From Methanobacteriota archaeon (lineage in GTDB: Archaea; Thermoplasmatota; Poseidoniia; Poseidoniales; Thalassarchaeaceae): DNA of 35,519 nt. The DNA is taken from the NCBI GenBank assembly GCA_014240285.1, contig JAAZXI010000011.1:1-35519 (forward strand). The letters are read 5' to 3'. The translations under genes were made by a program, and so were the position numbers. Below are positions 1 through 35,519 of the stretch, piece after piece; within the stretch, counting starts at the first letter, position 1, and each line of letters starts with the position of its first letter. Below the pieces are notes generated by a model. It did no database searches, was not told where the DNA came from, and was given only the letters and a program-made list of their open reading frames with translations.

Positions 1-447
1 AAGATCGAGAGTCAAACCTCGCTTTCAGAAGATGAGATCAAGCAGAAGGTCGCCTATGCGGAGACATTCGCCAAGGAGGACAAACTGCGAAGGGCTGGCA
101 TCGAACTCATCAACTCGGCTGACAGCATCCTCTACCAGACCAAGCGGATGCTCGAGGACGCCGCCGAGAAGGTCAGCGACCTCGATACCGATCAAGTTCA
201 CTCCAAACTTGACGAGTTGAGGGCACTAATCACCAAGGAGGACGGCGAGACCACCATCGAAGTCGAGGACCTCGATGAGGCTGCTGTTCAGGCCAAGATT
301 AGCGAAGTCGAGCAGGAGATGCACGGCATCTCGACCAAGCTGTACGAGGCTGCCGCCGCTGAGATGTCCGAGCAGCAGGCCGAAGAAGGCGACGAGGACA
401 TCGTTGAGGCCGACTTCGAGGTTGTGGACTCTGACGAAGACGAGTGA
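1..447 (+). CDS. dnaK: Chaperone DnaK (Hsp70), C-terminal part, 5' truncated by window edge
   Basis: The open frame runs from the first base of the window, so the N-terminal ATPase domain and most of the substrate-binding domain lie outside. The 148 visible residues match the end of the Hsp70 substrate-binding region and the helical lid: SLSEDEIKQKVAYAETFAKEDK, then LINSADSILYQTKRML, with an acidic tail ending DIVEADFEVVDSDEDE, like the EIVDADYEVVDE end of many DnaK proteins. DnaK is a cytosolic ATP-driven folding chaperone working with DnaJ and GrpE, which are not visible here. It is convergent with the aminopeptidase gene and its stop codon abuts that gene's stop codon. The ORF track's internal ATG at 148 is not the true start. 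DnaK is patchy in archaea and is generally thought to have been acquired from bacteria. Confidence 0.93.
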   Translation, partial: KIESQTSLSEDEIKQKVAYAETFAKEDKLRRAGIELINSADSILYQTKRMLEDAAEKVSDLDTDQVHSKLDELRALITKEDGETTIEVEDLDEAAVQAKISEVEQEMHGISTKLYEAAAAEMSEQQAEEGDEDIVEADFEVVDSDEDE

Positions 448-1971
448 TCAGCCATCGGTGATGAGCTGGTGCAGGGTCCTTACATGGACTCCTGAAACAC
501 CGAACTCGAACAATGGATTAGCGCCCTCGGAGCGGGCCTTCGAGCCCGGCCCCCAAGCGGTCCCGGCGATGTCGAGGTGCACCCATGGTATCTTGTCGGC
601 GTCTTCGTCGTAACCGCGGTGCGGCACGAAGAACTCGAGGAACGAGGCCGCGCTGTTGGACGAGCCGGCGCTACCACCGATCGAGCCGTTGCGGATGTCG
701 GCGAATGCCGAGTCAGTCATATACTTCCTGAACTGGGCGTTCAGAGGCATTCTCCAGACTGACTCGCCCGACCTATTAGCCGCCTTCGTGATCCGCTTGC
801 CGATGCTCTCGTCGTTGGCCCACATGCCGGTGATCTGGTTGCCCAGCGCGACCACGATGGCACCTGTCAGTGTCGCGAGGTCGACGATGTATTCGGGGTC
901 GAACTCGCCCGCCTTCCACAGCCCGTCCGCGAGTACGTTGCGTCCCTCGGCGTCGGTGCTGAACACCTCAATGGTCTTCCCTGAGTATGTCTCGAACACA
1001 TCACCGGGGCGATATGCTCCCGACCCGGGCATGTTCTCAGCTAGGCAGGTGACTCCGTTCACACGGCGCTCATAACCGGTTGAATGCAAGGCCTCCATGA
1101 GGCCGAAGACGGTGGCGGCACCGCACATGTCGTACTTCATGTCCCACATTCCGCTTGATGGCTTGATCGAGATGCCGCCGGTGTCGAAGGTGATTCCCTT
1201 GCCGACAATGCAAGGCCTCTGCATGCCCTCGTCGGCGTCGGGGTTGAGCGTGAAAAGCACCATGCAGGGCTTCCTGTCGCTGCCCTTGCCTACGTTAATC
1301 AGACCACCCATGCCGAGCTCTTGCAACTTGTCCCAGTCATAGACCTCCACGATTACGTTGTCCTTTCCATCTGCCCACTCGACAGCCCTGCGGGCGTACT
1401 CCATCGGGTACAGCACGTTTGCAGGCTCGTTGCCGAGGTCGCGAGCTAGGTGGACCCCGCCGACAACCGAGTGGATTCTGGAGAGCCCGGCTGCGAGTGC
1501 ATCCTGATGGCGGGCGCTGGCTTGGAAGTCAGCCGACCACGGCTCGGTGATGTGCTCGTCATCGATTCCTTGGTGCTCAAGGAACTCGTAGTCGCGCAGC
1601 ATCATGCCCTCAGCGAAGTCGAGCATGCGCTCGCTTGACCAGCCCGAGGTGAAGCGGACAGTCAGTTCTAGCCCGTTCTTCTTGGAGAGAGCGGCTATGA
1701 CGCGGGCACCGATATTCCGGGCCTTCCTGTGCCCGAACCCGTCCTTCTTGCCCAGGCCTACCAACAGCACCCTGCACCCGGGAGTCCAGACAGCCATCCT
1801 CTGGCCCTTTTTGCCCTCAAAGTCTTCCGATGCTATCGCCTCCCGAACTAGACTTCGCTGACTCCGACTCAGCCCCGACAGGGCGTTGTTAGGAGCCTTC
1901 CCGATGCCCTCGAAGAGAGGTAGTAGCAGTTGTTTTCTAGCTTCTCCGAATTCGCTGTTGTTCCATTCCAT
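448..1971 (-). CDS. pepA: Leucyl aminopeptidase, peptidase family M17
   Basis: A 507-residue protein of normal M17 length. The C-terminal catalytic half is clear: VGKGITFDTGGISIK (about residues 256-270, metal-binding Lys and Asp), MKYDMCGAA (about 278-286) and the family signature STDAEGRNVLADGL (338-351) with the acidic metal ligands and catalytic Arg. The N-terminal domain is more divergent, as usual. M17 enzymes are cytosolic two-metal hexamers that remove N-terminal residues from peptides, here presumably finishing breakdown of imported or intracellular peptides. The ATG start gives MEWNNSEF. A TATA-like element lies about 31-36 nt upstream. The gene is monocistronic: convergent with dnaK, and separated from the upstream M14 gene by about 98 nt. 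Confidence 0.95.
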   Translation of the reverse strand: MEWNNSEFGEARKQLLLPLFEGIGKAPNNALSGLSRSQRSLVREAIASEDFEGKKGQRMAVWTPGCRVLLVGLGKKDGFGHRKARNIGARVIAALSKKNGLELTVRFTSGWSSERMLDFAEGMMLRDYEFLEHQGIDDEHITEPWSADFQASARHQDALAAGLSRIHSVVGGVHLARDLGNEPANVLYPMEYARRAVEWADGKDNVIVEVYDWDKLQELGMGGLINVGKGSDRKPCMVLFTLNPDADEGMQRPCIVGKGITFDTGGISIKPSSGMWDMKYDMCGAATVFGLMEALHSTGYERRVNGVTCLAENMPGSGAYRPGDVFETYSGKTIEVFSTDAEGRNVLADGLWKAGEFDPEYIVDLATLTGAIVVALGNQITGMWANDESIGKRITKAANRSGESVWRMPLNAQFRKYMTDSAFADIRNGSIGGSAGSSNSAASFLEFFVPHRGYDEDADKIPWVHLDIAGTAWGPGSKARSEGANPLFEFGVSGVHVRTLHQLITDG

Positions 1972-2001
1972 GAATATCGCCGAAGCCCCCGATTAGGTAG
2001 T

Positions 2002-2009
2002 GATATACA
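2002..2009 (-). promoter_or_regulatory. Possible TATA box of the M17 aminopeptidase gene
   Basis: On the minus strand an AT-rich TGTATATC element lies 31-38 nt before the ATG at 1971, within an otherwise AT-rich 98-nt intergenic stretch. Position and composition fit an archaeal TATA box. There is no experimental support and a BRE is not obvious. Confidence 0.35.
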
Positions 2010-2069
2010 AAGAATTGCCTTCAAAAGATGAAGTTTTGAGCCTATTTCCAACAATATAATGTCAAATTA

Positions 2070-3575
2070 TTACCCAAACTTGCGATTTCGGCTGTTTATC
2101 GCCGCTAGAGCGAAGGCGACGAAAACAAGTAGCATCGAAGGGGCCGGAAGAAGGCTCTGTAGTACCCCTTCCTTACTCTCCACGACGCTCTCGTTGACCA
2201 ATTCTCCCACCCACATCGAGGAATCTATCACTCTCTTCTGGTAGTACAGGATCCAATACCCTTCGCTGGAAATCGGAGCGCCTGAAAAATCGAGCGTTGT
2301 GACGGTGCTATTCGTGGCATTGACTGCGAAGCCGTACCCCGGGGCGGAGAGGTTGAAGTCGGAATCAAAATGAATCTGAGGCATATTCCCCTTAATCTCC
2401 CCAGTCGATTCGGTTGGTTCATTCGACCCAGGGATCCAAAACTCTGTCGAATCCTCGTCCTCGAAGTATAGCAGTGTGGTATTTGACGTGCTCGCGTGTC
2501 CTAGGTTAGAAACGCTCAGATGCACTTTCCCATCTTCCACCACTAGGGAATCGACAACAAGACGAGCCCTCCAGTACCAGACATTCTGAATCAGATATCT
2601 CATCACATCGAGCTCCTCGCCCAATCTGTCCGAGAGGGCCTCTACTGTCCCCAGCAGGAATTGCTCATCATCGGTCTCGAAGGTGAATGTGGGGTACCCC
2701 ATCACCCCGTAGCCGTAATCGCGGCTGGTCCCACAGTTCGGGTAGAGGCCTTGGTTCGCATTCCGAATCGGGATGTCGGATATGTTGGCATGCACATCAT
2801 CTCTGATGAAATGGAACAATTCCCAGTCTGAGGGCTGATCCGGCCACTTGCCCCAAGGATAGAGCATAATCCAAACTCCTGTGTGCATGGTGATATACAG
2901 GTCAGCATGAGGGACGACTTCATTCATGTAAATCGAATTTGCATGAGTCTCCGATTCACTGAATGCAGAACTTCCGGGCTGAGTCGTAGGGCATGTGTTC
3001 CAGTAGTGGTCGTAGTTTCTATTCAGGTCCACTTGGTTAACATTCCATCTTGTGTCGAAGTCATTACCGTCTGCATTGAGCATAATCAGGATGTGCAACT
3101 CAGTGGTCGCCAATGAATCGATTATCTCTTGATCCCCATTTGCCCAGCCCTCGATGTAGTACTCGGCGACCAGGAAGGCGAGCTCCGTTCCCAGATGCTC
3201 ATTGCCATGGTGGCCACCATCGATGTACACCACTTCTTTGCGTAGTAGCAATGTCCTATCTCCCACGCCATCTCCTCCATGGTAGTAGTGTTCACACCCA
3301 GGCATGTCCTCAAACGGCCCCAACCGCCAACAAGATTCGTCAGTGATTTGCAGCATCCAGAGGTTTCTGCCCATTTCCGTTTGTCCCACGACGGACAAAT
3401 TGATGATTTCTGGATAGTCATCGGCCCATGCGTTGACATCTAAGGTCAGTGTTGCATAGGAGTGGTACCAGTGCTCCTGAACGATGTCCGGCTGACCAAT
3501 CTGTGCTGATGCAGCCGGCGCAACTGGTACAGTGAGCATCAGGGATGCGAGAACGATTGCTGCCCAGCGGCGCAT
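2070..3575 (-). CDS. Secreted, membrane-anchored M14 zinc carboxypeptidase
   Basis: A 501-residue exoenzyme. The N-terminus is a Sec signal peptide (MRRWAAIVLASLMLTVPVAPAASA). The M14 domain follows, with zinc motif HxxE in GGHHGNEH (about 121-127), DLNRNY (substrate-carboxylate-binding NR pair), a third zinc His in ITMHTG and a likely catalytic Glu in TFTFETDDEQ. A beta-rich C-terminal domain of about 130 residues comes next, then one transmembrane helix (MLLVFVAFALAAI) with a short basic tail NSRNRKFG, which suggests a cell-surface anchored enzyme. Role: trimming C-terminal residues from extracellular peptides, complementing the neighbouring intracellular M17 aminopeptidase. The ATG lies at the exact centre of a 20-bp palindrome. 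Exact specificity (A/B/E type) cannot be judged. Confidence 0.92.
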   Translation of the reverse strand: MRRWAAIVLASLMLTVPVAPAASAQIGQPDIVQEHWYHSYATLTLDVNAWADDYPEIINLSVVGQTEMGRNLWMLQITDESCWRLGPFEDMPGCEHYYHGGDGVGDRTLLLRKEVVYIDGGHHGNEHLGTELAFLVAEYYIEGWANGDQEIIDSLATTELHILIMLNADGNDFDTRWNVNQVDLNRNYDHYWNTCPTTQPGSSAFSESETHANSIYMNEVVPHADLYITMHTGVWIMLYPWGKWPDQPSDWELFHFIRDDVHANISDIPIRNANQGLYPNCGTSRDYGYGVMGYPTFTFETDDEQFLLGTVEALSDRLGEELDVMRYLIQNVWYWRARLVVDSLVVEDGKVHLSVSNLGHASTSNTTLLYFEDEDSTEFWIPGSNEPTESTGEIKGNMPQIHFDSDFNLSAPGYGFAVNATNSTVTTLDFSGAPISSEGYWILYYQKRVIDSSMWVGELVNESVVESKEGVLQSLLPAPSMLLVFVAFALAAINSRNRKFG

Positions 3576-3584
3576 GCGCCGCTG
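3565..3584. repeat. 20-bp perfect palindrome centred on the M14 start codon
   Basis: CAGCGGCGCATGCGCCGCTG is identical to its reverse complement. It covers the last bases of the 5' leader and the first codons (ATG CGC CGC). In RNA it can form an 8-bp GC stem whose CAUG loop contains the start codon. It may be a translational control hairpin, a protein-binding site, or a by-product of Arg codons after the start. Confidence 0.75.
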
Positions 3585-3634
3585 AGAGGGTCTTCATCTA
3601 CAATCATTGTCACTTTCTGTGAGCCTATTGACTA

Positions 3635-4552
3635 CTAACCACGGCTTGCGATGTGAGCGGCCATGATCTTGGTGGCGATGAGTGCTGCGTTGAATTGTGT
3701 CAAACGATCTTCTCCGGGCACAATCTCGTTCACGTCCGCTCCTATGACCTCCGCACCACTCGCGAAGAGGCGCTCGATGATTTCAACCGCACCCCAGTGA
3801 CTCAGACCTCCGGGGACCGGGGTGCCGGTGTCCGGGACAAGCGACCCGTCTAGACCATCGACATCAAAGGTCAGCCAGACAGGACCCTCTATGCTGTCAA
3901 TCCTATCCATAAGGGCGGCCCATCCGGCCCGCCCGTCGCACACTCCCATGAAGTCGCGAGCGAACCAAGTCTCCACCCGCTCGTCGGACTCGGCGAAAGC
4001 AGCCTCCTCGCGGGACAGCACTCTCGTACCAATCTGGACCACTCTGCCCACGCCTGTATCGAGAGCCCGGCGCACGGCGGTGCCGTGCGAAAACCGCTCT
4101 CCTCCCAGTTCGTCTCGCAGGTCGGCGTGTGCATCGATCTGCACCAGTGTCAAATGACCTAGGTCGCCTCCTATTTCGGGATGTCCGGCGACCGCTTGCA
4201 TCAACGGTGGCAGGATGCCGTGCTCACCACCGAGGAAGACTGGGAACTGAGATCCGTCAACCCACTTGGCAGCGTAGTCACGAATCGAATCCAGCTGCTC
4301 GAGCAGTGTACCAGCTTCAGAGCCCCAAGCCTCAGCGGTGTGGATGTCCAGACCACACGGCAGGTCATCAGGTAGCAGGGGGTCGTAGAGCTCGACTTGG
4401 GAACTTGCTTCGATGCAAGCAGCAGGTCCCTTTTCGGTGCCCTCGCCCCAGCTCGCCGTCATCTCAAACGGTACCGGCAGAATAACCACGTCCCAGGGGC
4501 CTGAGTCAGACTCCTCCAGCCCTAGGAACCTCAGTCTACTGGGGCCTTCCAC
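3635..4552 (-). CDS. Agmatinase / arginase-family (ureohydrolase) protein
   Basis: A 305-residue ureohydrolase-fold protein of typical length. Manganese-site motifs are GGEHG (108-112; GGDHS in most relatives), DAHADLRD (140-147) and TFDVDGLDGSLVPDTGTPVPGG (from about 228; SFDvDxlDP in relatives). The C-terminal VIGADVNEIVPGED also matches the family. Agmatinase makes putrescine and urea from agmatine in archaeal polyamine synthesis. The D-to-E change in the first motif and DG for DP in the third are mild deviations, so another guanidino substrate is possible. The start is GTG (VEGPSR). A TTAAT element sits about 27 nt upstream, consistent with a leaderless transcript. Cytosolic. Confidence 0.85.
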   Translation of the reverse strand: MEGPSRLRFLGLEESDSGPWDVVILPVPFEMTASWGEGTEKGPAACIEASSQVELYDPLLPDDLPCGLDIHTAEAWGSEAGTLLEQLDSIRDYAAKWVDGSQFPVFLGGEHGILPPLMQAVAGHPEIGGDLGHLTLVQIDAHADLRDELGGERFSHGTAVRRALDTGVGRVVQIGTRVLSREEAAFAESDERVETWFARDFMGVCDGRAGWAALMDRIDSIEGPVWLTFDVDGLDGSLVPDTGTPVPGGLSHWGAVEIIERLFASGAEVIGADVNEIVPGEDRLTQFNAALIATKIMAAHIASRG

Positions 4553-4573
4553 GACACTGCGAAAGTAGCGAGG

Positions 4574-4581
4574 AGATTAAC
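4574..4581 (-). promoter_or_regulatory. Possible TATA box for the agmatinase gene (leaderless spacing)
   Basis: On the minus strand GTTAATCT is centred about 27 nt upstream of the GTG start. This is the distance expected if transcription begins at or next to the start codon. Weak consensus only. Confidence 0.35.
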
Positions 4582-4647
4582 CGCTTCGGAGGTCAGAATG
4601 GCGAAAAACGAGGCTGAGCGAAGGACTGTTGAAATAGCGCGGCCTTC

Positions 4648-4655
4648 CATATTAG
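4648..4655 (+). promoter_or_regulatory. Possible TATA box for the DUF6015-like gene
   Basis: CATATTA is placed 20-27 nt before the ATG at 4675, inside a short inverted repeat (GGCCT at 4641-4645 and AGGCC at 4654-4658). Spacing suggests a leaderless transcript, although GGAG also occurs before the start. Confidence 0.4.
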
Positions 4656-4674
4656 GCCACCGGAGTCGTATGCG

Positions 4675-5088
4675 ATGGGTCTGACGCTAGCACAACTCAC
4701 ACAGGCCATCCGCCACAAGGTCGACATCGACATGGAAACCGTCGTGGCTGAGTCAATCGCTGAACACGCGCTCGGCTTCTTCGGCTTCTCGAACCGCATC
4801 ATCGACAACGCCCTCGAGCCAACCGATCGCAACCTGTTCTACCAGTTGCAGGACTACGACCTACTGACCACCGAGTCAGAGGAGACAACCCTGTGGGACG
4901 GCAGGGAGTGGAGAATCCACTATTGGAAGTTCAAGTCCAATGCTGAGGAACTGGCTCTCCTGTCTCTGGAGGATAAGAACTCCGGCGAGGATGAGGACCC
5001 ATACGCCGGCATCTACGAAGACGTCCCAGTGTCGCTGTGGCGCGAGCGCTCTGGAGAGGACGACGACTACGAAGAGCCCCTGTTCTGA
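4675..5088 (+). CDS. DUF6015-like small archaeal protein
   Basis: A 137-residue soluble protein of unknown function. Residues 15-90 (TVVAESIAEHALGFFGFSNRIIDNALEP, then LTTESEETTLWDGREWRIHYW) resemble the uncharacterised family I know as DUF6015, found in Thermoplasmata and relatives. The family name is from memory and should be confirmed. The predicted helical N-terminus followed by a short beta-rich part suggests a small domain that may bind nucleic acid or protein, but no catalytic motif is visible. The tail is acidic (SGEDDDYEEPLF). The 1025-residue surface-protein gene begins only 15-48 nt downstream depending on its start, so the two may be co-transcribed. Confidence 0.75.
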   Translation: MGLTLAQLTQAIRHKVDIDMETVVAESIAEHALGFFGFSNRIIDNALEPTDRNLFYQLQDYDLLTTESEETTLWDGREWRIHYWKFKSNAEELALLSLEDKNSGEDEDPYAGIYEDVPVSLWRERSGEDDDYEEPLF

Positions 5089-5103
5089 GCAACAGGACGG
5101 GAA

Positions 5104-8100
5104 TTGGTTCATATCCTGAGGGTCGAGGCACGTTCCGTGCCTCGCGTGAGAGCGGCCCTTGCTGTTTTGACCATCCTACTGCTCAGCGGTCCCGCCGCGA
5201 TGGCAGTCGGAGAGGGCGACGAGACGACGAGCTGCACGGTACTGGTCGATTGGGACGCCGAGAGTCATTGGGACGGCGGATGGAACATGACCTACGACGT
5301 CCTGCACCGCTACCTCGTAGTCTTCGAACCGCCGTTCACCAACGGCAGCGCGCCGAGTGCCCTCAGCGTCGAGGTCCATCATCACAGGGACGGCGAGCAG
5401 ATAGCTGACACATCCAACACCTCGGTGCTGAGCGCTGGCGGCGAGGTCGACATCATTCTCTCTACCGAGCCCGAGTTCGGTGACTCGATATCGATCTCTG
5501 TCATCACCGGTGAGGCGTCCTGCTCGAGAAGCCTCGCCATCACTAACTGGAACCAGCCCATGGCCAATCACGAGATAACCCGAGAGACGACTTGGTCAAT
5601 GGAGGGTGCTGAGCAGAGTAATGGAATTGATTTCGAGGGCCGAGGTTGGCAGAAGAGGACAGGGAACATCCTTGAGTCTAACGAACTGGGCAACGGGACC
5701 CTGACTCTGGATTCGATGAACGGCACCGAGGGCCTCGAACTAGAACTTAATCTCGACCGAATCTGGCTGAACGAGACCTACGACGGCGTCGAACTGGTCC
5801 GTCAGGACTTCGAGATGAGCGGAAACGGCTCACTCTTCCTCAACACCACTGAGGAGGGTGAGGACGGCGAGAGCAGCGGCTTCTCAGTCGATGTCCAGGT
5901 CAACGACGTTTACGTCCTGCGTTCATGGGACGAGGGCAAACTCACCGAGCGCTTCCTCATTGATGGCACAGGATGGCTATCCTTCGGCGGCGGTGATAAC
6001 AATAGCAGCGGTGGAGGATTCGGTCAACTGTCATCGTTCTACTACGAAACTTGGGACGAGGACGACCGCAGACGCCTACAGCACCTGCAGATCGAGGCCA
6101 ATGCCACTCTGCGCCTCAATGGAGCGGACAGAGATCACTTCTCCTTCGACCTCGACGAATTCAGGATACTCGAGCGCTGGGAAGACGGCACGAGGGAGCA
6201 GCAGCACTTCCTGATTCTCGGAGGAGGGGATTTTGGTTTCGTCATCGAGGACGAGTTCCTCGAGGTCGAGGTCAATGGTACCATTCCGGTCATTCACTTT
6301 GAGGCCCAGGGCGGCGAGACCGTAGCGGAGACGATCCGAGTCGACGGCACCTACGATGGTGATGCTGAGGGAAGCTTCGGCTTCATCAGGAGGATAGTCG
6401 ACTCCGGCTCACAGGAGAATGCTACTGGGATGATGTTTGAGGCCGACAAAATCGAGAACGAGTTCTGGTTCAATGTATCTGCCACACCTATCGGCCCAAT
6501 CACCGAGGAGTGGGAGGCCGAACACAACCTGACCTACGAGTTCATTGTCCCGCAGACCGACTGGGACAACCGCACCATCCGCTACCAGTATGTCGAGGAC
6601 AACGGCAGTGTGACCAACGAGTACCCGGAGGTCTCCCCCATCATTATTCAGGCCGAGGCCCCAGAGGCTGGGGTCATGTTCGAGAACCACATATCCAGAG
6701 AGACCGGCGCCGCTCCCGAGATTGTCGTTGCCGGGGACCGCTTCTCATTGACCGGCAACGACGCGATGATACTGAGCATCGAGGTGACAGCCATCGTTGA
6801 GGACGAGATGGACGGTCACACAGTCGAGGTCGCCGAGTGGCTCGGGGACTACGGCGAGAATAGCCACGCCTCAGGCAGCATCGTCAACGAGGGCCCCCTC
6901 GCAGGCCTGCTCAACGAGGTCCACCGGTGGGTGGAGATCGAAATTGGTGAGAACGGCTCGGGTGATAGCATCGCCTTCGTCGAGCACCAGCTCGTTGACA
7001 GGGTACTGTCACCTTCAGTGGTATCTGAGGAAGAGAACACCCCTCCTTCGTTGGTCTCAGTCGGCTTCCGAGAGGGCAGGTTGCTGACTGAGGGCGACTC
7101 AGCCCACCTAGAGGTCCTAGTCTACGACTTCGACACAGATGTAACGGAAGTCTCCATCGACCTGTCGGAGTTGGGCCTGGGCGTGGTCGAGCTCTCCGAC
7201 TCAGGCCTGCAGGGCGACCACACCATCCACGATGACATCTGGACCGCGCTAATCACCTACGACGGCCTCGATCACGGAATGATGGATGCATCAGTGGTAA
7301 TCGATGACTTCTGGGTCTCAGTTGAGGAGCAGGCATCAATCGAGATAACCAACGCCGCACCGAGGATGATTTCACTGGTCTTCACGCCCGATACTGCCAA
7401 GCGCGGTGATACAGTTGACGTCAGCGTCACCGCATTGGATGGGCACGGCATCGATTCAGTCGGCATCGACCTGTTGAGCGCAGGCGGCGCACTCAGTGTA
7501 CTCTCAGAGTCTGATGGGATATGGGGGGGGCAGTTCGTGGTGCCGGACGGGATCTCTCCCGGTGAGCGTTCCATACCAGTCAGAATTACGGACGGTGACG
7601 GCGAGACCGTGATGGCAGTTCACACTCATCTGAATGGCTTCCCTGTGGATGCACCGATGCTGACTATCGAGAACGAGGCACCCTCAGTCAGCTCAGTCAA
7701 CGTGCTTAGGTCTGGAGAGGCGGCTGAGACGATTCACGTTCCGTACAGCGGCGATGCTCTTCTTCACACACTTGAAGCGACCATCGACGACCCTGACGGT
7801 ATTTCTTCCGCGCAGGCCAAGATAGGCAGGCTGGCGCCAATCGGCAGCTCTGACGTCTGGTTGCTCATGGTCGACGACGGAACGAATGGAGACAGAGTCG
7901 CAGGCGACGGTGTCTACACTTTGCAGTTTGATGTCAGGACGAGCCTTCCTGAGGGCAACATCTCAATTCAGATTCGAGCTACAGACACTTACCTGTCCAC
8001 TACACCGACCGTTGAACAGGGCCATACCCTCGAACTCGAGAAACTTGGCTCGGGCGGAGGAGGGGGCAGCTGGTTCAGCGATAACTCGACGACCCTCGTC

Positions 8101-8181
8101 TTCGTTACTCTTGGATTGTTGCTGATTGTCGGAATCACCGCCATAGCGATATCCGTGCGAAAATCAGATACCGAATGGTGA
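5104..8181 (+). CDS. Large secreted, C-terminally membrane-anchored surface protein with Ig-like repeats
   Basis: About 1015-1025 residues. A signal peptide (RVRAALAVLTILLLSGPAAMA) leads the protein and a single transmembrane helix (TTLVFVTLGLLLIVGITAIAI) with a short charged tail ends it, preceded by a GSGGGGGSW linker. The body is acidic, has very few Cys and many N-x-S/T sequons, typical of archaeal cell-surface glycoproteins. Near the C-terminus three units each open with a similar phrase (NTPPSLVSVGF, NAAPRMISLVF, NEAPSVSSVNV) followed by beta-rich sequence including DPDG turns, as in Ig-like or cadherin-like domains. No enzymatic motif was recognised. Start uncertain: TTG at 5104 as in the ORF track, or GTG at 5137 preceded by GAGG, which places the signal peptide nearer the N-terminus. 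Role unknown; adhesion or envelope structure is inference. Confidence 0.85.
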   Translation: MVHILRVEARSVPRVRAALAVLTILLLSGPAAMAVGEGDETTSCTVLVDWDAESHWDGGWNMTYDVLHRYLVVFEPPFTNGSAPSALSVEVHHHRDGEQIADTSNTSVLSAGGEVDIILSTEPEFGDSISISVITGEASCSRSLAITNWNQPMANHEITRETTWSMEGAEQSNGIDFEGRGWQKRTGNILESNELGNGTLTLDSMNGTEGLELELNLDRIWLNETYDGVELVRQDFEMSGNGSLFLNTTEEGEDGESSGFSVDVQVNDVYVLRSWDEGKLTERFLIDGTGWLSFGGGDNNSSGGGFGQLSSFYYETWDEDDRRRLQHLQIEANATLRLNGADRDHFSFDLDEFRILERWEDGTREQQHFLILGGGDFGFVIEDEFLEVEVNGTIPVIHFEAQGGETVAETIRVDGTYDGDAEGSFGFIRRIVDSGSQENATGMMFEADKIENEFWFNVSATPIGPITEEWEAEHNLTYEFIVPQTDWDNRTIRYQYVEDNGSVTNEYPEVSPIIIQAEAPEAGVMFENHISRETGAAPEIVVAGDRFSLTGNDAMILSIEVTAIVEDEMDGHTVEVAEWLGDYGENSHASGSIVNEGPLAGLLNEVHRWVEIEIGENGSGDSIAFVEHQLVDRVLSPSVVSEEENTPPSLVSVGFREGRLLTEGDSAHLEVLVYDFDTDVTEVSIDLSELGLGVVELSDSGLQGDHTIHDDIWTALITYDGLDHGMMDASVVIDDFWVSVEEQASIEITNAAPRMISLVFTPDTAKRGDTVDVSVTALDGHGIDSVGIDLLSAGGALSVLSESDGIWGGQFVVPDGISPGERSIPVRITDGDGETVMAVHTHLNGFPVDAPMLTIENEAPSVSSVNVLRSGEAAETIHVPYSGDALLHTLEATIDDPDGISSAQAKIGRLAPIGSSDVWLLMVDDGTNGDRVAGDGVYTLQFDVRTSLPEGNISIQIRATDTYLSTTPTVEQGHTLELEKLGSGGGGGSWFSDNSTTLVFVTLGLLLIVGITAIAISVRKSDTEW

Positions 8182-8214
8182 GAATCGGAGCAGTTACTAC
8201 CCTGCCCGAGCCAT

Positions 8215-8676
8215 CTAGTCCAGTTCCCTAGGGCGGATGATGCCTTCGAATGACCAGTTTCCCTCGGATTTGACGAGCAACGCAGCCGTCGCTGGAGGCA
8301 TTGCGTGCCACTCCTCAGTCAAGTGGTTGATTAGCACCTCCGAGCCGGGATTGTGCCCAAGGATCATCGTTGTTCCTTCCCCCATCATTCCTTCTAACTG
8401 AGTCAGCAGCGTGCTTATTCCAGCATGATAGATCTCAGGCCTTACCTCTATTCTCGCACCTTCCATGTGCTGAGCCATTCTCTCCAGAGTCTCCAAAGTG
8501 CGTGTGGAACTGCTCACCAGCACCAGTTGCGGCAACCATCCGCGCTCGGCCAGAGCATCACCTACGAGGCAAGCATCTTTCTGACCTCGAGCATTCAGGG
8601 GCCTGTCGTGATCAGCTAGGCCGCGGTAGTCACTACTACTCTCGGCGTGACGCATAACGATGAGACGTTCAACCAC
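8215..8676 (-). CDS. sixA: Phosphohistidine phosphatase SixA-like (histidine phosphatase superfamily)
   Basis: A 153-residue minimal branch-1 histidine phosphatase. The catalytic RHx motif is VMRHAESSSDYRGLADHDRPLNARG (residues 7-31), with the His that becomes phosphorylated. The second catalytic His is in MILGHNPGSEVL. Length and the DxxRPLNxRG phrase match SixA, which dephosphorylates phosphohistidine on signalling proteins in bacteria. Its substrate in this archaeon is unknown. It is convergent with the surface-protein gene (33-nt gap) and divergent from the aldehyde dehydrogenase gene. Confidence 0.88.
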   Translation of the reverse strand: MVERLIVMRHAESSSDYRGLADHDRPLNARGQKDACLVGDALAERGWLPQLVLVSSSTRTLETLERMAQHMEGARIEVRPEIYHAGISTLLTQLEGMMGEGTTMILGHNPGSEVLINHLTEEWHAMPPATAALLVKSEGNWSFEGIIRPRELD

Positions 8677-8750
8677 ATATCCCAGAAGACATGTCAGTTA
8701 TTGAATTACATGAATCTCATAAGACGCCGCGCAGTCGAGTAGGTGTGCAC

Positions 8751-10163
8751 ATGCGCGAGGAGTTGTACATCGGCGGCCAGTGGGTCGAACCTTTCGGCGA
8801 AGGCACGATTGAAGTGATCAATCCCGCCAATGAGGAGTTGATTGGTTCGGTACCGGTCGGTTCCGCCGCCGATGTAGATGCCGCGGTGGCCGCAGCGCAC
8901 TCTGCTTTCCCCTCCTGGTCACAGACCCCAGTAGGAGAGCGAGCGGAGTTCCTGAACAGACTGTCCGCGGCCATAAAGGAGCAGACTGAGAAACTGTCTC
9001 AATTGATTACGGCCGAGGTCGGCACCCCCATCAATTACTGCAGGATGGCTATGGTGGGGACTCCGAAGGTGGTCTCACGCTCGTACGCGAAGATTCTCGA
9101 TGGCTTCGAGTGGGAGAAGGAGATTCGCAACTCACTCGTGGTCAAGGAGCCCATCGGCGTGGTAGCGATGATTACGCCCTGGAACTTCCCTCTGCACCAG
9201 ATTATCGGTAAGGTGGCGCCTGCAATCGCTGCCGGATGCACAATGGTGATCAAGCCGTCCAAAGAGGCGCCATTGAACGCCTTTGCACTCGCAGACATAA
9301 TCCACGAAATCGGACTGCCTCCTGGGGTGTTCAATCTGGTATCAGGGCATGGCAGGGAAATCGGAGAGGTCCTGAGCAGCCACCCCGATGTCGACATGGT
9401 CAGCTTCACCGGCTCCACCAGCGCAGGGGTAAGGGTCAGCGAGCTGGCCTCTCCCGGTGTCAAGAGGGTCACACTCGAGCTCGGCGGCAAGAGCGCAAAC
9501 ATCATCCTCGATGACGCCGACATCGCTAGGGCATCCGGCTCAGCAATCTACTCCTGCTTCAACAACTCCGGACAGGAGTGCTCAGCGCTGACTAGACTAC
9601 TCGTCCCCGAGTCCAAACGTGATGAGGTGATTGAGATTATTTCCTCCAAGATGGTCAAGTACACCGTTGGCGACCCACTCGACGAATCGATGCGCTGCGG
9701 CCCTATGGTGTCAAAGCGGCAGCAACAGAGCGTGGCTTCGTACATCGCCAGTGGAATCGAGGAAGGTGCTACTCTGGTTGCTGGGGGTTCGGGCATGCCT
9801 GAGGGACTGGATTCAGGCTGCTTCGTCAGACCCACCGTGTTCGCTGACGTGACTCCTGAGATGACGGTATTCCGAGAGGAAATATTCGGCCCCGTCCTCT
9901 CTATCACCACCTACTCGACCGAGGACGAGGCAGTTGCACTGGCCAACGATTCCGAGTACGGACTCTCCGGAGGTGTATGGTCTGGCGATGATGAACGAGC
10001 CATGCGGGTCGCCCGTCAGATGCGTACCGGGCAGGTGAGCATCAATGGAGGTGCGTTCAACGTCTCAGCGCCATTTGGCGGTTACAAGCTCTCTGGGAAC
10101 GGACGCGAGCTTGGAGTCCACGGACTCGAAGAGTACCTCGAGATCAAGGCAATCCAACGCTGA
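8751..10163 (+). CDS. NAD(P)-dependent aldehyde dehydrogenase
   Basis: A 470-residue class ALDH protein. It shows the fold and cofactor motifs: ITPWNFPLHQI (catalytic Asn), IKPSKEAPLNAF, the Rossmann SFTGSTSAGV, the general-base Glu in LELGGKSANII and the nucleophilic Cys in NNSGQECSALTRL. EEIFGPVLSI and the C-terminal SGNGRELG signature are also present. Such enzymes oxidise aldehydes to acids (or CoA semialdehydes to acids); the substrate cannot be read. I chose the ATG at 8751 (MREELYIGGQW) rather than 8691: it has AGGTG a few bases upstream, and the additional 20 residues are unlike the family and would overlap the divergent sixA promoter region. The kinase gene starts 8 nt downstream. 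Confidence 0.93.
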   Translation: MREELYIGGQWVEPFGEGTIEVINPANEELIGSVPVGSAADVDAAVAAAHSAFPSWSQTPVGERAEFLNRLSAAIKEQTEKLSQLITAEVGTPINYCRMAMVGTPKVVSRSYAKILDGFEWEKEIRNSLVVKEPIGVVAMITPWNFPLHQIIGKVAPAIAAGCTMVIKPSKEAPLNAFALADIIHEIGLPPGVFNLVSGHGREIGEVLSSHPDVDMVSFTGSTSAGVRVSELASPGVKRVTLELGGKSANIILDDADIARASGSAIYSCFNNSGQECSALTRLLVPESKRDEVIEIISSKMVKYTVGDPLDESMRCGPMVSKRQQQSVASYIASGIEEGATLVAGGSGMPEGLDSGCFVRPTVFADVTPEMTVFREEIFGPVLSITTYSTEDEAVALANDSEYGLSGGVWSGDDERAMRVARQMRTGQVSINGGAFNVSAPFGGYKLSGNGRELGVHGLEEYLEIKAIQR

Positions 10164-10171
10164 GGGCCGAT

Positions 10172-10756
10172 ATGAGCAGACCTCGTCTACTAATCATCGC
10201 CGGCAGTAGCGGTGTAGGTAAGTCGACCATCTCCGCCAGAGCAGCATCTTCTCTGGGATTCTCCAAGAGCGCCTCTACCGACACCATCCGGGAGGCCCTT
10301 AGGACTCAGTTCGATGCCGAGCAGGTGCCTGCTTTGCACCGTTCTTCTTTTGAGTCAGCGGGAAACGGGGCCGTCGAAGACTGGCACGCGACCGTGGCAG
10401 TTCTCTCCGAGGCGATTCAGGCGATTGTGAGCAGAGCGGCCTCGAAACGCTCTGACCTAATCCTAGAAGGCGTTCATATCATCCCAGGCAGTGGTATTCT
10501 CGAAGGTTGGAGAGAATCTGGTGGGGTCGCCAGTGGAGTACTACTGCATGTGGGGGATGAAGACGCCCACCGCCAGTTCATCAGGACGAGAGAGAAGCAC
10601 AACGACCGAGGACTGGACCACTATCTGGACAATCTCGATCGCATCAGGACGATTCAGGAGGAGATGCTGGCAAAGGCCGACGAATCCGGATGGTTCGTTT
10701 TTGATGCTAGCATCGGTGACCCGATTGGACAGATAGGTGATTCGTTCGAGAATTAG
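10172..10756 (+). CDS. P-loop kinase resembling 2-phosphoglycerate kinase
   Basis: A 194-residue P-loop NTPase. Walker A is IAGSSGVGKSTIS (about 8-20), followed by a substrate region STDTIREALR and LHRSSF, a Walker-B-like LILEGVHIIPG and a lid segment RTREKHNDRGLDHYL. The STD-IRE-LR plus LHRSSF layout is that of archaeal 2-phosphoglycerate kinase, which makes 2,3-bisphosphoglycerate, the precursor of the osmolyte cyclic 2,3-diphosphoglycerate. The N-terminal ATP-cone domain of some relatives is absent. It is coupled to the ALDH gene (8-nt gap). Its 3' end overlaps the convergent UPF0200 gene by 4 bp. Alternative: a nucleoside or sugar kinase of the same fold. Confidence 0.7.
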   Translation: MSRPRLLIIAGSSGVGKSTISARAASSLGFSKSASTDTIREALRTQFDAEQVPALHRSSFESAGNGAVEDWHATVAVLSEAIQAIVSRAASKRSDLILEGVHIIPGSGILEGWRESGGVASGVLLHVGDEDAHRQFIRTREKHNDRGLDHYLDNLDRIRTIQEEMLAKADESGWFVFDASIGDPIGQIGDSFEN

Positions 10757-11328
10757 AATCCCAGCGTTTCGAGAATCATGTCGGACCTCTCCTCGAGCTC
10801 CTCGAGAGAGCCCTCGTTGAGAATAATCGCGTGAGCCTGCTCCATCAGCATCTCAAGCCCCCACCCCCACTCACGCTCCTCGCGTTCGGCGAACTCCTCT
10901 CCACTGCCGTCCTCTCCTCGCCCACGCCCCTCGAGCCATTCCAATCTCGATTGAGGTGCCGCCGACATCGCGACCACCGTGACATCGGTGACATGCTCCC
11001 TAAGCCGAACCATCTCCTCGGGCTGGCGCATCCCATCGATGAGAACATCTGACCCCTCCAAGGCACTCATCAGATTAGGAATCAGCCTGTCAACAACAAT
11101 TTCCTCACCATGCTCCTCTCGCATCGAGAGAGCAGTCTTGCCCACGTTCTCGGGAGTCTCCGGCAAACCCTTCGAGGTCGTCTCAGCGCGCACAATGTCG
11201 CCCAGTGAGAGGACTCTCATCCCGCGCTCGGAGGCCTTTCGTGCCACCACGCCCTTGCCCGAACCCGGTGGACCACACAGCACCAACACGCGCCCCGTCA
11301 TGAACTGCGGTGAGAGTTCTTCGGACAT
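10753..11328 (-). CDS. UPF0200 / dephospho-CoA-kinase-like P-loop kinase
   Basis: 191 residues from ATG 11328 (MSEELSPQFMTG). Walker A is LVLCGPPGSGKGVVA; then VLSLGDIVRAET, the phrase PETPENVGKTALSMREEHG, VLIDGMRQPEEM, and EREEREWGWGLEMLMEQAHAIILNEGSLEEL. All of these match the archaeal UPF0200 family, annotated by similarity as dephospho-CoA-kinase or adenylate-kinase like, with unproven function. A canonical archaeal GTP-dependent dephospho-CoA kinase domain is also encoded in this window at 33608-34624, so a different substrate is more likely here. The ORF track start at 11433 reads back into the upstream hydratase gene and is rejected. It lies 19 nt behind that gene, in an operon with it. 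Confidence 0.85.
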   Translation of the reverse strand: MSEELSPQFMTGRVLVLCGPPGSGKGVVARKASERGMRVLSLGDIVRAETTSKGLPETPENVGKTALSMREEHGEEIVVDRLIPNLMSALEGSDVLIDGMRQPEEMVRLREHVTDVTVVAMSAAPQSRLEWLEGRGRGEDGSGEEFAEREEREWGWGLEMLMEQAHAIILNEGSLEELEERSDMILETLGF

Positions 11329-11347
11329 GACGCTTGCTGGCCTTAGG

Positions 11348-12181
11348 CTATCTGCCGACCCATTTTGCGTCCTCGCGCTCAAGGAAGGCCGATACCCCGA
11401 TTTCTTTGTCCTCGGTGTCGAACAGAGCCACAAACTCGGAGCGCTCGGTTAGGATTCCCTCTGTGAACGGTAGGTCTAGAGCAGCACGAACAGCGCGCTT
11501 CGCGACCCTGACGGTGTAGGGTGATTTCCTAGCTATGCTCTCCGCAAGTGCAAGCGCCGCTCCTTCGAGATCCTCGGGCTCGACCACTTTGTTGACCAAA
11601 CCAATGCTCAGGGCCTCTTCTGCTCCGACCATCTCCCCGGTCAGAGTCATCTCCATCGCCTTGCCGTAGCCCAGCAGCCTGCACAGGCGCTGGGTTCCAC
11701 CGCCTCCCGGTATCAGTCCAAGGTTAATCTCGGGCTGTCCGAACTTAGCTCGAGTAGAGGCGACTCTCAGGTCGCAGGCCAGCGCGAGCTCGGTCCCACC
11801 ACCTAGTGCGAAACCATCTACCATGGCGATGGTCGGCTTGGAAAGGCCCCAGACTGCCTCCCAAGCATTGTTCGCGAAGAACTCACGTACATCGTCGGAG
11901 TTCTTACCCACAAACTCGGAGATATCTGCACCCGCAGCGAAGGCTGCCGGTTTGGGCCGCTTTCCCTCCTCCGGCGTCGGCGGGGCCGCGCCTCGGATGA
12001 CCACGGCCCTGACTGCGTCGTCCGACTCGACCCGAACGCACTGCTCCTTGATTGCCAAGTGCGAGTCTCGGTTCAGAGCATTGAGTTTCTCGGGCCGGTT
12101 TAATGTCCAGACGGCTATGACTCCATCTGAGGGACTGCATCCCTCGACAGCGATGTCATCAGTAAGAAGCACCCCGCTCAT
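11348..12181 (-). CDS. Enoyl-CoA hydratase/isomerase (crotonase family)
   Basis: A 277-residue crotonase-fold protein. CoA-binding and oxyanion-hole motifs are AAFAAGADISEF and DGFALGGGTELALACDLRVAS. The catalytic-region Glu is in FGQPEINLGLIPGGGGTQRL, followed by the LxGrliGA region ALSIGLVNKVV. It hydrates trans-2-enoyl-CoA to 3-hydroxyacyl-CoA in fatty-acid or amino-acid beta-oxidation. A Pro/Lys-rich insertion (PPTPEEGKRPKPA) precedes the first oxyanion strand. Second gene from the end of a minus-strand run from bud32. Substrate chain length is not readable. Confidence 0.92.
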   Translation of the reverse strand: MSGVLLTDDIAVEGCSPSDGVIAVWTLNRPEKLNALNRDSHLAIKEQCVRVESDDAVRAVVIRGAAPPTPEEGKRPKPAAFAAGADISEFVGKNSDDVREFFANNAWEAVWGLSKPTIAMVDGFALGGGTELALACDLRVASTRAKFGQPEINLGLIPGGGGTQRLCRLLGYGKAMEMTLTGEMVGAEEALSIGLVNKVVEPEDLEGAALALAESIARKSPYTVRVAKRAVRAALDLPFTEGILTERSEFVALFDTEDKEIGVSAFLEREDAKWVGR

Positions 12182-12225
12182 GCGACGTCCACAGTCCCCC
12201 CGCGCTTCAATTTTCAGTTACCCAG

Positions 12226-13134
12226 CTAATTCTCTTCGCGGGTGACTGGGGGAGGCATAGGAGGCATTCCAGGAGGAGGAGGCATAGGAGGCATTCCAGG
12301 AGGAGGGGGCATGTTATCCAGAGGGGGCAACGGCATCTCGGAGACCTCTGAAGAGGCCTGTATGGATGTCTTCTTTACTGGCATTTCCAAAGGAGATCTA
12401 ACCTTCAGAATCCGCTCATCGTCGATTCGTATGTATGAAACGCCCTGTGGCTTACTGGGATCTGCTTCTTCAGGTTCCTCGAGCACAGTCAGTCCGTGAT
12501 TTGGGTCTTTCAGTAGAGCAGAGAGATCCTCGCCATCCTCAACAGCCGACCATGCCCTCGCCTTGGATGCTCTCCTCTCTGCTAGGTCCATCCGGCGCTT
12601 CCTAACCAGTTGGGAGCGTATCTCAGCTCGCTTGACCCTCCTGTCACTGACGTACGCCTCGACTTCCGCCTCTTCTCCGGACTGCGGGTCCGATTCGGCC
12701 ACGTATCTCGATGCTACCACGTTACCATCACCTGGGACGGGAGGCATAGGGATTACCGGTGCCCCCCCATCCTCAGCCGTCGAGACCGGCGGCGGCATAG
12801 GCAAAGGTGGCGGCAGAACCTCGGGGACGGGCTGCACCACTTTCCACCTGCTCCGCTTGATTTTTCCTTCGCGACGCTCGCTCGCCCCCTCAAGTTCAAG
12901 CACCGGCTCAGGCAGGTCGATTTCTACCTTCGGCTCCTCTACGACCACAGTCTTGACCTTAGGCGGCTTGGACACAGGCGAGCGGCCTGAGAACATCAGT
13001 ATCGAGACTAGAGCGAGTAGTATCGTACCGCCCGCAACCCTGGTAATCTCGCTCGCCTCGCCCTGTAGGACTAGAAACAGCGGAATACCTAGCAAAACTG
13101 CCGCCCAGAGGACCATACGAGTGAGTGAGACCAT
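12226..13134 (-). CDS. Membrane protein with proline-rich cytosolic region, unknown function
   Basis: 302 residues. Two transmembrane helices at the N-terminus (about 6-24 and 33-49) are followed by a long charged, mostly disordered region with VVVEEPKVEIDLPEP, a Pro-rich block PPPLPMPPPV, a basic helical stretch around 160-195 (RSQLVRKRRMDLAERRASKAR), and a C-terminal Met/Pro-rich repeat PPPPGMPPM x2 ending PPPVTREEN. I recognise no family. The Pro-rich tail could bind a partner protein. It lies between rdgB (33 nt upstream) and the hydratase gene (44 nt downstream) on the same strand. Confidence 0.75.
   Translation of the reverse strand: MVSLTRMVLWAAVLLGIPLFLVLQGEASEITRVAGGTILLALVSILMFSGRSPVSKPPKVKTVVVEEPKVEIDLPEPVLELEGASERREGKIKRSRWKVVQPVPEVLPPPLPMPPPVSTAEDGGAPVIPMPPVPGDGNVVASRYVAESDPQSGEEAEVEAYVSDRRVKRAEIRSQLVRKRRMDLAERRASKARAWSAVEDGEDLSALLKDPNHGLTVLEEPEEADPSKPQGVSYIRIDDERILKVRSPLEMPVKKTSIQASSEVSEMPLPPLDNMPPPPGMPPMPPPPGMPPMPPPVTREEN
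12254..12307. repeat. 27-bp tandem repeat (2 copies) encoding PPPPGMPPM
   Basis: Two direct copies of a 27-nt unit (GGCATAGGAGGCATTCC followed by AGGAGGAGG/A) lie head to tail and differ only in the last base. They encode a 9-residue Pro/Met repeat at the C-terminus of the membrane protein. Copy number may vary between strains by slippage. Confidence 0.9.
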
Positions 13135-13167
13135 ACCTATCAGCCTGTCACGGAGAGCGCTCTGCCT

Positions 13168-13764
13168 TCACCTTGACGGGGAGTTGAGGAGCTCTGCGAG
13201 ACGGTTCATCGCCCTCGCTCTGTGTGTGATTTCACTGTTTTTGCCCTCTCTCCACTCTCCGAAGGTGCGCCCATCACCCTCATCAGGGATGAAGATAGGG
13301 TCGTAGCCGAAACCCTGGTTGCCCCTCACTGTCTCGGAGATTCTGCCTCTGCACACGCCTGTACCGTCCCACGTCCCGGCTCCATCAGAAACTATGGCGA
13401 CGGCCCTGTACTCAGCGCCCCTCTGCCGACCGTCGGCCAGCATCCTGAGGACACCCTTCAGGCCAATCTCTCTCTCGACGTCCGAGGATTCAGCTCCTGG
13501 CCAGTCATCGAAGGCATCGAGAAATATTCCAGAATCCTCGACCATGACCGCAGATCCCTCAAACTCGGTGCCACGTATGAGCCCGAGCGCCTGCTCAATC
13601 TTGGCTACGGCCACCGCTTCCAGCCCGAGTTCCTTCGGCTCCTCGAAGTCAGGTGGCACACCACCGACCAGCAGTTGTTCGACGCGGTGGCCGGATTGGC
13701 CCAGTACTGCGGATGCCTCCTCTACCTTGTTGGGATTGCTGGTCGCGAACAGTATCTTCATCAC
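13168..13764 (-). CDS. rdgB: XTP/dITP diphosphatase (RdgB/HAM1 family)
   Basis: A 197-198-residue house-cleaning nucleotide pyrophosphatase. The family pattern is complete: ILFATSNPNKVEEA (N-terminal SxNxxK), VEDSGIFLDAFDDWPGAES (catalytic DSG), and the base-recognition part NQGFGYDPIFIP, then TFGEWREGKNSEITHRARA. It hydrolyses ITP, dITP and XTP to monophosphates, keeping deaminated purines out of nucleic acids. Two consecutive ATG codons begin the frame (MMKILF). It follows bud32 by 5 nt; neighbouring rdgB and bud32 genes occur in other archaea. Cytosolic homodimer in characterised members. Confidence 0.94.
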   Translation of the reverse strand: MMKILFATSNPNKVEEASAVLGQSGHRVEQLLVGGVPPDFEEPKELGLEAVAVAKIEQALGLIRGTEFEGSAVMVEDSGIFLDAFDDWPGAESSDVEREIGLKGVLRMLADGRQRGAEYRAVAIVSDGAGTWDGTGVCRGRISETVRGNQGFGYDPIFIPDEGDGRTFGEWREGKNSEITHRARAMNRLAELLNSPSR

Positions 13765-13769
13765 ATCGC

Positions 13770-14426
13770 CTATCCGTGATATCTGACTCTTCCCCTGATA
13801 GCGTCGAACCTAGAGACGACATCTCTGGCCCTAAATTCGCCCCCTCCGTCTCCGAGGTAGCCCTCGACCATCGCTTCCACCGCGCCCTCGAACTCGGAAT
13901 GACTAGCCGTCAGGCACTCGTTGAGGACCTGCAGGTCAAGTCCCATATGCTCGAGTTCGGGCGAGATCCTAGAGAGACCGAAATCAATCAAACTCAGACG
14001 GCCCGAGGCGTCAACGAGTATGTTGTGGGTGGTCATGTCTCCGTGGGAGAAACCCGCCTCATGCAGTCTCCTGATTAGCGCCCCGGCCGACTTTACCACG
14101 GCGAGGCCCGCCGAACCGTCCCTGAGCGCATCGCATAGGGGTCTGCCGTCTATACGGGAGAGCAGCATCCAGCCTTCCTCGACGTCTAGATCGTACAGTG
14201 AGGGGGAAGGGAAGCCCATGAGGTGTAGTCTGCCAAGAACCCGGGACTCTACTGATAGGCGCTGACGGGTAAGTCTTCGGTCTAGATCAGGGTGCCTGTA
14301 GCCGCGAGGTCTGCGCATTTTCAGGACCGCTGGCTTGCCTATCCAAGTACCAGCCGTGACTGTGGCTTCCGCACCCTCGTGAAGCACCTCGGAAGGTGCC
14401 CACATTGGTATAGCGGCGGTGGCCAT
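13770..14426 (-). CDS. bud32: KEOPS complex kinase/ATPase Bud32
   Basis: 218 residues from ATG 14426 (MATAAIPMW). It is a small atypical protein kinase: GAEATVTAGTW (nucleotide loop), VLKMRRPRGYRHPDLDRRLTRQRLSVESR (Lys, and the KxYRhpxLD phrase specific to Bud32), HGDMTTHNILVD (catalytic loop) and LIDFGLS (metal-binding DFG). Bud32 is the ATPase of KEOPS, which with Kae1 makes the t6A modification of ANN-decoding tRNAs. In many archaea it is fused to Kae1; here it is a separate gene and Kae1 is not in the window. GGAG 4 nt before 14426 supports this start over 14465, which would run into the nadA leader. Divergent from nadA. Confidence 0.92.
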   Translation of the reverse strand: MATAAIPMWAPSEVLHEGAEATVTAGTWIGKPAVLKMRRPRGYRHPDLDRRLTRQRLSVESRVLGRLHLMGFPSPSLYDLDVEEGWMLLSRIDGRPLCDALRDGSAGLAVVKSAGALIRRLHEAGFSHGDMTTHNILVDASGRLSLIDFGLSRISPELEHMGLDLQVLNECLTASHSEFEGAVEAMVEGYLGDGGGEFRARDVVSRFDAIRGRVRYHG

Positions 14427-14483
14427 GCAACTCCGAGGTGAGATGCCTTGAAAGCGGTTGCACATAACGAAGGCTCGGGAGAC

Positions 14484-15587
14484 ATGACAATCGAGCTTCC
14501 GTCCGCTCCGATGCCGCGTGGCAGCCTGATTCCAGGTTCTTACTCAGAATTTGAGATTGAGATGGAGGCAAGGCGCTTGCAAAGTGCCATCAAACAGCCC
14601 GTGAGGTGGAGTTTGGACACCTGCAGAGCGATTGCACCACTCACTCTGGAGATTAACGATCTGAAGCGGGAGAAAGACGTCTTCCTGATTGCCCACTCCT
14701 ACCAGACTCCAGACATCACTTATGGCGTAGCCGACTCGGTGGCAGACAGCTACGCGCTCTCGAAGGATGCCCGGGACGCCCCCCAACAGACCATCCTGTT
14801 CTCCAGCGTACGTTTCATGGCCGAGACCGCCAAGATAGTCAGCCCGCATAAGCTAGTGCTCCACCCGTCCCCCCAGGCCGGCTGTTCTCTCAGCGATGGA
14901 ATCACTGCTCAGGACATACGTGACCTCAGGGAGATGCACCCCGGAGCACCCGTGGTATGCTACATCAACACCAGCGCTGAGGTCAAGGCAGAGTGCGACG
15001 TCTGTGTAACCAGTAGCAATTACATGAGAATCTGTGAGATACTTCCTGGAGATAGTCTGATCTTTGTCCCGGACCGCTTCATGGGTAAGCACCTACAGAA
15101 TCACTTGGCAGGCAAGAAGGAAATCATCGTGTTCGATGGGGAGTGCGAGGTGCACGCTGCATTTACCGGTGACAAGATTCGCAACTGGAGGAAGCGCACT
15201 ACTGCGGTCGGCATCAATCTGAAGGTGCTCAGTCATCCCGAGTGCGATGCCGATGTAATCGAAGAGAGCGATTTCGTAGGTAGCAGCGAGGTGCTGATGA
15301 ATGAGGCATTACGTCTCGTCTCAGAGGGAAACAAGGACCTGATGCTAATCACCGAGTGCGGCACTGCCGACAGGGTGATTGCGGAGTCCGATGACGATCT
15401 GAACTTGATAGGGGCATGTGTGATGTGCCCTCACATGAAGACGACCCAACTCGAGGACATTCTGCAGGCACTCAGAAACCCTCGTCCCGAACAGGTCATC
15501 GAACTCGATGCAGATGTCATCGAGAGGGCGAGTCTCTGCCTCGATGAGATGTTCCGACTCACTGAGTATTCAGCCTCGGCGTTCTGA
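14484..15587 (+). CDS. nadA: Quinolinate synthase A
   Basis: 367 residues from ATG 14484 (MTIELPSAP), preceded by GGGAG. The three-domain NadA pattern is present: AHSYQTPDITYGVADSVADS, the first Fe-S Cys in SPQAGCSLSDGI (about 134), the second in ITECGTADRVI and the third in ACVMCPHMKTTQLEDI. NadA condenses iminoaspartate with dihydroxyacetone phosphate to quinolinate in de novo NAD synthesis, using an oxygen-sensitive [4Fe-4S] cluster. nadB and nadC are not in the window. The TTG at 14448 used by the ORF track adds 12 unlikely residues. The 3' end overlaps the convergent PAP2 gene by 18 bp. Confidence 0.95.
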   Translation: MTIELPSAPMPRGSLIPGSYSEFEIEMEARRLQSAIKQPVRWSLDTCRAIAPLTLEINDLKREKDVFLIAHSYQTPDITYGVADSVADSYALSKDARDAPQQTILFSSVRFMAETAKIVSPHKLVLHPSPQAGCSLSDGITAQDIRDLREMHPGAPVVCYINTSAEVKAECDVCVTSSNYMRICEILPGDSLIFVPDRFMGKHLQNHLAGKKEIIVFDGECEVHAAFTGDKIRNWRKRTTAVGINLKVLSHPECDADVIEESDFVGSSEVLMNEALRLVSEGNKDLMLITECGTADRVIAESDDDLNLIGACVMCPHMKTTQLEDILQALRNPRPEQVIELDADVIERASLCLDEMFRLTEYSASAF

Positions 15588-17657
15588 AGCGGCTTGGTAC
15601 GCCCACAGGTACAGCAGTGGTATCAGCATCAGGATTGCTGCTTGCAATATCACTGATGAATATGGCTGAAAAGTCTCTCCCGAGTACACTTTGAGAACAG
15701 ACGTCCCATCGGAATCAACTTCGACCCAGGCTACATCCTCCAGCAGTACTTGAGGGTCCAGCTGATTGACGTCCTCGTCATGGGTTATCGCTAGAGTGCT
15801 GTTCGCCTCAATGTCATGCAGGTAGACGTCACTGGCTGTCGCTACCTCATCGGGGTCCAGTGACGGGTCCCAGAATGGTATCTGGAGGAATGCCACTCGC
15901 CCGTGAGCGACGCTTGGCGATGATGACTGCCAAATCGGGTCGGAGAGCATGGTTTGCTCTCCGGTCAGTATGTCCACCAGAACAGTTCGGTTGACTGGGC
16001 CGACATCGACTACTGCGACGACCCACGACGGATCCATATCGATGTCAATGACCTCCGCGTTACTGTAGTTCACCGCTATGCCAGAGATTTCCTCCAAGTA
16101 CTCGTCCTCGTCCTCGGAAGCAGTCACATCCAGAGCCAGACTGATGGATATGCTACCCGAAATCGAAGTCACGTTGACAGTGGGTGAGGACGATGCCACA
16201 TCGGCCCAAGCCACCAGCTGCCCGGACGCGGCCACGATAGAGAAAGCCTCCCCAAAGGCTCCCAATTCCGCAGGTGCCTGCTCGTCATCTACGACCTCGA
16301 GGTAATCCTCGTGGACCATGACCAGCAGGGGCTGACCTGTCGCGGACTCGGCGATGGCGACATCGAGCAATGCTTCGCTCTCGTTGCGACTGAATTTCGG
16401 GGAGAAATCAGTGCTGTTGGATTCAAGCTCATAGAAATCCAGCCTATGTGAATCGTGAAGCACCAGCGAGGAGCCCGAGATGACAACGGCCGGAGAAGAC
16501 CCCCACGGCTCGCCAGAAATCATGCTACCGCGCTCGTCGCTCACGTTCCAGACGCTTATCGAGACGCTCATGGATTCTGGATTTTCCTCTACCGAGACCA
16601 GCCATCCGTCAGAGCCGGCAGCCGAGGTCGGCCACTCCACCCCTTCTACAGGGAAATCTTGGTGTGTGGCGTCCCATAGCAGTACGAAGCTGGTGGAAAG
16701 GAGCAGTGCCGCGATTATAGCACCGGTCTGCTTCCTGTTCGGCTCCTTCAGGGGTCTGAAAACGGAGATGATGCTGCTAATCGTACCTCGAACCGACTTG
16801 CCCGGATCCGCGATAGCACGTGCCAGCCTACGGCTGAACAGACGTTCGTCTGCGACTTTCCAGAGTGACTGATTGGTCTTGGAGGTCATCTGGACTGCTA
16901 GGATGCCCACTGCCATGCCGCCGATGATGTCGACTATCCAGTGGATTCCAAGGTAGATGATGGCAAATGCAGTCAGCATTGTGAACGCCATCAGGAAGCC
17001 GCGGTACTTCGCCCACCTACCGTCATCGTCCCATCTCTGCATGGTCAGCCAGATCGCGAAGGGCAGTCCTATGTGCAGGCTGGGCATGCCGTTCGAGAAC
17101 GGATCAATGCGGGTGAACCAGTTGTTGATCTCTGGAGTCAGGTCGTAAGCTATGGTCTGCATAGCCGGGATATGGTTCCCGGTTACTCCTACGTTGAAGA
17201 ACAGGTAGAATGGAATGGCTATGACATAGACCCAGAACATCGTCAGTGACACCCTGTCCGCCATGTGTCTATCATCGAAGTATATCGGGTACAGGAAGGA
17301 GGCGAAGGTGGCGGTCATGAAGCCCATGACGTAGAAGTGAGTGAGGGCTTCGTCGAGGAACGCGTTGCGAAGTCCCTGCTGGACCCACAGCACGATGTCA
17401 CCCTCTACGGCATACACGTATGGGGTCATATCGACCTGGGTGTTGGCCATCAGAATCCTGTCCATACCATCCAGTAAATCCTTCCAGAGATAGACCGAGA
17501 AGACCACAATCATATGTGCCCAGTAGCGCCTAAACATGTCGATGAAACCGTCAAGGCTGAGTTTCGCATAGTTCGGCTTGAATAGCGGCATCATCGCTAT
17601 GCTGAGTATTATCGCACCTGTGACCCAGGTGATGTAGATGCCAGTGCCCGCAGCCAT
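15570..17657 (-). CDS. PAP2-family membrane phosphatase/lipid synthase with large C-terminal extracytoplasmic domain
   Basis: 695 residues. The N-terminal third has about six transmembrane helices holding the PAP2 core: GMPSLHIGLPFAIW (PSxH motif) and YLGIHWIVDIIGG (catalytic His with Asp). This organisation resembles inositol-phosphoceramide-synthase-type or lipid-phosphate phosphatase proteins that act on polar lipid head groups. A further helix (GAIIAALLLSTSFVLLW) leads to about 300 acidic, beta-rich residues with repeated DIxxGEQT-type and WVxVD-type strands, suggesting a propeller or sandwich domain outside the cell. A final helix (VILQAAILMLIPLLYLWAY) closes the protein. The C-terminal domain is not part of ordinary PAP2 proteins. 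Substrate unknown; a role in archaeal lipid head-group chemistry is inference. Confidence 0.85.
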   Translation of the reverse strand: MAAGTGIYITWVTGAIILSIAMMPLFKPNYAKLSLDGFIDMFRRYWAHMIVVFSVYLWKDLLDGMDRILMANTQVDMTPYVYAVEGDIVLWVQQGLRNAFLDEALTHFYVMGFMTATFASFLYPIYFDDRHMADRVSLTMFWVYVIAIPFYLFFNVGVTGNHIPAMQTIAYDLTPEINNWFTRIDPFSNGMPSLHIGLPFAIWLTMQRWDDDGRWAKYRGFLMAFTMLTAFAIIYLGIHWIVDIIGGMAVGILAVQMTSKTNQSLWKVADERLFSRRLARAIADPGKSVRGTISSIISVFRPLKEPNRKQTGAIIAALLLSTSFVLLWDATHQDFPVEGVEWPTSAAGSDGWLVSVEENPESMSVSISVWNVSDERGSMISGEPWGSSPAVVISGSSLVLHDSHRLDFYELESNSTDFSPKFSRNESEALLDVAIAESATGQPLLVMVHEDYLEVVDDEQAPAELGAFGEAFSIVAASGQLVAWADVASSSPTVNVTSISGSISISLALDVTASEDEDEYLEEISGIAVNYSNAEVIDIDMDPSWVVAVVDVGPVNRTVLVDILTGEQTMLSDPIWQSSSPSVAHGRVAFLQIPFWDPSLDPDEVATASDVYLHDIEANSTLAITHDEDVNQLDPQVLLEDVAWVEVDSDGTSVLKVYSGETFQPYSSVILQAAILMLIPLLYLWAYQAASERRG

Positions 17658-17717
17658 GCCTCATCCTTTTCGGGTCGCGAGTTCGCCATCAATTCGACCC
17701 CTAAGCGAGAGGCTCCG

Positions 17718-18731
17718 TCAAGTAATGCGCACCTGAGGCCCGGAGCCCTCTTCGAGGGTGGCCAGAATGTTGTCCACTATCAAGTCGAACGAGATCGCAG
17801 TTTCGCCATCGGGCTCAGCAATAATCCGATGCACCCCGTCATCACCCCCTCTGACTACTCCAGGATCGAAAGGCAGGGAGCCAAGGAACGGCACATCCAG
17901 TTCTGTGGCGGCGGAGGCACCACCTCCGGATTTGAAGATATCCAGAGTCAGCGACCAGTCACCTGCCTCATCAGCCAACGCCTGCAGAGGTACACCCGCC
18001 GGTCCCATTACCGAGACCTCGGTACTAGGCTCGGCTGTGCCTCGGATAGTGTAACCACTCATGTTCTCGACCACGCCCAGCACCGGGACAGAGAGAGTCT
18101 TGGAGAAGTTGATCGACTTGCGACTATCGAGTAGCGCTACTTCCTGAGGCGTAGTGACGATTACCATGCCGTCAATTCCTGGCAGGTTCTGGCTGACTGT
18201 AAGCGGCTCGTCGCTGGTTCCAGGGGGAAAGTCGATGATGAGGGCGTCAAGCTCGCCCCAAGACACGTCACCAATGAACTGTTGAACGGCTCCGAGCTTG
18301 ATTGGACCTCTCCATATGACCGGCTTGTCAGGGTCCTCGAGCAGGAAGGCCATCGAGATTACTTTCAGCCCATGAGGGCCAAGTGCTGGATGTATCTGTC
18401 CGTCCTCGACATTCAGCTCTGCTGCCTCTATTCCGAGCATCTTGGGCACATTCGGGCCGGTGATGTCGATGTCCATCAGACCGACGCTCATGCCCCTGCG
18501 CGCGAGGCACAACGCGAGCCCCGTGGCGACGGTGGACTTGCCCACTCCTCCCTTGCCCGACAATACCATCACCTTGTGCTTGATGCCCTCATCCAGTTTG
18601 GTTATTCGCAGCTTGCGCTGCATCTGCTGGTAGGCCTGCTCCATCTGAGCTTTCTGCTCGGAAGAGGTATCGTCTTCGACAACCTGCTCGACCGAGCCTC
18701 CAGAGTGATGGCTGATTGGTGAATCCGCCAT
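17718..18731 (-). CDS. Mrp/NBP35-family P-loop ATPase lacking the Fe-S CxxC motif
   Basis: A 337-residue deviant-Walker-A ATPase: VLSGKGGVGKSTVAT (about 57-70), VGLMDIDITGPNVPKMLG (Walker A' region), LIIDFPPGTSDEPLTV (Walker B/switch), VTTPQEVALLDSRKSINF and GVVENMSGY. Mrp/ApbC/NBP35 proteins normally follow VVENMSxY with a CxxC that bridges an Fe-S cluster in the dimer. Here the sequence goes on TIRGTAEPSTEV, and the whole protein has only one Cys (LALCLARR). A helical N-terminal segment of about 45 residues precedes the ATPase. It is clearly Mrp-like, but classical Fe-S carrier function by CxxC is not possible. It lies upstream of the PAP2 gene on the same strand (60-nt gap). Confidence 0.88.
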   Translation of the reverse strand: MADSPISHHSGGSVEQVVEDDTSSEQKAQMEQAYQQMQRKLRITKLDEGIKHKVMVLSGKGGVGKSTVATGLALCLARRGMSVGLMDIDITGPNVPKMLGIEAAELNVEDGQIHPALGPHGLKVISMAFLLEDPDKPVIWRGPIKLGAVQQFIGDVSWGELDALIIDFPPGTSDEPLTVSQNLPGIDGMVIVTTPQEVALLDSRKSINFSKTLSVPVLGVVENMSGYTIRGTAEPSTEVSVMGPAGVPLQALADEAGDWSLTLDIFKSGGGASAATELDVPFLGSLPFDPGVVRGGDDGVHRIIAEPDGETAISFDLIVDNILATLEEGSGPQVRIT

Positions 18732-18802
18732 GTGACGCTGGCAGCATGAGGCGTACTTGAATCCTGTTCAGACTCACTCAGTCTGCATAATGCGAAAAAT
18801 TC

Positions 18803-18820
18803 GGTTTAATTCATTAAACC
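18803..18820. promoter_or_regulatory. Perfect inverted repeat GGTTTAAT-TC-ATTAAACC before the arsenate-reductase-type gene
   Basis: The 8-bp arms are exact, with a 2-nt spacer. The site ends 19 nt before the ATG at 18840, so its AT-rich centre coincides with where a TATA box of a leaderless transcript would be (about -27). Candidate operator overlapping the promoter, e.g. for an ArsR-type repressor. It also lies 71 nt before the divergent Mrp gene. Confidence 0.6.
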
Positions 18821-18839
18821 CGGTCAGCACTGCGTTGCC

Positions 18840-19199
18840 ATGAGACTGCTGTTCGTCTGTGTCGGCAACACTTGTCGCAGCCAGATGGCCGAGGCCGCAG
18901 CCAAGCACATGGGCCACGAGGCCCAATCTGCGGGAACGAATCCCGGTTCTGCAGTGGCCCAGGATGCAATCAAGGCGACCGAAGAGATTGACATAGAAAT
19001 GAGCGGACAGTATCCTAAATCGGTTGATGATATCGACACCACGGGTTTCGACCGGATAATCAGCATGGGCTGCGGTGTTGAGTGTCCGGCCCTGCCGATG
19101 GACGACGATTGGGGGCTTGAGGACCCGGTGGGTCGGGGCGAGTCTTTCTACAGAAAAACTCTCGAGCAAATCAAGCAGCGGCTCATAGCGCTGGACTGA
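18840..19199 (+). CDS. arsC: Low-molecular-weight phosphatase fold protein, arsenate reductase (ArsC, thioredoxin-type) like
   Basis: A 119-residue LMW-PTP fold protein. The P-loop CVGNTCRS (about 7-14) has the nucleophilic Cys and Arg. MGCGVECPALP carries the two further Cys used by thioredoxin-coupled arsenate reductases. WGLEDPVGRGESFY provides the general-acid DP. This three-Cys arrangement favours arsenate reduction to arsenite over tyrosine phosphatase activity. No arsenite pump or arsR is visible nearby, so a general LMW phosphatase role remains possible. Slightly shorter than bacterial ArsC. ATG start without a clear Shine-Dalgarno; see the palindrome at 18803-18820. Confidence 0.85.
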   Translation: MRLLFVCVGNTCRSQMAEAAAKHMGHEAQSAGTNPGSAVAQDAIKATEEIDIEMSGQYPKSVDDIDTTGFDRIISMGCGVECPALPMDDDWGLEDPVGRGESFYRKTLEQIKQRLIALD

Positions 19200-19245
19200 G
19201 ATAAACCGACGCTTAGAAAAGCAATTCTTGTTTCCCAAATTCCAC

Positions 19246-19320
19246 ACGAGTGTAGTGTAGTGGTTATCACCGGGCGTTGCCAACGCCTGAACCCGGGTTC
19301 AAATCCCGGCACTCGTACCA
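19246..19320 (+). tRNA. tRNA-Gly (anticodon GCC)
   Basis: Cloverleaf by hand: acceptor ACGAGTG/CACTCGT (7 bp), D arm with GTGG in the loop, anticodon stem GGGCG/CGCCT around loop TTGCCAA (anticodon GCC), T arm CCGGG-TTCAAAT-CCCGG, discriminator A and an encoded CCA. No intron. An A1-U72 first pair is uncommon for tRNA-Gly. Confidence 0.95.
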
Positions 19321-19400
19321 TTTGATTGTTCCAGATGCCCCGAATTGCTCGTTGAGGTGACTTCGACAGATTCAATATGTACTGCCCACGACTCCGCTTC

Positions 19401-19745
19401 ATGAAGGAATTCAGAATCAACATGAGTGATGAACCCGGATCTTTGGCCGAACACTGCGAAGCCATCGCTTCAGAAGATGTCAATATACTGGCTATCGTTG
19501 CAATGGCGCGCGACTCCGCATCTGCTGCGATTCTGACCGACAACGCAGATGCAACCTCTGTTGCGCTTGATGGAATGGGTGCTGATTACTCGGTAGCAGA
19601 ACTCAAGTCGGCCAAGTTAGATCACAAGCCAGGCTCTTTGGCTGCCTTCACAAGAGGGATGGGCAACTCCGGAGTCAACCTCACATCGCTGTACGTCATG
19701 TCAATAGACGGCGACAGCGCCACCATCGGTTACACTACCGACTGA
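19401..19745 (+). CDS. Small double-ACT-domain protein
   Basis: 114 residues from ATG 19401 (MKEFRINMSDEPGSL). Two ACT repeats are visible: DEPGSLAEHCEAIASEDVNILAI (about 10-32) and DHKPGSLAAFTRGMGNSGVNLTSLYV (about 71-96), each with the ligand-loop Gly and following helix. Stand-alone ACT proteins bind amino acids or similar effectors and regulate enzymes; the target is not evident. It is wedged between two tRNA-Gly genes, with only 5 nt to the second. That placement is suggestive of glycine-related regulation but is only context. The ORF track start (19377) adds eight unlikely residues. Confidence 0.82.
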   Translation: MKEFRINMSDEPGSLAEHCEAIASEDVNILAIVAMARDSASAAILTDNADATSVALDGMGADYSVAELKSAKLDHKPGSLAAFTRGMGNSGVNLTSLYVMSIDGDSATIGYTTD

Positions 19746-19750
19746 TGCAA

Positions 19751-19825
19751 GCGGACATGGTCTAGTGGTTATGACAGTAGGTTCCCAACCTGCTAACCCG
19801 GGTTCAACTCCCGGTGTCCGCACCA
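19751..19825 (+). tRNA. tRNA-Gly (anticodon CCC)
   Basis: Acceptor GCGGACA/TGTCCGC (7 bp), D arm GTCT...TGAC, anticodon stem GTAGG/CCTGC with loop TTCCCAA (anticodon CCC), T arm CCGGG-TTCAACT-CCCGG, discriminator A and an encoded CCA. All stems are well paired. No intron. Confidence 0.96.
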
Positions 19826-19882
19826 ATCGCCCGCAGGGGATTTAGCAACGCTAATCCGCAAATCATGATCTGTACGGCCACA

Positions 19883-19960
19883 GGGCCAGTAGGTTAGCTT
19901 GGCCTATACTTGGCGCTTCGGGGGCGTTAGACCTCAGTTCAAATCTGGGCGGGCCCACCA
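19883..19960 (+). tRNA. tRNA-Pro (anticodon CGG), with weak pairs
   Basis: Acceptor GGGCCAG/CGGGCCC has one A-G mismatch. D arm GGTT...TACT is weak. Anticodon stem GGCGC/GCGTT has two G-U pairs around loop TTCGGGG (anticodon CGG, G37). T arm is CTCAG-TTCAAAT-CTGGG, discriminator A, with encoded CCA. The D-loop phrase AGCTTGGCCT is typical of archaeal tRNA-Pro. Probably functional, but with poorer helices than its neighbours. Confidence 0.85.
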
Positions 19961-19962
19961 CT

Positions 19963-20291
19963 TCAGTAGTTGCCGATGGTCGATAGGCAGCGCTCTATCA
20001 GATTGCCAAGCTCGCCAATCATCGCATCCTCCTCGTTTGTGAATCTGAGTGTCACAGCTCCGGACTTCTTTGATTCAAGACTGGATGGTAGTTGTAGGGG
20101 TAGTAGTACAGCGGCAGCAGGTAGACCCCAACGTGGTGGAGCTGTATCCTGACGCTGGCGAAGGGTCTGCCCGCTTCGGTCTCGATCCTGAGGTCTCCTG
20201 GTTCGTCCACGGTGACCGGCAGTCCTGCAGAGCCGTCTCTTACTATCTCAGCCAACCTAGCCCAGAGGAACAGGTGGTCGGGGTTCTTCAT
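19963..20291 (-). pseudogene. Small protein gene interrupted by a 1-nt deletion (or sequence error)
   Basis: The upstream part, from ATG 20291, reads MKNPDHLFLWARLAEIVRDG and continues to HHVGVYLLPLYYYPYNY. It then meets a premature stop at 20052. In the neighbouring frame the sequence continues in protein-like form, PSSLESKKSGAVTLRFTNEED and ERCLSTIGNY, to a stop at 19963. The 329-nt length becomes a 109-residue frame if one base is added between about 20055 and 20100. I do not recognise the family; it is a small alpha/beta-looking protein. Its ATG overlaps the stop of the hydroxyacyl-CoA dehydrogenase gene (ATGA), so it is the last gene of that operon. It may be a real pseudogene, an assembly error, or (no slippery heptamer seen) a programmed shift. 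Confidence 0.7.
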
Positions 20292-21163
20292 CGCTCGACC
20301 TTCTTGCCGCTGGTCCAGTTGTAGATGCCCTCTCCGGTCTTCTTGCCTAGGTCACCTGCTTCGACCAACCGGTCAAGCAAAGGGTGCGGTCTGTAACTCT
20401 CGTCATCAAAGGCATCCGCGAGGTTGTTGAGAATGTCGCGTCGTACATCCAGGCCAACGAGGTCGCTGAGTTCCAGCGGCCCCATCGGATGCCTGTAACC
20501 CAGACGCATCGCTGTGTCTATGTCGCTTGCCGAGGCAACTCCGTCAGCCAGCATGCGAATCGCCTCGTTGCCGAGGACGACCCCGAGGCGACTTGTCGCG
20601 AAACCCGGGACGTCGCGCACCAAAATGGTCGTTTTTCCCATCGCAGAACCGATTGACTGCGCGGCTGCGATGGTCTCCTCAGAGACAGTGTTGTGGCGAA
20701 CCAGTTCGAGCAGACTCATCAGTGGAACTGGATTGAAGAAGTGCATCCCGATAATCCTATCCGGACAACCCGTAGATTGCGCTATCTCTGAGATTGGTAG
20801 CCCTGAGGTATTGGTCGCGAGCATCGCGTGACTCGGTGCTAGACGCTCCAGCTCGGCGAAGATATCTTGCTTCAACTGCATGCTCTCCGGAACCGCCTCG
20901 ATGACGAGGTCGGCACCTTCGACCGCCTCAGCCAAGTTATTGACAGCTCTCAGGTTTCCCGACCACTTGACCTTCTGGTCGGATGTGGTCTTGCCTCGCT
21001 CGATGCCTTTGTCCCAGAAAGCCTCGATTGCAGCCATCCCCTTGGTCAGGCCCTCTGGGAACGCATCGTACAAACGGGTCTTCCACCCAGTCTGGGCGCA
21101 AACCTGAGCTATCCCTGCGCCCATAGTCCCAGCGCCGACGACGGCGACACTCCGGACATCCAT
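20288..21163 (-). CDS. 3-hydroxyacyl-CoA (3-hydroxybutyryl-CoA) dehydrogenase
   Basis: 291 residues from ATG 21163, with GGGAG about 7 nt before it; the 21181 ATG would overlap the upstream gene and lacks a ribosome site. NAD-binding Rossmann VAVVGAGTMGAGIAQVCAQTG, then DLVIEAVPESMQLKQDIF, NTSGLPIS, GMHFFNPVPLMSLLELV (catalytic His) and the C-terminal helical domain with RLGYRHPMGPLELSDLVGLD. It oxidises L-3-hydroxyacyl-CoA to 3-ketoacyl-CoA with NAD+. In this operon it could act like PaaH after ring opening, or in ordinary beta-oxidation. There is a 4-nt gap to the upstream gene and a 4-bp overlap with the downstream one. Confidence 0.95.
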   Translation of the reverse strand: MDVRSVAVVGAGTMGAGIAQVCAQTGWKTRLYDAFPEGLTKGMAAIEAFWDKGIERGKTTSDQKVKWSGNLRAVNNLAEAVEGADLVIEAVPESMQLKQDIFAELERLAPSHAMLATNTSGLPISEIAQSTGCPDRIIGMHFFNPVPLMSLLELVRHNTVSEETIAAAQSIGSAMGKTTILVRDVPGFATSRLGVVLGNEAIRMLADGVASASDIDTAMRLGYRHPMGPLELSDLVGLDVRRDILNNLADAFDDESYRPHPLLDRLVEAGDLGKKTGEGIYNWTSGKKVER

Positions 21164-21167
21164 CCGA

Positions 21168-21728
21168 TCACTCCCTGCCATAGGCTGCAAGCGCGGCTTG
21201 GAATAGCCTCTGGCGCGGCACATCGTGCTCTATGAAGCAAGTGAATGGAGCGACGTCCTTCAGTAACTCGATGGCGCTGACGTAGGCGCCGTATACGAAT
21301 GGATCTGCTGACTTGGTGGCTGGAATTTCAATTCCCAACTTGACTAGGCCCATTCTTGTATCCTCGTCCCAGATGGCATAGGTGTGGTTGGTGAAGTGGA
21401 GGTATGCGGACAGCCTACGCAGATCCGACCTCGCCTTCTCGGTAAAGCTCTCTAACAGAAGCGTATCTGGATATCTGATAGCGTACAGCGCCAGCATGAC
21501 CTCTCTCTGAGTCTCCTCGCGCCAATCTCGTTTCTCCAGCCCCATCCAAGAGTCAATCATGTCTAGCATCTCGGGGGTGTACGGTCTGCGGACTCTGTAC
21601 AGCAGTTCCTCGTAACCTCCTGCATCCCCCTCCTTGGAGTGGTGATGCTGGTGAAAGTAGTCAGTCAGCATATCGAAGAACGGCCCACATCGCTCTTTGT
21701 CGAACGATGTCAGCGCTATGTGCTGCAT
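21168..21728 (-). CDS. Unrecognised 186-residue protein in the oxygenase operon
   Basis: Starts MQHIALTSFDKERCGPFF; largely alpha-helical by eye, soluble, with a run HQHHHSKEGD near residue 27 and a phrase YLHFTNHTYAIWDEDTRMGLVKLG around 110-133. I do not recognise a family. The last phrase loosely recalls helical domains in which a YPIxDxx segment follows a helix, but that is not enough for a call. It is strictly between the BoxB/PaaA-like oxygenase gene (19-nt gap) and the hydroxyacyl-CoA dehydrogenase gene (4-nt gap), so it likely serves the same pathway, for example as an accessory factor for the oxygenase. That role is inference only. Confidence 0.8.
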   Translation of the reverse strand: MQHIALTSFDKERCGPFFDMLTDYFHQHHHSKEGDAGGYEELLYRVRRPYTPEMLDMIDSWMGLEKRDWREETQREVMLALYAIRYPDTLLLESFTEKARSDLRRLSAYLHFTNHTYAIWDEDTRMGLVKLGIEIPATKSADPFVYGAYVSAIELLKDVAPFTCFIEHDVPRQRLFQAALAAYGRE

Positions 21729-21747
21729 ATCGAGGACCCCCGTGGAT

Positions 21748-22890
21748 TCAGTCTCCCTTCCACTCTCGGTACTGTATCCATTCTTGCTTCAGATACTTGT
21801 TGACCAGCCTGTCCTCATCCTCATCCGTTGGCAGGACCGAAGAGAGATACTCCTCCCAAGCGACATCATCGCCCTCAAAATCCTCGCCATGGACAGTGTA
21901 TCGCTTTCCCGCGAATTTGCCTATGCCGCGCTTGAACTTGTCAGAGGGGATGTAGAGTTCTGACTCCCCTTCCTTGCGGACCTTGCTGATTCTACGCATC
22001 TCGTCTCGCAGTTCCTGAAAGTACAGTTCCCGACTGGCTTCGTTCAGATGTTCTCTGACTGCGGGCTCCTGAGCCTCTCGTTCGTCGTATCTACCCTTGA
22101 CCCCATACACATATGCCCATTGGGCACTCGTGGAGTCGTCGGTACCAAACAGGTCCAGTCCAGTACTAACCCACTTGTTGACGTACTTCTGGATGAGGTC
22201 ACAGGGGATGACACCCTGCTTCACTACCCTGCGAAGTCCATTGGCGCCAGTTCCAAGGTGAAATGACTCCTCCTTCAACATCGGCCCCATACTGGCAGCC
22301 AAGGGCTTGAACGACGAGGTGCTTAGCATCTTGAGTTGGTACTTGCCATCACGATCGATGAAGTGGGTGAACATGAAGAAATCGAGCCAGTGGTCGATAG
22401 GCTCGTTGAATGAACCAAGTATACGAGTCCCCTCCTGAGCATTCCTCTCAAGCAGTTTTGAGGCCTCTCTTACGCCCTGTTCGCCGAAGAACGTGCAGAG
22501 CAGGTAAGCCATTTGCCAGCCATGACGCTGCTCCTCACACATGATTCTCAGAGCCGACTTGCGGTCGTACTCGGTCGGCGCAGAGGCCAGCAGATGGTTC
22601 TGCTGCTCAACTGATGCGAACTCTGTGTCGCCCTGAACACTTACCATGTTGATTATGGCGTCTCGAATGGTCTGTTGGGGGATTTGCATTCTACGCTCCC
22701 ACTTTGGTTTACCTTTGAAGTCGCCAAACTCGATTTGACTGCCAGCAGTGTCCCAGTCGAACTTGATGTCAAAACGATAGTCGCCAAGCCATGAGGGGTC
22801 GAAGCCTATTCTGGTCTGCCACTCGCTGAAGTCGTCAATCCAAGCCTCGAAGTTCTGAGTGTAGTCTCCGACAACCTCTGCGTCTGCCAT
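21748..22890 (-). CDS. BoxB/PaaA-like ferritin-fold diiron aryl-CoA oxygenase
   Basis: A 380-residue member of the PaaA/BoxB family (aromatic-ring CoA epoxidases). Diiron ligands are visible as the helix-1 Glu in VQGDTEFASVEQQ, E-x2-H in MCEEQRHGWQM, an acidic helix DHWLDFFMFTHFIDRDG, and a second E-x2-H in LKEESFHLGTG. Phrases such as CEEQRHGWQMAYLL and LKEESFHLG recall benzoyl-CoA epoxidase BoxB. Length lies between PaaA (about 310) and BoxB (about 470). Known relatives epoxidise benzoyl-CoA or phenylacetyl-CoA with O2 and a reductase partner (BoxA, PaaE), neither of which is in the window; the true substrate may be another CoA thioester. TATA-like GATATA about 24-29 nt upstream suggests its own leaderless promoter inside the operon. 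Confidence 0.85.
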   Translation of the reverse strand: MADAEVVGDYTQNFEAWIDDFSEWQTRIGFDPSWLGDYRFDIKFDWDTAGSQIEFGDFKGKPKWERRMQIPQQTIRDAIINMVSVQGDTEFASVEQQNHLLASAPTEYDRKSALRIMCEEQRHGWQMAYLLCTFFGEQGVREASKLLERNAQEGTRILGSFNEPIDHWLDFFMFTHFIDRDGKYQLKMLSTSSFKPLAASMGPMLKEESFHLGTGANGLRRVVKQGVIPCDLIQKYVNKWVSTGLDLFGTDDSTSAQWAYVYGVKGRYDEREAQEPAVREHLNEASRELYFQELRDEMRRISKVRKEGESELYIPSDKFKRGIGKFAGKRYTVHGEDFEGDDVAWEEYLSSVLPTDEDEDRLVNKYLKQEWIQYREWKGD

Positions 22891-22913
22891 GCAATTACGG
22901 CAGCGAGAACTGG

Positions 22914-22919
22914 TATATC
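22914..22919 (-). promoter_or_regulatory. TATA box candidate for the BoxB/PaaA-like gene
   Basis: On the minus strand GATATA (within TTTGATATACC) lies 24-29 nt before the ATG at 22890. This is the spacing of a leaderless archaeal promoter. Confidence 0.5.
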
Positions 22920-22937
22920 AAACGCTGTATCTCAATC

Positions 22938-22955
22938 CGCACTCTAAAGAGTGCG
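22938..22955. repeat. 7-bp perfect inverted repeat CGCACTC-TAAA-GAGTGCG
   Basis: It lies 6 nt beyond the stop codon of the upstream enoyl-CoA hydratase gene and about 20 bp upstream of the TATA candidate of the oxygenase gene. It could be a terminator-type hairpin (no U-tract follows) or an operator of the oxygenase promoter. Confidence 0.6.
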
Positions 22956-22961
22956 TTCGGC

Positions 22962-23843
22962 TCAATTCCCATCGAACTCTGGTACTTCCCTCTTGACGTA
23001 GGCGGCTATGCCTTTCTTGGCATCACCGCTTTGGAAGAGGTCTGACTGCAGCTCCCTTTCGAGAGCGAGATGGTACTCGAGAGGTATCTCCATGCCGCTC
23101 TGGACGCTGCGCTTGATGTTCCCAATTGCCTTGCTGGCAGCATAGGGCAGGGTGAACTGGCCTGCGTAGTCTAGGATGTCCTGGCGAAACTCGTCGAGGC
23201 TGCCGGCCCAGACGTCATGAACCAGATCCATCTCCTTGGCCTCCTCGTACGAGAATTTACGTCCAGTGACCATAATCTCCATCGCCTTTGCTTTACCGAC
23301 CAGACGAGACAGTCTGGCAGTCCCGCCGGTACCTGCGAGGACGCCTAAGGAGACCTCGGGCAGACCGACCTGCCCAGAGTCCTTGCGACCGATTCGGATG
23401 TCGGCTGCCATGGCAATTTCGAGGCCGCCTCCGACGGCGTGACCGTTGAGGGCGGCGATAACGAGCTTGGGGGTCTGCTCAAGCCTGCTCAGGGTCTCGT
23501 TGGCGTGAAGGCAGAAGAAATACTTGAATCCAGGACTGACAGAATCAAGCATACTGATGCTGGCTCCTGCTGAGAAGAACTTCTCACCGTGTCCAGTCAG
23601 CATAATCACAGTCGCATCATCATCGAAGCGAGCCTTCAGAACCGCCTCATCGATGTCGCGCATCATCGCGTGAGTGTATGTATTGACCGGAGTTTTCCCC
23701 TCAGTCAACGGGTCACCGGCTGAATCGGAGCACAGCTCGATGACGGCTATTCCGTTGTCCGTTACTCCGTAGTTCACAAGATTGTTTGTCATCGGCTCCA
23801 TTTCGGGCCAAGAGGTCATGCCCGCGCCACTGAGGGCCGCCAT
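22962..23843 (-). CDS. Enoyl-CoA hydratase/isomerase (crotonase family) of the oxygenase operon
   Basis: About 276-293 residues. Crotonase motifs: EKFFSAGASISMLD (first oxyanion element), NGHAVGGGLEIAMAADIRIG (second), and VGLPEVSLGVLAGTGGTARLSRLVGKAKAMEIMVTG with the catalytic Glu. The N-terminal strand with PVNTYTHAMMRDIDEAV is normal for the family. Next to a BoxB/PaaA-like oxygenase this may be the isomerase/hydratase step (as PaaG/PaaF do after epoxidation), but the sequence alone does not separate these roles. Start uncertain: ATG 23843, 23819 or 23792. The last is preceded by GGAG (3 nt) and gives MTNNLVNYG, nearest to family N-termini. Confidence 0.92.
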   Translation of the reverse strand: MAALSGAGMTSWPEMEPMTNNLVNYGVTDNGIAVIELCSDSAGDPLTEGKTPVNTYTHAMMRDIDEAVLKARFDDDATVIMLTGHGEKFFSAGASISMLDSVSPGFKYFFCLHANETLSRLEQTPKLVIAALNGHAVGGGLEIAMAADIRIGRKDSGQVGLPEVSLGVLAGTGGTARLSRLVGKAKAMEIMVTGRKFSYEEAKEMDLVHDVWAGSLDEFRQDILDYAGQFTLPYAASKAIGNIKRSVQSGMEIPLEYHLALERELQSDLFQSGDAKKGIAAYVKREVPEFDGN

Positions 23844-23872
23844 ATCAATCAAACGGAGCAGGATGGACGCCT

Positions 23873-25099
23873 TTAGGCGTCACTCTTGTCGAAGGAGGTC
23901 TTGCCTCCACCCCTGCGAACGAGGTCCCACTGTTCTGCAATCTTTTCGCCTCTGACGCTCGGCTCCCAACTGTCCCTAGAAAGAGCCTTCCTGAATGGCA
24001 TGCGACTAACCATTCTACCGTCTGCGAGTTGTTTGCGCCTGAGCATGCCGAGCCTGACCATTGGCCACAGCATTCTCCGAATTAGTCCCGGCTTGTACAT
24101 CCAGCGCATGAACGCGAGACCGTCTCCCTTCCTGCGCTGATCTCGCATCCAGTGATTGGCAACCATCTTGAATCCGCGATTACCGACTCTGTTCATCATG
24201 AAGCGGTTGATGGCACTGGCCCTGACTAGGGGAACGAGGCGTTTACGCACTTCACTCTCATAGTCGCACTCACCAAGAACTGCTCTGGCTGCCAGTACAC
24301 CACTGGTGACCGCGTATCTCATGCCGAAGCCCCACATGAAGTCCTGTAGACCACCCGCCTCGCCCACATAGTAGCGTCCCTCGTGGACGTATTTGTCCGG
24401 CAGCGAGAAGTCGCCTTTGCCACCAACCCTCTTGATAGGTTTGCGATTTAGGTCGTAGTGCTGCTCGTACCATGCTATGGTCTCATTGAGGTAGCGCGAA
24501 GTCTTCTTCTGCTGCCTCCACAGACAGGTACAGATCAGACCTATGCCGTCGATTATGATGAGGTAGGAATAGGCTCCAGGTGCCAACTTGTCATTCAGCT
24601 GGAAGGTGACATGATTGGGGTGACTGGTGTGAAATATCTCCCCGAAAGCCACCGCGCTGGATTCCTTCGGACCGGCAGCTACGATTTGGCAGTCCTCGGG
24701 TTCCCTGCGGGTATCGTAGTGGATTTCTGCGCCCGCATTTAGCGCCATCTGCTTGAAGCCCTGGTCGATGCAGTGCTCGGCTGTCCCACGCTCTACTACT
24801 CGAAAAGCAACTCCTGAGGTTCTCGGTTGGGTTATCTCGTCGTCTGGGTGGACTAGATCGATTACATCGAAAGCGTCGGATTTGAACTCATCTGGATTGA
24901 AGCCCCACTCACGCATCTCATCGAAGAAGTCAGAGCCACTGGTCCAATTCTCTATGCCTTGGAAATCACCATCGAAGCGAGCCCCACTATCTGAGCGGAT
25001 TTCGTGGACATGAACCTCCCGGCCCGCGTTCGCCAGATAGGCGGCCGCGGCGAGACCCGAGAGGCCTGCTCCGAGGATGTGGACTGGCTCGTTACTCAC
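23873..25099 (-). CDS. FAD-dependent oxidoreductase of the geranylgeranyl-reductase family
   Basis: 408 residues. FAD-binding dinucleotide fold VHILGAGLSGLAAAAYLANAGREVHVHEI (5-33), a central substrate-binding beta region (SYLIIIDGIGLICTCLW) and the second FAD motif YYVGEAGGLQDFMWGFGMRYAVTSGVLAA. The C-terminal part is basic and helical (RRMLWPMVRLGMLRRKQL). The layout fits archaeal geranylgeranyl reductase-type flavoproteins that saturate isoprenoid chains of membrane lipids, but the family also includes halogenases and hydroxylases. As first gene of the minus-strand operon with the diiron oxygenase it could instead act on the same substrate. Divergent from moaE across an 80-nt region with a 10-bp inverted repeat. 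Confidence 0.82.
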   Translation of the reverse strand: MSNEPVHILGAGLSGLAAAAYLANAGREVHVHEIRSDSGARFDGDFQGIENWTSGSDFFDEMREWGFNPDEFKSDAFDVIDLVHPDDEITQPRTSGVAFRVVERGTAEHCIDQGFKQMALNAGAEIHYDTRREPEDCQIVAAGPKESSAVAFGEIFHTSHPNHVTFQLNDKLAPGAYSYLIIIDGIGLICTCLWRQQKKTSRYLNETIAWYEQHYDLNRKPIKRVGGKGDFSLPDKYVHEGRYYVGEAGGLQDFMWGFGMRYAVTSGVLAARAVLGECDYESEVRKRLVPLVRASAINRFMMNRVGNRGFKMVANHWMRDQRRKGDGLAFMRWMYKPGLIRRMLWPMVRLGMLRRKQLADGRMVSRMPFRKALSRDSWEPSVRGEKIAEQWDLVRRGGGKTSFDKSDA

Positions 25100-25121
25100 G
25101 CCCTCGCGACTTCAGGCCTAC

Positions 25122-25159
25122 CGCTTGAACGGTTGGGTCTCGTCCGTCGCGTTCAAGCG
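25122..25159. repeat. 10-bp perfect inverted repeat CGCTTGAACG ... CGTTCAAGCG
   Basis: Arms at 25122-25131 and 25150-25159, exact, with an 18-nt spacer. They lie in the 80-nt region between the divergent GGR-family gene and moaE, 22 and 20 nt from the two start codons. Candidate shared operator or regulatory hairpin. Confidence 0.65.
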
Positions 25160-25179
25160 CAGCACCCGGATGGCACTGC

Positions 25180-25602
25180 ATGACTCGGGTACGGATACTC
25201 ATCGAACCCGAGCAACTCGACCCAGATGGTCTGCGCGAGATGCTCAATTCGGATGGCTGCGGCAGCGTAGTCAGCTTCGTGGGCTTGACGCGCGGAGAGG
25301 ACGACGGGGTGACTGTCGAGCGGCTCGAGTTCGACGCTTGGGAGGGAGAACTCCCCGGCGTTCTGAACGAGCTCGCCGAACAGGCTCTGGGCCAGTTTGG
25401 GGTGAGCTCGGTGGTGCTGGCCCACCGCACCGGCTCGGTCGGAGCGGGTGAGCCCATCGTGTGCATCCACGTCGGCTCACCCCATAGGGCCGAGGGCTTC
25501 GAGGCCTGCAGCTGGCTGATCGACGAACTGAAGCGCCAAGCACCGCTTTGGAAGAAGGAAATCCGGACTGACGGAGAGGTCTGGAAGCCCGGTCTCGGAT
25601 GA
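25180..25602 (+). CDS. moaE: Molybdopterin synthase catalytic subunit MoaE
   Basis: A 140-residue MoaE of usual length: GSVVSFVGLTRGEDDG, VERLEFDAWEGELPGVL, VVLAHRTGSVGAGEPIVCIHVGSPHRAEGFEACSWLIDELKRQAPLWKKEI. These hold the active-site Lys pair (DELKR and WKKE), the conserved HRxG and the SPHRAExFxA helix. With the sulfur carrier MoaD it converts precursor Z (cPMP) into molybdopterin. moaD is not in the window; moaC lies 1.7 kb away. ATG start in the 80-nt divergent region. Its stop abuts that of the convergent CrtI-like gene. Confidence 0.95.
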   Translation: MTRVRILIEPEQLDPDGLREMLNSDGCGSVVSFVGLTRGEDDGVTVERLEFDAWEGELPGVLNELAEQALGQFGVSSVVLAHRTGSVGAGEPIVCIHVGSPHRAEGFEACSWLIDELKRQAPLWKKEIRTDGEVWKPGLG

Positions 25603-26949
25603 TTACATAGTGTCCATTGCACCACTGATGCTGGCCACTGCCTCAGGTACGTTCGATGCTATCCCCTCGACCATCATCCAGCCGTGGCCCTTGACCCCGT
25701 CGCCAACGAGTCTAATTCCTTCGACACCGATGTCCGAGGGTAGTTCGGCACCCTGTGGGGCGCGATTGCAAGGCCAGTTCTTGTGATAGGTGTGGACACA
25801 CAACTCCTCGCCATGGTCAGCGAGCCAAGGGATGGCATCGTAGAGATCCTCACGCCCCTTCACTATCTCCGATTTGACGCTCGGGTCCGGCACGTACTGG
25901 TGTGTGATCATCATGTGCTTTCCCTCAGGTGCGAGACTCGAATCGGAGAAGGTTGGAATAACGTACCCACCGACTCTTTCCAAACCCGGCAGCATAGTTA
26001 CCCCGCTGCCACGGTGGGGAATATCATCATCCAGCGCGAACACGAAGCCGATGCCTCCGACTGCTTGAGTGTCACGGACCTGCTCTCTGATTCCCGTAGC
26101 CACCTCAAAGTCGTCCGAGAGCGCCTTGAGCAGGTTAGGGTGTCCACCATTGTGAATGATCGCATCGGCACCAACCCAAACCCCCTCATCCCGACCGCGC
26201 CGCCTGATACCGATGCAGAAGCGGTTTCCCTTGGTCGACTCCTCTGCATCGCCAGGCAGTATCTCGGTGATTTCGTGGGACAGTTTGACGCGAGCCCCGT
26301 TCTCCCGCAAGTCGCTTCGTAGCCCGTCGATGACCCCCTTGCATCCTCCCTTGGGGACATGAGGGCGATCGAGCCAGAACGAGTTCTGAAGCATCCTCAC
26401 TACGGTCGAAGCAGGCATCTGCTCGAACCTAAGGCTGATAGCGAAGTTGGCGAAAGCATCGACAAAGTCAATGAAGTCATTGGAGAAGTACCTCGACATC
26501 CAGGTCCTGCCGTCCTCAGTCTCGTTGCCCCATGGCCGTTTGGCGGTCTTCATCAACAGCCGCGGCAGGTTCAGAGTGTCCTTGAGCGAGAACCACGGTA
26601 AGACCCCGTAGACCGAGTTGGCCCGTTGCAGCTTACCATCCTTGATCCGGCAGGCGAACTTGGTGGTTGGCAAGAAGTCGACCCCATGACGCCCCAAATC
26701 GAGCCCACCGTTATTCCTATTCCCGAGAATCAGTTTGGCGAAGGGACCCTTCTTGCCGTGTGGAATCATGTGGACTGCGCCGGTTGGAATTTGAAAACCA
26801 TCGTGGTCGTGCTGGGTGAACCTGCCGCCGGCGAAAGACATCCTTTCGTAGACTGAGACATCGTACTTCTGTGTCTGTGCGAGACTTGCGGCTGATGCCA
26901 GCCCCCCTACTCCGGCGCCGATAACCACTGCCTTTGCTCGCTCGCTCAT
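25603..26949 (-). CDS. CrtI/phytoene-desaturase-like FAD oxidoreductase
   Basis: 448 residues. The N-terminal FAD motif KAVVIGAGVGGLASAASLAQ, YDVSVYERMSFAGGRFTQHDHDGFQIPTGAVHMI is characteristic of the carotenoid desaturase / NAD(P)-binding amino-oxidase-like superfamily. A central helical substrate region, the phrase VPKGGCKGVIDGLRSDLRENGARVKLSHEI, and a C-terminal FAD clamp GIRLVGDGVKGHGWMMVEGIASNVPEAV follow. It may desaturate, saturate or isomerise an isoprenoid. The gene lies 9 nt behind a two-cluster ferredoxin gene with GAGGTGG as ribosome site, so the ferredoxin is probably its electron donor or acceptor. No phytoene synthase is in the window; a true carotenoid role is unproven. Confidence 0.85.
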   Translation of the reverse strand: MSERAKAVVIGAGVGGLASAASLAQTQKYDVSVYERMSFAGGRFTQHDHDGFQIPTGAVHMIPHGKKGPFAKLILGNRNNGGLDLGRHGVDFLPTTKFACRIKDGKLQRANSVYGVLPWFSLKDTLNLPRLLMKTAKRPWGNETEDGRTWMSRYFSNDFIDFVDAFANFAISLRFEQMPASTVVRMLQNSFWLDRPHVPKGGCKGVIDGLRSDLRENGARVKLSHEITEILPGDAEESTKGNRFCIGIRRRGRDEGVWVGADAIIHNGGHPNLLKALSDDFEVATGIREQVRDTQAVGGIGFVFALDDDIPHRGSGVTMLPGLERVGGYVIPTFSDSSLAPEGKHMMITHQYVPDPSVKSEIVKGREDLYDAIPWLADHGEELCVHTYHKNWPCNRAPQGAELPSDIGVEGIRLVGDGVKGHGWMMVEGIASNVPEAVASISGAMDTM

Positions 26950-26958
26950 CCTGCCACC

Positions 26959-27219
26959 TCAGGAGTACACTAGGGCTCCTGTTGGACACCAAAGGAGACA
27001 CCTCAGGCAGTCAGTGCAATTATCCTCGATGACCTCGCAAAGTCCCTCGACGATTAGCGCATCGTCCTTACAGGCCATGAGGCAGTAAGAACAGCCGACA
27101 CAGAGTTCGTCGATTACCTGCAGTTTCAGGCCGTCAGTGATAGGCCTGTCATGGGCGATACCCGATTCCAGTTCGGGGACAGCGCCCGGAGTCGCCTTGT
27201 TTCGAAACGCCTCGGCCAC
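26959..27219 (-). CDS. 2[4Fe-4S] ferredoxin
   Basis: 86 residues. Two classical cluster motifs: CVGCSYCLMACKDDAL and CTDCLRCLLWCPTGAL, each CxxCxxCxxxC (the second continues CP). A 38-residue N-terminal extension (KATPGAVPELESGIAHDRP) precedes the clusters. It carries low-potential electrons in the cytosol. The CrtI-like flavoprotein gene follows by 9 nt, suggesting a redox pair. It could also serve the GGR-family reductase or the diiron oxygenase nearby. GTG start at 27219, since no in-frame ATG exists upstream. Divergent from moaC. Confidence 0.92.
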   Translation of the reverse strand: MAEAFRNKATPGAVPELESGIAHDRPITDGLKLQVIDELCVGCSYCLMACKDDALIVEGLCEVIEDNCTDCLRCLLWCPTGALVYS

Positions 27220-27316
27220 ACCACCCCATTGCCGCCGACTATTTCAGATGTTATCCGCGAACACGCCACAACCACAACTCCGCTGATAGGCCGGTTCTCT
27301 GAATAGTGATGATGAA

Positions 27317-27338
27317 CTCGCGAGCCCGCAGGCGCGAG
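27317..27338 (+). promoter_or_regulatory. GC-rich hairpin overlapping the moaC ribosome-binding site
   Basis: CTCGC-GA-GCC-CGCA-GGC-GCGAG forms a bulged 8-bp hairpin whose 3' arm shares bases with GAGAGG, the likely Shine-Dalgarno of the TTG start at 27349. It could mask the ribosome site. No known riboswitch consensus was recognised. Confidence 0.4.
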
Positions 27339-27348
27339 AGGCGATAGA

Positions 27349-27810
27349 TTGGATGAGGAGTCGTGGACCGGGATAATCGACGTCGGCTCTAAGCCCGTTG
27401 TCGCTCGCGAGGCAGTAGCAACTGGCCTCCTCGTCCTCTCCGAAGGAGGCATCGACGTCGTTGCCAACGGTCGCTCACCCAAGGGTGATGTCAGAGAGGC
27501 CTCGACAATCGCCGCCATCCAGGCGGTGAAGGAGACCCCTCGCACCCTGCCTCACTGTCACCCCATCCCTATCGAGGGCTGTACTGTTGATTGGAAGGTA
27601 GAGAAAAACGGTCTGCGCTGCACGGTCTCCGTGCGCACCCATTGGACCACTGGTGTGGAGATGGAGGCACTGTGCGGAGTCAATGCAGGGCTGCTGTGCG
27701 CCTGGGACATGCTCAAGTCAATTGAGAAGGATTCTGAAGGTCAGTATCCAACTTCCAAGATAGAAGGAGTGCGGGTCCTACGCAAGAGCAAGGGCGACCC
27801 GCATGATTGA
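27349..27810 (+). CDS. moaC: Cyclic pyranopterin monophosphate synthase MoaC
   Basis: A 153-residue MoaC: IIDVGSKPVVAREAVATG, SPKGDVREASTIAAIQAVKETPRTLPHCHPIPIEG, VRTHWTTGVEMEALCGVNAGLLCAWDMLK. The KGDV, LPHCHP and TGVEMEAL motifs hold the active-site residues that rearrange 3',8-cyclo-GTP to cPMP, after MoaA. The usual C-terminal KsGGKSG is replaced by LRKSKGDPHD, so the last loop deviates. TTG start at 27349 with GAGAGG 7 nt upstream; there is no in-frame ATG. The FBPase gene follows by 24 nt. Confidence 0.92.
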   Translation: MDEESWTGIIDVGSKPVVAREAVATGLLVLSEGGIDVVANGRSPKGDVREASTIAAIQAVKETPRTLPHCHPIPIEGCTVDWKVEKNGLRCTVSVRTHWTTGVEMEALCGVNAGLLCAWDMLKSIEKDSEGQYPTSKIEGVRVLRKSKGDPHD

Positions 27811-27834
27811 ATGCTAAGGCTCATTCGGAGCAGC

Positions 27835-28782
27835 ATGGCAACCACCGACCTCATTGAGCACTTCCTACAGGCCACTGAGGCCGCTGCGATAGCGGCCTCG
27901 ACTTGGAGGGGGCTGGAGGACGGCAAGGCCGCAGACGGAGCAGCTGTCGAGGCCATGCGCACTGTCTTCGACAGCGTGCCCTTCAACGGGCGCGTGGCGA
28001 TAGGCGAGGGCGAGCGTGACGACGCACCGATGCTTTGGATTGGCGAACCTCTAGGTTCGATGCAAGGTGTCTCCGGGGCACCGGCAATTGACATAGCCGT
28101 CGACCCTCTAGAGTGCACCAATCACGTCGCCTTCGACCTGCCCAATGCGATGGCAGTTCTCGCCGCAGCCCCTCGTGGTAATCTGCTGCACGCTCCTGAC
28201 TGCTACATGGACAAGATAGCCGGTCCAGCCGCCCTCGCAGGCGAGGTCAGCCTCGAGGCCGACACTTCTTACAACGTCGAGGCCGCCTGCGCCGCTCTCG
28301 GAAAAACCTCGTCACAACTCCGCGTGGTGGTGATGGACAGGCCGCGACACGAACAACTGATACGCGAGCTGAAGCAGCACGATGTCAACATCATCCTCAT
28401 TGGCGACGGCGACATTACCGCGGCTCTGAACGCCGCCGACCCCGATTCGGACATCGACATGCTGATGGGGATAGGGGCAGCACCCGAGGGAGTAATCACA
28501 GCAACTGCTCTCAGGGGACTGAATGCTCCCTTTGAGGGGCGACTCGTGTTCAAGAATGAAGGTCATCGAGAGCGTGCCGAGGAAATGATTGAGGACGATG
28601 TGGACAGGATCTGGAGTCGCGACGAGCTGTGCTCGTCGGATGATTCAGTCTTTATCGGCTCCGGGGTCTGTTCAGGGCGAACCCGCGGTGTCGAGGAAAC
28701 TGATGACGGAAGGTACTCAGTTCACTCAGAAGTGATTGACGTGAAATCCGGCGAGCACTACTTCGTATCCTCGGTGCGATGA
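27835..28782 (+). CDS. glpX: Class II fructose-1,6-bisphosphatase (GlpX type)
   Basis: 315 residues from ATG 27835 (MATTDLIEHF), with GGAG 5 nt upstream. GlpX signatures: FLQATEAAAIAASTW, AADGAAVEAMR, VAIGEGERDDAPMLWIGEPLG, IDIAVDPLECTNHVA, APDCYMDKIAGP, then LIGDGDITAAL and MGIGAAPEGVITATAL. The usual DPLEGT is DPLECT here. It removes the 1-phosphate from fructose 1,6-bisphosphate in gluconeogenesis, Mg/Mn-dependent. The aldolase gene follows by 41 nt. Most archaea use a bifunctional class V aldolase/phosphatase, so this bacterial-type pair suggests lateral origin. Confidence 0.94.
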   Translation: MATTDLIEHFLQATEAAAIAASTWRGLEDGKAADGAAVEAMRTVFDSVPFNGRVAIGEGERDDAPMLWIGEPLGSMQGVSGAPAIDIAVDPLECTNHVAFDLPNAMAVLAAAPRGNLLHAPDCYMDKIAGPAALAGEVSLEADTSYNVEAACAALGKTSSQLRVVVMDRPRHEQLIRELKQHDVNIILIGDGDITAALNAADPDSDIDMLMGIGAAPEGVITATALRGLNAPFEGRLVFKNEGHRERAEEMIEDDVDRIWSRDELCSSDDSVFIGSGVCSGRTRGVEETDDGRYSVHSEVIDVKSGEHYFVSSVR

Positions 28783-28823
28783 GTTCTTCTCCTACCGCCC
28801 GCACGTGAGCATGAGGTAATTGG

Positions 28824-29843
28824 ATGGACACGGAACTCCTCAAGAGGACCGCAAGCGAACTGGTTGCCCCGGGCAAGGGGATACTCGCAGCTGACGAGAG
28901 CAACGGGACGATGTCGAAGCGCTTGGCTACTGCTGGAGTCGAGCCCTCGTCCGAGTCCCGGCGTTCGTACAGAGCAAATCTGCTTGATACAGCAGGATAC
29001 GAATCTGCCGTCGGGGGCGTCATCCTGTTCGATGAGACAATTAGGCAGAACATGGATGACGGCTCCTCAATAGCTGAGGCACTGAGTTCTAGGGGAATCC
29101 ACCCTGGAATCAAGGTCGACACAGGGGCAAAGGACCTCGCCAATCACTCCGGTGAGAAGATCACAGAGGGTCTCGATGGACTCAGGGAGCGTTGTATCGA
29201 GTATTTCGAGATGGGCGCACGTTTCGCCAAGTGGCGAGCTGTCATCCGCATCGCTCAGGGGATGCCTAGTCCGGCCTGCATATCTACCAATGCCCACGCG
29301 CTGGCCCGCTACGCTGGAATCTGCCAAGAGCAGGGACTAGTCCCAATCATCGAGCCCGAGGTCCTGATGGATGGTTCCCACGACGCGCAGCACTGCTACG
29401 ATGTCACAGCCGAGATTCTCGATGCGACCTTCGCCGCCTGTGCTGAGCAGGGCATTTACATTCCTGGAGCACTGCTCAAGCCTAACATGATTATCGCAGG
29501 CAATGACTGCTCTGACCAGATTTCGAGGGAGGAGGTAGCAAGGATGACAGTGGACTGCTTGACGAAACATGTCCCACACGATCTCCCAGGCATCGTCTTC
29601 CTGTCAGGAGGACAGTCTGACGAGGATGCTACTGCCCACCTCAATCTGATGAACCAGATGGATGTCGAGCACCCTTGGCAACTTTCCTACTCCTACGGCC
29701 GGGCACTACAGGCACACGCTCTCACTACTTGGGCCGAAGGAGACTCTGGCGCTGCAGTCGCCAGCCAGCGGATGTTCGCTCATCGGGCCAGCATGAACAG
29801 TCTAGCTCGAAGCGGAGACTGGAGTCCTGACTTAGAGGACTAA
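28824..29843 (+). CDS. fbaB: Class I fructose-bisphosphate aldolase (eukaryote/bacterial type)
   Basis: 339 residues. Class I Schiff-base aldolase of the classical animal/plant type: GKGILAADESNGTMSKRL (15-33), RANLL, the GVILFDETIRQ strand, GIKVDTGAK, AKWRAVIRI (about 135-143, catalytic Lys), IIEPEVLMDGSHD, and the Schiff-base Lys 219 in GALLKPNMIIAG. LSGGQSDEDATAHLNLMNQ and the C-terminal SYSYGRALQ also match. It cleaves or forms fructose 1,6-bisphosphate. It is unlike the short DhnA-type archaeal class I aldolase. GAGG 7 nt before the ATG. Its stop codon abuts the convergent winged-helix gene. The symbol is given by function class only. Confidence 0.94.
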   Translation: MDTELLKRTASELVAPGKGILAADESNGTMSKRLATAGVEPSSESRRSYRANLLDTAGYESAVGGVILFDETIRQNMDDGSSIAEALSSRGIHPGIKVDTGAKDLANHSGEKITEGLDGLRERCIEYFEMGARFAKWRAVIRIAQGMPSPACISTNAHALARYAGICQEQGLVPIIEPEVLMDGSHDAQHCYDVTAEILDATFAACAEQGIYIPGALLKPNMIIAGNDCSDQISREEVARMTVDCLTKHVPHDLPGIVFLSGGQSDEDATAHLNLMNQMDVEHPWQLSYSYGRALQAHALTTWAEGDSGAAVASQRMFAHRASMNSLARSGDWSPDLED

Positions 29844-30095
29844 TCAGTTTTCGTCCAAGGCCCCAGGCCTCAGTTGCCAGACACAGATTTCGTAGCGGCC
29901 GGAGAGGGCACCACCCCGCTTCGTTGTTGCGACCTTCATGATGTCCTTGTCCTTGGAAAGGACATTCCCCAGTTGCTGAGGAGTAGTCCCATGACGCATG
30001 GTGGAGTTCACGTGTTCCAGAATCTCTGTCGTGTTGGCCTCTCCTCTAACATCCAAGAATTTCTTTATTTTCTGCCGTAGTCTTGTTGTCCTCAT
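29844..30095 (-). CDS. Small winged-helix DNA-binding-like protein, second of a tandem pair
   Basis: 83 residues, basic: RLRQKIKKFLDVRGEANTTEILEHVNSTMRHGTTPQQLGNVLSKDKDIMKV, then a wing KRGGALSGRYEICVW. This is a helix-turn-helix plus two-strand wing pattern, similar in layout to the next gene upstream (10-11 nt away), so the two are likely paralogues translated from one mRNA. No ligand domain. Likely a transcription factor; the target is unknown, but the motif-rich divergent region 30439-30592 is the obvious candidate. Confidence 0.78.
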   Translation of the reverse strand: MRTTRLRQKIKKFLDVRGEANTTEILEHVNSTMRHGTTPQQLGNVLSKDKDIMKVATTKRGGALSGRYEICVWQLRPGALDEN

Positions 30096-30106
30096 CCAAA
30101 TCTCTC

Positions 30107-30373
30107 CTATTTATTGTCGGGCTTGGCACGCTCGTGGTGCCTAACCCACTCCTCGGTCGCCCATTCCGAGAGTGGGGCGGTACTGCCAGTCATTCCGCTC
30201 TTGCGAACCGTCCCGATACGGACGATGCTTGCGTCTGACTCCATCAGTGATGCTAGATCCAAGCTTCCGGAGTAACCTTCCTGACTACTCAGCCAGGTTG
30301 CAATCTCAGCACTGTTCCTAGGCTGCTCAGAGAGGTATTTGCGAATGATAAGTCGGATTTTTTCCGCTTCCAT
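30107..30373 (-). CDS. Small winged-helix DNA-binding-like protein, first of a tandem pair
   Basis: 88 residues: EAEKIRLIIRKYLSEQPRNSAEIATWLSSQEGYSGSLDLASLMESDASIVRIGTVRKSGMTG. The pattern is helix - HTH (NSAEIATWLSS) - wing, like the following 83-residue protein. It continues with WATEEWVRHHERAKPDNK, a charged Trp-containing tail. Divergent from the 873-residue HTH gene. Predicted promoter TATA (GTTATATC) near 30441-30448, directly beside the inverted pair of CTGTAACGAAA-type motifs. Auto-regulation is likely but inferred. Confidence 0.78.
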   Translation of the reverse strand: MEAEKIRLIIRKYLSEQPRNSAEIATWLSSQEGYSGSLDLASLMESDASIVRIGTVRKSGMTGSTAPLSEWATEEWVRHHERAKPDNK

Positions 30374-30438
30374 CTGTCTTCCCCGAGCATACTCTCGAGC
30401 CAGGTAGTTGGCCCGATATGCATAGGGTGGCGGGCGCT

Positions 30439-30592
30439 GATATAACCGTTCTGTACGAAATCACACCTTTTCGTTACAGATAGTTGCTAGAAATGAGTGC
30501 ATTTTCAAGTTTGAACCAAGTGCGGAAATGAAACTGATATATTCTCCATAGGAAATATGTAATCAACTGTAACGAAACAACATAATTTAATA
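30439..30592. promoter_or_regulatory. Divergent control region with three CTGTAACGAAA-like sites and two TATA boxes
   Basis: Sites: CTGTACGAAA (30451-30460, plus), TTTCGTTACAG (30469-30479, i.e. CTGTAACGAAA on minus) and CTGTAACGAAA (30567-30577, plus). The first two form an inverted pair with an 8-nt spacer next to the leftward TATA candidate TTATATC (30441-30447). The third is immediately followed by the rightward TATA candidate ATAATTTAATA (30582-30592). The remainder of the 254-nt gap (30374-30627) is AT-rich. GAGAGGTGG before 30628 is a ribosome site. Confidence 0.7.
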
Positions 30593-30627
30593 CATCAACT
30601 TTAGTAAGATGTATTGAGAGGTGGCGA

Positions 30628-33249
30628 GTGGTGTCAAATGAATCCCCTGAGCCACTGAATCCCGATTATTCGAACAGTGCTTGGAAAATTAGGAGCAAGC
30701 ATCGCAGGAGACTCCTTGATCGGCTAACTGAGGGTGGTGCCACCGTCAGTGTGTTGGCTAGGGATGTCGAACTCAGGGTTCCGCATGCCTCAGCAGAGAT
30801 AAAACGACTGAGAAACGATGGACTGATCTCCAGTGACTTATCTGCTGGGAGCCGTGGAGCTAGGATCCATCTGACCGAATTGGGTTGGGAGTCAGTGAGG
30901 GCTGACGAGTGGGCGAGGGCATCTGAGGCCTCTCCCCTGCCCGAAGACTCCAGCTTGTGCTGCCTGCTTTCACGCGATGGCCCAAACCTCCTGCTTGGAG
31001 TAATGGAGCCTTGCGACTCCCCCCTGCTACTGATTCCTGATCGCCCCCCCGTTGCGATTCCGGGCAATCCCGGGTCCACCGGAAGCGATGGGGTTCCTTG
31101 GAGTTGGGCGGTACTCAGGGAGAGAGATCCCCGGTGGTTCGACCTCTCGTCGATGGAACCCAAACCAAGTCCTCAGCCCCCCTCCGATCCGGAGAACATA
31201 GCGGCTTACTCCGGACAGCGCACTGTCGTCGGGATAATCCGCGCCCGACTACTCGACTCCGAGCGACCGATAGCAATAGCACCGGGTCAGTGGTTTGGGT
31301 CTCCGGGCTTCCGACCCGCTCCCCCGTTACCTGAGAGCGACTATCATAGGGGGCAGTGGGTACTCGGTGCGTGCCACGAGATGTCACCTGAGATCAGACC
31401 AAAGGAGCCGGTGGTGGCTGTGCTGGAAGACAGGCTTCCTCGCTCCATGCTGCTCAGAACCGCGAGAAGCAACTCGTTAATCATCGCGGATCTTGGTGGG
31501 CTGGATGCCGATGGCGATTCGTACCCACTGGCAGCCCTCGATTCTTGGATCGAGAGGGCTCACCCACGTTTGAGCGATACAGAGAGGAGACGCAGACTAG
31601 GGGCCCTAAAGGACAGGGTCAGCAAGGCGAGAAAGGTCAGGACTGAGGATTCCACTTGGCGTCGATTCAGACAGGACTGGGGCGAATCGGTGTTCACCGA
31701 GGAAGGTGATTCAATCAGGATCCTCGACCTGAGAGGTCTGGGTGCCACGGCGGCCGAGGCATTAGTGAGATGGGCAATCAATGACGATGGTAAACGCCCC
31801 CTAACTGTTGAAGTTGGGGCCGATATGCCCGATGATTTGGTCTCATCGATTGCTTCACACTCCAACCTCAGATTGGCACTCCTAGATGGCGAGATCGCCG
31901 CCTTCGCTGGCTTTGACCGGCTGGACGCCGACCCTCTGAGGCCGCTGCCTTGGTTACGTCTGACAACTAGGGGGGGGAGGATACTGCCTATGCGACTGGT
32001 GGACTCCGCACAGGCCCCTTCGTTTTCAGGCTCCGAGGTAACCGTCGGACCTGAGTGGGAGTCCTTAGGCGTAAATATCGAGTTGTTTGAGGAGATTGAC
32101 GAGGGCCACCTATCAGTCATCAATTCAGCAGTAGTCCAGTACCCCGCAGGCAATGAGGAGTGGGCCAATCAGATGGAAGCCAGATACCCTATTGCGGCTT
32201 GGATAGCATCTCCCGCTGAGGCAAGATGGCCACGCTGGCAGAGACTCAGGAATCGACTCAGTCCGGAGTGGCTAGTACTCATGAATCTGGACGACCTCCC
32301 GCTCGAGAGACTCTCAGAGGTCGCCGACGAGGCACCCGACCTAGTCTTGAAAGAATTCTCCAAGAAGATCACCAGCAGACTCAGGCAGGACCCCGACGCG
32401 GCACTGAGGACGAGGCCAGCGGAGGATCCGAAGCAAGCCACCCGCGGAGCCTCTTGGGTGGCGGCTCAACTGCTGTCGAACGCTCCTTGGTTGCCGGAGC
32501 ACATGCACTCTGATTTGCTCCGTTGGGCTCTAGAGGCATGGCTCTCCGAGCCCCCGAGTGATTCAATGCCCGCTCTCCAGGGAGTTGCGTGGCTTTACTC
32601 CCCGGACCGCAGCGACGAAACCAGCTTCAGGCCGATTATAGAGGGAATTCGGAGCAAGGGCAGGGGGTCTCCATCTGGTCATGACCTGCACACTTGGGCC
32701 AGCCTAGCAGACATGATGCTGGACGATGCGGAGACAAGTCTCGATGATTTGGAGAAAATACTGGAACTGCCTCCCGGCTGGTGGGCACCAGTCTCAGTCA
32801 AGATTCTCTCTGAGCTGCTCGAGGATGACGATTCTACAGATTGGCTCATCGCTAATTCTGCCTCTTGGTGCGCGGCGGTGCTGCGCCCGATAGGCGATTA
32901 CTGCCAGGCCCCCGGGCTGCGTTCATACGAGCATCCTGGATGCGACTCCGAGTTGCGCTCTCGCCTCTTACGTAGGCTGAGGGGCAGGCGTGAGCGTCTG
33001 GGCCTGCCCGATAGCGCTGAACCACTACTTGATCTACTCGACGCCCTAGATGCAGTGAATGATGACAGATCCCCATCGCCAGGAAGGACACATCCGCTAT
33101 CGGGGTGGCTTGCCCAGCCGCTTGAGAAATGGCCGGAATTCTCTTCGGCCGAGGCTATGGACGGTGATTCTAACATCGCCGAGAGACTTCTCTTGAGGAG
33201 CTCCGGGTATCATTCGGAAATCATTGCATCGACGTCGATTTCGGACTGA
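30628..33249 (+). CDS. 873-residue protein with N-terminal winged-helix domain, function unknown
   Basis: N-terminal residues about 15-85 form a MarR/ArsR-like winged helix: KHRRRLLDRLTEGGATVSVLARDVELRVPHASAEIKRLRNDGLISSDLSAGSRGARIHLTELG (recognition helix and wing). The remaining 780 residues are soluble, rich in Trp, Pro and Asp/Glu, with no transmembrane segment and no catalytic motif I can recognise. A strand-rich middle (SLIIADLGGLDADGDSYP, IRILDLRGLGATAAEALVRWAI) precedes a long helical C-terminal half with repeated W-containing phrases (WLPEHMHSDLLRWALEAWL). Start GTG 30628 (or GTG 30631) behind GAGAGGTGG. It may be a large regulator or the HTH-tethered effector of a small system with the two divergent winged-helix genes. 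Not recognised beyond the HTH. Confidence 0.85.
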   Translation: MVSNESPEPLNPDYSNSAWKIRSKHRRRLLDRLTEGGATVSVLARDVELRVPHASAEIKRLRNDGLISSDLSAGSRGARIHLTELGWESVRADEWARASEASPLPEDSSLCCLLSRDGPNLLLGVMEPCDSPLLLIPDRPPVAIPGNPGSTGSDGVPWSWAVLRERDPRWFDLSSMEPKPSPQPPSDPENIAAYSGQRTVVGIIRARLLDSERPIAIAPGQWFGSPGFRPAPPLPESDYHRGQWVLGACHEMSPEIRPKEPVVAVLEDRLPRSMLLRTARSNSLIIADLGGLDADGDSYPLAALDSWIERAHPRLSDTERRRRLGALKDRVSKARKVRTEDSTWRRFRQDWGESVFTEEGDSIRILDLRGLGATAAEALVRWAINDDGKRPLTVEVGADMPDDLVSSIASHSNLRLALLDGEIAAFAGFDRLDADPLRPLPWLRLTTRGGRILPMRLVDSAQAPSFSGSEVTVGPEWESLGVNIELFEEIDEGHLSVINSAVVQYPAGNEEWANQMEARYPIAAWIASPAEARWPRWQRLRNRLSPEWLVLMNLDDLPLERLSEVADEAPDLVLKEFSKKITSRLRQDPDAALRTRPAEDPKQATRGASWVAAQLLSNAPWLPEHMHSDLLRWALEAWLSEPPSDSMPALQGVAWLYSPDRSDETSFRPIIEGIRSKGRGSPSGHDLHTWASLADMMLDDAETSLDDLEKILELPPGWWAPVSVKILSELLEDDDSTDWLIANSASWCAAVLRPIGDYCQAPGLRSYEHPGCDSELRSRLLRRLRGRRERLGLPDSAEPLLDLLDALDAVNDDRSPSPGRTHPLSGWLAQPLEKWPEFSSAEAMDGDSNIAERLLLRSSGYHSEIIASTSISD

Positions 33250-33262
33250 AATCACGTAATTC

Positions 33263-33578
33263 TGTGACCGAGGGGTTCTTGACCACCTTCTGTGGCCGAT
33301 GAATGCCCGAGCTGCAACACCGTGGCGACGAAGCCCCCCGCTGGAGGAATAGGATGAATCACGGTACCAAGTTCGGGTCACCACTTGCCGAAGACCAGTG
33401 TGACCATCTGCAAAGGAATGATCACTGGAGCAAAACAAGTGGCCGGATTGTGTTAGGTCCCCCGATGACCGGAAGGAATGACTCAAGGGACTACCCCACA
33501 GTTCGACAGACGTCCCGGGGTGGGTCAGGCGCCCGAGCTTTGCTGTGAAGGATCGCCGTTACGCCCCGGGGCACACAC
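33263..33578 (+). ncRNA. Candidate archaeal SRP (7S) RNA
   Basis: This gene-free 358-nt gap folds by hand into a rod. The ends pair (TGTG..CC..GGGG at 33263-33274 with CCCC..GG..CACA at 33564-33575). An extended central helix has CACGGTA (33360-33366) with TGCTGTG (33541-33547), and AAGTTCGGG (33369-33377) with CCCGAGCTT (33532-33540). A side hairpin lies at 33395-33428 (helix 6 position). A distal hairpin TTGTG-GGTCCC ... GGGACT-CACAG is capped by CC-GGAA-GG (33469-33476), like SRP helix 8 (CCGGAAGGAA ... CAAGG). The 5' part holds CTGTGG, fitting the UGUNR turn of the Alu domain. Total about 316 nt is typical. The 3' strand of the helix-8 loop reads AATGACTC instead of the usual AGCAGCC, a real deviation. 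Confidence 0.65.
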
Positions 33579-33607
33579 TCCATTAATCCAAAAAAGGAGG
33601 GAATCTG

Positions 33608-34624
33608 ATGCATGACGTCGGCCTAATCGGCGGCACCTTCGATCGCTTCCATGCCGGCCACCTATCGCTGATGGCAGCCGGTCTGTCCAAATGCTCCTCC
33701 ATTGAGGCTTGGATCACCTCAGATCGGATGGCCCATTCAAAGGACCCGCGGGTGAATTCATGGGATGCAAGGGTTCGGGAGATGAAGGAGGCGTTGGAGG
33801 AAGATGCTAGCAGAGTGACCTTCCACGTGCTCGATGACAATCACGGACCCGCACCGGCGCATGCTGATGCCACAGCGATCGTCTGCACTGACGAGACTCG
33901 CGACGAGTGTGAGAAAATCAATCGCCTCAGGGAGGGCAGCGACCTTTCACCGCTGCACATCATCAGCGTAGCACACGTAGCCGCATGGGATGGCGAGTCG
34001 ATATCCAGCTCTAGGATTAGAGCAGGTGAGATAGACCGTGACGGACAACCATGGATCCCAGAAACGATCAGGAGGGGCAGGGCAATCCTGACACCCCAGG
34101 TCGAAGCAGAACTCAAGCAGCCCTTCGGACAATTATTCTCGGGTCCCGAGGACGACCCCTGTGTTGCGATGACAGAAGTCCTCGCCCATGTTGAATGGGA
34201 CTCAGGACCAATCATTGCTGTAGGGGATGTGACCGTCCGCACCCTGCAGGACCTCAACCGGCCAGCCGACATCGCCCTCATTGACGGCCTCACTAGGAGG
34301 GAGCCCTGGGAGGGCGCTGACGCAATCAACCCATCTCTGTATGACAGGGCCCTGCGATGCTCCAGTCCTGCAGGCTCTCTGACGCCTTCGCTGTTGGAGG
34401 CCTGCGAGCAGGCCATGGATTCCTGGAAGGAAGATCAGGTCACCCACCTGATTCAGGTCGAAGGCGAGGAGGACCTCGCTCCTCTCATCCTGCACCCCCT
34501 GGCTCCCCTGGGAGCCGTTGTGCTTTATGGCCAACCAGGGAAAGGAGTTGTAGTCAGACGGTGCGGAGAGGACGCCAAGCAGCGCTGCCGCAGACTGCTG
34601 AGCGACTTTGTTCCCGCCGAATAA
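33608..34624 (+). CDS. Fused phosphopantetheine adenylyltransferase and GTP-dependent dephospho-CoA kinase
   Basis: 338 residues, two enzymes. Residues 1-150: archaeal/eukaryal-type PPAT with GGTFDRFHAGHLSLM (8-22, HxGH nucleotidyltransferase motif), the region AWITSDRMAHSK, and ISSSRIRAGEID (132-143). Residues about 165-338: the DUF359 family, established in archaea as GTP-dependent dephospho-CoA kinase, with IIAVGDVTVRTLQDLNRPADIALIDGLTRR (202-231) and a late EGEEDLAPLILHPLAPLGAVVLYGQPGKGVV. Together they perform the last two steps of coenzyme A synthesis, phosphopantetheine to dephospho-CoA to CoA. Very strong ribosome site AAAAAAGGAGGG 6 nt before the ATG. Confidence 0.93.
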   Translation: MHDVGLIGGTFDRFHAGHLSLMAAGLSKCSSIEAWITSDRMAHSKDPRVNSWDARVREMKEALEEDASRVTFHVLDDNHGPAPAHADATAIVCTDETRDECEKINRLREGSDLSPLHIISVAHVAAWDGESISSSRIRAGEIDRDGQPWIPETIRRGRAILTPQVEAELKQPFGQLFSGPEDDPCVAMTEVLAHVEWDSGPIIAVGDVTVRTLQDLNRPADIALIDGLTRREPWEGADAINPSLYDRALRCSSPAGSLTPSLLEACEQAMDSWKEDQVTHLIQVEGEEDLAPLILHPLAPLGAVVLYGQPGKGVVVRRCGEDAKQRCRRLLSDFVPAE

Positions 34625-35158
34625 TCAGGACTCGGCATCAGCCATCGTGTGGATAGCGAAGCCGAAACTCACCATCACAATCATCACTGCGTAAACTCCG
34701 GGGTCAACCCAGGTTGTGTTCATCAAACTCCAGTACAGGTAGAATCCAACACCGAAGGCGATGAACCAACTTGCGATGGTGCGATTGAAACCTTCGTCAG
34801 GAGAGAACAGACTGGATGCAATCACTCCTTTGGGAATGCTACTGACCCAAGCTGAGAAGCCACCCTCGACGGCCTTGCCCATTCCCATGGCACCGAGGCC
34901 TAGGAGGACTACGCCAATCAGTCCGAAGACGATGTCGTCTGCGACCACCTTGAGCCCTTCATGGGCGATGTTCGAAGAAGCACTGTCGCCGGTGATGAAT
35001 CCGATCCACAGTACTTTGATTCCGGATGAGTAGGCTCCAGAGAAGAGGTTCACTACAGTCAGCAATAGCACCCAGATACCGAGCAAGACGGCGGCGCTCG
35101 ACGCAGTGCTACTAGGTCTGGTCAGGGCACTGCCCCACTCGGATTCCTGCATGGACAT
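34625..35158 (-). CDS. Four-helix integral membrane protein, unknown function
   Basis: 177 residues from ATG 35158 (MSMQESEWG). Hydrophobic segments at about 18-37 (AVLLGIWVLLLTVVNLFSGA), 70-92 (VVADDIVFGLIGVVLLGLGAMGMG), 120-142 (IASWFIAFGVGFYLYWSLM) and 148-170 (DPGVYAVMIVMVSFGFAIHTM). No motif recognised. The TATA-like CGTTAAAC about 27 nt upstream supports a leaderless start at 35158 rather than the track start at 35260, which would overlap the orc1 3' end. Convergent with the CoA-enzyme fusion; its stop abuts that gene's stop. Confidence 0.78.
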   Translation of the reverse strand: MSMQESEWGSALTRPSSTASSAAVLLGIWVLLLTVVNLFSGAYSSGIKVLWIGFITGDSASSNIAHEGLKVVADDIVFGLIGVVLLGLGAMGMGKAVEGGFSAWVSSIPKGVIASSLFSPDEGFNRTIASWFIAFGVGFYLYWSLMNTTWVDPGVYAVMIVMVSFGFAIHTMADAES

Positions 35159-35180
35159 TGAGCCGGCGACCTTGCACTTC

Positions 35181-35190
35181 GGTTTAACGA
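35181..35190 (-). promoter_or_regulatory. TATA box candidate of the four-helix membrane protein gene
   Basis: TCGTTAAACC on the minus strand; TTAAA starts 29 nt before the ATG at 35158. It lies in the 55-nt gap after the orc1 stop codon. Confidence 0.45.
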
Positions 35191-35213
35191 TTGTCTGAGG
35201 GCAGAACAGCCTC

Positions 35214-35519
35214 TCAGAGTTGGCTTTGCAGGTTGTATCTGCCGAGTGCGGCCTCGGCAATCAGAGGCTCACTTTCACTCATCGTGGTGATGGCGTCCAC
35301 CGCCTTGGGTATTGCCGAGTTGACCTGCTTGCTCCTGCCGCCACGGCCTTTGCTGACATTCCTAGCCATAATCAGTCCAAGCGTATCAAGCTCGTTGAGC
35401 AACGACGATATCCTCCTAGGGGTGAGTGGCTCTATGCTAATCTTCATGCACGCTTCGGTATAGGTTCGGTAAGTCTCCCCAGTGGAGATATTCCTCAGGC
35501 CATTATCTTCGTTCATCCT
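35214..35519 (-). CDS. orc1/cdc6: Orc1/Cdc6 replication initiator, C-terminal winged-helix domain (5' part outside window)
   Basis: The frame is open to the window edge, so the AAA+ domain lies beyond 35519. The visible residues hold the winged-helix DNA-binding domain of archaeal Orc1/Cdc6: STGETYRTYTEACMKISIEPLTPRRISSLLNELDTLGLIMARNVSKGRGGRSKQV. The PLTxRRISxxLxELxxLGL helix-turn-helix and the GRxGR wing are typical. After the domain come about 30 residues (AIPKAVDAITTMSESEPLIAEAALGRYNLQSQL). Orc1/Cdc6 binds origin recognition boxes and loads MCM. Archaeal origins are commonly next to this gene, usually on its 5' side, which is outside the window. Confidence 0.9.
   Translation of the reverse strand, partial: RMNEDNGLRNISTGETYRTYTEACMKISIEPLTPRRISSLLNELDTLGLIMARNVSKGRGGRSKQVNSAIPKAVDAITTMSESEPLIAEAALGRYNLQSQL

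What the first reader, a model, noticed from the sequence alone, without database searches (positions are those of the whole stretch)
21168..21728. Unknown 186-residue protein locked between oxygenase and dehydrogenase genes
No recognisable family, 19 and 4 nt from its neighbours, so translation is probably coupled. It could be a new oxygenase accessory subunit or ring-opening factor that replaces missing Box/Paa components.
Basis: inference. Interest (0 to 1): 0.55.

Follow-up and report, generated by a model that had tools for sequence, protein, structure and literature searches.

The report
New partner protein of archaeal BoxB oxygenase
In the archaea that are abundant in surface seawater, a small protein belonging to no catalogued family is always encoded beside a BoxB-like enzyme that uses oxygen to attack ring compounds, so it is probably a dedicated helper of that enzyme, something the bacterial version does not have.

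Summary
The 186-residue gene ('U186') is real: minus strand, under strong purifying selection, 19 and 4 nt from its neighbours, matching no Pfam, NCBIfam or PDB family even as a profile. The genome is a Marine Group II archaeon (Ca. Thalassarchaeum relative). U186 is core to the order (34/34 near-complete genomes) and occurs in a few other Thermoplasmatota. It tracks a long-form (~380 aa) BoxB-like di-iron oxygenase: of 390 genomes, 121 have both, 3 show the oxygenase alone (all cut by contig ends), none U186 alone. The pair stays adjacent while the crotonase and dehydrogenase neighbours move away in the sister family. Twenty genomes with a short BoxB-like protein lack it. The oxygenase keeps all six BoxB iron ligands and most of the benzoyl pocket; the cluster crotonase is BoxC-like; no BoxA was found. 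Most likely U186 is a dedicated subunit or effector of this oxygenase; bacterial BoxB needs none. A separate enzyme acting on its product remains possible, since several polar residues are invariant. AlphaFold failed (pLDDT 46 and 43).

The parts
21168..21728 (-). U186, the orphan 186-aa protein (the finding)
   Evidence: Open frame, ATG start; family alignment A1 and A5; invariant F17 Y39 P87 H111 L128 Y146 E167 R174 in 85/85 and K157 in 84/85 sequences; purifying selection
21748..22890 (-). Long-form BoxB-like di-iron oxygenase, 380 aa, obligate neighbour of U186
   Evidence: TIGR03225 BoxB 222.8 bits (cut-off 499.1), PF05138 51 bits; closest solved chain 3per BoxB; iron ligands E90 E120 H123 D179 E208 H211
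22962..23852 (-). BoxC-like crotonase (single enoyl-CoA hydratase domain)
   Evidence: PF00378 153 bits; best BoxC (TIGR03222) match of the genome, 71.8 bits against 28.8 or less for the other crotonases listed there
20288..21163 (-). 3-hydroxyacyl-CoA dehydrogenase, downstream gene
   Evidence: PF02737 205 bits, PF00725 113 bits; NF006722 327.7 bits, below cut-off 429; adjacent in Thalassarchaeaceae, separated in most Poseidoniaceae
23873..25099 (-). FAD-binding protein distantly like geranylgeranyl reductases, first gene of the run; not found in the distant loci
   Evidence: PF13450 28.4 bits, TIGR02032 33.4 bits below cut-off; synteny

Best explanation
U186 is a small soluble protein dedicated to the long archaeal BoxB-like oxygenase encoded just upstream. 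It most likely binds that oxygenase as a subunit or effector, affecting its stability, its handling of substrate or product, or the docking of a still unknown electron donor. Together with the BoxC-like crotonase it would make an aerobic acyl-CoA epoxidation module: the oxygenase uses O2 and electrons to epoxidise an aromatic (or unsaturated) acyl-CoA, the crotonase opens or hydrates the product, and beta-oxidation-type enzymes finish. Shown: gene pairing, co-inheritance, selection, ligand conservation, BoxC-likeness. Inferred: physical binding, substrate, reaction, the all-helical fold.
For: Co-occurrence in 390 genomes: 121 both, 3 oxygenase alone (all three cut by contig ends), 0 U186 alone. 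Pairing repeated in several other families of the phylum, U186 directly downstream of a 50-59% identical BoxB-like gene. U186 adjacent to the oxygenase in every Poseidoniales locus (gap 2-63 nt) although crotonase and dehydrogenase move away in the sister family. Twenty genomes with a short BoxB-like protein have no U186. Iron ligands conserved in 88/88 and most pocket residues too (residue roles from PMC5489048). U186 evolves faster than its partner, about 30% against 60% identity between the two families, as accessory proteins often do. Related PaaA enzymes need extra subunits (PMC4498308).
Against: No direct evidence of binding. No sequence similarity to any known oxygenase subunit (hhalign against PaaA, PaaB, PaaC, PaaD at 0.1-2% probability). 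Bacterial BoxB is monomeric and needs no structural subunit (PMC4498308). Several (nearly) invariant polar residues fit an active site at least as well as an interface. In G277 the two genes lie on different contigs. The AlphaFold run of a joined chain gave no usable model.
Confidence: 0.6

Rival explanations
1. U186 is a stand-alone enzyme that acts on the oxygenase's product or substrate (for example an epoxide or oxepin hydrolase or isomerase), with His111, Glu167, Lys157, Arg174 and tyrosines 39 and 146 forming its active or CoA-binding site.
For: In a family whose members fall to 23-26% identity, Y39, H111, Y146, E167 and R174 are identical in 85/85 sequences and K157 in 84/85. BoxB-type reactions need a downstream enzyme that removes the reactive epoxide (PMC4498308).
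Against: The BoxC-like crotonase already fits the downstream role and keeps company with short BoxB-like genes that have no U186. No match to any enzyme family.
Confidence: 0.2
2. U186 is a maturation or iron-loading factor for the oxygenase, needed to assemble the di-iron site but not part of the finished enzyme.
For: Strict one-to-one pairing with a metalloenzyme; paa operons carry an extra gene of unresolved function, paaD, at a similar place (PMC4498308).
Against: No relation to PaaD; no conserved cysteines or metal-binding motif; short BoxB-like enzymes with the same ligands do without it.
Confidence: 0.1
3. U186 replaces the missing BoxA reductase and feeds electrons to the oxygenase.
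For: It stands where boxA stands in a bacterial box operon, boxC-boxB-boxA; BoxA is not found above its cut-off in 26 relatives.
Against: No conserved cysteine, no Fe-S or flavin/NAD(P)H-binding family match; 186 aa is too small for a BoxA-type flavoprotein.
Confidence: 0.03
4. U186 is an unrelated housekeeping gene that merely shares an operon with the oxygenase.
For: Genes such as moaE and moaC are also kept near the cluster in many genomes without an obvious common function.
Against: Presence and absence go together in 390 genomes, and the pair recurs in other gene neighbourhoods of other families of the phylum.
Confidence: 0.05

Closest known systems
Bacterial aerobic benzoyl-CoA (box) pathway, BoxC-BoxB-BoxA
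   Same: Oxygenase related to BoxB with all six iron ligands and most pocket residues; a BoxC-like crotonase encoded next to it
   Different: Oxygenase shorter (380 against about 475 aa) and far below the BoxB equivalog cut-off; crotonase has one domain instead of two; no BoxA found; U186 present, which bacterial box operons lack
Phenylacetyl-CoA epoxidase PaaABCE
   Same: Di-iron oxygenase superfamily, CoA-thioester context, extra small genes next to the catalytic subunit
   Different: U186 shows no relation to PaaA, PaaB, PaaC or PaaD; the oxygenase is much closer to BoxB than to PaaA; PaaK domain absent in 26 genomes
Short (~290 aa) BoxB-like proteins of another Thermoplasmatota family (L182-L184)
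   Same: Same six ligands; related crotonase gene directly upstream (47-49% identical)
   Different: Lack the C-terminal part of the long form (the match stops near residue 280) and have no U186

Membership tests
BoxB (benzoyl-CoA 2,3-epoxidase), for the neighbouring oxygenase | Score above the NCBIfam equivalog cut-off TIGR03225 | tested here: not met
   222.8 bits against 499.1; so 'BoxB-like', not BoxB
BoxB (benzoyl-CoA 2,3-epoxidase), for the neighbouring oxygenase | Six di-iron ligands Glu120, Glu150, His153, Asp211, Glu240, His243 | tested here: met
   All identical in the window protein and in 88/88 Poseidoniales sequences
BoxB (benzoyl-CoA 2,3-epoxidase), for the neighbouring oxygenase | Benzoyl pocket residues Gln116, Thr119, Ser123, Phe193, Phe203, Phe206, Thr210 | tested here: inconclusive
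   The first five kept; Phe206 is F or Y; Thr210 is I or V
BoxB (benzoyl-CoA 2,3-epoxidase), for the neighbouring oxygenase | Partner reductase BoxA | tested here: not met
   No match above cut-off in 26 relatives; only separate FNR-like and ferredoxin-like partial matches
BoxB (benzoyl-CoA 2,3-epoxidase), for the neighbouring oxygenase | Epoxidation of benzoyl-CoA | not testable with these tools
   Needs enzyme assay
Subunits of phenylacetyl-CoA epoxidase (PaaB, PaaC) or PaaD, for U186 | Sequence or profile similarity | tested here: not met
   hhalign probabilities 0.1% (PaaC), 0.1% (PaaB), 2% (PaaD)
Subunits of phenylacetyl-CoA epoxidase (PaaB, PaaC) or PaaD, for U186 | Same fold as PaaC (ferritin-like) or PaaB | tested here: inconclusive
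   Models all-helical but pLDDT 46 and 43; not usable for a fold search
BoxA reductase, for U186 | Fe-S cluster and FAD/NADPH-binding domains | tested here: not met
   No such family match; no conserved cysteine

The most novel reading that the evidence does not exclude
U186 founds a new family of obligate subunits (or coupled enzymes) of a distinct archaeal lineage of aerobic acyl-CoA epoxidases that works without BoxA and belongs to the core metabolism of Marine Group II archaea.
Probability: 0.5. Interest if true: 0.7.

Novelty: new variant of a known kind. Interest (0 to 1): 0.52.

Why it matters
Marine Group II archaea are among the most abundant planktonic archaea of surface seawater and have no cultured members. 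An oxygen-dependent acyl-CoA oxygenase module found in every near-complete genome sampled from the order points to a universal aerobic step in their carbon metabolism; the main genomic survey of the group names fatty acid degradation but no oxygenase (PMC6461757). BoxB is described as a di-iron epoxidase that needs no structural subunit (PMC4498308), so a lineage with an obligate partner would show a second way of building this enzyme. It also makes a direct test possible: express the pair and ask what U186 changes.

Tried and rejected
Family libraries: Pfam, NCBIfam and PDB sequence searches with single proteins and profiles gave only noise (Vitellogenin_N E 0.08; Pax homeodomain E 0.15), rejected. 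Structure: two AlphaFold jobs, U186 alone (60 close rows) and a stop-read-through BoxB-U186 chain from L178, gave pLDDT 46.1 and 43.3, so no Foldseek search was run. hhalign against PaaA-D and against the BoxB neighbour: no relation. Viral contigs: no relatives. Plasmid search with a distant member: no match. The genome-contig scan used patterns specific to the home family, so it says nothing about other phyla. BoxA: the FNR-like partial matches belong to a gene that reads like a sulphite-reductase flavoprotein, about 16-17 kb away in many relatives; not accepted as BoxA. Literature: no paper found on BoxB-like genes in these archaea.

Full report
What is there. The ORF at 21168-21728 is on the minus strand, 186 codons plus stop. 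The window is contig C8 of a 1.33 Mb, 82.5% complete genome. Its nearest relatives in the GTDB collection are Ca. Thalassarchaeum and other Marine Group II (Ca. Poseidoniales) genomes. On the minus strand the gene run is: FAD-binding protein 23873-25099, crotonase 22962-23852, BoxB-like oxygenase 21748-22890, U186 21168-21728, 3-hydroxyacyl-CoA dehydrogenase 20288-21163.

Is it a gene? Yes. Homologues with an open frame were found in 167 of 194 genomes of the order, and in all 34 that are at least 90% complete. None was found in 21 genomes of the third family of the class. dN/dS against close relatives is about 0.04-0.06 where synonymous sites are not saturated, and 0.06-0.13 for Poseidoniaceae pairs.

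Is it an orphan? No Pfam or NCBIfam model matches above noise, for the window protein or for 13 members spanning the family. Profiles find nothing in the PDB sequences. Profile comparison with E. coli PaaA, PaaB, PaaC and PaaD gives probabilities of 0.1-2%.

Distribution and pairing. A profile finds members outside the order in six of the sampled Thermoplasmatota genomes, and inspection adds a seventh, G234. In five of the six, and in G234, the gene sits directly downstream of a 50-59% identical BoxB-like gene; in G277 the two are on different contigs. A parallel search with the oxygenase in the same 390 genomes gives, when the two lists are compared: in the order, 114 genomes with both, 2 with the oxygenase only (G046 and G096, where the contig ends at the oxygenase gene), none with U186 only. 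Outside the order, 8 genomes have the long-form oxygenase: 7 have U186, and in the eighth (G247) the contig ends inside the oxygenase gene. Twenty genomes, nearly all of one family, have a shorter BoxB-like match with no U186. In total: 121 both, 3 truncated, 0 U186 alone. One genome (G215) carries in addition a C-terminal fragment of a second U186-like gene away from any oxygenase, without a complete frame.

Adjacency. In all Poseidoniales loci examined U186 follows the oxygenase on the same strand, 2-63 nt apart. In Poseidoniaceae the crotonase is usually kilobases away, and the dehydrogenase is separated by about 0.9-1.2 kb, in loci read in full by a gene that reads as an EamA-type transporter. 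Of the neighbours, only the oxygenase-U186 pair is constant.

The oxygenase. It scores 222.8 bits with the BoxB equivalog (cut-off 499.1) and only 43.6 with PaaA; the closest solved chain is BoxB 3per. Mapped onto BoxB, with residue roles taken from PMC5489048, all six iron ligands are identical in 88 of 88 Poseidoniales sequences. Gln116, Thr119, Ser123 and Phe203 of the pocket are identical, Phe193 is identical in all readable sequences, Phe206 is F or Y, and Thr210 is I or V. So it is probably an active di-iron oxygenase on a CoA thioester, plausibly with an aromatic acyl group; the substrate is not shown.

The crotonase and the missing parts. With the BoxC profile, the operon crotonase is the best match in all 13 Thalassarchaeaceae genomes searched (53-81 bits), and in the 8 Poseidoniaceae genomes the best match (64-91 bits) lies on the same contig within about 16 kb of U186, in G004 at the crotonase of the cluster; other crotonases reach at most 41 bits. 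The match covers roughly the first 40% of BoxC. In a bacterial box operon the order is boxC-boxB-boxA; here it is BoxC-like, BoxB-like, U186. BoxA is not found above cut-off in 26 genomes, though separate FNR-like and ferredoxin-like partial matches exist. The PaaK C-terminal domain is absent in 26 genomes, and no benzoate-CoA ligase reaches cut-off in 21. The electron donor and the CoA ligase are open questions. No U186-like ORF was found near a bacterial boxB, near haloarchaeal or E. coli paa genes, or near the short archaeal BoxB-like genes.

What U186 does. The evidence shows functional coupling to the oxygenase; it does not show binding. A dedicated subunit or effector is favoured because the pair is inseparable, the small gene evolves faster than its partner, and related di-iron enzymes use extra subunits (PMC4498308). 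The same review states that BoxB itself is monomeric and needs no structural subunit, which is why this would be a variant. Against a merely structural role, F17, Y39, P87, H111, L128, Y146, E167 and R174 are identical in 85 of 85 sequences and K157 in 84, so a catalytic or ligand-binding role is the main rival.

Limits. Both AlphaFold jobs failed to give a usable model, so the fold is unknown; 'helical' is a low-confidence reading. Only close relatives could be handed to the fold tool under its stated rule. Searches beyond Thermoplasmatota were weak. The co-occurrence counts come from comparing two tool lists and include related genomes, so the number of independent events is far smaller than 121; the recurrence of the pair in several separate families of the phylum is the stronger part.

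Noticed in passing
L042:6078-7001 (-), L044:6084-6992 (-), L050:7697-8680 (+): In Poseidoniaceae a gene reading as an EamA-type transporter sits directly after U186, between it and the dehydrogenase; in two of these loci it starts within a few bases of the U186 stop. It may belong to the same module (substrate or product transport).
   Followed up: no
L042:8776-9399 (-), L044:8756-9436 (-), L035:5022-5714 (+): Directly upstream of the oxygenase in Poseidoniaceae and in one Thalassarchaeaceae genus lies a gene that reads as a helix-turn-helix regulator of the bacterio-opsin-activator type, a possible dedicated regulator of the oxygenase-U186 pair.
   Followed up: no
window 26968-27117 (-): A small ferredoxin-like ORF (partial BoxA-profile match) lies next to the FAD gene 25603-26949. 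That FAD gene was not found in the cluster of the other genera examined, where moaE and moaC are only some tens of bases apart, so the pair looks restricted to this genus.
   Followed up: partly
L192:7529-8809 (-), L193:8815-10131 (+), L194:8368-9615 (+): A reductase reading like a sulphite-reductase flavoprotein (FNR part of the BoxA profile) lies about 16-17 kb from U186 in many genomes of both families; a candidate electron donor or just conserved synteny.
   Followed up: partly
L182, L183, L184: Another Thermoplasmatota family has short BoxB-like genes with the same iron ligands next to a related crotonase but without U186, a natural comparison for what U186 adds.
   Followed up: partly
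L097, about 6930-7140 (+), genome G215: C-terminal fragment of a second U186-like gene upstream of an unrelated crotonase, without an oxygenase nearby; looks like a decayed copy.
   Followed up: partly
window 8691-10163 (+): Aldehyde dehydrogenase whose relatives lie within a few kilobases of the cluster in several genera (L034, L035, L037, L038); a possible BoxD-like step.
   Followed up: no
window 30628-33249 (+): Long 873-aa ORF whose start reads like a winged-helix domain, with relatives in other genomes (L193, L194); not examined.
   Followed up: no
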